Shown: positions 1-64,000, counted from the first letter of the stretch. The stretch is 64,000 nt of DNA from Ignavibacteria bacterium (GCA_013177855.1 JABLYA010000001.1:543231-607230); one strand, 5' to 3'. Notes: generated by a model not told the origin, from the letters alone. Numbers and translations are program-made.

Positions 1-248
1 AAGCCTTAAAAGATTCATTTTTTGTGATTGATGATGGAACACTTAAATCTAAAGCTCGAAAAATTGGTGCGAAAGATTTAGAAAAAGCCCGTAGACTCAG
101 AAAATATCTTCAACATCCAAAATTTGATCTACTAAGAGACATTTTTGATGAAGCAATTCAAGATGCCTGCCTTGGAAAAAAATCTGTCAAACAAGCCCTC
201 GATGATGCTGCTAAAGAATGGAATAAAATTTTAAGCGAAGAATATTAA
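1..248 (+). CDS. C-terminal fragment of an extracellular solute-binding protein (sugar ABC transporter)
   Basis: The frame is open through base 3 to the left edge, so this is the 3' end of a gene that starts outside the window; the GTG at 24 is an internal codon. About 82 residues are visible. The ending, with ALDDAAKEWNKIL just before the stop, is the usual last helix of family 1 extracellular solute-binding proteins, which deliver sugars or oligosaccharides to ABC permeases in the periplasm. The permease and ATPase genes would be expected to the left but cannot be seen. It converges on the next gene with one base between the stop codons. The family call rests on a short C-terminal stretch only. 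Confidence 0.6.
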   Translation, partial: ALKDSFFVIDDGTLKSKARKIGAKDLEKARRLRKYLQHPKFDLLRDIFDEAIQDACLGKKSVKQALDDAAKEWNKILSEEY

Positions 249-249
249 A

Positions 250-684
250 CTATTTGTTTTCAGAATAAATTTTGAAATTATTCAAAATAGATTGCCAGCC
301 TAACTTTTGTTGTTCTATGGAATGTACATTCTCAGCTTCAAAAATTTCTGTGATAAGCGTGCCTTTTGGTGATTGATCAAAATTTATTTCAACAAGCCTT
401 CCATCATCCAACCTGTATGAAAGGAATTTCCATAAAGCAACATTCACAAATGTTCCCGAGAAATCGAAACTATATTTACCATCTTTTGAAGCCATAGTGT
501 AGCGAAATCTTCCTCCCGGTTTTAATTCATTTTCAGCAAATGGACAATGCCAGTCATCTGATGCGAAATTCCAATTCCGAATGTGAAGAGAATCTGTAAA
601 ATATTCCCAGACTTCTTCAACTGGTCTTCTTACGAATACTTCAATTTTAATTTTTTGTTTTTCACCTTCCATTAAAATGCTCAA
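250..684 (-). CDS. SRPBCC (START/AHSA1-like) domain protein
   Basis: A 144-residue single-domain protein. Near the start IKIEVFVRRPVEEVWEYFTD matches the first strand and helix of the SRPBCC/AHSA1 fold (a hydrophobic strand, then P-x-E-x-V-W), and the C-terminal long helix (residues ~118-140, GWQSILNNFKIY) closes the ligand-binding cup. Members bind hydrophobic ligands or assist other proteins; the ligand here is unknown. The ATG at 684 overlaps the stop of the upstream gene as ATGA, so the two are translationally coupled; a second ATG at 672 is possible. No catalytic residues can be named. It ends one base from the convergent solute-binding gene. Confidence 0.8.
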   Translation of the reverse strand: MSILMEGEKQKIKIEVFVRRPVEEVWEYFTDSLHIRNWNFASDDWHCPFAENELKPGGRFRYTMASKDGKYSFDFSGTFVNVALWKFLSYRLDDGRLVEINFDQSPKGTLITEIFEAENVHSIEQQKLGWQSILNNFKIYSENK

Positions 685-1031
685 TCTATTTTCACAATTG
701 ATGAGGCATGAAAGTAATCATGGTGCAGGTGCCCTCTGATAACCACAATTTCTGCATCTTGAAATCCTGCAGGCAAATCTGAAGGTCCTACAACTTTATA
801 CAACTTCATATTTGAATCTTTAACATAAAAAACTGATTGGCCCTGCATTGCATCAACCTGTATTGGTTTATCTTTGGCCAAATAAACTCTAACATCAACA
901 TTCTTGTTATCATCAACACCAAGTTTCGAGAAATCTGATATTTCTTTTGATTCTGCAATAAATAAAACATAGACAATATAAAAAATGAATAAAAGGAAAA
1001 TTGCAACAATGTATTTACTATATTTCATCAA
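681..1031 (-). CDS. CcmE-like OB-fold membrane-anchored protein without the haem-ligand tail
   Basis: A 116-residue protein with one N-terminal membrane anchor (residues ~6-27) followed by a small beta domain. The pattern VRVYLAKDKPIQV, VFYVKDSNMKLYKV, PSDLPAGF, AEIVVIRGHL, FHASSIVKID follows the strand order of the periplasmic OB fold of the cytochrome c haem chaperone CcmE (compare its YEGILPDLF and VVVQGEL segments). The chain stops where CcmE carries HxxxY with the haem-binding His, so that ligand is missing. An AGAGGTG ribosome site precedes tandem ATG codons (1031 and 1028). It forms a two-gene unit with the SRPBCC gene. Family assignment is moderate; haem handling is not supported. Confidence 0.6.
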   Translation of the reverse strand: MMKYSKYIVAIFLLFIFYIVYVLFIAESKEISDFSKLGVDDNKNVDVRVYLAKDKPIQVDAMQGQSVFYVKDSNMKLYKVVGPSDLPAGFQDAEIVVIRGHLHHDYFHASSIVKID

Positions 1032-1070
1032 AACACCTCTAATTTGTGAAAGCTGTAGTTAAATTAATAT

Positions 1071-1104
1071 TAAAAGTCGTCCCAAAAAATTTTTCGGGAC
1101 GACT
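1071..1104 (-). terminator. Rho-independent terminator downstream of the M16 peptidase gene
   Basis: A 9-bp inverted repeat (AGTCGTCCC at 1075-1083 pairing with 1096-1104) with a 12-nt loop. Read on the minus strand it is followed by TTTTAATATT. It lies 46 bases past the peptidase stop and before the CcmE-like gene. Confidence 0.75.
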
Positions 1105-1149
1105 GAGAAAAAATTCATTGCTAAAGAATTACGAATTTATCAATCAAGA

Positions 1150-3903
1150 TTATTGAATTGGATTTCCATCACTATCAACAAAATAAATTTCACCATAGTT
1201 CAATTCACGAATTCCTTTTTCAATTTTTGATCGATCACCAACAACAACCCAGACAAGTTTATCAGGCTGAATAACTTTGTTTGTTGCTCGCTTTACATCA
1301 TCAAGATTTAGCTGTTGAAGTTTTTGAGGATACTTCTGATAATAATCATCAGGCAAGTTGTATTTCACAATTGTAACGATAGAACCTAAAACTGATCTCA
1401 TCGTTTCCCAGCTGCCTGGCAGTGCAAGGATTTCATTTTGTTTGTTCTTATTCAATTCTTCTTCTGTTGGTGGCTTTGTAGTTTTAATTTGCTCAAGTTC
1501 TTTTTTAATCTCGACCATTGATTCTTTTGTTTTATCAGTTTGAACCGAAGCATAAACGATAAATGGTCTTTGACCTCTTGCACCCATCAAAAATGAAGAA
1601 GCGCCATAAGACCAATGTTTATCTTCTCGAAGGTTCATATTAATTCTTGATGTGAATGCACCACCAAAAATTGTGTTCATCATTTCAATCGCAATATCAT
1701 CGGGATCGCTGCTTGAAGGTGCAATGTGTCCAGCAAAAATTAGTGATTGCAACGAACCAGGTCGATCAAGAATATAAACAACTGATTTTTCTTTATGAGC
1801 AACTTCACTAATATTTTTTACTGGAACTGTTCCGGGTTTCCATCCATCAAAAAGTTTTTCAAGTTTTGGTAGAATTTCATCAAGTGTAATATCACCAACA
1901 ATTACAAGAGTCGAATTATTTGGTTTAAACCAGGTTTGATGAAATTTAATTAAATCATCACGTGTAATTTTCTTAACAGATTCTTCGGTTCCTGATCCTG
2001 TCATTGGATTTCCATAAGCATGATTTTCCCCATAAAGAATTTTTGGGAAGACACGGAGAGCCATTGATGTAGGAGTAACTTTTTCTCTTTGGATAGCAGC
2101 GATTGTCTGAGCTTTCAATCGATTGAAATCTTCTTCTGGAAAAACTGGATTTAAGATTACATCTGCAAAGATGTCCAGACTTTCATCTAATTTATTTTTT
2201 AAGGCAGAAAGGGAAACATAAGAAACATCCAGATCGCTTCCACTTCCAAGCGATGCACCAAGTAAAGATAGTTCTTCACTTATTTGAAGTGCTGTCCTTT
2301 TCTTTGTTCCTTCATCAATCATCTCCATCGTTAATTTACTTGTGCCGGGCAATGCAAATTGATCAGCAGCATAACCAGCATCTACAACAAGATTGAAATT
2401 AACAACTGGTATTGAATGTCTTTCAGCAAGAACTACTTTCAATCCATTTTTTAATTGAGCTTTTTGCAATTCTGGGAATTTTATTTCAGGTGCTGGACCT
2501 TGTTCGGGAAGTTTTGATCTATCGACATCAGAAGGAATTGCCTTTAATTCTGGATAAGGATGAACTTCCAAAATGTAAACACCATCACTTAACCAATCTT
2601 GAGCAACATCTTTAAGATTTTTTGTTGTCGCATTTCTAACCCAGTTTAGAACCTTTTTATAATAATCCGGCGAACCGCCAAAAACCTGGTTTTGAGCAAG
2701 AATATCACTCTTACCGCCAAATCCGCCAATTCTTTCAATCCCTCTTATAAATGATGCTTCAAATTCTGTTTTAACTCTTTCGAGTTCTTTTTCAGTTGGT
2801 CCTTCTTTCAAAAATTTATTTAATTCATCGTCAAGTGACTCTTCAACTTTTTTCAGGTCAATTCCAGGCTTTGAGGTTGCAACAATCATAAATTGACTTC
2901 CAATTTCACCTGGCGATCCATAGACTTGAACGCTCGTACAAATCTGCTCATCGTAAACTAATCTCTTGTAAAGTCGTGAAGTTTTTCCACTTCCAAGAAC
3001 ATCACTTACTAAATCTAAGTAAGTCAATTCTTCAGTTCCCCATTGAGGGATATTCCACACTTTATAAATTCTTGCCTGCGGAACTCGATCCTGCATAATT
3101 TGTCGTTTGGTGCCTGACATTTTCGCAATCCAGACCTGATGCTTTGCAATTGGTGGCCCTGGTGGAATATCACCGAAATATTTTTTAACCTTTTCATAAA
3201 CTTCCTGTGTATTTACATCTCCAGCAATAACAAGCACTGCATTATTTGGACCGTAATAAGTTTTAAACCATTCATGGACATCTTCAAGGGATGCCGCATT
3301 TAGATCTTCCATTGAACCGATAACTGTCCAACTATAAGGATGTCCAGCAGGATAAGTTCCTTTTGAAATTAACTCCCACACTTTTCCATAAGGTTGATTT
3401 TCACCCTGTCTTTTTTCGTTTTGAACAACTCCCCTTTGTTCATCAAGTTTTGCCTGGGTTACAGCTCCGAGTAAATGTCCCATTCTATCTGATTCCATCC
3501 AGAGAGCAATATCAAGAGCTGAAGTTGGAACATTTTGAAAATAATTGGTTCTGTCTTCATTAGTAGTTCCATTTAAATCCGTTGCACCGATTCTTTCCAT
3601 AGCTTGAAAATAATCATCATCAAAATTTTCGCTTCCGTTAAACATCAAATGCTCGAATAAATGGGCAAAACCTGTTTTACCAGGTTTTTCATTTTTTGAA
3701 CCGACATGATACCAAACATTAACTGCAACAATTGGTGCTTTGTGGTCTTCGTGAACAATTAAAGTTAATCCATTATCTAATACAAATTTGGTGTATGGGA
3801 TATCAATGTTCAGCTGCATATCTTTACCCTTCTTTTGTCCATAAATATTAGATGTAAGAAGTAAAACCAAAATTATTGAAAGGATTATTTTTAGTTGTTT
3901 CAT
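1150..3903 (-). CDS. Secreted M16 family zinc metallopeptidase (two M16 modules in one chain)
   Basis: A 917-residue protein with a signal peptide (residues 1-22, ending NIYGQ) and two tandem M16 modules. The first carries the inverted zinc motif HLFEH (H81, E84, H85) and a distal acidic ligand near E163 in VVQNEK, so it should be catalytic. The second module (from about residue 480, KNGLKVVLAERHSIPVV) has no HxxEH (SKLTMEM in its place) and is the inactive structural half that closes the chamber. This is the pitrilysin/PqqL-like layout; substrates are usually short or unfolded peptides in the periplasm. It is monocistronic, with AGGTTT before its ATG and a terminator after it. Confidence 0.93.
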   Translation of the reverse strand: MKQLKIILSIILVLLLTSNIYGQKKGKDMQLNIDIPYTKFVLDNGLTLIVHEDHKAPIVAVNVWYHVGSKNEKPGKTGFAHLFEHLMFNGSENFDDDYFQAMERIGATDLNGTTNEDRTNYFQNVPTSALDIALWMESDRMGHLLGAVTQAKLDEQRGVVQNEKRQGENQPYGKVWELISKGTYPAGHPYSWTVIGSMEDLNAASLEDVHEWFKTYYGPNNAVLVIAGDVNTQEVYEKVKKYFGDIPPGPPIAKHQVWIAKMSGTKRQIMQDRVPQARIYKVWNIPQWGTEELTYLDLVSDVLGSGKTSRLYKRLVYDEQICTSVQVYGSPGEIGSQFMIVATSKPGIDLKKVEESLDDELNKFLKEGPTEKELERVKTEFEASFIRGIERIGGFGGKSDILAQNQVFGGSPDYYKKVLNWVRNATTKNLKDVAQDWLSDGVYILEVHPYPELKAIPSDVDRSKLPEQGPAPEIKFPELQKAQLKNGLKVVLAERHSIPVVNFNLVVDAGYAADQFALPGTSKLTMEMIDEGTKKRTALQISEELSLLGASLGSGSDLDVSYVSLSALKNKLDESLDIFADVILNPVFPEEDFNRLKAQTIAAIQREKVTPTSMALRVFPKILYGENHAYGNPMTGSGTEESVKKITRDDLIKFHQTWFKPNNSTLVIVGDITLDEILPKLEKLFDGWKPGTVPVKNISEVAHKEKSVVYILDRPGSLQSLIFAGHIAPSSSDPDDIAIEMMNTIFGGAFTSRINMNLREDKHWSYGASSFLMGARGQRPFIVYASVQTDKTKESMVEIKKELEQIKTTKPPTEEELNKNKQNEILALPGSWETMRSVLGSIVTIVKYNLPDDYYQKYPQKLQQLNLDDVKRATNKVIQPDKLVWVVVGDRSKIEKGIRELNYGEIYFVDSDGNPIQ

Positions 3904-3958
3904 ATTTAAACCTCATAATTGTTTTTGAATAGCTTATCATCTTTTTTAATTAAAATGA

Positions 3959-5446
3959 TCATAAATCTGAGACTGAATCTACACCTTCAGGCATTGGAAG
4001 ATAGAATCTTACGGAACGAATGGTTCCATCTTTCTTCACAACTCTCTCGACTCTCTTTTTGATTAATACGCTGTGTTCAATATGGACATCATCTTCAACA
4101 ATGGTACCGAACAAATAACTTGTACCTTTGATCAAGACATTCTTTCCAATTCTTAATGGAAATTCATCACTTCCTGTCATATTTACACTTGATTCAATTC
4201 TTGAATTATCTCCAATAATGATATTTCCTTTAATAATATCTCCCCATAAAATTTCAACATTATCACCAATAATAAATTGCTGATGAGGGAAAGTTGAAAG
4301 TAAAGCATTTTCCCAGATCTTCACATTTTTCCCGAAGATTACATTTCCATCGACAAAGACATTTTTTTTCAATTCAACACCATAATTCAATTTTACATTC
4401 TTACCTATATGAACACCTTTGCCTATTTTAATATCAAGAGGAATACCTTTTTTATCCATTTCAAGAATTTGATCAATAACTTCATCGGCAATGAAGAAAT
4501 CATCTGGATCGTCAATCTCAATTATGTCTTTTAATTTTTCATAAGCTTTTGACCGTGCAATTGATTCCATTTCTTTTAAAACGCTTTTCACATTGAAACC
4601 AAGAACAACGCTTTGATCTTCTGGAGAGACAGCTTTGACTTTCAGTCCATTTTGATTAAAAATTGAGATCAAATCAGTTATATAAATTTCACCTTGAACA
4701 TTATCACTTGTAATTTTATTAATGTGCTCAATTAATGGTTGAAATTTAACCGCATAAACACCAGCATTGAATTCACTAATCTTTAGTAACTCTTCTTTTG
4801 TAAACGAATAAGTTTTCCCTTTATAAGAAACTTCATAAGGTTTATCATCTGATAGGTTTAGAATATCTTTTTGTTCTAAAATTTCAATTACACTTCCAAA
4901 ATCTTCACCTGAGTCGTTGCCGAATTTATCTTTTTTTGGTACTCGAATAATTCTTCCATAATAATTTTTTTTGTAATCACCTTCATAAATTCCTGTCATA
5001 ACAAGCATATCACAATTTAGATTTTGAAAATCATTACGGAATTTTTTTACAGTTTCTTTGTTAAGCAAACCCATATCGCCAGGAAAGATATAAACATCAC
5101 CATTAAAATTGATTTTCTTTAATGGTTCAATACCAACCTTGACTGCATCACCTGTCCCGTTTTGAAATTGTTGAAATGCAAATGTAGTTTGAGTTCTTTT
5201 ACCGATGGTATTAATTACATCCTCTGCTTTAATTCCTACGACCATTACAATATTAGGGTTTTCAAGTCCTTCGGCTGCTGCTTTATGAACACGAACTGCA
5301 GTTGGTTCGCCCCAAATTTTGTGAAGCATTTTGGAAATGTTTGATTTTATTCTCTTGCCATGCCCGGCAGCTAAGATGACCGCTGCTTCTTTAGTTTTTG
5401 GATTAAGATTATCGCTGAATTGATCAATTACTTCCTGAATTTCCAC
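3959..5446 (-). CDS. GlmU-like NTP transferase with left-handed beta-helix tail
   Basis: A 495-residue protein. Residues ~20-290 form a nucleotidyltransferase domain: VILAAGHGKRIKS (nucleotide loop), SKMLHKIWGEP, QNGTGDAV and FPGDMG (metal-binding Asp) all follow the GlmU uridylyltransferase order. Residues ~345-470 are hexapeptide repeats (IGKGVHIGKNVKL and similar) of a left-handed beta helix. The GlmU acetyltransferase signature around HLSYLGD is absent and the helix ends in a short charged tail, so only the NDP-sugar-forming activity is supported. The start is GTG at 5446 with GGAGAG upstream. It may be the organism's UDP-GlcNAc pyrophosphorylase or may make another NDP-sugar. Confidence 0.82.
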   Translation of the reverse strand: MEIQEVIDQFSDNLNPKTKEAAVILAAGHGKRIKSNISKMLHKIWGEPTAVRVHKAAAEGLENPNIVMVVGIKAEDVINTIGKRTQTTFAFQQFQNGTGDAVKVGIEPLKKINFNGDVYIFPGDMGLLNKETVKKFRNDFQNLNCDMLVMTGIYEGDYKKNYYGRIIRVPKKDKFGNDSGEDFGSVIEILEQKDILNLSDDKPYEVSYKGKTYSFTKEELLKISEFNAGVYAVKFQPLIEHINKITSDNVQGEIYITDLISIFNQNGLKVKAVSPEDQSVVLGFNVKSVLKEMESIARSKAYEKLKDIIEIDDPDDFFIADEVIDQILEMDKKGIPLDIKIGKGVHIGKNVKLNYGVELKKNVFVDGNVIFGKNVKIWENALLSTFPHQQFIIGDNVEILWGDIIKGNIIIGDNSRIESSVNMTGSDEFPLRIGKNVLIKGTSYLFGTIVEDDVHIEHSVLIKKRVERVVKKDGTIRSVRFYLPMPEGVDSVSDL

Positions 5447-5479
5447 AAGTACTCTCCTTTATTAATTTTTTTCATTATT

Positions 5480-5487
5480 CAAATATA
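5480..5487 (-). promoter_or_regulatory. Candidate Bacteroidota-type -7 box for the GlmU-like gene
   Basis: TATATTTG on the minus strand fits TAnnTTTG. It ends 34 bases before the GTG start, leaving a short leader that contains the GGAGAG ribosome site. No clear TTG lies at the usual -33 distance. Confidence 0.45.
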
Positions 5488-5788
5488 TGAAGCCATTTAA
5501 TTTAAGGGAAAGACTAATTATAGAAATCTTAACTCTGAAATTCGATTTGAAAGAAAATGACTCTCTTATTCAAATATATTAATGGATAAAATTTCACCAC
5601 TTTAAGATTTCTTTTATAGCCAAACTTAAAAACCAAAAACAAGTAGTCTTAATGTCCAAAAATTAAACTTATCTCAAATTTATACACCTTAGGTTAAAGC
5701 AACTCCTAAAAATTGCATAAAAATCAAGGTTTTTAGCTGGCAATCATCTTGAAGATGTATATATATATATTAAAAAAGGGAGCCAAAT
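5488..5788. other. AT-rich divergent intergenic region
   Basis: About 340 bases separate the GlmU-like gene from the giant surface-protein gene. The 14-mer TTATTCAAATATAT occurs twice (5475-5488 and 5566-5579); on the minus strand each copy contains TATATTTG, a -7-type box, so the downstream gene may have tandem promoters. Next to the plus-strand gene lies an alternating TATATATATAT run (5759-5770), then GGGAG before the ATG at 5789. No small gene or convincing hairpin is visible. Confidence 0.5.
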
Positions 5789-8700
5789 ATGAATAGAAAT
5801 AATACATTCTTGTTTTTTAGCGCTTTACTGGTAGCGTTACTGACAATATTACAGATTAATTATGCTTTTGGTCAGGGCAAATTCCCAAATACACCACAAG
5901 ATTATACCAGTATTGCCAGAGTTACTTCTACTGCAGAGGGTAAAAATCTCACATACAAAAATCCCTATACTGATTCTTTAATGACAACCTTTGCAGGAAC
6001 ATTTAATGGAACGCTCAACTCACAGAGCAGAAAATTTTATTGTATTGATCTACGACAATATTTAGTATACAATGAAGATTACTGGGATGAAGGAACAACA
6101 TCATCTGAAGTCACTTACATTTTGAATAACTATTATCCTTTTAAAACTTCATATCCCGGAATGCTTTCAGACATAAATAGGGAAGCTGCGGCTGTTCAAG
6201 TTGCAATCTGGCATTTTACAGATGGAGTTGATGCAAATACAATTACAAATGACAACACAGTTAAAACAAGAGCACTCCAAATTATAAATGATGCTCAAAA
6301 TAACCATAACAATGTAAAACCAATTAATACACTTTTAATTGTTTTAACATCAAATTCATATCCAGTCGGGACACCAGTCCAATTTTATGTCTTTGCGTAT
6401 GATATCAATGGTGACCCTGTTCCAAATGCGGTAATTCACTTAAGTACCTCTGCTGGAAATTTAAGTGTTGATTCTGTGATTACAGATTCTGAAGGTAAAG
6501 GTGGACCAGTTACTTTAACATTCATGGGTGAAGGATCTGCCACTATTACAGCAACATCAATTGTTACAATTCCACAGGGTACAAGATATGTTCATAAGTT
6601 GAATCCAAATGGAAAACAGAAGCTTGTTCTAGCAACTCCAGCACTTGATACAAAACAAGTTCAGGACACAGTTAGCTGGTTCACTCCTCAAGTTTGTGAC
6701 TTAACAGGTTACATCACTTATACTCAAGGCGGGTGGGGCAGCCCATCATCCAGTGTTCCAGGAAAATTACGGGATATGTATTTTTCAACTGTTTTTCCAT
6801 TAGGACTTGTAGTTGGAAGTAATTATACATTAACTCTTACAAGTGCATCAGCTGTTAAAAACTTTCTGCCTCAAGGAGGAACTGCTGGTGCATTAAATCA
6901 AAATTATGTTGATCCGCTAACAACAAGTGCTGGTGTACTCGCTGGGCAAATTGTTGCCCTTAAATTAAATGTTAAATTTAATGAAGCGGGGTATCTTGGT
7001 TCCAATCCATTTTTATTAGGTGATTTAGTCATTAAATACGGCCCATTTGCTGGCTGGACAGTTAACCAATTTTTAGCATTTGCCGAGCAAGTTCTGGGTG
7101 GTGGATCACTTAATGGATTTACTTTTGATGATGTCAATTCAACTGCAACCGCAATTAATGAAAACTTTGATAATGGTAATGTTAACAATGGTTATCTCGA
7201 TTGTCCCGAAAATGTCTATGGAAAAATTGGTGATTATGTCTGGTTCGATCTCGACGAAAATGGAATTCAAGACAATGGTGAAACTGGAATATCCAATGTC
7301 TCAGTTACACTTTTCACCTGTTCTGGGGATTCAATTACATCTGTTTACACAGATGAGTATGGTAAATATGAATTCCAAAATCTTTATCCAGGAAGTTATT
7401 ATGTAAAATTCTATTTACCCGCTGGATATCAATTCACATCAAAAGACGCTGGAATGGATGATCAGTTAGATTCCGACGCTGATTTGTTAACTGGTATGAC
7501 CGACTGCTTTACATTAAATCCAGGCGAAACCAACAATTCAGTTGATGCCGGAATGTTTTATCTGAAAGCATCAATTGGTGATTACGTCTGGTTCGATCTT
7601 AATGAAAACGGAATTCAAGATAATGGCGAAGCTGGAATCAAAGATGTGGTTGTAAAATTATTTGATTGCTCAGATAATTTAATTGCATCTACTACATCTG
7701 ATTCTACTGGCTATTATCAATTCAGTAATTTACAACCAGGAAATTATTATGTTCAATTTTTTGCACCTGATACTCTTACATTTACTCTGGCAAATCAAGG
7801 TACAAATGATGAATTAGACTCCGACGCTGATGAAAATTCTGGTAAGACAAGTTGCTTCTCACTTTCTGCAGGTGAAAACAATTCCTCGATTGATGCTGGA
7901 TTTATTTATAAAAAGAGCTCAATCGGTGATTTAGTCTGGAACGATCTTAATATGAATGGAATTCAAGACGAAGGTGAGCCTGGTCTCTCTGGAATTATTA
8001 TTAAACTTTACGATTGCAATGGAACATACATTACTCAGACAACAACTGACTCATCAGGTAATTATTCATTTAGCGATTTATTACCTGGTCATTACAAAAT
8101 TGAAGTTACATTACCTGATGGCTACCAATTCACATTGCAAAATCAGGGAAGTAATGAAGCTCTGGATTCAGATGTAAATCCTTCAAATGGACAAAGCGAT
8201 TGTGTATATATCGGACCGAATACTAATTATACCGATCTCGATGCTGGAATTCATTTAATTCCACCTCCACCATTCTGCTCAATTGGCGATCGAGTATGGA
8301 TGGATGCGAATAAAAATGGAATTCAAGATGCAAGTGAAGTTGGTGTGCCTAATATCGAAGTAAAATTATTTGATTGCAATGGTAATTATATCTCAAGTCA
8401 ATTCACTGATAATGATGGCTATTACAAATTTGATAGTATTTATGCTGGCTCTTACAAATTAAAATTTGTAATCCCGTCATCATTAACATTTACATTAAAA
8501 GATCAAGGTTCAAACGATCTTTTAGATTCAGATGTTGATCCAGTAACTGGTGAAACTGTTTGTATAAATATTGATCCAAATAATTGTGGAGAAAATGATG
8601 TTAAATGGGACGCTGGTGTTTATCCAACTCCACCTGCTCCAACTTGTGTAATTGGTGATAAAGTATGGGAAGACCTGAACAAAAACGGAATTCAGGATTA

Positions 8701-11700
8701 TGGTGAACCAGGTGTAGGATATGTCACAGTTAAATTGCTCAATTGCAATGGCGAAGTCCAGCAAACAACACAAACTGATGAAAATGGATATTATCATTTT
8801 ACAAATGTTCTCGAAGGTAATTATAAACTTAGATTTGTTTTGCCTTCGGGTTACGCCTTCACAACAAAGGATGCCGGCTTCAATGATTTACTGGATTCTG
8901 ATGTTGATCCAGTAACAGGTATGACAGAATGCTTCCCAATTGAACCTCCAAATTGTGACAGCAATTCAACAAAATGGGATGCTGGTATCTATAGATTAAA
9001 AGGATCAATCGGTGACTTCGTCTGGTTCGATGCAAATCAAAATGGAATTCAAGATAATGGTGAAACTGGCTTAGCAGGTATTACTGTAAAATTATATGAT
9101 TGCAATGACAATTTAGTAAGCCAAACAACGACCAACTCTCAGGGTAAATACCTATTTACCGATCTTTTACCTGGAAATTATTACTTAAAATTCCTTGCCC
9201 CAACAGGGTATCTATTCACAATAAAAGATGCTGGCAATGATGATCAAAAAGATTCTGATGTTGATCCATTAACTGGAAAAACAATATGCTTTAATTTAAG
9301 TGCTGGTCAAAATGATTTAAGCTGGGATGCTGGTTTGAGTGAGTGTGTAATTGGTTATAAAGTTTGTGGACTTGTATTTAATGATGTAAACGGAAATGGA
9401 TTACAGGATCCAGGCGAAGTAGGAATTGAAAATGTTGTCATTAAACTCTGGGGCACTTCGGCTAACTTAATAGCTCAAACTTTGACTGATGCTTCAGGTA
9501 AATTTGAATTTATCAATGTTCCATCTGGTGAATATCATGTTCAAGAAATTGATCCTGATGGTTATATATCTACAACTCCAAATTCGTACAATATATTTGT
9601 CACCAATTCTGATCTTTGCGGAATTAAATTCGGTGATAAAGTAAAGCCTGTTCCTGAACCTTGCAACTTAGCTTTGTACAAAACTTATACACAAGATCAA
9701 TGGTGCTTAGAACCTGCAAAATCATTGCTCGAAAATAATTTCTCTACAGTTTTCTCGAGTGGAATGATAATCGGTGGTAATGGTGCACCATACAGCGCAA
9801 CATTTACAAACGCTTTGGCAGTTAAAAATTTCTTACCGCAAATTGGACCTGTGGGTCAATTCACAACAAATTATACTAATCCAACAACTACTTCAGCTGG
9901 CTCATTTGCTGGAAATGTTGCTGCATTGATGCTAAATGTTGCATTCAACGATGCTGGACTTCTTGGTTCAACATCCACAACTAAATTCAAGAATCTTGTC
10001 GTAGCTTCTGGACCGATGAAAGATTATAAAGTATCTGAAGTCTTATTATTAGCCAATGTTGCACTTGGTGGTGGAACAACTCCATTCTCTGTCCAGGTTC
10101 TAAATGATGTAGTTTCAATGATTAATTACAACTTTGCATGTGATTGCAACTATGGTTTCTTGACCTGCCCGCCTCCTCCAGATACCTGCGGTGGTGGTTA
10201 TGACGCTGGTGTAGAATCAAATGCTAATCTCGCTGATCTATTACTTAGAAGATTGACAAAGATTGAATATGGAATGACAACGAAGATTTTAAGAAATCCA
10301 AAGATTGCGTTCACTGCTTCAGCTGGATTATATGAATTACTACCTCAATATGGACCAATGGGTTCAATCGCAAAAGAGTCTACACCATTTGATATTCTTG
10401 GAATTTCCAATGCAACATCAGCTTATGCAGTTGATTACAATCTGCCGCTTGCTAAAGGTGAAGCAAGAGTCGCTGGTGTCTTTGCAACTACAACAAATCC
10501 ACCTTACATCTATGAACATACAAAAGCTATATGCGATCGACTTGTCGATGCTGAATTAAGATCATTAACTCAAATTAAGATTGGTGAAAACTATTACTTT
10601 GCCTCTATGATAGATAAAGTTAATGAAGGTATAACTGATTATGAGATTCATTTCAGCGTATATGAAAAAGGAAATAAATTCATCGTTGACTCACGATGGT
10701 TGATTGAAGATTATCAGGTTCCGGCTGGCGTTACAAATATCTATAACTTCCAGGTCTGGGGAAGCAACTTCAAGAATGCGATGTTCCTTGTCAGTCAAAT
10801 CATTGACCAATTCAAATTAAGAGGTGAAGTTGAATTCTTGAACCGTGCTCAATTGCCAGTCAATATGGTTTATGTTCAGAAAGGAAAATACTTGCACAAT
10901 GGTTCTGTTGAAATGGTTGTTAAGAACGAAAATCAATTTGCAGATAATGTAACAGTGCTCGTCAGATCACGTGCAACTCAAGGCGGCGAAAGAATTGAGC
11001 AAGTTTATACATACACCTTATCACCAGGATTAAATTCAATTTCACTTAAGACTGGTATACTTAGTGACGCAAATGTTTATATCATCTCTTCTAATGGATT
11101 TAAAGATGAAGTCTTTGTAAGCGGTGGTGCTTACACATTCTTGAATGGACAAAATTCAACAGTCGATTACTTCGACACTAAATCTTATCCTGCTCAAGAT
11201 TTGAAAAACTATCCAGAAGGTTCGCTTGTCCTCTCTGGTGGTGTAAGAATGCAAGGTAAATTAAATGATTGGGTAACTATTTTCAGATCATTAACTGCAA
11301 ATACAGCCCCAGTTGATTTAAGTGATTATGAATCAATCAGATTTACCATCAACGGCAATGGTGTTGTATGGTTAAGACTTGAGCAAGACGGAATTCAAAA
11401 CTTTAACTTCCATATGAAGAAGTTAGTCCTTGATGGAACAGAGAGAACTTACACAATTCCATTCAGTGAATTCGTTCAGAGAGAAGGTAATTCTGTTGCT
11501 CTTGATCCTTCCAGGATCAGAAAGATATCTCTGGTTTATGAAAAACGAGATAATATGAATCTCACTAATTATGATGTTGAAATTAAGAACATTGCATTCC
11601 TGAGCAAGAATGGTTCAAAGAGATCCGATGAACTTGAAATCCCAACTGAATACAAGTTAACGCAGAATTATCCGAACCCATTCAATCCATCAACAATGAT

Positions 11701-11908
11701 TGAATTCTCAATCATTAAACCTGAATTTGTTAGCTTGAAAGTTTACAACATTCTTGGTCAGGAAGTCGCTACACTTGTTAATGAAGTAAAGAATCCTGGT
11801 ACATATTCAGTCCGCTTTGATGCAAGTCATTTAAGTTCTGGTGTTTATATCTACAGATTACAAACTGAATCATTTACTGCGACTAAGAAGATGATCTTAC
11901 AGAAGTAG
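5789..11908 (+). CDS. Giant T9SS-secreted surface protein: thioester adhesin domain, Ig-like domain, seven SdrD-type B repeats
   Basis: A 2039-residue protein with a signal peptide (residues 1-29). Residues ~80-150 resemble a thioester adhesin domain: FYCIDL (Cys85) and AAVQVAIW (Gln137) are placed as the Cys-Gln pair that forms an internal thioester. Residues ~180-260 look like a Big-1/invasin Ig-like domain. A ~170-residue module (TQGGWG, AVKNFLPQ, TTSAG, LNVKFNEAG) occupies ~303-475 and recurs at ~1292-1460. Between them sit seven B-type repeats (480-1290) with DxNxNGxQDxxE calcium-type loops. A galactose-binding-like region precedes a T9SS signal (from ~1950, NYPNPFNPST). Likely a calcium-stiffened adhesin or sheath protein. 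GGGAG precedes the ATG; a terminator follows. Confidence 0.85.
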   Translation: MNRNNTFLFFSALLVALLTILQINYAFGQGKFPNTPQDYTSIARVTSTAEGKNLTYKNPYTDSLMTTFAGTFNGTLNSQSRKFYCIDLRQYLVYNEDYWDEGTTSSEVTYILNNYYPFKTSYPGMLSDINREAAAVQVAIWHFTDGVDANTITNDNTVKTRALQIINDAQNNHNNVKPINTLLIVLTSNSYPVGTPVQFYVFAYDINGDPVPNAVIHLSTSAGNLSVDSVITDSEGKGGPVTLTFMGEGSATITATSIVTIPQGTRYVHKLNPNGKQKLVLATPALDTKQVQDTVSWFTPQVCDLTGYITYTQGGWGSPSSSVPGKLRDMYFSTVFPLGLVVGSNYTLTLTSASAVKNFLPQGGTAGALNQNYVDPLTTSAGVLAGQIVALKLNVKFNEAGYLGSNPFLLGDLVIKYGPFAGWTVNQFLAFAEQVLGGGSLNGFTFDDVNSTATAINENFDNGNVNNGYLDCPENVYGKIGDYVWFDLDENGIQDNGETGISNVSVTLFTCSGDSITSVYTDEYGKYEFQNLYPGSYYVKFYLPAGYQFTSKDAGMDDQLDSDADLLTGMTDCFTLNPGETNNSVDAGMFYLKASIGDYVWFDLNENGIQDNGEAGIKDVVVKLFDCSDNLIASTTSDSTGYYQFSNLQPGNYYVQFFAPDTLTFTLANQGTNDELDSDADENSGKTSCFSLSAGENNSSIDAGFIYKKSSIGDLVWNDLNMNGIQDEGEPGLSGIIIKLYDCNGTYITQTTTDSSGNYSFSDLLPGHYKIEVTLPDGYQFTLQNQGSNEALDSDVNPSNGQSDCVYIGPNTNYTDLDAGIHLIPPPPFCSIGDRVWMDANKNGIQDASEVGVPNIEVKLFDCNGNYISSQFTDNDGYYKFDSIYAGSYKLKFVIPSSLTFTLKDQGSNDLLDSDVDPVTGETVCINIDPNNCGENDVKWDAGVYPTPPAPTCVIGDKVWEDLNKNGIQDYGEPGVGYVTVKLLNCNGEVQQTTQTDENGYYHFTNVLEGNYKLRFVLPSGYAFTTKDAGFNDLLDSDVDPVTGMTECFPIEPPNCDSNSTKWDAGIYRLKGSIGDFVWFDANQNGIQDNGETGLAGITVKLYDCNDNLVSQTTTNSQGKYLFTDLLPGNYYLKFLAPTGYLFTIKDAGNDDQKDSDVDPLTGKTICFNLSAGQNDLSWDAGLSECVIGYKVCGLVFNDVNGNGLQDPGEVGIENVVIKLWGTSANLIAQTLTDASGKFEFINVPSGEYHVQEIDPDGYISTTPNSYNIFVTNSDLCGIKFGDKVKPVPEPCNLALYKTYTQDQWCLEPAKSLLENNFSTVFSSGMIIGGNGAPYSATFTNALAVKNFLPQIGPVGQFTTNYTNPTTTSAGSFAGNVAALMLNVAFNDAGLLGSTSTTKFKNLVVASGPMKDYKVSEVLLLANVALGGGTTPFSVQVLNDVVSMINYNFACDCNYGFLTCPPPPDTCGGGYDAGVESNANLADLLLRRLTKIEYGMTTKILRNPKIAFTASAGLYELLPQYGPMGSIAKESTPFDILGISNATSAYAVDYNLPLAKGEARVAGVFATTTNPPYIYEHTKAICDRLVDAELRSLTQIKIGENYYFASMIDKVNEGITDYEIHFSVYEKGNKFIVDSRWLIEDYQVPAGVTNIYNFQVWGSNFKNAMFLVSQIIDQFKLRGEVEFLNRAQLPVNMVYVQKGKYLHNGSVEMVVKNENQFADNVTVLVRSRATQGGERIEQVYTYTLSPGLNSISLKTGILSDANVYIISSNGFKDEVFVSGGAYTFLNGQNSTVDYFDTKSYPAQDLKNYPEGSLVLSGGVRMQGKLNDWVTIFRSLTANTAPVDLSDYESIRFTINGNGVVWLRLEQDGIQNFNFHMKKLVLDGTERTYTIPFSEFVQREGNSVALDPSRIRKISLVYEKRDNMNLTNYDVEIKNIAFLSKNGSKRSDELEIPTEYKLTQNYPNPFNPSTMIEFSIIKPEFVSLKVYNILGQEVATLVNEVKNPGTYSVRFDASHLSSGVYIYRLQTESFTATKKMILQK
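7226..9640 (+). repeat. Seven tandem SdrD_B/Cna_B-type protein repeats
   Basis: Repeats begin at 7226, 7574, 7922, 8282, 8651, 9008 and 9350, a pitch of 342-369 bases. The first six open with IGDxVWxDxNxNGIQD; the seventh is divergent (starts IGYKVCGLVFND). The DNA copies have drifted, so this is an old protein-level duplication rather than a recent DNA amplification. Six repeats share a Cys pair about 60 residues apart. Confidence 0.9.
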
Positions 11909-11940
11909 TTTTCTAAATACGGTACTCTCCCTTCCTGCAG

Positions 11941-11968
11941 GCGTCCCTTAGGGGACGCTTTTTATTTT
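11941..11968 (+). terminator. Rho-independent terminator of the giant surface-protein gene
   Basis: GCGTCCC (11941-11947) pairs perfectly with GGGACGC (11952-11958) around a 4-nt loop and is followed by TTTTTATTTT. It starts 32 bases after the stop codon. Confidence 0.9.
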
Positions 11969-12022
11969 AAAATCAACTTCTCAAACAAACAAAGATTTTC
12001 TTAATTTAATCTTATTAAGAAC

Positions 12023-12030
12023 TATTTTTG
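12023..12030 (+). promoter_or_regulatory. Candidate -7 box directly in front of asnB
   Basis: TATTTTTG fits TAnnTTTG and ends only 10 bases before the asnB ATG. Transcription would begin about 4-6 bases before the start codon, and no ribosome binding site is visible, so the message may be leaderless. No TTG was found at the -33 distance. Confidence 0.4.
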
Positions 12031-12040
12031 ACAATATCTT

Positions 12041-13954
12041 ATGTGTGGAATCTGTGGAGTAATCAGCTTTAATCATTCTGATGTCAGCGAATCAGTCCTC
12101 ATTCAAATGCGGGATGAAATGAAACATCGAGGTCCCGATGCGGAGGGATTATTTATTAATAAATCAAAAAAAGTTGGATTTGGTTTTCGGCGACTTGCTA
12201 TTATCGATCTCTCCCCTGCTGCAAATCAACCTATGTGTAATCAAGATCAATCAATCTGGATTGTTTTCAATGGGGAAATTTACAACCATCTTGAAGTCAG
12301 AAAAGAATTAGAAAAGCTCGGTTATAAGTATAAGACAAAAAGCGATACAGAAACTATCATCTACGCTTACGAACATTATGGGATTGATTTTATTCACAAA
12401 TTAAATGGAATGTTTGCAATCGCAATCTGGGACGAAAAGAAAAAACTTTTTATTGCATATCGAGATAGAATTGGTAAAAAACCTTTTTATTACACATTTC
12501 AGAACGGACAATTCATATTTGCTTCAGAGATTAAATCTATTTTCAGACATCCATTAATCCGAAAAGATTTGAATTTAAATGCTCTGTCAAATTATCTAAC
12601 ATTTTTAATTCCTCCTGCTCCCGAAACAATGTTTGAAGGAATTAAAAAACTCCCTGCCGGGCATCGATTAATTCTTACTGAAAATGGGGAGTTGAAAATC
12701 GAAGAATATTATGATGTGTTGAATTCGAATAACGAAATCATCGAAAGTGATGAAGCAACCATTAAAGAAAACATAGTGCGTCTCTTACGGCAATCAATTA
12801 AAGATCGAATGATTAGCGATGTTCCGTTTGGTGTTTTTTTAAGCGGTGGAATTGACTCGTCAACCAATGTTGCGTTGATGGCTGAACTAATGGATCGACC
12901 TGTTGATACTTTTTCAGTTGGTTACAAAGATTTCAAAGAATACAATGAATTTAATTATGCAAGAAAAGTTGCGGAAATTTTCAAAACAAACCATCACGAA
13001 ATTTTGATTGATGCTAAAGATGCACTTAATTTTTTCCCCGATCTGGTTTATCATCAGGACGAACCAATTGCCGATCCTGTGTGTATTCCACTTTATTTTG
13101 TTTCAAAACTTGCGAGGGAAAACGGAACAATTGTCGTCCAGGTTGGTGAAGGAAGTGATGAAGAGTTTGCAGGTTATCCTTGGATGTTAAGAGAACTCCG
13201 GTTAACAAAAATCAATGAACATTTTCTTAAATATTTTCCTACTCCTCTTAAAAATATTTTCTATTCGATAGCCCATCACTTATGGAATGAAGAAGGAAAA
13301 TTGCTCGAATTAGATTACATCAGAAGAATAAAAGATAATCAATCAATTTACTGGGGCGGCGCAATTAATTTTACTAACGAGCATAAGAAACGTTTATTGT
13401 TTAAAGAATTGAACAATACTTATGATGTTTTAGATAAGATTTATAAAAATTATGGATCAAAAAGTAAGATAAATGATCTACTCAGAAAAATGATCTATCT
13501 TGAATTTAAGAACAGATTACCTGAACTGCTATTGATGCGAGTTGATAAAATGGCTATGGCAACTTCAGTTGAAGCAAGAGTTCCATTTCTTGACTATCGC
13601 CTGGTTGAATATTCATTCAAAATTGATTCAAAAATTAAAATCAAAAACTATATCACTAAATATATTTTGAAGAAGTCAGTTGAAGGAATAATTCCTCACG
13701 AAATAATTTATCGCAAAAAGCAAGGTTTCGCTGCACCAATGAATTTCTGGTTGAGGAATGAATTATCCGACTTTACGAGAAACTACTTGCTGAATTCTAA
13801 CATTCACAAATTAAACTTATTTAATAAAGATTTTATAAAATTTTTACTTGATTCACCTTTATCGAATCGTTATGACTTTGTTCAAAATACCTGGAATCTT
13901 CTAAACCTTTTTATGTGGTATGATTACTGGTTCGAAGGAAGGTTAATTGGTTAA
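12041..13954 (+). CDS. asnB: Asparagine synthase (glutamine-hydrolysing)
   Basis: A 637-residue AsnB-family protein. MCGICG fixes the start, because Cys2 is the nucleophile of the N-terminal class II glutaminase domain (to about residue 190). The synthetase domain carries the ATP loop SGGIDSS at residues 268-274. Length and domain order are standard for the AsnB/AsnH group of about 600-640 residues. It heads a seven-gene operon of polysaccharide-type genes, overlapping the flippase gene at TAATG. In such settings AsnB homologues often amidate uronic acids of surface glycans instead of making asparagine; that role here is inference from context. Confidence 0.93.
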   Translation: MCGICGVISFNHSDVSESVLIQMRDEMKHRGPDAEGLFINKSKKVGFGFRRLAIIDLSPAANQPMCNQDQSIWIVFNGEIYNHLEVRKELEKLGYKYKTKSDTETIIYAYEHYGIDFIHKLNGMFAIAIWDEKKKLFIAYRDRIGKKPFYYTFQNGQFIFASEIKSIFRHPLIRKDLNLNALSNYLTFLIPPAPETMFEGIKKLPAGHRLILTENGELKIEEYYDVLNSNNEIIESDEATIKENIVRLLRQSIKDRMISDVPFGVFLSGGIDSSTNVALMAELMDRPVDTFSVGYKDFKEYNEFNYARKVAEIFKTNHHEILIDAKDALNFFPDLVYHQDEPIADPVCIPLYFVSKLARENGTIVVQVGEGSDEEFAGYPWMLRELRLTKINEHFLKYFPTPLKNIFYSIAHHLWNEEGKLLELDYIRRIKDNQSIYWGGAINFTNEHKKRLLFKELNNTYDVLDKIYKNYGSKSKINDLLRKMIYLEFKNRLPELLLMRVDKMAMATSVEARVPFLDYRLVEYSFKIDSKIKIKNYITKYILKKSVEGIIPHEIIYRKKQGFAAPMNFWLRNELSDFTRNYLLNSNIHKLNLFNKDFIKFLLDSPLSNRYDFVQNTWNLLNLFMWYDYWFEGRLIG

Positions 13955-15204
13955 TGGATTATTTATCTAAAATCAATCTTTTCAATCTCACTCGAACGGC
14001 AAAACAAACCATTGCTCTTTATCTTTCGCAAATAGGAGCAATGATCTTCGGCGTATTATTTACGATCATAAATACAAGACTTTTAACCAAAAGTGAATTT
14101 GGGACACTTAACTTTTACATTCAAGTTTTAACATTTATTGCCTTGATTTTTGAATTCGGTTATTACGCAGCAGGTTCTCGCCTGATTGCACTCGAAAAAG
14201 ATTATAAGAAAGAGCGTGAATTAATCGGCGCACTTTATATAATCGGGACATTAATTTCCGTCGCTTATATAGTTCTACTATTCATCATTTCATTTTTTAT
14301 TGATGATCTATTCAAATCAAATGTAAAATATTTAATTCTGATTGGATTGTTACCATCAATTGCATTCCCCTTTCAATTTCTAATTCAATTAATTTTTCAG
14401 GGAAGTAACGAAGTATTAAAACTATCTGTATACACTCTCCTTCCAAGATTACTCTACTTTGTTTTCATTGGTTTAGCTTATGCGCTGAGCTTTTTCAATT
14501 TAAAGATGACCGCTTTCTTTTATGTATTCTCTTTTTTTGTCGCAACAGCGATAACAATTCTGATCTCAAAACCTCAGTTCAAAAATTTCAAAATTCACCT
14601 CGAAGAAATCATAGAAGAAACTAAACGGTACGGATTTAAGGTTTACATTGGTCGGGTTGCAGGAATGATGGGTTATCAATCTAACGTATTATTGATTCAA
14701 TATTTTGTTAGAGAGATAGAGGTAGCTAATTATTCTCTAATAAATTTCTTTACATCACCAATCTCGCTTTTTTCAAGATCATTATGCACTTCGTTATTTA
14801 AAGGATTTGCAAGTCAAAATGAAATTCCATCACGAGTATTTAAGATAAATTTAATCTGGCTGATTGGGGTTAGTATAATTTATCTGATAACAGGAAGCTT
14901 TGTTCTGGAGTTTTTGTTCTCAACAAAATATTCTGAAGCAATACCATTAATATTGCCAATGGTTGCGGCAAACTTTTTTATGGGGGCATATCAACCTTAC
15001 AATTTTTTCTTAAGCGCAAAAGGAAAAGGAAATTATCTGAGAAATACTGCTTTGGTTCTTTCATTTAATACAATTGTCTTTAATCTTCTTTTAATTCCAA
15101 TCTCAGGAGCGATGGGAGCTGCATTGGCAACTTTAATATCGATTTTCATCAATTTCGTTCAGCATCTGTATTATTATAAAAAAACAACTCAGGAGAATTC
15201 ATAA
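13954..15204 (+). CDS. Polysaccharide flippase (Wzx/PST family, oligosaccharide translocase)
   Basis: A 416-residue integral membrane protein with about 12 hydrophobic segments across its length. The N-terminal pattern (IGAMIFGVLFTIINTRLLTK followed by SEFGTLNF) is typical of MATE-like PST flippases that turn undecaprenyl-linked glycans across the inner membrane. Its ATG shares the final A of the asnB stop codon (TAATG), and its own stop overlaps the next gene in the same way, so the three are translationally coupled. No Wzy polymerase or chain-length regulator is seen nearby. The specific substrate cannot be read from the sequence. Confidence 0.88.
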   Translation: MDYLSKINLFNLTRTAKQTIALYLSQIGAMIFGVLFTIINTRLLTKSEFGTLNFYIQVLTFIALIFEFGYYAAGSRLIALEKDYKKERELIGALYIIGTLISVAYIVLLFIISFFIDDLFKSNVKYLILIGLLPSIAFPFQFLIQLIFQGSNEVLKLSVYTLLPRLLYFVFIGLAYALSFFNLKMTAFFYVFSFFVATAITILISKPQFKNFKIHLEEIIEETKRYGFKVYIGRVAGMMGYQSNVLLIQYFVREIEVANYSLINFFTSPISLFSRSLCTSLFKGFASQNEIPSRVFKINLIWLIGVSIIYLITGSFVLEFLFSTKYSEAIPLILPMVAANFFMGAYQPYNFFLSAKGKGNYLRNTALVLSFNTIVFNLLLIPISGAMGAALATLISIFINFVQHLYYYKKTTQENS

Positions 15205-15932
15205 TGAATCAAGATCAAAAAACTGTTATCGAAAAGTTTACCAAACATCTTAATCCTGATGATGTTTTTGATGTTCGAGAAGACTGGCATTATATGTTCC
15301 AATCAAAATTCAAAGTAGATTACAGATTGATTTCGAAAATTCCAGATGGATTGAAAAATAAGAAAGTTTTAAATGTCGGGACATTTTTTCCAATTGATGA
15401 AATTTATTTTGCTTCAAGAGTGAAAGAGTTTTATTCAATAGATATTGCTCCTGAAATTATCAGAGTAGCTAACGAAATAGCTGATAAAGAAATACATCCG
15501 GATTTCAGAAATAAAATAAAAATTCAGGTAGCGGACGCCACCAATCTGCCATTCGAGAGTAATTATTTCGATGTCTCTTTCTCCTTTTCTACACTTGAAC
15601 ACATACCAGATGAAGAAAAACGAAATAAAGCTTTTCAAGAATTAGTTAGAGTTACGAAAACTGGCGGTTATGTAATAATTACTGTCCCAAACAAATTAAA
15701 TATCGGTAAATATCTCAGAAGTCTACGAATGCAAAAAAATGGAACAAGCCCTTTTGGTTATGAGCACCATTATACTCCTAAACAACTAAAAAAAATTTTA
15801 ATTCGTAATGGAGTTAAACCGATATTTTATTGCTCGAGCGCCGGTGATTTATCGGGAGTGTTTTTTAGGATCCACGATTTTATCGTTAGACCTTTTGGTC
15901 ATCGAATGGGCTGGATTGGAATAAAAGAGTAG
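15204..15932 (+). CDS. Class I SAM-dependent methyltransferase
   Basis: A 242-residue protein of the methyltransferase 11/25 type. KVLNVGTFFPIDEIYFA is the motif I region, with the glycine loop partly degraded (NVGTFFP where VGCGTG is usual). YSIDIAPEIIRVA supplies the acidic residue that binds SAM ribose, and FDVSFSFSTLEHIPD is motif II/III. The closing part (GFYEHHYTPKQLKKIL-like, around residue 190) resembles methyltransferases of glycan clusters. Overlap with the flippase and position before the heparinase-like gene suggest O- or N-methylation of a surface sugar. Substrate unknown. Confidence 0.85.
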   Translation: MNQDQKTVIEKFTKHLNPDDVFDVREDWHYMFQSKFKVDYRLISKIPDGLKNKKVLNVGTFFPIDEIYFASRVKEFYSIDIAPEIIRVANEIADKEIHPDFRNKIKIQVADATNLPFESNYFDVSFSFSTLEHIPDEEKRNKAFQELVRVTKTGGYVIITVPNKLNIGKYLRSLRMQKNGTSPFGYEHHYTPKQLKKILIRNGVKPIFYCSSAGDLSGVFFRIHDFIVRPFGHRMGWIGIKE

Positions 15933-15939
15933 TTTCTTT

Positions 15940-17877
15940 ATGAACGCTTTTTTAAGAAAGATTAAAATAGCTTATATACACTTTATAAGAAAACCAGTTT
16001 TCATCTTGCGCGTTAAGTTTAAATTATTTTTTTACCCAAAGAAATTTAAATCATTTTATTTCATTCCAAGTAATGAATTTCTATCTAACGAATTCGCTCA
16101 AAGTTTAAGTGAAATTGAATCAACTGAAAAGATTATAAGTGAAGCCAATTTAGTTCTAGAAAACAAATTCCAAACTTTAGGTTCAGATTTAGTCTTTCTA
16201 GGTCAGGAAATAAACTGGCATCAAGATTTTAAGTCTGGTAGAATTTGGAATAAAGATTTCTATACAAAAATTGATTCAAAGCATTCGGTGATTGGCAGCG
16301 ATATCAAAGTTCCATGGGAATTAAGTCGATTTCATCAAGCACAATGGCTGGCTAAAGCCTTTATAATTTCAAAAGATGAGAAATACTCAAAAAAATTTTT
16401 CGAGCTTGTTGAAAACTGGATCGATCAAAATCCATTTTGTTACGGTGTTAATTGGAACTGCGCAATGGAAGTAGCTATCCGAGCTGTTAACTGGATATTT
16501 GCTCTCCACATCTTTAAAGTTTCAAATCATTTCGACAAAAAACTTGAGCAAAAAATTTATTCATCACTTTATCAGCACGGACTTTTTATTCGCAATAACC
16601 TTGAATACGGAAGAAGAAATGGTAATCACTATTTAAGCGATTTGATGGGCTTGATCTGGTTAGGTGCATTTTTCTATAATCATTCATTTGGCAAGAAATG
16701 GTTTAGATTTGCTCAAAAGGAACTGGAACGAGAAATTCAAACTCAAGTTTTTGATGATGGTGTTGATTACGAAAAATCAACTTATTACCAAAGACTTGTA
16801 ACAGAAATTTTAATGTTCTCTTATTACGCAGCAATAAAAATCCAAAAACCTTTTTCATCTAAATTCAAAGACAAACTTCACAAGATGTTTCATTTCATCT
16901 CTGCTTACCTTCTTGATGACGAAGTCCCAAACATTGGCGATTGCGATGATGGCAGAGTGATTAAATTCAACTTCTTCGAAAAAGTAAGTGAAATGAGAAA
17001 TCTATTATCAATCGGAGCTGTTCTGTTTGAAGCTTCATTACTGAAATCTAAAGCTGCAAAAATTTTCTGTGATGTTTTATTTTTGTTCGGCACTGAAGGT
17101 TATCAAAAATTTAAGAGATTAAATCAAATCGAAAGTGAACATAAGTCTATCTCTTTTCCAAATGGCGGCTTTTACATTTTAAGAAATGATGATTACTTCA
17201 TTTTCTTCGATGCAGGCGATATTGGAATGAATGGCTGGGGTGGTCATGGTCATAACGATACTTTTAGTTTTGAACTTGCTTACAAACAAAAAAGATTCAT
17301 TGTTGATTCAGGTACTTATGTTTACACTCCTGATCCAGAACTAAGACAGAAATTCCGTTCGACTGCGGCTCACAACACAATAATGGTTGACGGCGTCGAA
17401 CTTGTTGAATTCTTGAATCTTTTTAGAATTAAAGAAGATTTTACGAATCCAAAAATTTTAACAACTCAACTTAATCACGATGTAGTTGACTACATTGAAG
17501 CCGAACATTACGCCTACACCCGCTTGAAAAATCCAATTGCCGTGAGAAGAAAATTAGAATTACATAAATTAAATAAACATTTAATTATTCAAGATACTTT
17601 CTCAGGAGATGGTCCGAATAAAATTGAGATATTCTTTCATTTCCATCCAGAAGTCAAAGTAAATAAAATTGCAACTTCGGTTTATTTGTTAAGCAGAGAT
17701 GATCATAAACTAAAAATAGAATTTCCTCATTTTGGAAATTTTATAGATAGGCTTGAAGGAAGTCTATATTCAGAGAGTTATGGTAAATTAACTCAAAACC
17801 TCAGACTAAGAATTATAATTGACAAAAAAAATCAACATCACAATTCTTTTATTACGCTAATTAAACCGGTAGACTAA
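15940..17877 (+). CDS. Heparinase II/III family protein (polysaccharide lyase-like)
   Basis: A 645-residue protein. The N-terminal half is an alpha/alpha toroid with GNHYLSDLMGLIWLG (residues ~225-240), whose NH motif is characteristic of heparinase II/III and alginate lyases. The C-terminal half is a beta-sandwich with GGHGHNDTFSFEL (~431) and RSTAAHNTIMVDG (~470), the conserved His/Asn face of the family. No signal peptide is seen, which fits the cytoplasmic or membrane-associated members encoded in capsule and exopolysaccharide clusters rather than secreted degraders. It lies seven bases after the methyltransferase gene. It may edit or epimerise uronic-acid-containing chains; the activity is not proven by sequence. 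Confidence 0.88.
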   Translation: MNAFLRKIKIAYIHFIRKPVFILRVKFKLFFYPKKFKSFYFIPSNEFLSNEFAQSLSEIESTEKIISEANLVLENKFQTLGSDLVFLGQEINWHQDFKSGRIWNKDFYTKIDSKHSVIGSDIKVPWELSRFHQAQWLAKAFIISKDEKYSKKFFELVENWIDQNPFCYGVNWNCAMEVAIRAVNWIFALHIFKVSNHFDKKLEQKIYSSLYQHGLFIRNNLEYGRRNGNHYLSDLMGLIWLGAFFYNHSFGKKWFRFAQKELEREIQTQVFDDGVDYEKSTYYQRLVTEILMFSYYAAIKIQKPFSSKFKDKLHKMFHFISAYLLDDEVPNIGDCDDGRVIKFNFFEKVSEMRNLLSIGAVLFEASLLKSKAAKIFCDVLFLFGTEGYQKFKRLNQIESEHKSISFPNGGFYILRNDDYFIFFDAGDIGMNGWGGHGHNDTFSFELAYKQKRFIVDSGTYVYTPDPELRQKFRSTAAHNTIMVDGVELVEFLNLFRIKEDFTNPKILTTQLNHDVVDYIEAEHYAYTRLKNPIAVRRKLELHKLNKHLIIQDTFSGDGPNKIEIFFHFHPEVKVNKIATSVYLLSRDDHKLKIEFPHFGNFIDRLEGSLYSESYGKLTQNLRLRIIIDKKNQHHNSFITLIKPVD

Positions 17878-17878
17878 G

Positions 17879-18775
17879 ATGAAAATTGCTGTTATAGGTC
17901 ATCCCTGCATTGACCTTATTCATCGAGGTGAAAACATAACTAAATCTTATGGCGGAGTTATATACAGTTTGATTGGTCTATTAGTAGTTGTAAATGATAC
18001 AGATGAGATATATCCTGTATTCCGAATAAACGAAGATGAATTCACAAGTTATTTTCAATTTCTGAATGTATATCCTCAACTTAAATTTGATTTAATCGAA
18101 AAATCTAATTCCCCGATGAATCTTGTTCACTTATTTTTTGAAGGTGAAAATTTAAATTTTGAATGTTATCAATCAACGGCTCCAAAGATTCAAATCAAAA
18201 ACTTGATTGAGAAAATTCCGACTGATACAAATTTTTTAATCAATATGATTAGCGGATTTGAAATCGATCTTGAGGATTTAAATTTTATTCGAAAAAACTT
18301 TTCTGGAAAGATTTATTTTGATTTCCATACATTAACACGTGGAATGAATGAAGAAGGCAAAAGAGTTTATCGCCCATTGAGTAATTGGAGAGAATGGGCA
18401 AAACTTTGTGATGTAATTCAAATGAATGAGATGGAGCGAGAAAATCTCACAGAAGAAAAATTTTCCGAGTTTGAATTTGCTCTGGAAGCATTAAATGCTG
18501 GAACAAAAATCATAAACATCACAAAAGGTTCGAAGGGAGCTATAACTTATTTCGAAGAAAATGGTGAAATCAAAAATATTACCGTTGAACCGGCTAAAAA
18601 TTTAATTTTTAAGAGCAATGTTGGTTGCGGCGATATATTTGGTGCAGTATTCGCTTATAATTATTTTCGCAACGAAAAAATTGAAACTTGCTTAAAAAAG
18701 GCAGTTGAAATTTCTTCTAAAAGAATTGAAATAGAAAAAATTGAAAACATAATTGAATATCTTCATTCTAAATAA
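17879..18775 (+). CDS. PfkB/ribokinase-family carbohydrate kinase
   Basis: A 298-residue ribokinase-fold protein. The N-terminal strand (VIGHPCIDLI) and the glycine turn SYGGVIYSLIGL are in the expected substrate-lid positions. The C-terminal signature reads NVGCGDIFGAVFAYNYF, where PfkB proteins normally have GAGD; the catalytic Asp is kept but Ala is replaced by Cys. KGSKGA at ~212 is the ATP-site lysine/glycine loop. The gene starts one base after the heparinase-like stop. It likely phosphorylates a sugar used by the operon; which sugar cannot be said. Confidence 0.85.
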   Translation: MKIAVIGHPCIDLIHRGENITKSYGGVIYSLIGLLVVVNDTDEIYPVFRINEDEFTSYFQFLNVYPQLKFDLIEKSNSPMNLVHLFFEGENLNFECYQSTAPKIQIKNLIEKIPTDTNFLINMISGFEIDLEDLNFIRKNFSGKIYFDFHTLTRGMNEEGKRVYRPLSNWREWAKLCDVIQMNEMERENLTEEKFSEFEFALEALNAGTKIINITKGSKGAITYFEENGEIKNITVEPAKNLIFKSNVGCGDIFGAVFAYNYFRNEKIETCLKKAVEISSKRIEIEKIENIIEYLHSK

Positions 18776-18789
18776 ATTTTTGAATTGCA

Positions 18790-19698
18790 ATGAGTTTAAT
18801 AAAAACAAGAATTTTAATCGTAGGATGCAATGGCTTGCTGGGACAGGCACTTGTAAATTACTATTCAAAGAGAAATGATGTCGAATTACATTTAGCTTCA
18901 GTTGAAGAACAATTTGTAGGAGATAATCTCTTCACTTACTCTCAAATCGATATTTCAAAACGAGCTGAAGTAAAAAAACTTTTCTTAGATTTTTTCCCTG
19001 ATATTGTTATAAATGCCGCAGCTTATACCGATGTGGATGGCTGCGAAATAAATCGTGAACTCGCATGGAATGTTAATGTCAATGGTGTCAAACATTTAGT
19101 TGAAGGTTGTCGAATCGTTGATGCAAAACTTGTTCATCTCTCAACTGATTTTATATTTGATGGACAAAATGGACCATACCATGAGGATGATCGACCAAAT
19201 CCAATCTCATATTATGGAAGAACAAAATTTGCAAGCGAGAATGAAATCAAAATCGGTGGAATTAATTATTTAATAATCAGAACCAATGTTTTATATGGAG
19301 TTCAGAAAGGCGTTAAAAAAGATTTTATTGAATGGGTTGTCGAAAATTTATCTCAGAGTAAACAAATTAATGTTGTAACTGACCAATGGAACAACCCAAC
19401 TTATGTCGAAGATCTTGTAAATGGAATTACTTTAGCAATTGATAAAATGAAAAATGGTATCTATAACATTGGCGGATTGGAATATTTAAGTCGATACGAT
19501 TTTGCCATTAAAATAGCCGAGATTTTTAACCTCGATAAAAATTTAATTAATCCGACAACAACTGATAAACTTAACCAGAAAGCGAAACGACCTTTAAGAG
19601 GTGGATTGATTATTTTGAAAGCTCAGGCTGAACTTGGGTATAAACCTCACACAATTGAAGAAAATCTCCTCGATATAAAGTCAAAACTGGGAATGTAA
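18790..19698 (+). CDS. RmlD-like NAD(P)-dependent sugar reductase (dTDP-4-dehydrorhamnose reductase family)
   Basis: A 302-residue extended SDR. VGCNGLLGQALV near the start is the dinucleotide-binding glycine loop (GxxGxxG), DIVINAAAYTDVDGCE is the typical RmlD second motif, and YGRTKFASE gives the catalytic YxxxK. PTYVEDLVNGI and YNIGG near the C-terminus also match RmlD-like enzymes. The RmlA, RmlB and RmlC partners are not in the window, so the product may not be dTDP-rhamnose; related enzymes reduce other 4-keto sugars. It is spaced 14 bases from the kinase gene and two bases before the HAD gene. Confidence 0.85.
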   Translation: MSLIKTRILIVGCNGLLGQALVNYYSKRNDVELHLASVEEQFVGDNLFTYSQIDISKRAEVKKLFLDFFPDIVINAAAYTDVDGCEINRELAWNVNVNGVKHLVEGCRIVDAKLVHLSTDFIFDGQNGPYHEDDRPNPISYYGRTKFASENEIKIGGINYLIIRTNVLYGVQKGVKKDFIEWVVENLSQSKQINVVTDQWNNPTYVEDLVNGITLAIDKMKNGIYNIGGLEYLSRYDFAIKIAEIFNLDKNLINPTTTDKLNQKAKRPLRGGLIILKAQAELGYKPHTIEENLLDIKSKLGM

Positions 19699-19700
19699 AA

Positions 19701-20483
19701 TTGCACGAAATTTTACAACGTTTTAATGGTTTTATTTTTGACTTGGACGGAACAATTTATCGCGAAACTAAACTAATTGATGGAGCAAAAGAAGTTTTTC
19801 AAAAATTAAATGCTTTAAAGAAAAAATATGTCTTCGTGTCCAATCGAACTACCTCCACAAAAACTCAATACAAAGAAAAATTAAACTCATTTGGAATTGA
19901 TTGTGATGAAGATCAAATCATTACTTCCGCAGAAGTCACTAAAAATTATTTAATGAAAAATCATAAGGACGAAAATGTCTTCGTTATTGGTGAACCAATT
20001 TTTATTGACTACTTGAAAAGTTCTGGAATTAAAATAGCAAATCATAAGATTGATATTGTTCTCATCACATTGGATCGGACATTATCATTTGATAAAATCT
20101 ACCAGGCTCAGAAAGCGCTTCAAAGCGGAGCAAGATTCTTTGCAGCCAATGCCGATTTAACCTGTCCAATTGAAGACGATGAAATTTTAGATGCGGGCTA
20201 TACAATTACAGCTCTTGAAAATCTAACAGGTAAAAAATTAGAAATTAATTTTGGTAAACCCTCAAAATTTATAATAAAGGAAGTGTTGAAAAGAATTTCA
20301 CTTCTAAAACAAGAATGTATTTTGATTGGCGATCGGCTTGAGACAGATATATTGATGGCGAAACAAAATCAAATATCATCAGCACTCGTATTGAGTGGAG
20401 TAACCAAAAAAGAGCAGCTTTCAATTAGCCCCATCAATCCAGATTATATCTTAAATTCTATCGCTGACTTAATTAAAGAGTAG
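19701..20483 (+). CDS. HAD-superfamily phosphatase, subfamily IIA (NagD-like)
   Basis: A 260-residue protein with the four HAD motifs in order: FDLDGTIYRE (nucleophile Asp), VSNRTTS (motif II), KPSKFIIKEV (motif III Lys) and IGDRLETDI (motif IV acids). The large cap inserted between motifs II and III marks subfamily IIA, which dephosphorylates small phosphates such as nucleotides, p-nitrophenylphosphate-like or sugar phosphates. The start is TTG at 19701, three bases after the reductase stop. As last gene of the polysaccharide operon it probably acts on a sugar phosphate. It converges with nth; no clear terminator hairpin was found in the 65 bases between. Confidence 0.88.
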   Translation: MHEILQRFNGFIFDLDGTIYRETKLIDGAKEVFQKLNALKKKYVFVSNRTTSTKTQYKEKLNSFGIDCDEDQIITSAEVTKNYLMKNHKDENVFVIGEPIFIDYLKSSGIKIANHKIDIVLITLDRTLSFDKIYQAQKALQSGARFFAANADLTCPIEDDEILDAGYTITALENLTGKKLEINFGKPSKFIIKEVLKRISLLKQECILIGDRLETDILMAKQNQISSALVLSGVTKKEQLSISPINPDYILNSIADLIKE

Positions 20484-20548
20484 GATAAATTCTTAAATAA
20501 AAAATCCTTCTTAGAACTTTTTCCAATGAATTAAAGATTCTCCAATAA

Positions 20549-21307
20549 TCAAATTGAATCTAAAAGCAAAAAATCCTTTTTAACATTATTCCTTGCAGTA
20601 GTTTTCTCAACCTTCAAATTTTTATTCCCATATTGACAGATTTTTTCTAATGGGCATTCAAAACATTTTGGTGTCTGACTTAAACAAATATTTCTACCAA
20701 GCTTTATTAAGTTGGTATGGAATTCGTGTGCGATATTTGGTGGTAAATGTTTGTGAAGTTCAAAAAAAGTCTTATCTCTATCCTTAGTAGTTACCACTCC
20801 AATTCTATTCAGTATTCGATGAACATGCGTATCTACAGGGCAAACATTTTTGTGCAAACCAAATAGCAAAACACACGATGCAGTTTTTAATCCAACACCA
20901 TCAAATGATGTCAGGTAATTAATTGCATCGTCAATTGTGAATTCATTTAAGAAATTTAAGTTTAGCTTTCCTCTTTCCGCTTTTAACTCTTTAATAAAAT
21001 TTTTAATTGCCTTTGCTTTTTGTTTGCCTAATCCAGCGACTTTTATCTCCTTTTCAATTGATCTAAGATCAGCTTCAAGAATTTTTTGGTAATCAGGAAA
21101 CTTTCTTTTCAGTCGGAGGAAAGCTTGATGGGAATTTACATCGTTTGTATTCTGAGATAGAATTGTGGCTATTAAAATATCGAGCGGATCTGATTTAAGA
21201 TTTCTTTTTGGTTTACCAAATTTTTCAAGAAGGAGCTCATTAACTTTTAAAATAAAATTGGCGGTCGAATCCAAATTTTCAATTTTTGAATTGACCGCCT
21301 TTTTCAT
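20549..21307 (-). CDS. nth: Endonuclease III (DNA glycosylase/AP lyase)
   Basis: A 252-residue base-excision repair enzyme. FDGVGLKTAS is the helix-hairpin-helix with catalytic Lys141, VDTHVHRILNRIG holds catalytic Asp159, and Cys208, Cys215, Cys218 and Cys224 give the C-x6-C-x2-C-x5-C iron-sulphur loop. It removes oxidised pyrimidines and nicks the abasic site. The gene starts two bases after the PorV-like gene ends and seems to be the last gene of the TonB-receptor operon, an odd partnership probably without functional meaning. It is slightly longer than E. coli Nth at both ends. Confidence 0.95.
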   Translation of the reverse strand: MKKAVNSKIENLDSTANFILKVNELLLEKFGKPKRNLKSDPLDILIATILSQNTNDVNSHQAFLRLKRKFPDYQKILEADLRSIEKEIKVAGLGKQKAKAIKNFIKELKAERGKLNLNFLNEFTIDDAINYLTSFDGVGLKTASCVLLFGLHKNVCPVDTHVHRILNRIGVVTTKDRDKTFFELHKHLPPNIAHEFHTNLIKLGRNICLSQTPKCFECPLEKICQYGNKNLKVEKTTARNNVKKDFLLLDSI

Positions 21308-21309
21308 AA

Positions 21310-22341
21310 TTAAAACTTAACTACTACATCCATAAATTGAACATTCTTCAACCTGCCATAATCGGCAAATCCATAATTCAATGAAATAAGGATATCATTC
21401 ATAATAGGATAATTAAGACCAAAGCCAAATGTGTAGCTCTGTTCACTATCTCTCAAGAATAATGATTTATATCCTGTTCTTGCATAAAAAGTATTGTTGA
21501 AATTAAATTCAAGTCCGAGATTTAAATACTCAGTATTATCATTCGGATGAACTGCATCAACAGAAGTTGTTAAAGTAAGTAACTGAGACTTAATGACTTC
21601 CATAGCAAGCCCAACTCTAAACGAAAGCGGAATATCATAGTAAGCCAGGCGATATTCAGCAGGAATATTGTTTGGTCCTGAATTTGGATCATTGTTTGGG
21701 TCAATATTGAAATAAGTATTTCGTCCTTCGAGCTTCATTTTGGTTCCAAAGTTGGAAATACTTGCTCCAATTCTCAATCCATTGAAAGGTGTTGTATACA
21801 TTGTACCTGCATCCAAAGCCATTGAGCTTGCTGACATATCCCAGACACGATCTCTGATATATTTGAAATTAAATCCAATAGAAAAATTATCAGTAAGATT
21901 TCTTGCATAAGAAAGACCAAGAGCAAGAGAACTTGCATCCCAGTATCGTCCATCACCTTCAGGATTATCAAAGGTTCGTACTTTTTCTTCTGGTACAGAA
22001 AAAGAAGTTAAACTCAGTGCAATACTTCCAATATCACCAAGATTAATCGCAAGTGCTGCAAAATCAAAAGACATATCAGCTAACCAGTTTGCATGATTAA
22101 ATGCTGCTGCACCAGTCCCGGTAATTCGAGAAATACCAGCTGGATTGTAATAGATAGAATAGATATCATTTTCCATTGCAGCAAAAGCACCTGCCATTCC
22201 AATAGCTCGAGCACCTGTATTTATTTTCAAGAAAGTTGCTGCAGTTGTTCCAACTTTCGAAGTGCTTCGTTCAAGCTGAGCAAAAGTTGAAGATGCCAGA
22301 AAGCTTATAATTATAACCGTAAAAATTATTTTTGTTTTCAT
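21310..22341 (-). CDS. PorV/PorQ family outer-membrane protein
   Basis: About 343 residues with a signal peptide ending SSTFAQ. The mature start has TAATFLKINTGARAIGMAGA and YYNPAGI, the hallmark of the PorV/PorQ (UPF0164) FadL-like barrels. The rest is repeated amphipathic strands and the chain ends on aromatic FMDVVVKF. PorV proper shuttles T9SS cargo to the attachment complex; many paralogues sit beside single T9SS cargoes. The ATG at 22341 follows GGAG and is preferred to the TTG two codons earlier. It lies directly after a T9SS-type surface protein gene, so a cargo-specific role is plausible. Confidence 0.9.
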   Translation of the reverse strand: MKTKIIFTVIIISFLASSTFAQLERSTSKVGTTAATFLKINTGARAIGMAGAFAAMENDIYSIYYNPAGISRITGTGAAAFNHANWLADMSFDFAALAINLGDIGSIALSLTSFSVPEEKVRTFDNPEGDGRYWDASSLALGLSYARNLTDNFSIGFNFKYIRDRVWDMSASSMALDAGTMYTTPFNGLRIGASISNFGTKMKLEGRNTYFNIDPNNDPNSGPNNIPAEYRLAYYDIPLSFRVGLAMEVIKSQLLTLTTSVDAVHPNDNTEYLNLGLEFNFNNTFYARTGYKSLFLRDSEQSYTFGFGLNYPIMNDILISLNYGFADYGRLKNVQFMDVVVKF

Positions 22342-22358
22342 TTTCAAACTCCATTAAT

Positions 22359-25300
22359 TTATTTAATTACGGCAAATCGACCGATCTTTTCACCAATTCC
22401 TGGTGCATCAACATGATAGATATAAACACCGTAAGCAATTCTTTGACCTTCATAACTTAATAAATCCCAATTAACGATACTTCCATCATCATTTTTGTGA
22501 AGAGTTTGAACCAACTCACCAGCAATTGTGTAAATTCTTATTGTACACTCCTTCGGAAGATTTCTAAATTGAAGAACTTTCTCACCTCTTCTGTTTGGTT
22601 GTCTTGCAGGCTGCTCTGCATCTGAATAAGCGACATATGGATTCGGGACTACATAAATATTCTCGAGCTGAGTCTTTGCTAACTGATTGTCATATTTTTC
22701 ACCGATTGTCTTGAATTTATAAAGCTCACCTGTTTTAAATGGTTTGGTTGTTCTTAAGAAATAAACATCACCTTGTGGAGGTATAAAATTACCAGAAGGT
22801 AAGGAGAAAGTTATCTGATAAGATGTTCTTGATCTTTCTCTTACTCTTGGGAAGAATATAATATCTTCACCTGGATCCCATCTTCCATTTCCACGAGTTG
22901 CAGGTACACCTTCGAAAATTAAATAATCCGCTTTTCTTCCATACATTGTGTCAGCAGTTTCTATTGTTATTCTAAATGGACACACAATTAATTGATTTGA
23001 TTGATTTCTTACAGTATCTCCTGGATTTGCATATTTACCATTTGCCAATGTATCGAAGTTTGTAAATTCAATTCTAAAATCAAGGTCGGTTGGTAGATGA
23101 GGATTGGCCGGTGAAGCTGTTCTTGGAACCCAGAGAATTGTATCTTTCAAATTAGTAGTTTTGCCTGGCATCCAACCGGAATTTTTGTAATCTATTCCGA
23201 GAGTGTCATTGTAAATAAATAACCTCATCCCATCGAAAGAAGGATTAGCATCTTCTCCTTTGATATAATTACTTTGATAGACTGGATAATATTTATAAGT
23301 CACATAATAAACATTCCCTGCAGGAAGATCATTCGGATTTGCACCTTTGATTTTACCAGTTGTTGGACTAACAATATACTTGTTCGATGGAATGATATTC
23401 CCAGCTTCGTCTTTAACAACTACACTGCTTAAAATTATATTCTGATTGGAAAGATTGACTAAAACAGTGTCTTTGGAAATAATTTTATCTGTGACTCCAG
23501 TTTCATTTATTAAATTAAATTTATCTACTGCGGTAAATTCTAAGGTGTATTCATTATTATCTTTTACCTGTTTGCTATCATAAGTCTTCACATAAATTTT
23601 ACCAGTTGCAATTCCATTTAAATGTTCAACCATCAGATTATTGTTCAAATCGGTTAAAGTACCTTTTGCTCTTGGCTGTGGAGTTACCATAACAGTATTA
23701 ACATCAAACTTCAACTCACCAGTTATTGGATCCTGAGAAATTACCATTGGAGATTCCGACGGTGGGAGTTCTTTACCTTGAGCTAATGAGCCTCCATCAT
23801 AAGAGACAACAGCGTAATAATATGTAATTCCATTTTTAACAGTTGAGTCAACATACTCATGGACTAATCCAGTATTGTTCCCAATCCAGTATTTGACTCC
23901 CCTGCCAAGATATTCAACTGGATGGAATCCTTTTAATGAATCAATCAAATCAAATTGAGCATACTTCCCGGTATTTGGATCAAAAAGTGGAACTCCAATA
24001 AACGGAACACCATTTCCATCTGTAATTTTGAAAACATCATTGAACTTTGGATCCTGACTTCTGTAAATTTTATAACCTTGAAAATCTTTCAATCCAGTTA
24101 AAGGATCAACTGATTGTTCAGCTCTTGTATCCCAGTAAAGAGTAACCCTGCCATCACCAGCTACTGCCGTAACAATTGGTTTTGCTGGTGGTTGAGCAAA
24201 GCGATAATCTGCTTCAAGAATTCTCGTTGATATTTCAGCATTCAATACTAAATCATTCAAATTCTCGCCAAACAAAATGCACATCGAAAATCTTTGAGTT
24301 TCACCAGGCTCGAGTTTAAAAGGACCTGTTCCAAAATTAAAAACATTGTCACCTGGTTCGTTCAATAATTCTTGATTTGGATCAATTGTTTCGCTTGATA
24401 GCCATTCCCACATTAACTCATCATTCATTGGTACATTTGGAAGAGAATTTGTGTAAACAGCTGCGTGAAAACTTGTTAATCCTAATTGATCTGATTCAGA
24501 AATATCTCTTAAACCAAAGTTCGGTTCAGAACCTGCCCATTTGTAACCTGGTAATCTAACTTCAGATATTGGTTCACCAACATCATATTTTCCATTTTCA
24601 TTAACATCAACATACCAGGCTTGTGTTGGTTTTCCATCGCCCTCGCCATAATCCGGTCCAGGATAATTTGGTGAATCGGGACCAATACCATCAATTCCTA
24701 TGTCGTGAATTGCAGGGTCCCAGTCACCATCTTCATCACCAGACCAACGTGGCTTTGGTGCACCATAAACTTCAGTATATTTTGCAACATTAGAAATTCC
24801 ATAAGTTAAAGGATATTGAACCCCATCGATATAGAAACCAGCATCATTGAATGGGCTTTCGTCTGTTATTCCGTCATCATCGTTATCAAATAAATCAGTG
24901 TGTTTACTTGGGCTTTCGAGGAATTTCCAACCGAAGTAACCGCACCATTTTCCACCATCACCTTTCATATCATCATCCCAGGCATAGACCATACTTCTTG
25001 CTCTTTGTGGATAAGGATCGGCAAGTGGTCCTAAAGGTGGAATAAAGAAAGCTCTATCATCTGAGTAATTGCTCGGACCACCAACGTGTGGATCTCCGTG
25101 CATTCCAAAGTAAACTCTCGGTAAAGTTTTGGGACTTGCATTGGTCGTTTGGTAAACTAAAAATACAATATCTTCAGCAAGCGGGTTATTAAATTGTAAA
25201 ACACGAACTTCCATATCAAGTCCGAGTCCTCGTTTCGAAGAATCATCTGGGAAAGGATAATATGGGAATTCAGCATTTGTATAATCATCAATTACGAAAT

Positions 25301-25916
25301 AAACTTCTTCATCGGGTGCTGTTGCTTGATCTCCAAGAAAAGCAGGCCACAAATATTTTCCTGCACCAGCATTATACCAGCTTTCTGGCCAGCTGTCAGG
25401 TTTGCCATCACCATTTAAATCTGGTGCATTTAATCTTGCAATTTCATTCTGATTTGGATCAACATAACCATCTTTTGGCAGCCAACCCCATTTTATTCTT
25501 CCTGAGGGATCATAATCTCCTTGAAATGTTCTAATAAATGAGTCGTCAACAATGTGAAGCGTATCTCCGTTGCCATTTACAACTTCTGCGGCTGCAAGTG
25601 GACCGAATTCAAAACCATATCCTAAACCATTCCATACGAGATCTGCAATATTACCTAAATAATTTGGAGCGCAAATTGAACCGTAATTAAATAAAACTGT
25701 TTTTACTTTATTACCCTGAATTATGCTCTCTTTAATCAGATTAGGATTACCGAGTGATTTTGAAAGTCTTTCTCCAGGTTTCCCAAAAATTTGAAGTGCC
25801 TGCTGTTCTGTTAATTCTTTAAGAATATAGTTACCATATTGATCTTTTTTTTGAGCATAAATGTTTGAGATTACAATTAATGCTAGAACAACTGATATAA
25901 AAATTTTTCTTTTCAT
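22359..25916 (-). CDS. Large surface protein with fibronectin-III-like domain and T9SS-type C-terminal domain
   Basis: About 1185 residues. A signal peptide (MKRKIFISVVLALIVISNIYAQ) follows the ATG at 25916, which has GAGGAG seven bases upstream; the longer TTG reading is less likely. The N-terminal half is rich in D/N/G calcium-type loops (DNDDDGITDE, DENGKYDVGE). A fibronectin-III-like stretch at ~595 contains RVTLYWDTRAE and FQGYKIYRS. The last 90 residues (VVPNPYV, IRIYTIAGELV, YGVYIYHVD, GRFAVIK) are a Por-secretion C-terminal domain. It lies between a TonB receptor and a PorV-like gene, an arrangement common for Ignavibacteria surface systems. Function unknown. Confidence 0.85.
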   Translation of the reverse strand: MKRKIFISVVLALIVISNIYAQKKDQYGNYILKELTEQQALQIFGKPGERLSKSLGNPNLIKESIIQGNKVKTVLFNYGSICAPNYLGNIADLVWNGLGYGFEFGPLAAAEVVNGNGDTLHIVDDSFIRTFQGDYDPSGRIKWGWLPKDGYVDPNQNEIARLNAPDLNGDGKPDSWPESWYNAGAGKYLWPAFLGDQATAPDEEVYFVIDDYTNAEFPYYPFPDDSSKRGLGLDMEVRVLQFNNPLAEDIVFLVYQTTNASPKTLPRVYFGMHGDPHVGGPSNYSDDRAFFIPPLGPLADPYPQRARSMVYAWDDDMKGDGGKWCGYFGWKFLESPSKHTDLFDNDDDGITDESPFNDAGFYIDGVQYPLTYGISNVAKYTEVYGAPKPRWSGDEDGDWDPAIHDIGIDGIGPDSPNYPGPDYGEGDGKPTQAWYVDVNENGKYDVGEPISEVRLPGYKWAGSEPNFGLRDISESDQLGLTSFHAAVYTNSLPNVPMNDELMWEWLSSETIDPNQELLNEPGDNVFNFGTGPFKLEPGETQRFSMCILFGENLNDLVLNAEISTRILEADYRFAQPPAKPIVTAVAGDGRVTLYWDTRAEQSVDPLTGLKDFQGYKIYRSQDPKFNDVFKITDGNGVPFIGVPLFDPNTGKYAQFDLIDSLKGFHPVEYLGRGVKYWIGNNTGLVHEYVDSTVKNGITYYYAVVSYDGGSLAQGKELPPSESPMVISQDPITGELKFDVNTVMVTPQPRAKGTLTDLNNNLMVEHLNGIATGKIYVKTYDSKQVKDNNEYTLEFTAVDKFNLINETGVTDKIISKDTVLVNLSNQNIILSSVVVKDEAGNIIPSNKYIVSPTTGKIKGANPNDLPAGNVYYVTYKYYPVYQSNYIKGEDANPSFDGMRLFIYNDTLGIDYKNSGWMPGKTTNLKDTILWVPRTASPANPHLPTDLDFRIEFTNFDTLANGKYANPGDTVRNQSNQLIVCPFRITIETADTMYGRKADYLIFEGVPATRGNGRWDPGEDIIFFPRVRERSRTSYQITFSLPSGNFIPPQGDVYFLRTTKPFKTGELYKFKTIGEKYDNQLAKTQLENIYVVPNPYVAYSDAEQPARQPNRRGEKVLQFRNLPKECTIRIYTIAGELVQTLHKNDDGSIVNWDLLSYEGQRIAYGVYIYHVDAPGIGEKIGRFAVIK

Positions 25917-25936
25917 CTTTTTTCTCCTCAAGAGGT

Positions 25937-28780
25937 TCAGTTAAATATTAATTGAAAACCTAATCGAACTTCTCTCGGACGATTTACTCTTTCGGGTCTG
26001 AGAGAATAATACTTTTGAATTTCATACAACGGGATTAATCCTGGATCACCTCTGTTAATTCTCTTAATCATATCTGAAAAAACAGTATTTATATCTTTCT
26101 CTTCAATTGCACTCAATGCTCTTCCGGTGGAAGCATAAACATATAATTCATTTTGAGTATCGAATAGATTTTCAATCTGAGCAAAGAGAGATAATTTCAA
26201 ATTTCCAAGCATAAAGAATTTTTCAAATTTAAAGTCTACATTCCATTGAACGGGTTGACGAGCAGAGTTTTGCTCGAATGTAATATCTACAATATTTGAA
26301 GGGAAAATTGGTGTATAAGGTGTACCCGTCTGGAAGTAACCAACAAATGAAGCAATCCAATTATTGGGTTGAGTGAATGTTAAAGTTGCATTTATAACAT
26401 GAGAACGGTCAAAGCTAAATGGAACTAGATAAGTCTCGCTTTGTTTTCCACTCTTTTCACTGAAGAAAATTTCATCTGCGGGATAGGTTCGATTACCTTC
26501 AGCAATAGAGAAGGTGTAATCTAAAGTTGCCGAGAAGAAATCTTGGGGTGATCTTCGTTTCAATAATGAAACTGTAATACCTTTACTACTTGAATATGCA
26601 AGATTTGTGAGGAGATAAAATGCACGACCTTCGTTGGTATAAATCTGCTGAGTGTAAATGTAATTGCTTACATCTTTGTAAAAACCAGTCACTTCTAATT
26701 TCAAATCATCAAGTAATAATTGTTGAAGTCCAAGTTCATATTGGACGCTTTTCTGTGGTTCCACATTTGGATTGCCAAAAGTTGGATTTTCACCAAAATT
26801 AGCAACATAGAAAAATGGATTAGCATAAAGGCTTGAAAGTGAAGGTATTTGATAGAAGTGACCATAAGAAAATCTAATCACACCACGGTCTGTAATCGGA
26901 TAAGACACACTCACTCTCGGACTAAGGCGATGCTTTGGTTTTGCATCGGTTGCGCTTCTCGTAATACTTCCTGCTTTTAAATCACTTAAATCTTTGCTTA
27001 CGTTTGGATTGTATTGAGCTGCAGGATTGAAGAATTCATATCTTAAACCAACATTTAAAATCATTGATGAAGCAAGTTCAATTTTATCTTGAATGTATGC
27101 AGCTGCCTGAACTGGCAATCTCTCATAACTTGTATAAAGTGATGTGTCGCTTGGAATTCTTCTTACCAGCTGAACACTATCGTATAATAATGTCGCAGGT
27201 GTTAATGTTGTGAATAAACCTTGATTATTGATATAACCAACCTGAACTGTATAACTTTCAACATTTAATCTATGCTTTCGAATCTCAAATCCCATTTTGA
27301 CTTCATGCACATTAAACAATTGAGCAACTAAATCACCTTTAATTCCTAAGGTTTGTGTTTTTCTGAAAAATCTTGAGTTGTCTGTTCCACCTGTCAGATA
27401 AGTTGTGTTGCCAAGCGTTCTTGCATAAAGGGAAGGTAGATATCTCGGATCGTAAGGATCTTCATAGAGATATGATTTATAATAATTTGTCCCATAAGAT
27501 AATTTTAATGTATAAAACAGATTGTTTGATACTGTGTGTGTCCAATCGAAGGCATGAATAAATCCATTTGAATAATTTGTAGGACGTCCATCAGGGTTGA
27601 ATTTATAAGATCTTTGAAAATCCTGTGATGTACCTTTATCAAAAACATATTCATATTTGAATTTGATAGTTGGAAGAGGCTTAAATATCAAGTTTCCTTG
27701 AAAATTAAATGATCTTGACCAATTCATTGGTACCCATGCACCATCACCAGTTGGCAAACCAGATGAGTCAGTTTTACTGTATGGATTGAAGAAATAACTT
27801 TGTGTTGAAGTTCCATATCTTGGATCGCCAGATCGGAAATTGTTTCGCTCAAGGTAAGAATCGGTTGGATTGTATAATCTCTTTCCGTAAAGTGAACCTT
27901 TGAAATCTTCATAGACAGATGAAATAAAGAAGTTCACATATTTATTTAAAAATGGCAGTGGACCACCAAAAGTAAATTCTGTTCGAGCTCTATTTAATGG
28001 ATCAATTTTATCGAGGTTTTCAAATAAATCAGTTCTATTTGTTACATAATCACCGCTATAAGCACGAATACTTCCAGTATATTTTGAAGGACCCTCTTTA
28101 GTTACATAATTAACGACACCACTTAAAGCATTTCCATATTCAGCACTAAATGTTCCACTTGAAACAGAAACTTCCTGGACTGCATTAGTTGCAAGTCCAA
28201 CTGCTCTTCTATTACCATAAGGGTCATTTAAAGTTATTCCATTTAATGTGTATGCAATTTCATTTCCATAACCACCTCGAATGTGAATATCCCCATCATT
28301 TCCAACAACAACACCAGCTTGTAATTTAATTACATCAGCAATTTGATCAACGGGTAGTTCATCTATTTTATCACTTGTAATTGAAGCAACCGGATTAGTT
28401 AAATCCTGTCTGATTAATGGATTTCGCTCTCCTTGAACAACAACAGGAGGTAGATCAATCGAACCTTGTGTAAGAGCAAACTCTAATCTTGTAGTAAAAT
28501 CGACATTTACTCTTACATCTTTGATAGTTTGTTTTTGATAACCAACTACAGATGCAGTTACATTATAGACTCCTGGAGGAACATTAAGAATAACAAACTC
28601 TCCATTAAGATTTGTAGCTGCACCAAGTTGGGTTCCTTCGACAATGACATTGGCAAAAGGTATTGGTTCCTTTGTATCCTTGTCGATTACTCTACCGGCA
28701 ATTTTCCCTGTATTACCTGCATAGATAAATTGAATGGTCAGGAAAATTGTCAGGAAGGCAAGAAGAATTTTGTTTTTCAT
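25937..28780 (-). CDS. TonB-dependent receptor with N-terminal carboxypeptidase-regulatory-like domain
   Basis: About 947 residues. The ATG at 28780 has AGGT upstream and begins a signal peptide (MKNKILLAFLTIFLTIQFIYA), so the extra 14 codons of the open frame are left out. Residues ~23-110 form a CarboxypepD_reg-like beta sandwich (GRVIDKDTKEPIPFANV), then a plug domain (VASITSDKIDELPVDQIADV, GGYGNEIAYTLNGITLNDP) and a 22-strand-type barrel ending in RLGFQLIFN-like aromatic strands. Such receptors import or help export substrates across the outer membrane using TonB energy. The downstream T9SS protein and PorV homologue suggest they act together. The ligand is unknown. Confidence 0.93.
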   Translation of the reverse strand: MKNKILLAFLTIFLTIQFIYAGNTGKIAGRVIDKDTKEPIPFANVIVEGTQLGAATNLNGEFVILNVPPGVYNVTASVVGYQKQTIKDVRVNVDFTTRLEFALTQGSIDLPPVVVQGERNPLIRQDLTNPVASITSDKIDELPVDQIADVIKLQAGVVVGNDGDIHIRGGYGNEIAYTLNGITLNDPYGNRRAVGLATNAVQEVSVSSGTFSAEYGNALSGVVNYVTKEGPSKYTGSIRAYSGDYVTNRTDLFENLDKIDPLNRARTEFTFGGPLPFLNKYVNFFISSVYEDFKGSLYGKRLYNPTDSYLERNNFRSGDPRYGTSTQSYFFNPYSKTDSSGLPTGDGAWVPMNWSRSFNFQGNLIFKPLPTIKFKYEYVFDKGTSQDFQRSYKFNPDGRPTNYSNGFIHAFDWTHTVSNNLFYTLKLSYGTNYYKSYLYEDPYDPRYLPSLYARTLGNTTYLTGGTDNSRFFRKTQTLGIKGDLVAQLFNVHEVKMGFEIRKHRLNVESYTVQVGYINNQGLFTTLTPATLLYDSVQLVRRIPSDTSLYTSYERLPVQAAAYIQDKIELASSMILNVGLRYEFFNPAAQYNPNVSKDLSDLKAGSITRSATDAKPKHRLSPRVSVSYPITDRGVIRFSYGHFYQIPSLSSLYANPFFYVANFGENPTFGNPNVEPQKSVQYELGLQQLLLDDLKLEVTGFYKDVSNYIYTQQIYTNEGRAFYLLTNLAYSSSKGITVSLLKRRSPQDFFSATLDYTFSIAEGNRTYPADEIFFSEKSGKQSETYLVPFSFDRSHVINATLTFTQPNNWIASFVGYFQTGTPYTPIFPSNIVDITFEQNSARQPVQWNVDFKFEKFFMLGNLKLSLFAQIENLFDTQNELYVYASTGRALSAIEEKDINTVFSDMIKRINRGDPGLIPLYEIQKYYSLRPERVNRPREVRLGFQLIFN

Positions 28781-28819
28781 TTCAACCTCACTTATGAAGT
28801 TTTTTGATTTAAATTTTTT

Positions 28820-28851
28820 CAAAATTAAGTAATAAAATTATTTCAGTTCAA
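28820..28851 (-). promoter_or_regulatory. Bacteroidota-type promoter of the TonB-receptor operon
   Basis: On the minus strand TTG (28851-28849) is followed after 21 bases by TAATTTTG (28827-28820), matching the -33 TTG / -7 TAnnTTTG pattern. It ends about 40 bases before the ATG at 28780. Confidence 0.6.
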
Positions 28852-30113
28852 GCTAAAGAGGTTCTATGACGATAGAAATTTAAAGCGGTTGCGATCATCA
28901 TCATATTTGTGACAAGCGCACTTCCACCATAACTCATTAAAGGTAAAGGAATTCCAATGACAGGTACTAATCCAATAGTCATTCCAATGTTTATAAATAT
29001 ATGAGTTAAAAAAACTGATATTATCATTATGATCACACTGCTTCGAAATACAGAATCAGTTGTTCGAGCAATGTAAAGTAATCGTGAAATCACAATAAAA
29101 TAAAGTATCAAAACAAAAACTGATCCTACAAATCCAAATTCTTCACCAACTACACAAAAAATAAAATCGGTCCACTGCTCAGGAATAAATTTCAATTGGG
29201 TTTGACTGCCCGACATAAAACCTTTGCCGAATAAACCACCTGATCCAACTGCAATTTTAGCTTGAAGTGCGTTGTATCCACTGCCAAGTGGATCATAATT
29301 AGGATCAAGAAAGTTCTTAATTCTGTTAATCTGGTGAGGTGATAAAAATTTGAAAAACAATTCAACCAAAATAGCTGCAGATAAATTCAATCCAAAAATT
29401 CCAAGTGATAGAAATAATTCTTTTTTGAAATAAATCAATACAACTATCACGAAAATTAGAGAAATTAAAAGCGGGATAAAGCCAAGCAAAGATAAAACTG
29501 CAACAATAATCGGACTTATTAAAACAAAAACTGAAAAACCTGATAATCCATTCCAGAACAATCCAAATAAAAAAATCGAGAAAAAGACAATTGCAGTTCC
29601 AATGTCTTTCTGAAGAACTATTAACATTGCGGGGATTGCAACTATTAAACTTACTGTCAAAAATCCTTTTATAGAATTAACATTAAAATCTTTTCTCGAA
29701 TAAATACTCGAAAGCATAAGTATAACAGCGAATTTGGAAATTTCTGACGGCTGTAAGGAGAAAAAACCAATGTTAATCCAGTTTTGATTTCCAGATACTT
29801 TTTTACCAATGAATAAAACAATTACCAAAAGTAAAATTGAAATAATGTAGAATGGCAGTGCAGCAAGATTAAAAACTTTTAGAGGCAGATTATAAACAAT
29901 CAAACCAAGTAGTAAACCCAAAATTGCAAATGTTAGCTGCTTATAAAAGTTAATGTGAAGATATGGAAGATTATAAGTCGAACTATATATAGACACAAGT
30001 CCAATGACAATGATTAGAAATGAAGAAATAAAAAGGTAAAGATCAAGATCCCTTGAAAGATTACCTTCAATTTTTTCAGATTTAATTTTTGTTTGCTGCC
30101 AGGGCTTGAACAT
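28848..30113 (-). CDS. rodA: Rod-shape peptidoglycan glycosyltransferase RodA (SEDS family)
   Basis: A 421-residue polytopic protein (about 10 membrane segments). GLLLGLIVYNLP, NWINIGFFSLQPSEISKFAVI, AKIAVGSGGLFGKGFMSGSQTQLKFIPEQWTDFIF and the terminal PLPLMSYGGSALVT are the conserved SEDS blocks; the WTDFIF version and neighbouring mre genes mark it as RodA rather than FtsW. It polymerises glycan strands during elongation with its transpeptidase partner encoded immediately upstream. The start codon lies 32 bases inside mrdA. It is the last gene of the pur-mre operon. Confidence 0.95.
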   Translation of the reverse strand: MFKPWQQTKIKSEKIEGNLSRDLDLYLFISSFLIIVIGLVSIYSSTYNLPYLHINFYKQLTFAILGLLLGLIVYNLPLKVFNLAALPFYIISILLLVIVLFIGKKVSGNQNWINIGFFSLQPSEISKFAVILMLSSIYSRKDFNVNSIKGFLTVSLIVAIPAMLIVLQKDIGTAIVFFSIFLFGLFWNGLSGFSVFVLISPIIVAVLSLLGFIPLLISLIFVIVVLIYFKKELFLSLGIFGLNLSAAILVELFFKFLSPHQINRIKNFLDPNYDPLGSGYNALQAKIAVGSGGLFGKGFMSGSQTQLKFIPEQWTDFIFCVVGEEFGFVGSVFVLILYFIVISRLLYIARTTDSVFRSSVIIMIISVFLTHIFINIGMTIGLVPVIGIPLPLMSYGGSALVTNMMMIATALNFYRHRTSLA

Positions 30114-31878
30114 CTTTTGTTTTATCTTTTAGATAGAATTCAATTAATCGTTTAGCGATTGGAGCTGCAACTGCACCGCCAAAACCTGCATTTTCAACAA
30201 TTACAGCAATTGCAATTTTTGGATTTTCAAAAGGAGCAAAACCAATAAACCATGCGTGATCTTTCCCGTGCGGATTTTGAGCCGTTCCTGTTTTACCAGC
30301 CACATTAATTCCTGGAATACGAACGTGCGTGGCTGTTCCTGCACCGTTTACTACTAAAAACATTCCTTGTTTGACCAATTCCATCGCTTCAGCTTTAATT
30401 GGAAGCTTCTTTCCTTCAATCGGAATGATTATTTCTTTTGGATCAGCTTCTGGATTAAAAAACTTTCGTACCGCATGTGGTCTATAAAGAGTTCCACCAT
30501 TAGCTATAGCTGAAACATAAACAGCCATTTGCAGTGGTGTAACTCCAAGCTCACCCTGACCAACACCTAAGCTTACCACATAACCTTTCGTCCATTTCCC
30601 TTTACCATAAATTTTATCATAAAACTCAACCGATGGAAGAATACCTGATATCTCTTCGTAAATATCAATTCCAGTTTTTTGACCAAACCCAAACATTCTC
30701 CCATATTTAGTCCATCTTTCAAATCCATTTTTCAAAATCAAACTAAAGAAAAATGTATTGCAGGATTTTTCAATTGCGTGAACGACATTTAATCCCCCAT
30801 GAGTACCCATACATTTGTAAAAATGATTCCCAAAAGAAAAACCTCCACCACACGGATATACATATTTTTCATCTATTATTCCATCATTTAAAGCTGCCAG
30901 AGCATTGATTGGTTTAAAACAAGAACCAGGTGGATAAATAGAACTTGTTGCTCTGTTAAACAAAGGTTTATTCTTATCAGAATTTAACTGTCGCCAGATT
31001 GAAGCAGGGGTTAGACTTGCAAAGTCTGACAAATCAAAATCAGGTTTACTAACGAGTGTTAAAATCTCTCCATTTGAAGGATCTATTGCTACAATTGCAC
31101 CGCTTTTATCGGCAAGTAGTTCCTCAGCAAGTTTCTGCAGTTCACCGTCAATTGTCAGCTGCGCATTATATCCAGAAACCGGTTTAACATCATTTTTGCC
31201 CTCGTTAACTGGACCGACTTCTCTTCCTTTTGAGTCTACATAAACAAATTGTTTCCCTTTTACACCACGAAGATACTCTTCATAATATTTTTCCAGACCG
31301 CTGTGGCCAACAAAGTCACCCATTATATAAACATCTTTTTTCTCTTCTAATTCTTTTCGAGAAATTTCTTTACAATATCCAAACAAGTGAGATGCTCGAA
31401 CCCCATATGGATAGGATCTTTGCATATCAATTTTGTAATCAACACCGGGTAACGCTTCTTTATTTTCTTCAAGCCAGCTTATTTGTTCAAATGTTAACCC
31501 TCTCTGAATTCTTAAAGGGATGAATGGTGAAAAGTTTTTATTAGCTTTTAATAAATATTTGATATAACCAGGTTTTAATTTGAAATAATTTTCAAGAATC
31601 GGGATTAGTGTTGTGTCAAAGTAATATGGAGTAATTCGAAGAGTAAATCCTGGTTGATTATCAACTAAAACTTTCCAGTTTCTGTCATAAAATATTCCAC
31701 GATAAGGTTCGATTATCTTTTCTTTAATCGCATTTTTTTCAGATGTTTTTTGATACTTTTCATTTTCAATAATTTGAATTTGATAAAGCCTGAAACCAAG
31801 AGAGAGAAAAAGTATAATTGTCATAAAAGAAATGATACTCGTTCGAACCTTTGGAGATATCTCTCTTGTCGGCGTCAT
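30082..31878 (-). CDS. mrdA: Penicillin-binding protein 2 (elongasome transpeptidase)
   Basis: A 598-residue class B PBP. One membrane anchor (residues ~14-31) is followed by the dimerisation/pedestal domain and a transpeptidase domain with the three active-site motifs: S319-C-F-K322, S372-C-N and K529-T-G. The MrdA-type N-terminus (EPYRGIFYDRN) and SYPYGVRASHLFGY are typical. It cross-links peptidoglycan of the side wall with RodA under MreBCD control. Its start overlaps the mreD stop by one base and its end overlaps rodA by 32 bases. Confidence 0.96.
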   Translation of the reverse strand: MTPTREISPKVRTSIISFMTIILFLSLGFRLYQIQIIENEKYQKTSEKNAIKEKIIEPYRGIFYDRNWKVLVDNQPGFTLRITPYYFDTTLIPILENYFKLKPGYIKYLLKANKNFSPFIPLRIQRGLTFEQISWLEENKEALPGVDYKIDMQRSYPYGVRASHLFGYCKEISRKELEEKKDVYIMGDFVGHSGLEKYYEEYLRGVKGKQFVYVDSKGREVGPVNEGKNDVKPVSGYNAQLTIDGELQKLAEELLADKSGAIVAIDPSNGEILTLVSKPDFDLSDFASLTPASIWRQLNSDKNKPLFNRATSSIYPPGSCFKPINALAALNDGIIDEKYVYPCGGGFSFGNHFYKCMGTHGGLNVVHAIEKSCNTFFFSLILKNGFERWTKYGRMFGFGQKTGIDIYEEISGILPSVEFYDKIYGKGKWTKGYVVSLGVGQGELGVTPLQMAVYVSAIANGGTLYRPHAVRKFFNPEADPKEIIIPIEGKKLPIKAEAMELVKQGMFLVVNGAGTATHVRIPGINVAGKTGTAQNPHGKDHAWFIGFAPFENPKIAIAVIVENAGFGGAVAAPIAKRLIEFYLKDKTKDVQALAANKN

Positions 31879-32366
31879 TACCTCACCTCTCTCTTTTTCT
31901 GGAAGAACAATAAAAACAAACTGAAAACCATAGTGACCAGTGTTGGAATTAATCCATAATTAACATAAACTAAAATAAGATATTTAAAATCTACATTGCT
32001 TGTGATAAAAATATAAACAAGTCTTTCTATCAATGATGAAACCAAAAGAATTATAAAAAATGCAGATGAAATTATATCTCTTTCATCTAAATCCTCTTTA
32101 GCAAAATAACCAGCAAAGAAAGCAGCAATTAGTTTTGAAAGTGCGTTTGCACCTATCACACCATAACTAAATATATCCATCAAAAGTCCAAATATAAAAC
32201 CTGATACCATTCCAGGAATTTGACCATTCAAAAGCGTGAAATAAATAAGTCCAATCAACAATAAATCTGGTTTTATGTAATTAAAAGAAATTATCTCAAC
32301 AACAATAAGTTGAAAAAAAAGTAAGATGACTAAATAAATCGTTGAATTCAGTATTCGATCATTCAC
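31878..32366 (-). CDS. mreD: Rod shape-determining protein MreD
   Basis: A 162-residue hydrophobic protein with about five membrane segments, matching MreD in size and in the PDLLLIGLIYFTLLNGQIPG and GFIFGLLMDIFS stretch. It belongs to the inner-membrane elongasome scaffold. The start is GTG at 32366, inside the mreC reading frame by eight bases. Sequence conservation in MreD is low, so position between mreC and mrdA is part of the evidence. Confidence 0.92.
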   Translation of the reverse strand: MNDRILNSTIYLVILLFFQLIVVEIISFNYIKPDLLLIGLIYFTLLNGQIPGMVSGFIFGLLMDIFSYGVIGANALSKLIAAFFAGYFAKEDLDERDIISSAFFIILLVSSLIERLVYIFITSNVDFKYLILVYVNYGLIPTLVTMVFSLFLLFFQKKREVR

Positions 32367-33186
32367 TTTGACTTAATAGAAAATTTAATTTTTGATTATT
32401 TAAACTCGTCTCACTAATAAAACAAAACCTAATTTCATTAAGATCGCAGGATGGTTTTGCTGTAATGTCATAAAATAAAGTCTCTTTTGACTGAGAAGCA
32501 TAAGTAACTCGGGCAACTGGTAACCCTGAAGGAAATAACGAACTGAACTCTGATGTAATAAAAAGGTCACCTTCTCTGACATCGGCGGATTTATTTACAT
32601 TAAAAATTTTAAACTTCTCACCGTCCCAACTTAAAATTCCCAGTGCACCAGATCGAGCATTCTTTACACTAATTCTAACATTTAGATTATTGATTGTATA
32701 AACAACTGAATAATTTGACATTAAATCAGAAACATATCCAATTAAACCTGATGAACTAAAGACTGTAGCATTTAATCTAACCCCATCGTTTTTACCTTTG
32801 TTAATAATAAATTTGTTACCCGCCGGATCGCTAGATTTTAAAATTATCCTTGCATTGATAAGTTTAACTGGATTTTCTTTTTCGAATTTTAAAAGTTCAA
32901 TAAGTTCATTCCTTTCCTTTTCAAATTCTCGAAGTTTTAAAAGCTGCTGAGTTAGTTCAGCATTTTCTTTTTTTAAGATTTCTAGTTCAGTCTTTGAATA
33001 AATGAAATCTTCGAATGGAGATTTTATATAATCAATTAAACCGTAAATAATAAAAGATGTTTTTCGAAGGTTGGAAATTTCTTTTGAGTCATTCAGACTT
33101 AACAAAAACAATGAAGCGAGTAAAAGGATGGAAAATATAACATATTGTCTGTAATTATTTATAAATCTAACTAACCAGTAAATCAT
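32359..33186 (-). CDS. mreC: Rod shape-determining protein MreC
   Basis: A 275-residue protein with one N-terminal membrane segment (residues ~12-30), a coiled coil rich in Glu, Leu and Lys (~68-100, ELEILKKENAELTQQLLKLR) and a periplasmic beta domain (INKGKNDGVRLNATVFSSSGLIGYV) that is the MreC signature. It links cytoplasmic MreB filaments to PBP2 and RodA. It starts one base after mreB and overlaps mreD. Confidence 0.94.
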   Translation of the reverse strand: MIYWLVRFINNYRQYVIFSILLLASLFLLSLNDSKEISNLRKTSFIIYGLIDYIKSPFEDFIYSKTELEILKKENAELTQQLLKLREFEKERNELIELLKFEKENPVKLINARIILKSSDPAGNKFIINKGKNDGVRLNATVFSSSGLIGYVSDLMSNYSVVYTINNLNVRISVKNARSGALGILSWDGEKFKIFNVNKSADVREGDLFITSEFSSLFPSGLPVARVTYASQSKETLFYDITAKPSCDLNEIRFCFISETSLNNQKLNFLLSQSE

Positions 33187-33187
33187 C

Positions 33188-34213
33188 TCAATATCTTCTG
33201 CTTCGGATTAAAACTTTTTCATACTTATCGAAATTTTCCAAAACTTTACCAACTCCACGAACAACAGCAGTCAATGGATCTTCAGCCACATGAACAGGGA
33301 GATTTGTTTCCAATTTTATTCTTTCGTCAAGTCCTTTAAGTAAAGCACCGCCACCAGTTAACATTATTCCACGATCAAGAATATCTGCACTAAGTTCAGG
33401 AGGAGTCTTTTCAAGTGTAACTCGCACAGCTTCTACAATTTGATCGATTGGTTCTTTTAGAGCTTCTCTAATATCTTCAGAACTTACTTCTACAGAAGTT
33501 GGAATTCCCTGAACAAGATCCCGACCTTTAACCTGAATAGTGATTTCTTCTGGTAATTCAATTGCAGAACCAACTTGAATTTTTATCATTTCAGCAGTTC
33601 TTTCACCGATTAATATGTTGTAATTTTTCTTGAAGTACTGAACGATTGCATTATTCATTTCATCACCAGCAATTCGAATTGATTCATCAGTTACAATTCC
33701 TGAAAGAGCAATTACGGCAATTTCCGTTGTTCCACCACCAATATCAATGATCAGATTTCCAACGGGTGATTCAACATCACATCCTATTCCTATTGCAGCT
33801 GCCATTGGTTCCGCAATCAAATGAACTTCTTTTGCGCCTGCATGCTCAGCTGAATCTCGAACTGCTCTTTTTTCAACTTCAGTTATGCCAGTTGGAACTG
33901 CAATTACAATACGTCTGCTTGGTAGCAATCCGCCCTTTGCCATCTTGATGAATGTTCTCAACATTCCTTCAGCAATTTCGAAATCAGCAATTACACCATC
34001 ACGAAGCGGACGGCTAACTCTTACATCTCTGTGTTCTCTTCCCTGAATTTCTTTTGCCTGATTTCCAACTGCAATAATTCTTTTTGTATTTTTATCAAAT
34101 GCAACTATTGAAGGTTCATTTAAAACGATCCCTTTACCTTTAATGTAGATTAAGGTATTGGCTGTCCCTAAATCAATTGCAATGTCTGATGAAAAAATAT
34201 TAAATATTCCCAT
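33188..34213 (-). CDS. mreB: Actin-like rod shape protein MreB
   Basis: A 341-residue actin-fold ATPase. DIAIDLGTANTLIYIKGKGI (phosphate 1), GGLLPSRRIVIAVPTGITEVEKRA, NLIIDIGGGTTEIAVI (phosphate 2) and MLTGGGALLKGLD (adenosine site) are all present. It forms membrane-attached filaments that guide side-wall synthesis. It is eight bases downstream of purH and one base upstream of mreC, so it shares the purine-gene transcript. Length is normal. Confidence 0.97.
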   Translation of the reverse strand: MGIFNIFSSDIAIDLGTANTLIYIKGKGIVLNEPSIVAFDKNTKRIIAVGNQAKEIQGREHRDVRVSRPLRDGVIADFEIAEGMLRTFIKMAKGGLLPSRRIVIAVPTGITEVEKRAVRDSAEHAGAKEVHLIAEPMAAAIGIGCDVESPVGNLIIDIGGGTTEIAVIALSGIVTDESIRIAGDEMNNAIVQYFKKNYNILIGERTAEMIKIQVGSAIELPEEITIQVKGRDLVQGIPTSVEVSSEDIREALKEPIDQIVEAVRVTLEKTPPELSADILDRGIMLTGGGALLKGLDERIKLETNLPVHVAEDPLTAVVRGVGKVLENFDKYEKVLIRSRRY

Positions 34214-34221
34214 ATTTAATC

Positions 34222-35760
34222 CTAATGTTTAAAGTGCCTGATTTTAGTTAATACCATTTTTAAGTTATTGTCATTTGCAAATTTTATAACTTCAGTATCT
34301 CTTACAGAACCACCAGGTTGTATGAAAGATTTTGCACCAGCTTTGTAAGCAATTTCAACTGAATCAGCAAATGGGAAAAATCCATCTGAAGCTACAACTG
34401 AATTTTCCAGATTATGATTAAACTCTCGCGCTTTCATTATTGCAATTTTAACTGCATCAACTCGTGAGGTTTGTCCACCTCCTATTCCAAGCGTCATTCC
34501 ATTCCTTGCGAAAACAATTGCATTTGATCTTACATATTTCGCAACAGTAAAAGCAAAGATTAAGTCTTCAAGTTCATTTTCATCTGGTCGTTGATAAGTA
34601 ACAAATTCAAGCTCATCTTTATTAATCACAATTTTATCTTTAGACTGAACTAATAAACCATCAGGGATTGATCTAATTTCATTTTTGCTCAGGAATGATT
34701 TCTTTTCTTTAAAGTTTTTATCTACCAAAATTAATCTGCGATCTTTTTTCTTTTTTAAAACTTCAAGGGCATCATCTTGAAATTCTGGTGCAATTATGAC
34801 TTCTAAAAAGATTTCATTTAATTTTTCAGCCGTTTGCTTATCCACCTTTTGATTGAAAGCAACAATCCCACCAAACGCAGATATTGAATCTGATCTTAAA
34901 GCTTTTTCAAATGCTTCTTGAACTGAATTACCCAGAGCTACACCGCAAGGTGAATTATGCTTGATTATAGCGCAAGCGCATTTGTCAAATTCAAAAACAA
35001 GTTCAGCGGCTGAAACAATATCAAGAATATTATTATATGAAAGTTCTTTACCATGAATTGGTTGAAATATTTTTAAGAAATTACCATAAAGTTTTGCACT
35101 TTGATGTGGATTTTCTCCATATCTCAAAACCTTTTCCAATGGAAACGTGAGGTTCAAATTGACTTCTTTACTGAAATATCTGCTTATTGCGATATCATAT
35201 TCTACAATTCGTTGGAAAGCTTCAGCAGCAAGCATTCTTCGAAAATCAACCGTTGTTGATCCATTATGCTCTCTTAATTCTTTGATTAAATAATCATATT
35301 GATTTATTGAAGATACCACAACAACTGATTCATAATTTTTTGCTGCCGAGCGAATTAGAGTTGGTCCACCGATATCAATATTTTCAATCACTTCTAACTC
35401 TGAAATATTTTCTTTCTCTACAACCCTTTCAAATGGATAGAAATTAACAATCACAAGGTCAAATGGCTCAACTCCAGCTTCTCTCAATTCATTTAAATGT
35501 TTTTCTGAATCTTTTCTGGCAAGAATTGCGGCATGAACTAAAGGATGAAGTGATTTAACTCTTCCATCGAGCAGTGATGAGATCCCAGAAATTTCACTCA
35601 AGGGTTTGATATTGAGAAAATTATTTTTAAGAAACTCGAATGTTCCACCCGATGAATAAATTTCAATTCCAAATTTCTCCAGAACTTTTACTAATTCAAT
35701 CAAATTAGATTTGTCGTAAACGCTTATTAATGCCCGCTTAACTGGTAATAAATTTATCAT
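34222..35760 (-). CDS. purH: Bifunctional AICAR transformylase / IMP cyclohydrolase
   Basis: A 512-residue enzyme for the last two steps of IMP synthesis. The N-terminal MGS-like cyclohydrolase domain begins RALISVYDKSNLIEL and has YSSGGTFEFL and GRVKSLHP; the transformylase domain carries IIKHNSPCGVALG and SAFGGIVAFN, and ends SFIQPGGSVRD and TKIRHFKH. All blocks expected of PurH are in order and the length is standard. It overlaps purN by four bases (ATGA). Confidence 0.97.
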   Translation of the reverse strand: MINLLPVKRALISVYDKSNLIELVKVLEKFGIEIYSSGGTFEFLKNNFLNIKPLSEISGISSLLDGRVKSLHPLVHAAILARKDSEKHLNELREAGVEPFDLVIVNFYPFERVVEKENISELEVIENIDIGGPTLIRSAAKNYESVVVVSSINQYDYLIKELREHNGSTTVDFRRMLAAEAFQRIVEYDIAISRYFSKEVNLNLTFPLEKVLRYGENPHQSAKLYGNFLKIFQPIHGKELSYNNILDIVSAAELVFEFDKCACAIIKHNSPCGVALGNSVQEAFEKALRSDSISAFGGIVAFNQKVDKQTAEKLNEIFLEVIIAPEFQDDALEVLKKKKDRRLILVDKNFKEKKSFLSKNEIRSIPDGLLVQSKDKIVINKDELEFVTYQRPDENELEDLIFAFTVAKYVRSNAIVFARNGMTLGIGGGQTSRVDAVKIAIMKAREFNHNLENSVVASDGFFPFADSVEIAYKAGAKSFIQPGGSVRDTEVIKFANDNNLKMVLTKIRHFKH

Positions 35761-36371
35761 CTTAAATTGTCTAAATTAATCTTTCCATCTATTATTTTTT
35801 GAATAACCTCAGGATAAACTTTATGCTCGAGTTTCAAAACTTTTTCTGCAATTTCTTCAGGACTTCTGCAATCCGAAATATCGACCTGCTCCTGATATAT
35901 AATCTGCCCTTCATCATAATTTTCATTAACTAGATGAACAGTTACACCCGAAACTTTTTCACCCTTCTGAAATACAGCATTATGAACATTCATTCCATAC
36001 ATTCCTTTTCCGCCAAATTTCGGGAGCAAAGCAGGATGAATGTTTATGATTCGGTTTTGATATTTTTTAATTACTGAAACAGGCACAAGCTTCATATAAC
36101 CTGCAAGCACAATTAAATCTGGTTCATACCTATCAAGCAAATCAATGAGCGATTCTTCAAAATTATTTTTATGAAAAAATTTTTCACTGAGATGAAAAGC
36201 AGGAATGTTATTTCTCTTTGCAATTTCTAAAGCACCAGAACCTGAATTATTACTCAACACAAAAACTATTTCACAATTTAATTTACCCTCTTCAATCCTA
36301 TCAATAATTGCCTGCAAGTTTGAACCTCTCCCTGAAGCAAAAACACAAATCCGAAATTTTTCAACATTCAT
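35757..36371 (-). CDS. purN: Phosphoribosylglycinamide formyltransferase
   Basis: A 204-residue GAR transformylase. VFASGRGSNLQAIID binds the phosphate, NIHPALLPKFGGKGMYG carries the catalytic Asn and His, and VNENYDEGQII supplies the catalytic Asp. It adds the first formyl group in purine synthesis from 10-formyl-tetrahydrofolate. It heads the operon that continues into purH and mreBCD. The 103 bases upstream are AT-rich; no confident promoter box was found there. Confidence 0.96.
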   Translation of the reverse strand: MNVEKFRICVFASGRGSNLQAIIDRIEEGKLNCEIVFVLSNNSGSGALEIAKRNNIPAFHLSEKFFHKNNFEESLIDLLDRYEPDLIVLAGYMKLVPVSVIKKYQNRIINIHPALLPKFGGKGMYGMNVHNAVFQKGEKVSGVTVHLVNENYDEGQIIYQEQVDISDCRSPEEIAEKVLKLEHKVYPEVIQKIIDGKINLDNLR

Positions 36372-36474
36372 CTCAAATGGTGTTGCAATTTAGTTAATGA
36401 TTAAAATTTTATCAATTTTTTGAGAAATTTAGCTGAATTTTGTGATTTTTCCCTCTGCACAGTTCAGACAAATT

Positions 36475-37976
36475 TTAAAAATTATTGTTTATTCTCTCCC
36501 TTAAATTTTTAGCCTGTGACTTAACCGAGCTTTCAAAATCAAAGTCATCAAATTCTAAAATCTTAGAAATATAATTATCAGCTGTTGTATAATTTTTACT
36601 ATTGAATTCAAGTCTTGCAAGATATAAGAATGCAAATGCTTTAGCCCAAAGTTCTTCATTCGAATTAATTTTAACTACATCCCTAAGGAATCGTCTCGCG
36701 TTTACAGTATCATTTAATTTGTAATAACTTAAACCTTTCAAATATAAAGCAATGATTCTCTTGTTGTCATTAATATTATCTTTTAATATTTCATCGAATT
36801 GATTGATGGCTGAATTGAATTGTCCTGAGCGAAGAAAATTCCAGGCATAGAAAATTTTTAAAATGGTTTCATCAAAATTTGAGTTAATGATCTTTTTAGC
36901 CATTCGTTGATGAAATTTATCTTCGCTTATTTTTGAATTAACTGATATTGCTTTCTCGAAATTAATCTTTGACAATCCTCTGTTATTTAAAAAGTAATAA
37001 GAAAGAGCCGTACGAAAATATGCTGTTGGTTTGTATTGATCCTGTTCATATTTCTGAATGAAGATATTATAGTTTGAAATTGCCTCGGAGAAATTATTTT
37101 GATAAAAGTTACAATCACCTATCAAGAAATAACTTAAATCCTTCACAGCAGAAATTTCAACAGAATTATTTGAAATGATTTTTTGAAGGTAATTTTTTGC
37201 TTCATCAATTCGATGAAGTTTAATAAGCTCAACGGCTGCAGAATAAACGAACAATTCATTATCTGGATATTTTGAAGCAAGTTCTTTCAGCAAATTAAAA
37301 GCTTTTTGATTGTCATTTAATGAGGCAGAATAAAACTGGGAAAGAAAATACATTGCTTCGACCCTGGCAAAATTTCCACGAGTCGCTACAAGTTGAATAT
37401 CCTTTAATCCCTGTCTAACATCTCCTTTCAATCCTACAATACTTAATAAACCTCTTAATGAAGATGGAACTAGATTTAGTGAAAAACTGAACAACCCTCG
37501 CCACAAATAACCATCATAAAAAGCTGGGTCAAGTTCAATTAAATCATCAGTCCAGCTGATTGATTTTTTAGCAGCCCAGAGTCCATCGATGTATTGTCTG
37601 TCCATAAAAAACATTAATGCCCGATATCCATAAATGCTCGAAAGACAAAAGTATGCCCAGCGATCATCTTTATTTTTATTCAGGATTGATTCAGCTCTTT
37701 CGATTGTCTCTTTACTCAAATTCTCAAATTTCTCGAAATCTGATTTTCTTTTATCGCCAATAAATCTCCACACATAAATATTGGAAAGATACAACAAAGG
37801 ACGAGCATCATCAGTTCTAAGCCTGGATAAAGTCGAGAGATGATTTTCTGCTTCATTAAACTTGAAGTTAAAAACTAGATCAAGCGATTGCTTTAATTTC
37901 TTTTCATAATCATTTGAATTTTGAGCAAAGACACTTGAAATTAAAATGAAAAAAAGCAGCGATAATCTTTTCATCA

Positions 37977-37977
<1 letters not shown>
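36475..37977 (-). CDS. Secreted or periplasmic tetratricopeptide-repeat protein
   Basis: A 500-residue protein with a signal peptide (residues 1-19, SSVFAQ) and TPR-type helical hairpins along its length (for example AYFRTALSYYFLNNRGLSKI at ~325 and ALYLKGLSYYKLNDTVNARR at ~415). TPR arrays bind other proteins; no enzymatic motif is seen. The stretch with three Trp-Lys/Gly-rich lines around residues 160-190 has DPAFYDGYLWRGLFSF, seen in some Bacteroidota TPR lipoproteins. Its start overlaps the pyrG stop by one base, so the two are co-translated, but no link in function is apparent. Confidence 0.8.
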
Positions 37978-39623
<1,646 letters not shown>

Positions 39624-39659
39624 TTAATAAAAATTTCAGAAACTAAATTCAGGGGAAAC

Positions 39660-40700
39660 TCAAACAGCAAACAACCAAAAAATCGAAAGTAAAACTGCTT
39701 CTTTAATTCGATACCAGATATTGTTTATCAATTCGACTTTTAAGTTCGACCTCGCAACTTTGATATTAATCGATAAGAATTTTGAAATTTCAATTGTACG
39801 AGGAAGGTGGAATGCATCGCTGACAACAAGAACTTTATTAAATTTTTTTTCTCCAATTACTACATTTTTTATAAAATGAACTTGCTCAATTGTGCTTGTT
39901 GTTGTTTCTTCCATATAAATTTTTTTTGGGTCAACACCTTTCTGTAACAAATAATTTTTTCCCACTCTTGCTTCAGAAAGTTCAAATGGCGCATTGCTCC
40001 CAGTTAGAATAACTCTGTTCGATAAGTTTTTATTAAGCAAATCAATGGCTTTGTTTAATCTTCCTGCATAAACAGGACTTGGAATATTACCCTTCCAAAC
40101 TGCCGCGCCTAAAACAACAATTGCATCAAACTTTTCATCTTTTTTCAAAACATATTCATCTCCTGTTCTGGAAGTGATAAAGATCTTTAAAAATCCAAAA
40201 GATATTAGTATCAATGAATATACAGCATTTAATAAAATAATTTTGGGAATAATAGCTCTCTGGACTTTTAGAAGTTTAAGTAATAGAAAATTTAATCCAG
40301 AAATTTTAATGAAGAAATAAATAAGCCAGACCAAGACACTGACAACTTTTTCAAATTCATATTCATCTGAACTTAACATCTTCAGTGTATAAAAATCCTT
40401 TGAAAGTAAAAATACCAGCAAAAGCAAAAATAAAATCGACAGGAAAAGAAGATTTAAATAAATCTGCACATCGACGAGTTTAATTCTCTTACTCGAAAAA
40501 ATTGAGATAAGCAATACTATTAAAATTAAACCAAAAATAATGAGATTTAGAATGTTGCCAGTATAATTCAAATTAATTTCGCTGAGCAATAAATTATGAG
40601 TTCGATATTTAATGAAGAATGTAAAAATCAACGAGGCAATTTCACCAAATATGGCAATTAAGATTAGTAAAAATTTTTTTATAGATTTAAGATTGATCAA
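39660..40700 (-). CDS. DUF218 (YdcF/SanA/ElyC-like) membrane protein
   Basis: A 346-residue protein. The first ~185 residues form about five membrane segments; the remainder is a DUF218 domain starting FDAIVVLGAAVWKG and continuing with RVILTGSNAP, YMEETTTSTIEQV and VLVVSDAFHLPRT, all family hallmarks. E. coli relatives SanA and ElyC influence envelope integrity and peptidoglycan assembly, but the reaction is not established. Translation probably starts at TTG (40700), which overlaps the stop of the upstream ATPase gene (TTGA). Role unknown; envelope maintenance is an inference from relatives. Confidence 0.85.
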   Translation of the reverse strand: MINLKSIKKFLLILIAIFGEIASLIFTFFIKYRTHNLLLSEINLNYTGNILNLIIFGLILIVLLISIFSSKRIKLVDVQIYLNLLFLSILFLLLLVFLLSKDFYTLKMLSSDEYEFEKVVSVLVWLIYFFIKISGLNFLLLKLLKVQRAIIPKIILLNAVYSLILISFGFLKIFITSRTGDEYVLKKDEKFDAIVVLGAAVWKGNIPSPVYAGRLNKAIDLLNKNLSNRVILTGSNAPFELSEARVGKNYLLQKGVDPKKIYMEETTTSTIEQVHFIKNVVIGEKKFNKVLVVSDAFHLPRTIEISKFLSINIKVARSNLKVELINNIWYRIKEAVLLSIFWLFAV

Positions 40701-41485
40701 ATTCTCTTCCTGAAAGGTTTAATTATCAATTGTGGAAAATTACCAACTGGATCAAAAACAACTTTATTCTCGATCTCAAAAACATCTTCAATAATTTCTT
40801 CTTTTAAGACTGAATTAATATCACCATCATATTTTATAATTCCATCCTTCAAAAAAATTAATCTATCTGCATAAAAGGAAGCAAGGTTTATATCATGAGA
40901 AACTGCAATGATTGTTTTGCCCTGCAATTGAAGATTCTTCAGCAATTCAAAAATTTGTATTTGATGTTTTAAATCCAGATGGGTATTTGGTTCATCGAGC
41001 AATAGAATTTCTGAATCCTGAACTATTGAACGAGCAAGAATTACTTTTTGAAGCTCTCCACCACTGATTTCTGTAATTCGTTTTTTCGCAAGATGTTCAA
41101 GTCCCAATTGCTTCAATACTTCATTTACTTTTTGAATATCATCTTTATTCTCTAAGCCTAAAAAATTAAAATGTAAACTCCGGCCCATCAAGACTATTTC
41201 AAAAACAGTATAAGGGTAAATAGAAAAAAACTTTTGCGGTACATAACTAATCATGCGATAGAAGTCATTAGCTCTGATTAACTCGAAAGGTTGATTTTTG
41301 AGAAACAATTTCCCTGAATTGGGTTTCAGCAATCTTGCGATTAATTTTACGAGAGTTGTTTTACCTGAGCCATTCGGACCCAAAATCACAGTAAACTGAT
41401 TTTGATGAAAAGTCAGATTGATATCGCTTAAAATTACTTTGTTTGTATCAGGGTAAAGGAAATTTAAATGTTCAATTCTAATCAT
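40697..41485 (-). CDS. ABC transporter ATP-binding protein (FecE/BtuD-like)
   Basis: A 262-residue ATPase. GPNGSGKTT (Walker A, residues ~36-44), EISGGELQKVILARS (signature), ILLLDEPNTHLD (Walker B) and VSHDINLASFYADR (H-loop) are intact. The NTHLDL sequence and overall spacing are those of ATPases serving iron-siderophore, haem or cobalamin importers. No permease or binding-protein gene adjoins it; the only co-transcribed neighbour is the DUF218 gene. It is either an orphan working with components encoded elsewhere or part of an unusual pair. Confidence 0.9.
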   Translation of the reverse strand: MIRIEHLNFLYPDTNKVILSDINLTFHQNQFTVILGPNGSGKTTLVKLIARLLKPNSGKLFLKNQPFELIRANDFYRMISYVPQKFFSIYPYTVFEIVLMGRSLHFNFLGLENKDDIQKVNEVLKQLGLEHLAKKRITEISGGELQKVILARSIVQDSEILLLDEPNTHLDLKHQIQIFELLKNLQLQGKTIIAVSHDINLASFYADRLIFLKDGIIKYDGDINSVLKEEIIEDVFEIENKVVFDPVGNFPQLIIKPFRKRI

Positions 41486-41542
41486 TAATCCTCATAGAAA
41501 GTCAATTCAATTTAATAAAATTTTAAGAGAGAGAAATTTCTT

Positions 41543-43561
41543 TTAATGAGTTGATTCATTCATTTCAACAATTGGCTTTTGGCAGGCAAAATTCTCGCAG
41601 ATGAATAAAGTAAGTTTTGAATCAATTGAAGATTTATCTTTCATATATGAAAAGCTTAAAGTTGATTTTTTCTTTTTGTAAAGAATAATTTGTGAAGGAT
41701 AGATAGATTTTAAAAGATAACCTTTGAAAAAATTAAATTGTGAATTGTCCTCTCCTTCGACTAAAATTAATTCTTTAGGTGGAACAAGTTCATTCAAGGC
41801 AGCAGAGAGAAATTTTCCTGTACCGAAAGGATAATCAATCGCTTCTTTTAAATTTTTCTTAATAATTTTTTTAGCGGTTTCAATTAAGTTATCGTCCTCA
41901 AAAATTTTCCCAAGTTTAAATAAGACAGATAATGCAAGTGAAGTTGATGAGGGCTTTGAATAATCTTTATTCTCAGAAGTTCTGAAAGGTAATGAACAAT
42001 CCTGTGATTGTTGATAGATTAAATTTCTTGAACTGTCATAAAACAGTTGAAGAGCTTTTTGATTAAATTTGAATGCTTCTATCAAAAATTTTTCGTCAAA
42101 TGTGCATTCATACAAATCAACTAAAGCTTGGATAAAACCGAAATAATCATCTGAATAAGCCTCAATTTTTAATTCCCCTTCCACATAAGAATGATAAAGT
42201 TCTTGGTCAACCATCATTTTTTGAGTTATAAAATCATAAATATTTAACGCTTCAAAGAGAAATCTTTCATCTTGAGTTGCACGATAAGCAAAACAAAAAG
42301 CAGAGATTAACAAAGAATTTAGATCAAGAAGGATTTTGTTGTCCTTTGAAGGGAAAACTCTTTGAGCTCTTTTTTCTCTCAAATGTTTGAGAACTAAACT
42401 TAATTCATTTAATAAAATTGAGTCATTCTGGTTTGGAATTTTTTTCAACGAGATATTTCCAATCCCATTCTTTTGGTCTATAAGATTAAATTGATAGTAT
42501 TCGAAAAATAAATTGACATCAAATTTTTCTTCGATTGCTCTTTTAAGCTCATCAAAATTCCACAAGTAATATTTGCCTTCTTCCCCTTCTGAATCAGCAT
42601 CTAAGGCTGTAAAATAACCACCGTAAACATCTCTCATCTCATTCATCAAAAAATTTATTGTTTCAATTAATCTTGATCTAAAAAATGAATTATCGTTCAA
42701 TATTAAATATTTAGATAAAACCTCAATTAACTGTGCATTGTCATAAAGCATTTTCTCGAAATGCGGAACAATCCAATTATTATCCACAGTGTAACGATGA
42801 ATTCCGCCATCAAGGTGATCGTAAATTCCTCCTGTTAAAATTTTAGTGAGATTGTGTTCAACGATTTTCAAAGAATTTATATCATCAAAAGCTGAGTAAT
42901 AATCGATTAAAAAATTCAAGATTGGAAACATTGGGAATTTAGCTCCTTTCCCCCAGCCTCCATTTGACCAATCATAATTGTTTATTATAGTTTGATATGC
43001 TGCTTGAATTTTTTCTTTAGTGATTTCATCTTCAATTAATTCGGGTGAAAATGATTTCATTAAAAATGAATTAACATCTGCTTTTATCTTGTTTAATTCA
43101 TCTCTTTTATTTTTATAGAAACTCAAAACCGAAAGTAAAATATCTTTAAAAGATGGTTTACCGAACTTTGGAGTGGGTGGAAAGTAAGTTCCGCCGAAAA
43201 ATGGCGTTTTATCCGGGAATAGGAAAACACTAAGTGGCCACCCGCCGCTTCCTGTAGTTGAAGTGACAAATGTCATATAAAAATTATCAACATCCGGATG
43301 TTCTTCTCGATCCACTTTGATTGATACAAAATTCTCATTTAAGATTTCTGCAATCTCCTCATTTTCAAAACTTTCCTTTTCCATTACATGACACCAATGA
43401 CATGAACTATATCCAATGCTTAGAAATACAGGACAATCTTTTTCCTGGGCTAATTCAAATGCTTCTTCAGACCAGGGAAACCAATCAACTGGATTGTATG
43501 CATGCTGCCTGAGATAGAGACTTTTTTCATTAATTAGGCGATTGGGTTTGTGTTTACTCAT
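41543..43561 (-). CDS. DUF255 thioredoxin-fold protein (YyaL/SSP411 family)
   Basis: A 672-residue protein. Residues ~1-165 are a thioredoxin-like domain whose start ([21 protein letters not shown]) and redox motif CHWC (Cys54, Cys57) define DUF255. The rest is an alpha/alpha barrel like that of N-acylglucosamine 2-epimerases and glycoside hydrolases ([39 protein letters not shown]). The family is widespread from bacteria to mammals (SPATA20) but its reaction is unknown. It is monocistronic. TAnnTTTG-like boxes lie upstream (43607-43614 and 43648-43655, minus strand), neither with a convincing -33 partner. Confidence 0.93.
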
Positions 43562-43686
43562 AATATTATCTTTTCAATTAAATTAACTTTTTATTTGTTT
43601 GTAAAACAAAGCTAAGATTGATTTTGTTCATTAAGAATAAACTTTGCCAAAGTTAATTTTATTTAATTTCTGACATAAAACTCGTC

Positions 43687-43717
43687 TTGATTGAATTCAT
43701 TCTATGAATTATATTTG
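43687..43717 (+). promoter_or_regulatory. Promoter of the tRNA-Gly gene
   Basis: TTG at 43687-43689, then 20 bases, then TATATTTG at 43710-43717, fitting the Bacteroidota -33/-7 consensus. The mature tRNA starts 41 bases after the box. Confidence 0.6.
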
Positions 43718-43758
43718 CAGTGCCTTTGAAGATAAATCGTTCTAAAAAAATTTGAAAT

Positions 43759-43831
43759 GCGGGAATAGCTCAGTTGGTAGAGCGTCACCTTGCCAAGGTG
43801 AATGTCGCGGGTTCGAGTCCCGTTTCCCGCT
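43759..43831 (+). tRNA. tRNA-Gly (anticodon GCC)
   Basis: A complete cloverleaf: acceptor GCGGGAA pairs with TTCCCGC, D arm contains AGCTCAGTTGGTAGAGC, the anticodon stem TCACC/GGTGA encloses TTGCCAA, and the T arm contains GGTTCGAGTCC. The discriminator is T and CCA is not encoded. Confidence 0.97.
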
Positions 43832-43832
43832 C

Positions 43833-43873
43833 AACTAAAAATCCCGATGAAACAAACATCGGGATTTTTAGTT
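43833..43873. terminator. 17-bp perfect hairpin between tRNA-Gly and tRNA-Cys (bidirectional terminator)
   Basis: Bases 43833-43849 are the exact inverse complement of 43857-43873 around a 7-nt loop (AAACAAA). Each arm has an AAAAA/TTTTT edge, so it can terminate on either strand. It leaves only 22 bases before tRNA-Cys. Confidence 0.8.
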
Positions 43874-43895
43874 TTAGAAAGTGAATTGAAAATCT

Positions 43896-43971
43896 GGCGC
43901 GGTACCCAAGTGGCTAAGGGAGAGGTCTGCAAAACCTTTATTCGCCGGTTCGAATCCGGCCCGCGCCTCCA
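43896..43971 (+). tRNA. tRNA-Cys (anticodon GCA)
   Basis: Acceptor GGCGCGG pairs with CCGCGCC; the anticodon loop is CTGCAAA with anticodon GCA; the T arm contains GGTTCGAATCC. The discriminator is T at 43968 and CCA is encoded at 43969-43971, unlike the neighbouring tRNA-Gly. Confidence 0.97.
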
Positions 43972-43977
43972 AAAACT

Positions 43978-44010
43978 AAAAAGGGATAATCTTACGATTA
44001 TCCCTTTTTT
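43978..44010 (+). terminator. Rho-independent terminator after tRNA-Cys
   Basis: A 14-bp stem (43978-43991 with 43996-44009; core AGGGATAATC/GATTATCCCT) with a TTAC loop, followed by T residues. It may also terminate the convergent baeRF-family gene. Confidence 0.85.
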
Positions 44011-44050
44011 AATTTAAACTCAAACACTAAACATCAAAAGCAGAATTAAA

Positions 44051-44734
44051 TCAGTATCTTAAAATTGCACCAATCTTTTGATAATCTTTTAATTTTCCAT
44101 CCTCGTAGAAAAAGACTTTTCCTTTCTGTAAAAAGACAACTTCAATTATCTCTTCAACAAAATCTTCAATCACGTAAGGATCGTTTGTATCTGTAATGAG
44201 AACAGGTTGATCACCTTCAAACTTTACTGGCTGGTGATAGTTTTCTTCAACAAGCAAAACTTCCACTCTGCCTTGATTTGCCAGATTCCAGATGTCTAAT
44301 AATCCAAAAGCAGCTTTTTTGAAACCAAAACTTTCTTTGAATTCTAATAAATACTTTTCTCTTTGTTCAGTAAGAAATTTTTCCACAACTTTATTAGCCT
44401 TTTTACCCAGCTCAATTAAATTTTCTGAATTATAACTTCCTTCAATCTTCCCGATTAGATTTTTATAATCAGTCAATTCTTCAAATAACGAAATCAGTTT
44501 ATTCACTCCTGAAACAATGAGCGGCAGATTATCTTCAGAATTCTTTTTGAACCTCTTATAAGTTTCTCTTATATACTGACGAATCCTTTCCCGTTGAGCC
44601 GATTCATATCCCCAAGTCCCCTGGTCATACTTTAAATCAACTACATCTTCAATAGTAAATGGAAAATCAACTGATTGAACAGGTTCGAGTATTTCACCAA
44701 ATCCTTTAAAAAGATTAGTATCTTTTTCGTTCAA
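44051..44734 (-). pseudogene. baeRF-family protein, C-terminal part of a frameshifted gene
   Basis: This 227-residue frame is the continuation of the fragment at 44751-45119. Reading upstream of its first start-like codon (TTG at 44734) gives SVEYFLIN directly before LNEKDTNLF, which is the strand expected in baeRF (bacterial archaeo-eukaryotic release-factor-like) proteins after the LIK-FNR segment of the first fragment. The body (FGFKKAAFGLLDIWNLANQGRVEVLLV) is the release-factor-like domain. Two fragments joined would give about 360 residues, normal for the family. No ribosome site precedes this part. Either a disrupted gene, a sequencing error, or a switchable frame. Confidence 0.7.
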
Positions 44735-44750
44735 ATTAATCAGAAAATAT

Positions 44751-45119
44751 TCAACCGATTCGATTGAATTGTTTAATTAAAAATTTTGTCTCAAATGTAT
44801 CGTCAACCACAACCATTTGAGGTACAGGAAATGGGAATTTTATATAAAACGCTCTCTTTTCATTCACAAAAATTCCTAATCCCTCACTCAGTCTGAATAA
44901 ATCGATTTCATTTATAATCTGATTCGTTTTTTCGAGAATTAATTCAGCAACTTCTTTATCAACCTTTTGATCTAACTTCTCCTTTAGCTCATTTATTAAG
45001 TTCTTCAATTGAATTTTTTCTTTATTTGCATCAACTGTAATTCTCGTTGTTGGCATCAATAAAGTTACAGAAGGATAAATTTTTTCCTTCTGAAGATTTA
45101 ATAAATCATTCTTTAACAT
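44751..45119 (-). pseudogene. baeRF-family protein, N-terminal part of a frameshifted gene
   Basis: A 122-residue frame starting at ATG 45119 behind a strong AAAAGGAGG ribosome site. YPSVTLLMPTTR, NKEKIQLKNLINELKEKL, GLGIFVNEKR and FETKFLIKQFNR follow the N-terminal domain of baeRF proteins. It stops at TGA just after FNRIG, exactly where a one-base shift forward would enter the frame of the second part. AATCGAATCG, two copies of a 5-mer, lies at the break (about 44755-44765); a third copy would restore the frame as NRIESVEYFLIN. Family function is unproven, thought to relate to ribosome rescue or stress. Confidence 0.7.
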
Positions 45120-45145
45120 AATTCGTACCTCCTTTTAGATTAAAG

Positions 45146-45177
45146 ATAAAAATCCCCCGCGAAAAAGTGCGAGGGAT
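45146..45177 (-). terminator. Rho-independent terminator after serC
   Basis: On the minus strand ATCCCTCGC pairs with GCGGGGGAT (one G-T pair) around an 8-nt loop, followed by TTTTTA. It lies about 20 bases past the serC stop and separates it from the baeRF gene. Confidence 0.85.
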
Positions 45178-45198
45178 CTAAAAATTTTCAAAATGTAA

Positions 45199-46287
45199 TT
45201 ATGAATTTTTTTGTTGAAATTCTTTCATAAATTCAACTAAAGCTTTAGCGCCTTCAATCGGGAATGCATTGTAAACCGAAGCCCTTAAACCACCAACTGA
45301 TCTATGACCTTTTAATCCAACGAGACCTTTTTCGGTAGCCTCCTTAACAAATTTTTTCTCCAGTTCCTCATTTGGAAGTCTAAATGTAATATTCATCTTT
45401 GAACGACTATCTTTATCAGCATGTCCACGATAAAAACCATTTGAGTTATCAATTGCATCATAAATTAGTTTTGCTTTTTCCTCATTAATTTTTGCGATAG
45501 CTTCCAATCCACCAAGATTTAAAAGCCATTTTACAACTAGTCCAATAATGTAAATTCCAAATACTGGAGGAGTATTGTACAATGAATTGTTATCTGCATG
45601 AATTTTATAATTCAGCATTGTATGAAGTGAATCTTGAGAGCGTTCAAGTAAGTCTTCACGGATAATAACGATAGTAACTCCAGCAGGACCGAGATTTTTC
45701 TGAGCACCTGCGTAAATTAAACCAAATTTAGAGACATCAAACGGATATGAAAAAATATCAGAACTCATATCGCAAACAAGCGGTACGTTACCAACTTCAG
45801 GAATATAATGCCATTCTGTCCCGTATATTGTATTGTTTGAAGTATAATGAACATAAGAAGCATCTGGATCTAATTTTAATTCTTCCTGCTTCGGGATTCG
45901 TTTGAAATTTTCTTCTTCTGTTGATGCTGCAATGTTTACGGTACCAACTCTTTTTGCTTCTTTAACTGCTTTTTTACTCCAAGAACCAGTAACAATATAA
46001 TCAGCTTTATTTTTTGGAGGCATTAAATTTAAAGGAACCATTGAAAATTGAAGACTTGCCCCACCACCGAGAAAAAGTATTTTATAATTCGATGGAATGT
46101 TAGCAAGTTTTCTGAGATTTTCTATTGTCTCATTGAGTATGTTCTCAAAAGTTGATGAACGATGGCTGATTTCAAGAATAGACATTCCAACATTAGGTAA
46201 AGCCATAAGATTTTCTTGAACCTCTTTCAATACAGGTTCAGGAAGAACTGCAGGTCCAGGATTGAAATTATATACTCTATTTGTCAT
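45199..46287 (-). CDS. serC: Phosphoserine aminotransferase
   Basis: A 362-residue class V aminotransferase. The start VYNFNPGPAVLPEPVL, GMSILEISHRS and the PLP-lysine segment GAQKNLGPAG are diagnostic of SerC. GLKGHRSVGGLRASVYNAF near the end is also typical. It makes phosphoserine from 3-phosphohydroxypyruvate and is also used in pyridoxine synthesis in some bacteria. It is 17 bases after the DUF1015 gene. serA and serB are not in the window. Confidence 0.97.
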   Translation of the reverse strand: MTNRVYNFNPGPAVLPEPVLKEVQENLMALPNVGMSILEISHRSSTFENILNETIENLRKLANIPSNYKILFLGGGASLQFSMVPLNLMPPKNKADYIVTGSWSKKAVKEAKRVGTVNIAASTEEENFKRIPKQEELKLDPDASYVHYTSNNTIYGTEWHYIPEVGNVPLVCDMSSDIFSYPFDVSKFGLIYAGAQKNLGPAGVTIVIIREDLLERSQDSLHTMLNYKIHADNNSLYNTPPVFGIYIIGLVVKWLLNLGGLEAIAKINEEKAKLIYDAIDNSNGFYRGHADKDSRSKMNITFRLPNEELEKKFVKEATEKGLVGLKGHRSVGGLRASVYNAFPIEGAKALVEFMKEFQQKNS

Positions 46288-46304
46288 AATAACCTCATTT
46301 GTTA

Positions 46305-47540
46305 TTAAATTAAATGAATTAATAAACCATCTCTGAGTTTTGGTTCAAACCATGTTGATTTAGGCGGCATAATTTCGCCTGCATCTGAAATATTCATTAA
46401 ATCTTCAATTGAAACAGGATACATCGAGAAGGCAACTTTTGCTTTTCCGCTGTTTACCAATCTCTCAAGCTCTTTTGTTCCTCTGATTCCACCAACAAAA
46501 TCAATGTTCTTACTTGTTCGTGGATCATCGATTCCCAAAAACGGCTTCAATAAATAATTTTGAAGAATACTTACATCGAGATTTTCACCATAAGAGTTTC
46601 CCTCTTTTACATTTTCATTCGGAGTTAACAAATACCATTTGTTTGAAAAATACATACAAATATTTCTTTTCTGTTTAGGTTCTGAGTAATCAATCTCGCT
46701 TAAATTAAAATTAATTTTAACTTTTTCTAAGAATTCTTCATCAGAAAGGTTGTTCAAAGAAAAAACAATTCTATTATATGGCAGAATTTTTAACTGAGAT
46801 GCAGGGAATAGAACCGCAAGGAAGAAATTATATTCTTCATCACCACGATGTTCAGGATTTTGTTCTCTTTTAATTGCTCTTACTCTTGAAGCACTTGCAG
46901 CACGGTGATGTCCATCGGCAATGTATATTTTCTCAACTTTTTTTATTTCCTCGATAATGTCTTGATTATACTCTTCAGGAACAATCCAGACTTTATGCTG
47001 AACACCATCCTTCGCAATAAAATCATAAATTGGTGCAACTTCCATTTTTATTTTATCCACAAGCTCATTTATCGAGCTTACATCACGATAGGTCAAAAAA
47101 ACTGGACCAGTTTGAGCTGAAGTTGTAAGAATATGATTTGTTCTATCGTCTTCCTTTTCCTTTCGAGTTCTCTCGTGCTTCAAAATCACATTATTATCAT
47201 AATCATCAACAGAAAAAGTAGCAGCTATGCCTGTTTGTGATTGTTCTCCCATTATTAATTGATAAAGATAGAATCTATCCGTTTGATCTTGTATTAATGG
47301 GGCTTTTTCTGAAATGAGCTGTAAATTTTTTCGTGCAAGTTGATATACTTCTTGTGAATAGGGATTAACATTTGGCGGCAATTCAATTTCAGAGCGGGTT
47401 ACTCTTAAAAATGAAATTGGATTGCCTTCCGCAAGCTCGAATGCTTCTTCCCTACTCACAACATCATAAGGAACACTTGCAACTAAATGGGCGACATTTC
47501 TTTCTGGTCGGAGTGCTTTGAATGGTTTAATAATTGCCAT
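46305..47540 (-). CDS. DUF1015 family protein
   Basis: A 411-residue soluble protein matching DUF1015 throughout: PFKALRPER at the start, ASVPYDVVSREEA, NPISFLRVTR, DRFYLYQ, HERTRKEKEDDR, and IADGHHRAASA near the centre, then DFVGGIRGT. The conserved GHHR and KxxDR residues suggest an enzyme with a nucleotide or phosphate substrate, but no reaction is known. It lies directly upstream of serC; the same pairing recurs in other bacteria as I recall, suggesting a part in serine metabolism. Confidence 0.92.
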   Translation of the reverse strand: MAIIKPFKALRPERNVAHLVASVPYDVVSREEAFELAEGNPISFLRVTRSEIELPPNVNPYSQEVYQLARKNLQLISEKAPLIQDQTDRFYLYQLIMGEQSQTGIAATFSVDDYDNNVILKHERTRKEKEDDRTNHILTTSAQTGPVFLTYRDVSSINELVDKIKMEVAPIYDFIAKDGVQHKVWIVPEEYNQDIIEEIKKVEKIYIADGHHRAASASRVRAIKREQNPEHRGDEEYNFFLAVLFPASQLKILPYNRIVFSLNNLSDEEFLEKVKINFNLSEIDYSEPKQKRNICMYFSNKWYLLTPNENVKEGNSYGENLDVSILQNYLLKPFLGIDDPRTSKNIDFVGGIRGTKELERLVNSGKAKVAFSMYPVSIEDLMNISDAGEIMPPKSTWFEPKLRDGLLIHLI

Positions 47541-47743
47541 AAAATTCCTTTATTTTTTTTCTCTCTGATGCAAAGTTCGTAAAAATTTGACTGATTTTCT
47601 ATTTTATTGGCTGACGGTTTTTTAGGTTAGTTTTTGTAAATCTTAAATGATTAGATGGGATAATTCTGATAAATTTTCTTTAATAATGTTTTAATAAAGA
47701 ACTTGGGAATTACCGGGAATGATTGATTGACAATTAAAAGTTG

Positions 47744-47816
<73 letters not shown>

Positions 47817-47871
47817 AAAATTTCAAAATTCATTTGCAATCTTAATAAAAAATCAATGTATTCTCAATTGT

Positions 47872-48627
47872 CTATTTGTCTTTCTTTTTCTTCAAGAATG
47901 GTTTGATTAATTCAATTGGTATCGGAAAAATAGTTGTTGAATTCTTTTCACTTGCAACTTCACTTAATGTTTGTAAAAATCTTAATTGAACAGCAACCGG
48001 GTGGTCTTCAATAATTTGTGCCGCTTCTTTTAATTTTTGGCTTGCTTGATATTCACCTTCGGCGTGAATGATTTTTGCTCTTCTTTCTCTTTCAGCTTCA
48101 GCTTGACGAGCCATTGCTCTCTGCATTTCTATCGGCAGATCAACATGCTTAATTTCTACATTAGATACTTTTATTCCCCATGGTTCAGTCTGATGATCAA
48201 TTATTTTTTGTAACTCACGATTTATTTTGTCTCTCTCAGCAAGTAATTCATCAAGCTGAGATTGGCCCAAAACACTTCTTAAAGTGGTTTGTGATAGTTG
48301 TGATGTTGCGTTTAAATAATCTTCTACTTCAACAATTGCTTTTTCAGCCTGGACGACTCTGAAATAAACTACTGCGTTAACTTTTAAAGACACATTATCT
48401 TTGGTGATTATGTCTTGTGGTGGAACATCCATAACTATTGTTCTTAAACTTACTCTAACCATTCTATCCACTAATGGAATAAGAAAAATTAATCCCGGAC
48501 CTTTCGCACCAATCAATCTTCCTAATCTAAAAACAACTCCTCGCTCATATTCTCTCAGAATTTTGATTGCACTTGAAAGAATGAGTATAACAAAGAAGAT
48601 AATCGTGAATAAAATTGGTGAAATCAT
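47872..48627 (-). CDS. Slipin/stomatin-family SPFH membrane protein
   Basis: A 251-residue protein: one N-terminal membrane hairpin (residues ~3-20) then the SPFH domain with [44 protein letters not shown] and [16 protein letters not shown], and a coiled C-terminal region ([16 protein letters not shown]). Such proteins form membrane-bound oligomeric cages. It follows the NfeD-type protease gene, the classic partner in the stomatin operon, and has a strong GAGGAGG ribosome site. Confidence 0.94.
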
Positions 48628-48640
48628 AATAACCTCCTCA

Positions 48641-49930
48641 CTATAATTTTTTTACTTTTAATTTTAGATTTTGAACTTCTATAACCTCAACCTTAGAATT
48701 GGCTTCAATTTTCTGATTATTGATTGCAATTGCTGTCCATATTTCTCCATGAACTCTCACCTGACCTTCGGGATTTAGATCAGTGATTGCTTCGCCAATC
48801 TCACCAATCATTCCTTCAATTCCAGTAGCAGCTTTTCTTTTTTGGGCTTTGATGCCAAGTCCAATTGCAAATGAAAAGAATAAGAAAGTTAATACAGCAA
48901 GAACAATAATTATCTGATAAGAGATTTTAAATACCTCGAGAGCTGATTCTGTTCTAATTAACATAAGCGACCCCAGAATGAATGAAACAATTCCACCAAT
49001 TGTTAGCAGTCCATGACTTGCAATTTGAGTTTCTAGTACAAACAAAATTATTGCAACGACAATTAAAGCAATTCCCGCAAAATTTACAGGAAGAGTGTGC
49101 AACGCATAAAACGCTAAGATCAGAGAAATAATCCCAATCACACCTGGGAATATTGAACCCGGATTGTACAATTCAAAGAGCAAACCATATAAGCCAATCA
49201 TAAGAAGAATGTAAGCGATGTTCGGATCACTAATTAAACGTAAGAGTTTTTGACCAATGCTCATCTCGAATTCTACAATTTCTGCTTCTTTAGTTGAAAG
49301 CAGTTTTTCACCAAATGCACCCTGGACCTTCATTGAGTCAATTTTTCTTAATAAATCTTTTAAATCTGAAGCGATTAAATCTATTACTTTTAATTTCAAA
49401 GCTTCAGTTTCTGTAATAGAGAGATTTTTACGAACTGCATCTTCAGCCCACTTCACATTTCGATTCCTTTTCTCTGATATAGTTCTGATAAAAGCCGCTG
49501 CGTCGTTGGTAGCTTTTTCAATCATTATTGTATCTGTTTTTTCAAGTGAAACTGGATGAGCTGCACCTATATTTGTTCCAGGAGTCATTGCAGCAATATG
49601 TGCTGAAAGCGTGATAAATACTCCTGCAGAAGCTGCCTGCGCTCCTGAAGGTGTAACATATACCACAACAGGAACTTTTGATTCTAAAATTTCAGAAACG
49701 ATTACACGAGTCGATTTTAATAATCCGCCTGGTGTATTTAATTTAATGATTACACATTCACCATTCTCAGAAACTGCAGCCTCAATTCCTTTTTTTATAT
49801 ATTCAGAAATTGGAGGCGAGATAGCATCATCAACAGTTAAGACAAAGATCTTTCCTGATTGAGCATAAATTAAATTTAGAAATAATGGGAGGTAGAAAAA
49901 TATTTTGATAAATATTCGCTTCATAAACAT
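48641..49930 (-). CDS. NfeD-type membrane serine protease (ClpP-class) with NfeD C-terminal domain
   Basis: A 429-residue protein with a signal peptide (ending NLIYAQ), a ClpP-class protease domain with nucleophile Ser101 in [11 protein letters not shown] and general base Lys139 in [13 protein letters not shown], then four or so membrane segments (~228-345), and a C-terminal OB-type NfeD domain ([26 protein letters not shown]). Archaeal relatives cleave stomatin, the product of the next gene 13 bases downstream. It is the long form of NfeD. Likely acts in membrane quality control. Confidence 0.93.
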
Positions 49931-50070
49931 TTCTGAATCAAGTTATACAAAAAATAAAATCGAAACAAGTTTACTTGAAGCTGAATCTATCCTTAACAAT
50001 TAAAAGTTTTTTACATTAATGAACTGGTCAAAATTAGTTTTATTGTGGAAGGAGTTTTGGGAAAAATCTA

Positions 50071-51318
50071 CTAAACCGGCTTTGTCAAATGTTCTTTCAC
50101 TTTGCTTAATAAAAGCATTCCGATGGTGAAAAATAATCCCATACTCAAAATTGCAATTCTTTGACTTCCTGTCTGCCAGGAAACAAATCCGAAAACCAAT
50201 GGACCAAATATTGCTGAAGACTTACCAAAAAAAGAGTAAAAACCAAAAAATTCAGTTTTTTTGTCAGGTGGGGTTAGCTTGCTCATTAGACTTCTACTTA
50301 CAGACTGCGTTGAACCCATTCCAAGTCCAGCAATACATCCAACAATGAAAAACTCATACTTATATCGAATAATCGAAGCAGTAAAGATGACAATAAACCA
50401 GATGATTAAAGTAATGTATATTGTTTTTTTCTGACCGATTGAATCAGCAATCACACCAAAAATAATTGAACCCGCAACTGCTGTAGTCTGAGCAATCATA
50501 AAAAATAAAGTAAGTTCAGTGAAATCAAAATTTAATGTTGATTTTGCATAATTACCTGAAAAATAAATTGCTGTATTCACACCTTCGATGTAAAAAAAGA
50601 AAGCAATAAGAAAGAGAGCTAAATTCTTATAATTCTTCAAATGAGTTATTGTAAAGACAATCCTCTCCAAGCCAATTTTAAAGTATGATTTATTTCTCTG
50701 GATATATTTCTTAGTATCTGGCAAAAATAAAAACAAAGGCAAAGAAAAAATCAAAAAGAAAAGAGCCGATGCTGGAAAAGATAGTCTAACCATATTATTA
50801 GTTATTAGCGGATAAATAATGACCAGAGATGCAAATGAACCAATGTATCCCATTGCAAATCCGAAACCTGAAGTACGACCATAATTTTTTTCATCTGAAA
50901 TTTCCGGCAAAAAGGAATCATAGAAAACAAGTCCAGCTTCAAAACCAATATTTGCAAGGATAAATAAAATTAATCCTGCTAAAATATCGCCGGCAGTTAT
51001 AAAATAAAGTGAAGCGGTTGAAATTATACACATTAGAGTAAAAAAAAGCAGAAATCTTTTTTTGCCGGCTGAATGATCAGCAATTGCACCGAGAAATGGT
51101 GAAATAATTGCTACTATGAGCATTGAAATTCCAGTGCCCAGACTCCAATAAAAATCACCGATTGGTTTGTTGCCTGCAACAGTTTCTTTGAAATATACTG
51201 CGTAAACAAACGTGACTATGGTGATTGAGAAGGATGTATTCGCAAAATCAAAAAGTGACCAATAAAAAACCTGTCTATATTTTTTTGATAATAATTTTCT
51301 CCAGTTAATTTTCACCAA
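50071..51318 (-). CDS. MFS transporter of the UMF1 (Atg22-like) family
   Basis: A 415-residue protein with about 12 membrane segments. The opening VFYWSLFDFANTSFSITIVTF is the UMF1/Atg22 hallmark, followed by FLGAIADHSAGKKR and GFAMGYIGS; the second half has IIFGVIADSIGQKK and GCIAGLGMGSTQSVSRSL. Yeast Atg22 exports amino acids from vacuoles; bacterial substrates are unknown. The start is TTG at 51318 or GTG one codon later. It is 15 bases downstream of nusB and probably co-transcribed. Confidence 0.9.
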   Translation of the reverse strand: MVKINWRKLLSKKYRQVFYWSLFDFANTSFSITIVTFVYAVYFKETVAGNKPIGDFYWSLGTGISMLIVAIISPFLGAIADHSAGKKRFLLFFTLMCIISTASLYFITAGDILAGLILFILANIGFEAGLVFYDSFLPEISDEKNYGRTSGFGFAMGYIGSFASLVIIYPLITNNMVRLSFPASALFFLIFSLPLFLFLPDTKKYIQRNKSYFKIGLERIVFTITHLKNYKNLALFLIAFFFYIEGVNTAIYFSGNYAKSTLNFDFTELTLFFMIAQTTAVAGSIIFGVIADSIGQKKTIYITLIIWFIVIFTASIIRYKYEFFIVGCIAGLGMGSTQSVSRSLMSKLTPPDKKTEFFGFYSFFGKSSAIFGPLVFGFVSWQTGSQRIAILSMGLFFTIGMLLLSKVKEHLTKPV

Positions 51319-51333
51319 GGTTCCAGACTGATT

Positions 51334-51789
51334 TTAGGTTTCGATAAGCCCGCGTCCTTTTTTATGAATGCGATTTTCCTGTTTTAATCTCTTCAAAATC
51401 GCATCGAGGACGCCATTGATGAATTTGTCACTTTGATCTGTTGAATACCGCTTTGCTATCTCAATTACTTCATTGATTGAAACTTTTGGAGGAATTTCAG
51501 GAAAGTGGAGCATCTCACAGGTTGCCATCCTTATCAGTAATCTATCAATTACGGCTATCCTATCTAACTCCCAATTTTTAACAACCTGTTTAATCATTTC
51601 ATCGTATTCATCACGATGCTTAATTGTTAGAAGAGTTAGAGATTTTACAAATTCTTTTGCTTCTTCATCCTGTATCTCTTGAAGAAGTTCTTCAAACATT
51701 AAATCAAGTGAATCATTTGAGAGTTCATAAGCGTATAGAATCTGAAGTACTTTCTCTCTTAATTTTCGACGCGAGATTGTCATTTCCAT
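51334..51789 (-). CDS. nusB: Transcription antitermination factor NusB
   Basis: A 151-residue helical protein: SRRKLREKVLQILYAYELSN at the start, KNWELDRIAVIDRLLIRMATCEML in the centre and VSINEVIEIAKRYSTDQSDKFINGVLDAI near the end are the conserved NusB blocks. It binds boxA RNA with S10 in rRNA antitermination. A TAACTTTG box (51807-51814, minus strand) lies only about 18 bases upstream of the ATG, with a TTG at a shorter than usual spacing. Confidence 0.96.
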   Translation of the reverse strand: MEMTISRRKLREKVLQILYAYELSNDSLDLMFEELLQEIQDEEAKEFVKSLTLLTIKHRDEYDEMIKQVVKNWELDRIAVIDRLLIRMATCEMLHFPEIPPKVSINEVIEIAKRYSTDQSDKFINGVLDAILKRLKQENRIHKKGRGLIET

Positions 51790-51806
51790 AATTATAAATT
51801 TTTATG

Positions 51807-51831
51807 CAAAGTTAAAAAAATGAGCACGCAA
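51807..51831 (-). promoter_or_regulatory. Candidate promoter of nusB
   Basis: On the minus strand TTG (51831-51829), 14 bases, then TAACTTTG (51814-51807). The -7 box fits TAnnTTTG but the spacer is shorter than in the other promoters of this window. Confidence 0.35.
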
Positions 51832-51974
51832 GTTAAAACCTATAATCTTGAACAAATAGAATTAAAAATTTAATGATCTCATAGAAAAGAATTAATTAAC
51901 TTAGATAAACAAGAAAAAAATTTAGATCAAAATCTTTAAAGAATAAATTAAATCTTACTTCCAAATCATTTAAA

Positions 51975-52008
51975 ACAAAAAAAGCTGTTCGGCATAAACC
52001 GAACAGCT
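51975..52008 (-). terminator. Rho-independent terminator after the citrate synthase gene
   Basis: A perfect 10-bp stem AGCTGTTCGG/CCGAACAGCT with a 6-nt loop (51983-52008). On the minus strand it is followed by TTTTTTGTTTT. It starts about 22 bases past the stop codon. Confidence 0.9.
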
Positions 52009-52030
52009 CGAATAAATTACAATATTAAAA

Positions 52031-53314
52031 TCAACCTTGCTGCATTACATGATTTTTAATCCATTGAGTTGTAACAGACTTCGGCCTTACGATTGGCATT
52101 CCAACAGCTCGTGCAATAACAGTTTGTGCAGTAACTCCAAGCGTACGTGATACTGCAAACAAAACTGTGTAATAATCAAATTCCTTCATTCCATAATGCC
52201 AGAGTAAAGCACCAGAACCAGCATCAACATTAGGCCATGGATCTTTCGCTTTGCCCTGTTCCATCAATACTTGTGGAACTACATTAAAGATTTTCTCAAC
52301 TATCTGGAAGATTTGATCATTTGCACAATAGGTTTGACCAAACTTCAAGAATGCATCAAATCTTGGATCAGTAATTCTTAAAACTGCATGACCATATCCA
52401 GGAATTACTTTTCCACTATTTAACCAATCCCATGCGAATTGACGAAGCTGTTCATCAGTCGGGACACCTTTGAAATGTTTCTTAAGATCAAGAACAAATT
52501 TCAGACATTCTTGATTTGCAAGTCCATGAAGAGGACCAGCGAGTCCATTCAATCCAGCTGAGAGAGCATAGTAAAGATCAGACAATGCAGAGGCAACTGT
52601 TTGAACTGTTGATGCGCTAACATTTCCACTTTCATGATCAGAATGCAGAACAAGATAAAGTCTCATTAACTTTATAAATTCACCCTTTGGATCTTTGATG
52701 CCAAGCATCTTTGCGAAATCAGCACCCATATCGAGCTTTGGATCACTTGGAATTCGTGGACCTTTGTTATATTTCATTCTGTAGATACCAGCTGCAATAA
52801 TTGGAACACGAGCAACTAAATTCAATGCATCCTCAAGAGTATAAATCCAGTAATCTTCTTTCTTCAATCCTTTATCATACTGTTTTTTGAAAACAGACTC
52901 TTTCTCCATTACGAGAATCGCAGTGTTAAGCATACACATCGGGTGCGAATCTTTAGGCATTGCTTTCAAAACTTTCCAGACATAATCGGGAACTTTACGA
53001 CGTTTTCTTAAATCTGCCATTAAAAGTTTTAGTGATTCTTCATCTGGCAACTCACCTGTTAAAAGTAAATAAAAAATTTCTTCAGGTAATTTGTCCGCTA
53101 ATTCAGCAATTGGAATTCCACGAATCAGCAAACCTCTTTCTGGTGGAACAGATGAGGTATCACATACAAGTGCTTTAACTCCTCGCAACCCACCGAAAAT
53201 TTGGGCAACGGTTATTTTATCGACTTCTTTGTCGCCGTATTGTTTAACGAGGTTCTTAACCTCTTCTCTTAGTGCGGGAATTTGTTCGGCGAGCTTTTCT
53301 TTTAATGTGGGCAT
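52031..53314 (-). CDS. gltA: Citrate (Si)-synthase, eukaryotic mitochondrial type
   Basis: A 427-residue citrate synthase. The catalytic triad is His263 in GPLHGLANQE, His309 in PGYGHAVLR and Asp364 in PNVDAGSGAL. These blocks, with LNSGKVIPGYGHAVLRITDP, EQGKAKDPWPNVD and YYTVLFAVSRTLGV, follow pig-heart citrate synthase much more closely than the hexameric bacterial enzyme. It condenses acetyl-CoA and oxaloacetate at the entry of the TCA cycle. GGGAGG precedes the ATG; a good promoter lies upstream and a terminator downstream, so it is a single-gene unit. No mitochondrial-type leader is present. Confidence 0.95.
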   Translation of the reverse strand: MPTLKEKLAEQIPALREEVKNLVKQYGDKEVDKITVAQIFGGLRGVKALVCDTSSVPPERGLLIRGIPIAELADKLPEEIFYLLLTGELPDEESLKLLMADLRKRRKVPDYVWKVLKAMPKDSHPMCMLNTAILVMEKESVFKKQYDKGLKKEDYWIYTLEDALNLVARVPIIAAGIYRMKYNKGPRIPSDPKLDMGADFAKMLGIKDPKGEFIKLMRLYLVLHSDHESGNVSASTVQTVASALSDLYYALSAGLNGLAGPLHGLANQECLKFVLDLKKHFKGVPTDEQLRQFAWDWLNSGKVIPGYGHAVLRITDPRFDAFLKFGQTYCANDQIFQIVEKIFNVVPQVLMEQGKAKDPWPNVDAGSGALLWHYGMKEFDYYTVLFAVSRTLGVTAQTVIARAVGMPIVRPKSVTTQWIKNHVMQQG

Positions 53315-53384
53315 TAGTTCCTCCCTTTTGATTGGTTTATATTAATTGATTTAATAATTTAGAATATCAAGTAATTTTTCTGTT

Positions 53385-53415
53385 CAAACTTAATTATTAA
53401 ATTTTTTTAATTCAA
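53385..53415 (-). promoter_or_regulatory. Bacteroidota-type promoter of the citrate synthase gene
   Basis: On the minus strand TTG (53415-53413), 20 bases, then TAAGTTTG (53392-53385). It lies 70 bases before the ATG, giving an untranslated leader of about 65 bases. Confidence 0.65.
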
Positions 53416-53430
53416 TGAGTGAGAAATGAA

Positions 53431-54339
53431 ATGAGAGCATTAACTTTAATCTTAATCCTTATCACTTTCAACTTATCTCTATCAGTTCCAAAAGAATTTC
53501 CAAATTCAGAAACTCAAAAAACACCTTATTTTTCAAGCGTTTTTGATACTTTACGGTCAGGGCTTGAAACGGAAATCGATAAATTAATTAAAGAATTCGG
53601 TTATCCTACTGGAATTGCCTTCAAAGATTTAAGGAGTGGTGAAATTTATAATTACAATGAAGATGAAATCTTTCCAACAGCAAGCGCAATTAAAATTGAA
53701 ATACTTATTCATTTAATGAAAGAATACCAAGATGGGAAAATAGATATTTATAAAAATGTTCCTGTCAATTTGAAAGTTGGAGGAAGCGGACTTCTTCAAT
53801 TTTTCGATCAAAGTAATTTGAACTTAAGCTATTATAATCTTGCCGTCCTGATGATTCAACAAAGTGATAATACCGCAACAAATATTCTAATTGAAAAACT
53901 TGGGATGGAAAATATCAATCAAACAATAAAGTCACTCGGACTTAATCAAACAAAACTTCAAAGAGTGATGATGGACTTTGAAGCAAGAAAATCAGGTAGA
54001 GAAAATATCTCTTCACCGAAAGATAAACTTACATTACTTGAAATGATTTATCGTAGATATATTTTTCCTGATTCAATCAATAACGAAGTGATAAAAATTT
54101 TAAGCATTCCAAAACCAACTCCTCTTTTAAGCGAAATAGATGGCGATATAACACTTGCAAGTAAAGGTGGTGAGCTCGATGATGTAAGATGTGAAATGGG
54201 AATTTTTTTCTGCGAGAAATTCGATTACATACTTGTTGTTATGACAAAAGATTTACCGAACTCAAATCTCGGAGATGAATTTATCAAAAAAATCAGCGGT
54301 GTGTTTTACAATTACCTAAAGTCGAAATATCAACAATAA
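53431..54339 (+). CDS. Class A beta-lactamase-fold serine hydrolase
   Basis: About 302 residues with an N-terminal hydrophobic signal (MRALTLILILITFNLSLSVP). The active-site motifs are S85-A-I-K88 (SxxK), S145-D-N147 (SDN) and SKGG near residue 250 in place of KTG. GRENISSPKD resembles the omega-loop region but the usual ExxLN is not evident, so antibiotic hydrolysis is uncertain; many such proteins are peptidoglycan or unknown hydrolases. The ATG at 53431 has a purine-rich GAGTGAG upstream; a GTG at 53419 in the same frame is the alternative. It stands alone, divergent from gltA. Confidence 0.85.
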   Translation: MRALTLILILITFNLSLSVPKEFPNSETQKTPYFSSVFDTLRSGLETEIDKLIKEFGYPTGIAFKDLRSGEIYNYNEDEIFPTASAIKIEILIHLMKEYQDGKIDIYKNVPVNLKVGGSGLLQFFDQSNLNLSYYNLAVLMIQQSDNTATNILIEKLGMENINQTIKSLGLNQTKLQRVMMDFEARKSGRENISSPKDKLTLLEMIYRRYIFPDSINNEVIKILSIPKPTPLLSEIDGDITLASKGGELDDVRCEMGIFFCEKFDYILVVMTKDLPNSNLGDEFIKKISGVFYNYLKSKYQQ

Positions 54340-54515
54340 AAAACTTTGATTTGATTATTGACCGCATTCTAAAATTTTGTGGTTAATGTTTTTGCCTTGG
54401 AAATAAATCAAACTAAGAGAATCTTTCATTAAAATATTTTCTTGTTCCGAAGATTTTAAAATTTTTATATCGAAGAAATAAATTCTAAGAAAATTTTCGA
54501 TGGGCACAATTTGAT

Positions 54516-55790
54516 CTAAACTTTAGAATTTGTATTCAAAATTTTTTCTGCAACGAGTTTTCCACTTTTGACTGCACTTTCAATCGTGGAGGGAAAATTT
54601 GTATCTGTAAAATCTCCAGCGATAAATAAATTCGGATAATCTGTTTCAGTCTTTACTCTGTGTTTTATTGATGAAAAATCAGAAATAAATGTTGCTCGTT
54701 TTTCTTTGATGATTTTGAAATAAACAATTTTTCTGTTTTTATATTCAGGAAAATAATTTAGAAATTCCGTCAGAAAGATTTCCTTCAAAGTTTGATCATT
54801 TAAGTGAACGAATTCTTCAGCGTTACTTTTTGTTAATGTAATGTGAGTTTTATGAAAGAATGCCCAATGGACTGGTGAATTCCATAATGCAAAGAATTTT
54901 ATTTCTCCATTGTAATTTTCAAAAATTATGTGGGCATTGATTATTGATTGAAAGCTAAGTTTGATTTCTTTTTCATTCATCAATCGGAGATATGAATGAT
55001 AGGGAACAGCAAGAATGAAATAATCGGCAAAATGTTTTTCTCCATGATTATCAATTGCACAATGAACTCGACTATTCTGAAACTCGAGTTTAGTAATTGA
55101 GCAGTTCTTAATGATTTCAACATTTTTATCAAATAAAAAATTTTCCGCTGGAATGAGGAAACTTTCGAAGAAAGATTTCTCTGGGATAATTAAACGAGCA
55201 TTCTTAAAATCTTCAAAAAACATTTTTTTTAAGATGAAAATGAAAACCTTTGCTGAAGCTTTTTCGATTGGTGAGTTCATTGTAGATTCAACGAAAAGCT
55301 GCCAGAAGTTATTAATTAGATTTTCACTTTGCTGATGAAACTTAAGAAGATCTATGACTGATAAATTTTCAAAGACTTTCTCTTCATATTTTCTGATACG
55401 GACAAGAAAATTCAACAATCTGAATTTATCTTTTATTTCAAGATTTCTGAATTTCAAAAGATTTATAAAATCTTCAAATGAATTTGAATATGTCAGTGAC
55501 CATTCTTTTAGTTTTTTATCTCGAAATTTTACTGCGAATTTATTTTGAACTAAGAAATTTTTTTTCACATTAATTTTGTCTAACAACTCCAAAGTCTCGC
55601 GATAACCCGAAATCAAAAGATGTTGACCATTATCAAACCACAAATTCAAATCTTTCTCGAAGTAAGATTTAAATCTACCGCCGAGTTGTGGAGAACTTTC
55701 AAATAATCTAATCTTTAAATTTTTTTCTGAGAGATTAATTGCCGCCGATATTCCAGCGAGTCCACCACCGATTATCAATACACTCTTCAT
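54516..55790 (-). CDS. hpnE: Hydroxysqualene dehydroxylase HpnE (FAD-dependent)
   Basis: A 424-residue flavoprotein. LIIGGGLAGISAAINLSEK is the FAD dinucleotide loop, RLFESSPQLGGRF follows as in amine-oxidase-like enzymes, and the C-terminal NLFIAGDFTDTNFPSTIESAVKSG is the second flavin block. Size and partner genes identify HpnE, which reduces hydroxysqualene to squalene. It overlaps hpnD by four bases. It is the last gene of the unit; a gene-free stretch of 176 bases, without a clear hairpin, separates it from the convergent hydrolase gene. Confidence 0.9.
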   Translation of the reverse strand: MKSVLIIGGGLAGISAAINLSEKNLKIRLFESSPQLGGRFKSYFEKDLNLWFDNGQHLLISGYRETLELLDKINVKKNFLVQNKFAVKFRDKKLKEWSLTYSNSFEDFINLLKFRNLEIKDKFRLLNFLVRIRKYEEKVFENLSVIDLLKFHQQSENLINNFWQLFVESTMNSPIEKASAKVFIFILKKMFFEDFKNARLIIPEKSFFESFLIPAENFLFDKNVEIIKNCSITKLEFQNSRVHCAIDNHGEKHFADYFILAVPYHSYLRLMNEKEIKLSFQSIINAHIIFENYNGEIKFFALWNSPVHWAFFHKTHITLTKSNAEEFVHLNDQTLKEIFLTEFLNYFPEYKNRKIVYFKIIKEKRATFISDFSSIKHRVKTETDYPNLFIAGDFTDTNFPSTIESAVKSGKLVAEKILNTNSKV

Positions 55791-56635
55791 TTGTTGAGCA
55801 AGTGATATTTAACATAATTTTTAATTGTAATTCTCATCTTTTCGAATGAATTCAGATTATTATTTTTTGAATAAACATCATAAGAATTCTTTTCAATTTT
55901 CTTTAAAATCTTGTAATAGATTTCCTGCATTGCTCTTCCCATAGCCAGAACTTTGTGATCTTCTGGATGAAAATACTCATTCGCTTTTTGATAAAAATAT
56001 TCAGCCCTGTGAGCTTCAAACTTCATCAATTCAATGAAATTATCGTTATAAATGTTTTGCTTTAATTCTTCATTTGAATAATTAAATCTTTTTAAATCTT
56101 CCTGAGGCAAATATATGCGGTCATTTTCTGCATCAATTTTTACATCTCTTAAAATATTGGTCAATTGCATTGCGATACCAAGATTATAAGCATAATCTCT
56201 ACTTTGAGGATTTTTATATCCGAAAAGTTCAATGGACATTAATCCAATGGTTGAAGCAACACGATAACAATAAACAATTAATTCATCGAAAGTCTCATAG
56301 CGATTTTTCGTCAAATCCATTTTAACACCCTCAATCAAATCCACAAAAGGTTCAACGGACATTTTAAAATTTTTTATTACCGAAGCGACTGAGTTCAATA
56401 ATTCAAATTTAGAATTAGAAGAAAGAGCTTTCTGAAATTCTTTTTTCCATTCTTCAATGCGAATAAATTTCTCTTCATTTGAAATTTCTGAATTATCAAC
56501 AATATCATCAGTAACCCGACAAAAGGCATAAATTGAATGCATCGCTTTTCTTTTATTTTCAGGAAGAAAAAGAAAAGTGTAGTAGAAACTGCTTTTAGCT
56601 TGTTTTGTGATTATATCCTCGAGATTCTTAGCCAT
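55787..56635 (-). CDS. hpnD: Presqualene diphosphate synthase HpnD
   Basis: A 282-residue trans-prenyltransferase. The first aspartate-rich motif is CRVTDDIVDN (Asp43, Asp44, Asp47) and the second NILRDVKIDAENDRIYLPQ, both as in the phytoene/squalene synthase family. HpnD couples two farnesyl diphosphates to presqualene diphosphate. It overlaps hpnC by eight bases and hpnE by four, so the order of genes follows transcription as C, D, E. The assignment as D versus C rests on sequence style (SSFYYTFLFLP after the start) and order. Confidence 0.92.
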   Translation of the reverse strand: MAKNLEDIITKQAKSSFYYTFLFLPENKRKAMHSIYAFCRVTDDIVDNSEISNEEKFIRIEEWKKEFQKALSSNSKFELLNSVASVIKNFKMSVEPFVDLIEGVKMDLTKNRYETFDELIVYCYRVASTIGLMSIELFGYKNPQSRDYAYNLGIAMQLTNILRDVKIDAENDRIYLPQEDLKRFNYSNEELKQNIYNDNFIELMKFEAHRAEYFYQKANEYFHPEDHKVLAMGRAMQEIYYKILKKIEKNSYDVYSKNNNLNSFEKMRITIKNYVKYHLLNK

Positions 56636-57488
56636 TAAAAATTACTCGTGTAATAATTTTCAACCAGTCAAGTTTACTTAAGGTTGGTCTAAATCGTATT
56701 GTATCAAAATCAGCTTTTTTAATTAATGAAAGAATCTTTAGTCCCCCTTCAATTGTTAATTTAATTTCTATTCTGAATAAACCTGATAAGTAAGGGAGTA
56801 AATTCTTTCCTTCATTAAACAAATCCTCAGTAAAACTTATTGCTTCATTAAGAGTTGTCCTCAATCTATCATCAACAGAATTATTCTTAACAAAATCAAT
56901 CAAGTCAGCATTTGAAAGATTATTTTTTGCAAGAAGAGACTGAGGAAGATAAAAACGATTCCTTTTTATATCGATCTTCAAATCCTGAAAAAAGTTTGTC
57001 AATTGCAAAGCTGAACATATCTGGTCAGAGTAAAAAAATGCTCTATCATTTTTAACTTCAAATAATTCAAGCAGAATTCGTCCAATAGGATTTGCTGATT
57101 TAGAACAGTAATTAAGCAAATCATTCCAATCTTGGTAAAAGTTTTTCTCATTGTCTTGAATAAAAGCATCAATCAAGTCAATAAAATTTTTTATAGTAAG
57201 TGAATTCGTTTCAATGGTATCAAAAACAGCTGGTAAATGCGGGTAATTTTTATCGTGAGTTTTTTGAATTAATAAATTTTTGTACTCTTTTAATTTATTT
57301 ATTCTTATTTGTGGTGAAATATTTCCTTCATCCGCAATATCATCAGCAATTCGAGCAAACGCATAAACTGCTGCTATGAATTTTCTTTTGCTTTTGGGGA
57401 TTAGAAGAGATGCAACTGGAAAATTCTCGTAATGTTTTTTTGCTAGTTCAATGCAAAAGTTATAAGAGCTCTCTAAGATTTGATTCAT
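56628..57488 (-). CDS. hpnC: Hydroxysqualene synthase HpnC
   Basis: A 286-residue relative of HpnD. HYENFPVASLLIPKSKRK and FARIADDIADEGN (Asp49, Asp50, Asp53) are typical of HpnC, and QLTNFFQDLKIDIKRNRFYLPQ is the second metal-binding block. HpnC converts presqualene diphosphate to hydroxysqualene. The gene begins 17 bases downstream of tRNA-Leu and has no obvious promoter of its own, so it may be transcribed from the tRNA promoter. Confidence 0.92.
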   Translation of the reverse strand: MNQILESSYNFCIELAKKHYENFPVASLLIPKSKRKFIAAVYAFARIADDIADEGNISPQIRINKLKEYKNLLIQKTHDKNYPHLPAVFDTIETNSLTIKNFIDLIDAFIQDNEKNFYQDWNDLLNYCSKSANPIGRILLELFEVKNDRAFFYSDQICSALQLTNFFQDLKIDIKRNRFYLPQSLLAKNNLSNADLIDFVKNNSVDDRLRTTLNEAISFTEDLFNEGKNLLPYLSGLFRIEIKLTIEGGLKILSLIKKADFDTIRFRPTLSKLDWLKIITRVIFNG

Positions 57489-57505
57489 TATGGATAAAAT
57501 TTTTG

Positions 57506-57589
57506 TGCCGAAGAGGGGACTCGAACCCCTACGGGATTACTCCCACATGACCCTGAATCATGCGCGTCTGCCAATTCCGCCACTTCGGC
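57506..57589 (-). tRNA. tRNA-Leu (anticodon CAG)
   Basis: On the minus strand the acceptor GCCGAAG pairs with CTTCGGC; the D arm contains GCGGAATTGGCAGACGC; the anticodon stem CATGA/TCATG encloses TTCAGGG; a long variable arm (GTGGGAGTAATCCCGT) follows, as expected for leucine. The T arm has GGTTCGAGTCC. Discriminator A; CCA is not encoded. Confidence 0.97.
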
Positions 57590-57641
57590 AATTCAATGAG
57601 CTAATTTTCAAATGCAATTTAAAATGATATCGATTTTTAAA

Positions 57642-57674
57642 CAAACTTATGAGAAAAATTCACTATAATTACAA
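57642..57674 (-). promoter_or_regulatory. Bacteroidota-type promoter of tRNA-Leu (and possibly hpnCDE)
   Basis: On the minus strand TTG (57674-57672), 22 bases, then TAAGTTTG (57649-57642). The box ends 53 bases before the mature tRNA. Confidence 0.55.
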
Positions 57675-57719
57675 AATTTAATGTCCAGAGTTTTTAATAC
57701 GAAAACCCGAAGATACAAA

Positions 57720-58661
57720 TCAACTCACACAGCTTTCTTTTAATTCCACAATTCCTTTACTACAGTCAATTTCAGCCAATGCACCAATTGGAATTGTATT
57801 CTTCGACTTGATGTGACCATGAATTAAGTTATATACAACAGGCTTTTTCAGATTTGAAAAGTAATCACTTACCACATCGTTTAGTGATAGCGATTTTTTC
57901 GATGGATCAGTTTCTTCGCAATCAGTGAAGTTACACAGAACGATACCTGCTACTTTATCAAATATCTTAGCAAGTCTCATTTGTGCAAAGAAACGATCAA
58001 TACGGTAAGGTTTTTCTTCAACTTCTTCCAAGAACAAGATCGACTTATCGAATTTTGGCAAATAAGGAGTTCCTATTAATGAACAAACTAAAGACAGGTT
58101 TCCACCAAGCAATCTACCTTTCGCTTTACCTTTTGTAATACAGGAGATTTTTTCTCCTTGAGGATTTTTGAATTTACCAAAAGGTTTTGTAGAGTTTATC
58201 ATTCGCCAAAAATTTTCTTCAGTAAATTTATCCACTTCTCCTGAAAAATCTACCGCAGCCATTGGACCAGCAAAAGTAATTAAACCTGTCTTTTGAAAAA
58301 TTGCAAGTTGAAGAACTGTTATATCACTGTAGCCCACAAAAATCTTTGGATTTTTTTTGATCAGATTAAAATTAATTTTATCAAGAAATCTTATTGAACC
58401 ATACCCGCCTCGAACGCAAAAAATTGCTTTTACTTCCTTATTTGAAAACATCGAATGAAAATCTTCCAATCGTTCTTCGTCAGTTCCTGCAAGGTAACCC
58501 CTGACTTTACCGACATTCTTACCAACTATTACTTTGTAACCAAGTTTTTCAAAATAAACTACTGCTTGATTAATTTTTTCCAAGTTATCGGGAGTAGATG
58601 CAGGTGAAATCAATCCGATCAAATCCCCTTTTTGAAGATGTTTAGGTTTAATTACTTTCAT
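57720..58661 (-). CDS. S66 family LD-carboxypeptidase (LdcA/MccF-like)
   Basis: About 313 residues. The ATG at 58661 has GGAGAAAAG upstream and opens MKVIKPKHLQKGDLIGLISP, so the 17-codon extension in the open frame is left out. CVRGGYGSIRFLD and VGYSDIT with the nucleophile Ser112 are S66 hallmarks; GGNLSLVCSLIGTPY and HGHIKSKNTIPIG give the C-terminal Glu/His region. Family members trim the terminal D-Ala of peptidoglycan tetrapeptides in the cytoplasm or inactivate microcin C-type peptide-nucleotides. It is 16 bases downstream of the YaiO-like gene and ends the operon. Confidence 0.92.
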   Translation of the reverse strand: MKVIKPKHLQKGDLIGLISPASTPDNLEKINQAVVYFEKLGYKVIVGKNVGKVRGYLAGTDEERLEDFHSMFSNKEVKAIFCVRGGYGSIRFLDKINFNLIKKNPKIFVGYSDITVLQLAIFQKTGLITFAGPMAAVDFSGEVDKFTEENFWRMINSTKPFGKFKNPQGEKISCITKGKAKGRLLGGNLSLVCSLIGTPYLPKFDKSILFLEEVEEKPYRIDRFFAQMRLAKIFDKVAGIVLCNFTDCEETDPSKKSLSLNDVVSDYFSNLKKPVVYNLIHGHIKSKNTIPIGALAEIDCSKGIVELKESCVS

Positions 58662-58677
58662 CTTTTCTCCTTTTTGA

Positions 58678-59508
58678 TTAAAAATAAAATGGGGTTTTAA
58701 TTCCAAAAACAAAATAATTAATTCTATACGAATTAAAATTCGCTCTCTGATACTGAATTGCTGCTACAAAATTTTTGTAAAAATTATAATTCACCTGAAC
58801 GGAATAATTTGAGATTTGAGTTTCAAGTTGATTATAGAATACCATTAAATCTGGATTATAGAAAAATGATCTCGAGCCAATTGATACACTCCCTTTAATT
58901 GAAAGTTCATAAAAAGGAAAATATAAAAGGGATAATTGCAGTGATGTTTGTTTTCGACCATCTGAAATGAGATGTGTGGAAAGAATTGTGTTTATAAGAA
59001 ACTTATAATGCGGATAATAATCTGTCCTTAAATAAATCTGCTTTGCATTAAGATTATTATTTCCCGTTTGTTTGAAATAAGAAAACCCAGCGCCGTAATA
59101 AAAAGGATATACACCAAGAACTATTTCAGGTGAAATTAAATAGCCATCATCAACCAAATTATTAGAGATGTAATCATCTTTATAATTACCATCAATTTTC
59201 AGTAAATCAAGTTTAAGTTTCATTTTTAATTCACTTAACCAGTAATGAATTCCTCCGCTAAAATTATTTTGATAATATTCCCACAGCAAGTTTCTTGTTT
59301 TATTTTTGATACTAATTCTATCGTAACCTAAAACCAGGTAATCATAATTATTCCAGCTGAAGGTGCTAAACACTGAATACTGCTGCGAATTTGTCCGATC
59401 CGAATAATCTCCATAAGTGAAATAAATTGAAGGTTGAAAAAAGAAACTTCCTTGAGAGAATAATGGAATAGAATAATATAAAGTTAAGAGCACAATTTTA
59501 TTTAACAA
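58678..59508 (-). CDS. YaiO-like outer-membrane beta-barrel protein
   Basis: A 276-residue protein with a short signal peptide (ending IPLFSQG) and a whole-length pattern of alternating amphipathic strands (YSVFSTFSWNNYDYLVLGYDRI, FSGGIHYWLSELKMKLKLDL), ending in the aromatic FGIKTPFYF as barrel proteins do. Family YaiO is an outer-membrane barrel of unknown function. The start lies 11 bases inside the TPR gene, indicating tight coupling. Assignment is by overall style and genomic partner, so moderate. Confidence 0.72.
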   Translation of the reverse strand: MLNKIVLLTLYYSIPLFSQGSFFFQPSIYFTYGDYSDRTNSQQYSVFSTFSWNNYDYLVLGYDRISIKNKTRNLLWEYYQNNFSGGIHYWLSELKMKLKLDLLKIDGNYKDDYISNNLVDDGYLISPEIVLGVYPFYYGAGFSYFKQTGNNNLNAKQIYLRTDYYPHYKFLINTILSTHLISDGRKQTSLQLSLLYFPFYELSIKGSVSIGSRSFFYNPDLMVFYNQLETQISNYSVQVNYNFYKNFVAAIQYQRANFNSYRINYFVFGIKTPFYF

Positions 59509-60139
59509 GTTTCAGTCCCTCCAATGCCGATTTATCATTTTCACTTATCATCAAAGTATTGATAAAATGAGACTTCGCTTCAGATTTCTTGTTGAGATAA
59601 AAATAAGTCCAGCCAAGATAAAGATTTGCTTCGTAATCACTTGGATATAAATCATAGACTTTTTTTAAGAAATTTTCGGCTTTTGAATATTCCCTCCTGT
59701 TGAAGTAGAGTTGTCCAAGTCGAAGATTTGCAGTATAATTATTTGGATCAAGAGTAAGAACCTTTTGATAAATTTTCTCAATCTCATTCCATTTTTCCTG
59801 CCCAGAAAGAGGTAATGTTAAACCAAGATATGGTTCAATTGATTTTTCTTGAGTAAGTCGAATTGCTTTTTGATAATAATTGATTGATTGATCATATTTC
59901 TTCTGAAGATAATAAAGATAACCAAGCCTGAGATTTAAGAGATAATCATTCTCATTATTTTTATAAACATTAAGTAATGCATCTGTTGCTTTCTGATAAT
60001 TCCCCTTAAACGCTTCATTAATTGAGGTATTAAATGCTGAGATTTTCTCATCCTTTTGTTGAGAAAAAACTACATTTGTTAAAATAATTGTGCTTATAAC
60101 AATTGTAAAAATGCCCAAATAATAAATTATTTTTTTCAT
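59498..60139 (-). CDS. TPR protein, exported
   Basis: A 213-residue protein with a signal peptide (residues 1-27, NVVFSQQ) and about five TPR units (NDYLLNLRLGYLYYLQKKYDQ, NNYTANLRLGQLYFNRREYS, SDYEANLYLGWTYFYLNKKS). There is no catalytic domain, so it is likely a periplasmic adaptor. Its ATG overlaps the stop of the urea-transporter fusion gene (ATGA) and its 3' end overlaps the YaiO-like gene, placing it as bridge between an inner-membrane and an outer-membrane protein. YaiO proteins of some bacteria carry such a TPR domain in the same chain. Confidence 0.85.
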   Translation of the reverse strand: MKKIIYYLGIFTIVISTIILTNVVFSQQKDEKISAFNTSINEAFKGNYQKATDALLNVYKNNENDYLLNLRLGYLYYLQKKYDQSINYYQKAIRLTQEKSIEPYLGLTLPLSGQEKWNEIEKIYQKVLTLDPNNYTANLRLGQLYFNRREYSKAENFLKKVYDLYPSDYEANLYLGWTYFYLNKKSEAKSHFINTLMISENDKSALEGLKLVK

Positions 60140-62277
60140 ACTTCTTCCTCCGTTAAAAATTTAAACTCACATTTGATTTGATCATTCTGGATGCATTTAA
60201 AAGATTTGATGTAACCATCTTTTTCAATTTCAATCATATAGTCCCGATATAATTTTACGAATTTAAATATACCTCTGCCTTTAAATTCAATTTTATTAAT
60301 GAAAAGATAATTCCCGCTAATATCTTCCTTTGTTTCAAAATTACCTCTTGCTTCAAAAGGATTTGAGATTAAAATCATTATATCACTTAAAATCATAACT
60401 GGTTTACTTGCAATCATAGAAACAGGATAGGAATCGCTCCATCTTAAATTTAGCATTGTTGAAAAAGGAATTTGAATTGCTGCAAGATAAAAATGATAAA
60501 GTGCATCTTTTTTCTTTCCAATATAACTTGTGAAATAAAAAACTTCTTCATCATTAAAGAAAGTTGCAATAGAACCAGTTGACGATTCAATGTAGGGAAT
60601 ATTGTATGGGTCAATTTTTACTTCCCAGAATTCGGATATTATCTTTCCGTCTTTTTCATATTTAAGATAGAATTTATCACCATATTCAAAATTAAATGCT
60701 TCTTTAACTTTAGTGTTTATCTCAAGATTCTGAACTTTATCATCCTTTTGCGGATAATCATAAGATTTTAATTGCCAAACATTTCCATAACGAACTAGAA
60801 AATGACCAAAAGGAAATTGAATTGTTGGTGCGCCAATCTTGTCATTTTTCTGAAATTGAAAATGAATATGTGGTTCAGGTGATCTTCCACTGTTTCCGCA
60901 ATTGCCTAATATATCACCTTTTTGGATTTCGTCCCCTTCTTTAACTCTAATCGAATGTTTTTTCAGATGTGATATTGCTGAAAATAAACCTTGACCGTGA
61001 TCGATCACAACTGTATTACCCCAATTCTGCTTAATGTTTATCTTTCCGATTTCATTCTCGTCAATTCCATCAACTACTTTTGCAACTTTTCCTTTATAAG
61101 GAGAAATAACCGGCAAACCATAACAGTGATAATCTTCTGAATTCAATCCTGAACCACTATAAGTTTTTTCATCTTCATCTTTAATCACAAAGTCAAAAGC
61201 AAATCTCCAATCTTTTTTGTGAGTATATTCACCATCAACAGCCTGAGAAACATCCCACTCCCCGTTGAAAGGCAATGATGCATTAATGTATTTGTATTTT
61301 TCAAATCTTGCTTTTTGATTTTTGTGATAATAATAATTTTCTTCAGGGGATCCGGGTTTGAAATAAAGAAGGACAACTTCTCCTGCTTTCTCTCTAAATT
61401 TCAAAGCATAAATGATGAGAAAAACAGTAAAGTTAAAAGGTAAAACAAAAACACTAAGATTTACTTTCTGGAAAATCGATTGAAGAATTATTGTTAGGAC
61501 ACTTGAAATGGTCACTCCGATAAAACTCAAGAAAATAGATCTATTCGATGGAATTATCAAAGAACCGCCAAGTGCGATTGAAACAATTATTGCATTGATT
61601 GTAATTAATATGCCAAGCGGAGATAAAATTTGAATTGAAAATAAATCCATTAATATAACGGAAAATGCAAAACCTAATATAGATTGTATGAACATTATCC
61701 GGGAGAAAATCAAAATTGCAATAACGATTATAATTCCAGATATAATTGAACTTTGTAGAACTAAATAACCAAAATCCTGAAAGAAAAGGTTGATCGTAGC
61801 CGGCAAAATGTTTATTGTCTCATAAGTTTGAATATTCGCTGTGCTTATTTCAAATATTTTTAAAGAGCGATTAAAAATGACAAAAAGGTAAAATGAGATC
61901 AAGAAAGGTAAACTTAGCCCTGGAAGATTGAAAGCAAAGGCAAAATAATTTTCAATGGATGTGTTTATAAAAAAATTAATCAGTAAGAATAAAACTAGTA
62001 TTGGGATGAAATACTCATTTGGTTTATAAAAAAAACTTAATGCAGCGCCAAATAATAATCCATTAAATCCATAGAAACCTTCACGAACTTTCTTTTCTTC
62101 ATAATTAAAAATTAAAGCTATTAAGTTGGTGATTAGAACTGAAAAGAGAATGATTGAACCGTGGACAGGAGAAATAAAAGTTGCAGCCAGAACTAATGCA
62201 CCGAACCATCTTCTGTTTGAAAAGAAAATTTGCGAATAACTGAAAAGAGTTGAATCAATTAGGATTGATAGATTCAT
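60136..62277 (-). CDS. Urea-transporter-like membrane domain fused to an M23 peptidase domain
   Basis: A 713-residue fusion. Residues ~20-295 form about ten membrane segments with the urea-transporter look: REGFYGFNGLLFGAAL (~65-80), NLPGLSLPFLIS (~117), and an internal second repeat near 215-250. Residues ~340-480 are an M23/LytM domain with metal ligands H353, D362 and H472 and catalytic-site H437 and H470 (SHLK; EPHIHF). A ~230-residue C-terminal beta-rich tail follows. The peptidase should face the periplasm. It overlaps the TPR gene and touches the upstream PLP gene, which ends at the same base. The transported solute is unknown; the pore may not carry urea. Confidence 0.85.
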   Translation of the reverse strand: MNLSILIDSTLFSYSQIFFSNRRWFGALVLAATFISPVHGSIILFSVLITNLIALIFNYEEKKVREGFYGFNGLLFGAALSFFYKPNEYFIPILVLFLLINFFINTSIENYFAFAFNLPGLSLPFLISFYLFVIFNRSLKIFEISTANIQTYETINILPATINLFFQDFGYLVLQSSIISGIIIVIAILIFSRIMFIQSILGFAFSVILMDLFSIQILSPLGILITINAIIVSIALGGSLIIPSNRSIFLSFIGVTISSVLTIILQSIFQKVNLSVFVLPFNFTVFLIIYALKFREKAGEVVLLYFKPGSPEENYYYHKNQKARFEKYKYINASLPFNGEWDVSQAVDGEYTHKKDWRFAFDFVIKDEDEKTYSGSGLNSEDYHCYGLPVISPYKGKVAKVVDGIDENEIGKINIKQNWGNTVVIDHGQGLFSAISHLKKHSIRVKEGDEIQKGDILGNCGNSGRSPEPHIHFQFQKNDKIGAPTIQFPFGHFLVRYGNVWQLKSYDYPQKDDKVQNLEINTKVKEAFNFEYGDKFYLKYEKDGKIISEFWEVKIDPYNIPYIESSTGSIATFFNDEEVFYFTSYIGKKKDALYHFYLAAIQIPFSTMLNLRWSDSYPVSMIASKPVMILSDIMILISNPFEARGNFETKEDISGNYLFINKIEFKGRGIFKFVKLYRDYMIEIEKDGYIKSFKCIQNDQIKCEFKFLTEEEV

Positions 62278-63629
62278 TATTGTTTGAGTTTTTCTGGTAT
62301 TCTCTCGAGCTGAATGATAGTTTCTAAATTCTCTTTTTCACGAACGATTTCAACTTTTCCATCTTCCATAATCATTACAACTCTTGGCCTCAAATTAATG
62401 AACTGCATCCATTGAGTCATATTATAGGCACCAACATTATGGAAAATGATTTGTTTACCCACAGAGATAGGTGGTAAATAAACACCATCTCTCAATAAAT
62501 CAATATTCATACATAAATTACCATAAATTGCACTCTCATCTCTTACTTCTCCATAAAATTCAGTCGTTGAAATACGATGTTTATACCAGAAACTTGTAAA
62601 TAATAAATTAACTCCAGCATCTACGATAATGGCTTGTTTACCATTACTCAAGCGCTTATTGGCAACAACGCTTGTAATTAAATATCCAGCTTCATCAATT
62701 AAAGCCCTTCCAGTTTCAAGAATTAAAAGCGGTAACTCATCCTGTTTTAATCCATGCTCTAAAATTCCCGAAGTAATTGCATCAGCATAATCTTCAAATG
62801 AAGGAACCACAACAGAAGCATCAAGATAATAAGCTTGAAGGGTGTTTTTGCTCGCAAATCCACCACCGATATCAATATAATCTAATTGATGATTATACTC
62901 ATATTTAACTCGCTTATATAAATCCATTAACTTCGAAGCAGCAACTCGATAAGCATCAGCCGTAAGAATGTAAGTTCCAATGTGACAGTGCAATCCAACG
63001 AGTTTAAGTTTTTCTGAAATCATTATTCTTCTTATCGCATCATAAGCTTCGCCATTTTCATAATTCAATCCAAATCTATCCCATTTAGGATAAATTCCCG
63101 TATCCATATTTACTCGTATCGCAACTTTAGCTGTTTTATTAATTTCTTCTGTGATCTCAATTAATTTATATAGCTCATCAAAATGATCAATGTGTATTAG
63201 AGCTCCGTCATTAATTGCTTTTATTAAAGCTGAATCTGGTTTGTGTGGACCATTAAAAATTATTTTTGAACCGCTCACTCCAAGTAATTTTGCTTTATCA
63301 TATTCAAATTCAGAAACAACCTCTGCCCATGAACCTTCCTGATGAAAGATTAAACAAACAGCATTTAGATAATTTGTTTTATAAGACCAGGCAAATTGAA
63401 CTTTGGGATATCGAGTTTTAAAAATTCTTAAAGCTTTTCTATAAGTCTGTCTGATTGTTTTTTCTGATAAAACAAATAATGGTGAGCCAAAATCTTCAAC
63501 TAACTTTTCAATAGATACACCGTCAATATTTTCTAAAACTGTTAATGCCCCTGCTTTACCAAATTTACTAATAAAACCAGTCTTCTGTCTTGTAATGATT
63601 GGTTTTGAGTAAGGTTTCTTATTGCCCAT
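62277..63629 (-). CDS. PLP fold-III decarboxylase (diaminopimelate/ornithine decarboxylase-like)
   Basis: A 450-residue alanine-racemase-fold enzyme. FAWSYKTNYL holds the PLP lysine (Lys84), GLHCHIGT and IDIGGGFASK bind the PLP phosphate, LETGRALIDEAG replaces the usual EPGR, and GNLCMNIDLL is the C-terminal Cys/Asp substrate segment. It is clearly a relative of LysA but with altered motifs and a long N-terminal extension, so its substrate may be another diamino or carboxylated amino acid. It sits between an ATP-grasp gene and the transporter-peptidase fusion, both touching it. Confidence 0.85.
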   Translation of the reverse strand: MGNKKPYSKPIITRQKTGFISKFGKAGALTVLENIDGVSIEKLVEDFGSPLFVLSEKTIRQTYRKALRIFKTRYPKVQFAWSYKTNYLNAVCLIFHQEGSWAEVVSEFEYDKAKLLGVSGSKIIFNGPHKPDSALIKAINDGALIHIDHFDELYKLIEITEEINKTAKVAIRVNMDTGIYPKWDRFGLNYENGEAYDAIRRIMISEKLKLVGLHCHIGTYILTADAYRVAASKLMDLYKRVKYEYNHQLDYIDIGGGFASKNTLQAYYLDASVVVPSFEDYADAITSGILEHGLKQDELPLLILETGRALIDEAGYLITSVVANKRLSNGKQAIIVDAGVNLLFTSFWYKHRISTTEFYGEVRDESAIYGNLCMNIDLLRDGVYLPPISVGKQIIFHNVGAYNMTQWMQFINLRPRVVMIMEDGKVEIVREKENLETIIQLERIPEKLKQ

Positions 63630-64000
63630 TATAATTCTCCATTAATTGAAATTTTTTCGTATGTTTTTATATCTGTAATTAGATCAATTGAGCATCGCAC
63701 AAACATTTTACCTACTTCATAATCTTCGTAAGGTTTGACACTTTCACCAAGAGCAAGTTTAACAAGCAAATATGGAAGATTTTGACCTGCTGCCTGAGTT
63801 AAGTATACCCATGCGGGCAATCGCGAGTTTATTTCAAGTAAATAATACTTTCCGTCATTCCGTGATTTTAAAATTTCAAGTTCAAGTCCACTTCGCCATT
63901 TCAATGCTCTAATCACTTTGTGCGTCATCTCAATTAATTTTTCATCTTTGATTGTTACTCCACTCCAGCCTTTTCCTTTATCAGTAATAAACAACTTTCT
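63629..64000 (-). CDS. C-terminal fragment of an ATP-grasp ligase
   Basis: The frame runs open to the right edge; the TTG at 63994 is probably internal, since the codons before it (AGA AAG) keep the frame. About 123 residues are visible. WRSGLELEILKSRNDGKYYLLEINSR contains the ELEI...LEIN metal-binding Glu and Asn pattern of ATP-grasp enzymes, followed by LPAWVYLTQAAGQNLPYLLVKLALGE as in carbamoyl-phosphate-synthase-type and carboxylate-amine ligases. It shares one base with the start of the decarboxylase gene. The substrate cannot be inferred from the fragment. Confidence 0.8.
   Translation of the reverse strand, partial: RKLFITDKGKGWSGVTIKDEKLIEMTHKVIRALKWRSGLELEILKSRNDGKYYLLEINSRLPAWVYLTQAAGQNLPYLLVKLALGESVKPYEDYEVGKMFVRCSIDLITDIKTYEKISINGEL

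Follow-up and report, generated by a model that had tools for sequence, protein, structure and literature searches.

A conserved operon of Bacteroidota that combines a ligase and a decarboxylase with a urea channel-M23 peptidase fusion

Gene order and distribution of the operon

The window, by which we mean the whole stretch of 64,000 nucleotides that was analysed (G000:C1:543231-607230, within a genome of 3.66 Mb), carries six minus-strand reading frames at positions 57720-64000 (Table 1). The initial annotation had described these as six overlapping or nearly touching genes, and all frames and spacings were reproduced: the ATP-grasp gene overlaps the gene for a PLP-dependent decarboxylase by 1 base, and this in turn overlaps the gene for a fusion of a urea channel with an M23 peptidase (UT-M23) by 1 base, followed by overlaps of 4 bases between the UT-M23 and TPR genes and of 11 bases between the TPR and barrel genes. 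The gap of 16 bases between the barrel and S66 genes holds if the latter starts at the internal ATG (58661) rather than at an upstream TTG. Pfam confirmed the N- and C-terminal S66 domains, the TPR, UT and M23 domains, two Orn/DAP/Arg decarboxylase domains and the ATP-grasp. When the genes upstream of position 64000 were sought, as had been proposed, we recovered the complete ATP-grasp gene and, 1 base upstream of it, a gene for a PqqD-like protein; the operon opens with this gene, one beyond the window end, and the original set of six has to be extended accordingly. In the family to which the window belongs, the next gene upstream is a tRNA-Glu, part of a tRNA-Arg/His/Glu cluster whose end lies about 48 bases from the start of PqqD, and the S66 gene is followed downstream by a tRNA-Leu and an HpnC/HpnD pair. 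A scan for promoters and terminators was uninformative, since neither the 30 promoter-like sites (37.5 expected from shuffles) nor the 4 terminators (3.7 expected from shuffles) rose above the shuffles, and the sigma-70 consensus employed is poorly suited to Bacteroidota.

Table 1. Genes of the operon and the adjoining S66 gene, in order of transcription; positions are those of the window unless a locus is named.
Feature	Position	Strand	Remarks
PqqD-like gene	L002:9896-10138 (would be window 64665-64907)	-	80 aa; opens operon
ATP-grasp gene, complete	L002:8860-9894 (would be window 63629-64663)	-	344 aa
ATP-grasp ligase, C-terminal part	63629..64000	-	cut by window end
PLP-dependent decarboxylase, alanine-racemase fold	62277..63629	-	450 aa; FigC/FslC-like
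UT-M23 fusion	60136..62277	-	713 aa
TPR protein	59498..60139	-	213 aa; signal-like start; predicted periplasmic
Outer-membrane barrel	58678..59508	-	276 aa; predicted 14 strands, OmpG-like fold
S66 LD-carboxypeptidase family gene	57720..58661	-	accessory

In a phylum sample of 395 Bacteroidota genomes, 44 exceeded the UT cut-off and 34 matched a model of the ATP-grasp protein (E up to 1e-30). The ATP-grasp genomes were exactly those with linked UT-M23 (34 and 34 of 395), the channel and the peptidase being fused in 33 of them and split in one; the other ten UT-positive genomes encode ordinary UT proteins only, of about 300 aa. At every readable UT-M23 locus, the PLP and ATP-grasp genes adjoin in an unchanged order and are preceded by a PqqD-like gene. 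A class-wide search was positive in 62 of 391 genomes, belonging to 42 genera, and the 20 loci newly fetched from it served as a test on loci previously unused: PqqD and the PLP enzyme were each present in 19 of these, UT-M23 in all 17 where the contig continues, and a TPR gene further along in 13 of 14, and the gene order was retained as far as the contigs extend. The operon occurs in all six genomes of the window's family, and every named relative found via UT-M23 belongs to the Ignavibacteria or Ignavibacteriales. When pairwise distances are compared, ATP-grasp, PLP enzyme and UT-M23 correlate with one another with a rho of 0.86-0.93; the correlation is about 0.8 with TPR and about 0.6 with PqqD. 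The conserved core consists of PqqD, ATP-grasp, PLP decarboxylase and UT-M23, followed by TPR and barrel in either order, and these genes, patchily distributed, are inherited as one unit. Chance adjacency is ruled out by the recurring order in dozens of genomes. The survey that the initial annotation had called for did not find the genes adjacent in this genome only, and its notion of one gene set reaching from the cytoplasm to the outer membrane is supported by this conservation. Outside the phylum, a plasmid search for the operon returned only distant ATP-grasp and M23 matches.

The ligase, its PqqD-like companion and the decarboxylase

The ATP-grasp protein matches PF15632 (Ter-linked pathway) with 50.7 bits against a cut-off of 29.1, its catalytic residues are invariant in 39 of 39 sequences, and its similarity extends to carbamoyl-phosphate-synthase-like ligases and, at borderline significance, to PylC. 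No tellurite-resistance (Ter) gene was named among the neighbouring genes that were scanned. Its neighbour shares with the PqqD family of RiPP recognition elements a match to PF05402 above cut-off (43 bits versus 23.4), yet these proteins fall below every NCBIfam PqqD cut-off, the best matches being to the lasso-peptide and HPr-rel-A PqqD models, and no precursor was found: a search upstream of PqqD yielded no conserved small frame, only tRNA-derived or close-relative matches. In 16 of 61 loci, the region upstream of ATP-grasp encodes an FG-GAP protein that is secreted and ends in a T9SS tail, mostly directly before PqqD; families f20 and f66 encode a larger, FG-GAP-like protein between PqqD and ATP-grasp.

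The PLP enzyme was considered as the housekeeping LysA and rejected as such, given its score of 231 bits against the LysA model TIGR01048 (cut-off 297.9), the presence of a separate genomic LysA scoring 504 bits, and the replacement of the DAP-binding residues. Its best solved relative is FigC/FslC (E 3e-87), although it stays below the cut-off of the FigC model NF041039 (248 versus 500 bits). FigC groups with SbnH, AcsE, MccE and BtrK in a subfamily that decarboxylates conjugated amino acids (PMC7857480). In common with this subfamily, the enzyme keeps the PLP lysine and the catalytic Cys; the residue beside the latter is Met in 39 of 39 sequences, as in FigC, whereas it is acidic in DAP decarboxylase, and the position of the DAP-binding Arg is occupied by Thr in 38 of 39, again as in FigC. 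By contrast, the positions of FigC H357 and R387, the proposed citryl contacts (PMC7857480), are Ile and Gln throughout (39/39), and an invariant Trp/Gln set stands in place of the citryl contacts. Judged by the alignment, the C-M-x-x-D motif and the Thr shared with FigC make it likely that the substrate is a conjugated amino acid, and the replacement of H357 and R387 that it is probably a non-citryl one. The operon differs from the FigC/FslC systems also in having no NIS synthetase.

The ATP-grasp partners in the vibrioferrin and butirosin pathways are PvsA and BtrJ. As in the logic of those pathways, an ATP-grasp ligase here stands beside a decarboxylase of conjugated amino acids (for BtrK, see PMC7857480); in place of a carrier protein or NIS synthetase, however, the operon has a channel-peptidase and envelope components.

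The channel-peptidase fusion and the envelope proteins

UT-M23 comprises an altered urea channel (residues ~1-320), an M23 metallopeptidase (~332-490) and a C-terminal beta domain (~490-713), and its structure model is confident (pLDDT 91). The channel part matches PF03253 with 147 bits against a cut-off of 25, and the first 320 residues superpose on dvUT (TM 0.83 by target; Foldseek E 3e-16). As modelled, it has the full 10-helix fold, complete to the usual C-terminal motif, which places both termini on one side. With the transporters of the UT/SLC14 family, such as dvUT and UT-B, it thus shares the 10-helix fold, recognisable LPxxTxPF regions and the orientation, but it differs from them in its urea site and in the fused M23 and beta domains. 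We compared the urea-site residues Q24, T130, E187 and T294 of dvUT, whose roles have been described (PMC5311045), across 39 UT-M23 sequences. None has Glu or Gln at the position of E187, T294 is kept in 3, T130 is replaced by Ser in 37, and Q24 is kept in 32, whereas ten of ten ordinary UTs keep the urea-site residues, with Glu or Gln at E187. Judged by these alignments, the UT-M23 channel has lost much of its urea-binding site, unlike its ordinary relatives, the residues of the second half being gone.

The peptidase domain appears intact. It matches PF01551 (63 bits versus 28.7), the middle of the fusion model superposes on LytM domains, and H353, D362, H437, H470 and H472 are invariant in 39 of 39 sequences. 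UT-M23 has in common with LytM-type metallopeptidases the Pfam and fold matches and the five His/Asp residues; what sets it apart is its fusion to a channel, its link to biosynthetic enzymes and its predicted location in the cytoplasm. For the latter, charges were counted over the loops of the structure model: the means for the side bearing the C terminus are 10.3 Lys+Arg and 3.4 Asp+Glu, as against 2.4 and 6.2 for the opposite side, and each of the 39 sequences has its higher Lys+Arg count on the side of the C terminus. The positive-inside rule thus predicts a cytoplasmic rather than periplasmic position for both the M23 and the beta domain, a point that the initial annotation had missed, and ten ordinary UT proteins from the phylum are oriented likewise. 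An independent hint in this direction comes from the one genome with a split gene (G064): there the M23 domain is encoded by its own frame, which lacks a signal peptide, although the interruption coincides with a run of T and could reflect either slippage or a sequencing mistake. Standalone M23 relatives carrying a signal peptide or lipobox (L017, L018, L019) count as evidence to the contrary, whereas haloarchaeal standalone relatives have no classical signal peptide. A C385-C460 disulfide was rejected as proof of a periplasmic M23 domain, since the two cysteines are lost independently of each other.

Of the two proteins encoded next, the TPR protein comes first and the barrel second in the window's family and in many relatives of the class; at other loci a barrel-like protein, sometimes with a TPR start of its own, precedes the TPR protein. 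By a simple hydrophobicity rule, signal-like starts are found in 36 of 37 TPR proteins and 21 of 22 barrels, and practically never in the cytoplasmic enzymes. The AlphaFold model of the barrel has 14 long strands (pLDDT 91), and Foldseek returned porin folds with OmpG structures as the best solved matches (TM 0.67 by query, up to 0.73 by target); at about 10% identity, the likeness to OmpG, which is a pore for small solutes, is one of fold only. The initial annotation had spoken of a YaiO barrel. The model and the signal-like starts bear out the barrel, but not the name: no YaiO or other barrel model appeared among the NCBIfam matches of 18 members (E up to 1), and Pfam gave no convincing barrel or YaiO match for the window's protein. 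The LD-carboxypeptidase, also counted among the six genes of the operon at first, follows the operon only in the window's own family (f1), and we no longer consider S66 a core member; a second S66 gene of the same genome lies near lysA.

Possible roles of the operon

A search of open full text brought up no paper on this gene combination, and papers on RiPP recognition elements and graspetides make no mention of urea channels or M23. The known part of the operon is its pairing of ligase and decarboxylase, as in biosynthetic operons; the unusual part is the transport-peptidase. Taken together, the genes tentatively suggest that this conserved cassette serves to synthesise a small amide or amine and to release it, its product and direction being inferred. 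In the cytoplasm, the ATP-grasp ligase, aided by the PqqD-like peptide-binding protein, would join a carboxylate to the amine of an amino acid, and the FigC/BtrK-type enzyme would strip the alpha-carboxylate from the conjugate. An amide bond of the conjugate would then be hydrolysed by the M23 domain, which would sit tethered at the channel's cytoplasmic entrance, and the small fragment would exit via the channel and then the OmpG-like pore, the TPR protein acting as a putative periplasmic adaptor. The ligated group could thereby serve as a handle, lost just as the compound is exported. That UT-M23 acts as such a vectorial peptidase-channel, splitting the ligated, decarboxylated conjugate and passing the small fragment straight out, is a more doubtful proposition; the main argument for a coupling of hydrolysis and transport is that an intact hydrolase is fused to a channel with a changed filter. 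Some loci count against the export cassette: in G064, neither TPR nor barrel adjoins the operon, and the f20 loci have a shorter UT-M23 without the C-terminal domain. The exported standalone relatives of the M23 domain and the lack of a precursor match for PqqD likewise speak against it.

As the channel is passive, the sequence favours neither export nor import, and the main rival to the export cassette is the salvage of murein peptides or amides, which we consider unlikely. Here, substrates would enter via pore and channel, M23 and, in the window's family, S66 would trim them, the PLP enzyme would decarboxylate a peptide-bound diamino acid, and the ligase would re-use the product. M23 enzymes typically cut murein cross-bridges, and S66, with its placement after the operon and its second copy near lysA, belongs to a murein-recycling family, as does AnmK, which follows the barrel gene by 5, 12 and 47 bases in L006, L007 and L088 and was identified by Pfam in L099. 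However, the link to S66 and AnmK was noticed post hoc, each adjoins the operon in one lineage only, and AnmK is part of a wider block of housekeeping genes that is found after the operon even where AnmK is absent (L083, L085, L095). Muropeptides are, moreover, far larger than urea, and the closest M23 relatives include those of haloarchaea, which have no murein. The initial annotation had envisaged a small amino-acid or peptide compound that is made, moved or salvaged; such a compound fits the enzymes. The murein-related habits of M23 enzymes, the signal peptide or lipobox of the standalone relatives and the position of TPR and barrel outside the inner membrane would also agree with a periplasmic M23 domain and a set devoted to remodelling or modifying the cell wall. 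Against this very improbable alternative stand a charge topology that is opposite in 39 of 39 sequences and identical to that of ordinary UTs, the 10-helix fold with both ends on one side, the signal-less M23 frame of G064, and the failure of the disulfide argument.

Two further explanations take the biosynthetic genes as their starting point. The operon could be a RiPP-type cluster, in which PqqD binds a precursor encoded elsewhere, or the FG-GAP protein, the enzymes modify it and M23 removes the leader. The Pfam score of PqqD, the nature of its best NCBIfam matches and the secreted T9SS protein near it point this way; yet those matches all lie under their cut-offs, the secreted protein is missing from most loci, a tRNA cluster rather than a conserved small frame lies upstream of PqqD in f1, and peptide export is impossible for a urea-type channel, rendering this explanation quite improbable. 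A siderophore pathway seems more improbable by far. Although the decarboxylase is closest to FigC, and its relatives SbnH and AcsE are siderophore enzymes too (PMC7857480), the conserved core includes neither an NIS synthetase nor a TonB receptor, which we see upstream of L071 only, and the exchange of H357 and R387 is universal among the 39 sequences.

If the export cassette is real, other metabolites can leave the cell through urea-channel folds, metabolism in the cytoplasm can make use of M23 peptidases far from the cell wall, and there is a new small molecule to be isolated. Of the sampled genomes, about one in six within the class and about one in twelve within the phylum carry the operon, and the invariant residues and the sharply bounded gene set make each step directly testable. 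Should UT-M23 indeed be a vectorial peptidase-channel, it would represent a new kind of export, coupled to the removal of a biosynthetic handle, across many Bacteroidota.

Genes flanking the operon

Features around the operon are listed in the table. In one lineage of the class, the operon is succeeded by the AnmK gene, encoding anhydromuramic acid kinase; the two are 5 to 47 bases apart at three of the loci. Away from the operon, a second S66 gene is found near the true lysA of the window's genome (G000:C1:1049144-1051994). Of the two squalene-synthase-type genes in the window, HpnC scores above its NCBIfam cut-off and HpnD slightly below its own. Genes for FG-GAP-type proteins either adjoin PqqD or are placed between PqqD and ATP-grasp.

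Features of the operon and its surroundings, and M23 relatives (L, locus)
Feature	Coordinates	Remark
AnmK	L006:11625-12818; also L007, L088, L099	3' of operon
HpnC and HpnD	window 55787-57488	past operon, tRNA-Leu in between
Secreted FG-GAP-type proteins	L082:5218-6057 and homologues; L138:4496-6202	most with T9SS tails
M23 proteins, same subfamily as the UT-M23 domain	L119:3040-3966, L121:2767-3630	on haloarchaeal plasmids
UT and M23 as two overlapping frames	L116:9944-12198	overlap at T run
tRNA-Arg, tRNA-His, tRNA-Glu	L002:10187-10428	immediately 5' of PqqD in the window's family

Variant operons and M23 relatives

In family f20 (L075, L144), UT-M23 is short (~530 aa) and devoid of the C-terminal beta domain, the barrel gene is located 5' of PqqD, and TPR is absent nearby. 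Family f66 (L138, L139) shares this upstream arrangement; its contigs stop inside the operon. The two-frame UT/M23 may be genuinely split, may mark a slippage site, or may stem from an error in sequencing. The haloarchaeal plasmid M23 proteins, from organisms that to our knowledge have no murein, are at most 40% identical across the M23 domain, and neither carries a classical signal peptide.

Operon copies and possible read-through

Contig G165:C1 carries the operon at both ends (first 5 kb, L117; 3735 kb, L069), with equal ATP-grasp scores, probably reflecting the overlap of a circular assembly. Since the three tRNA genes directly precede PqqD in the window's family, the operon may there be read through from a tRNA promoter.
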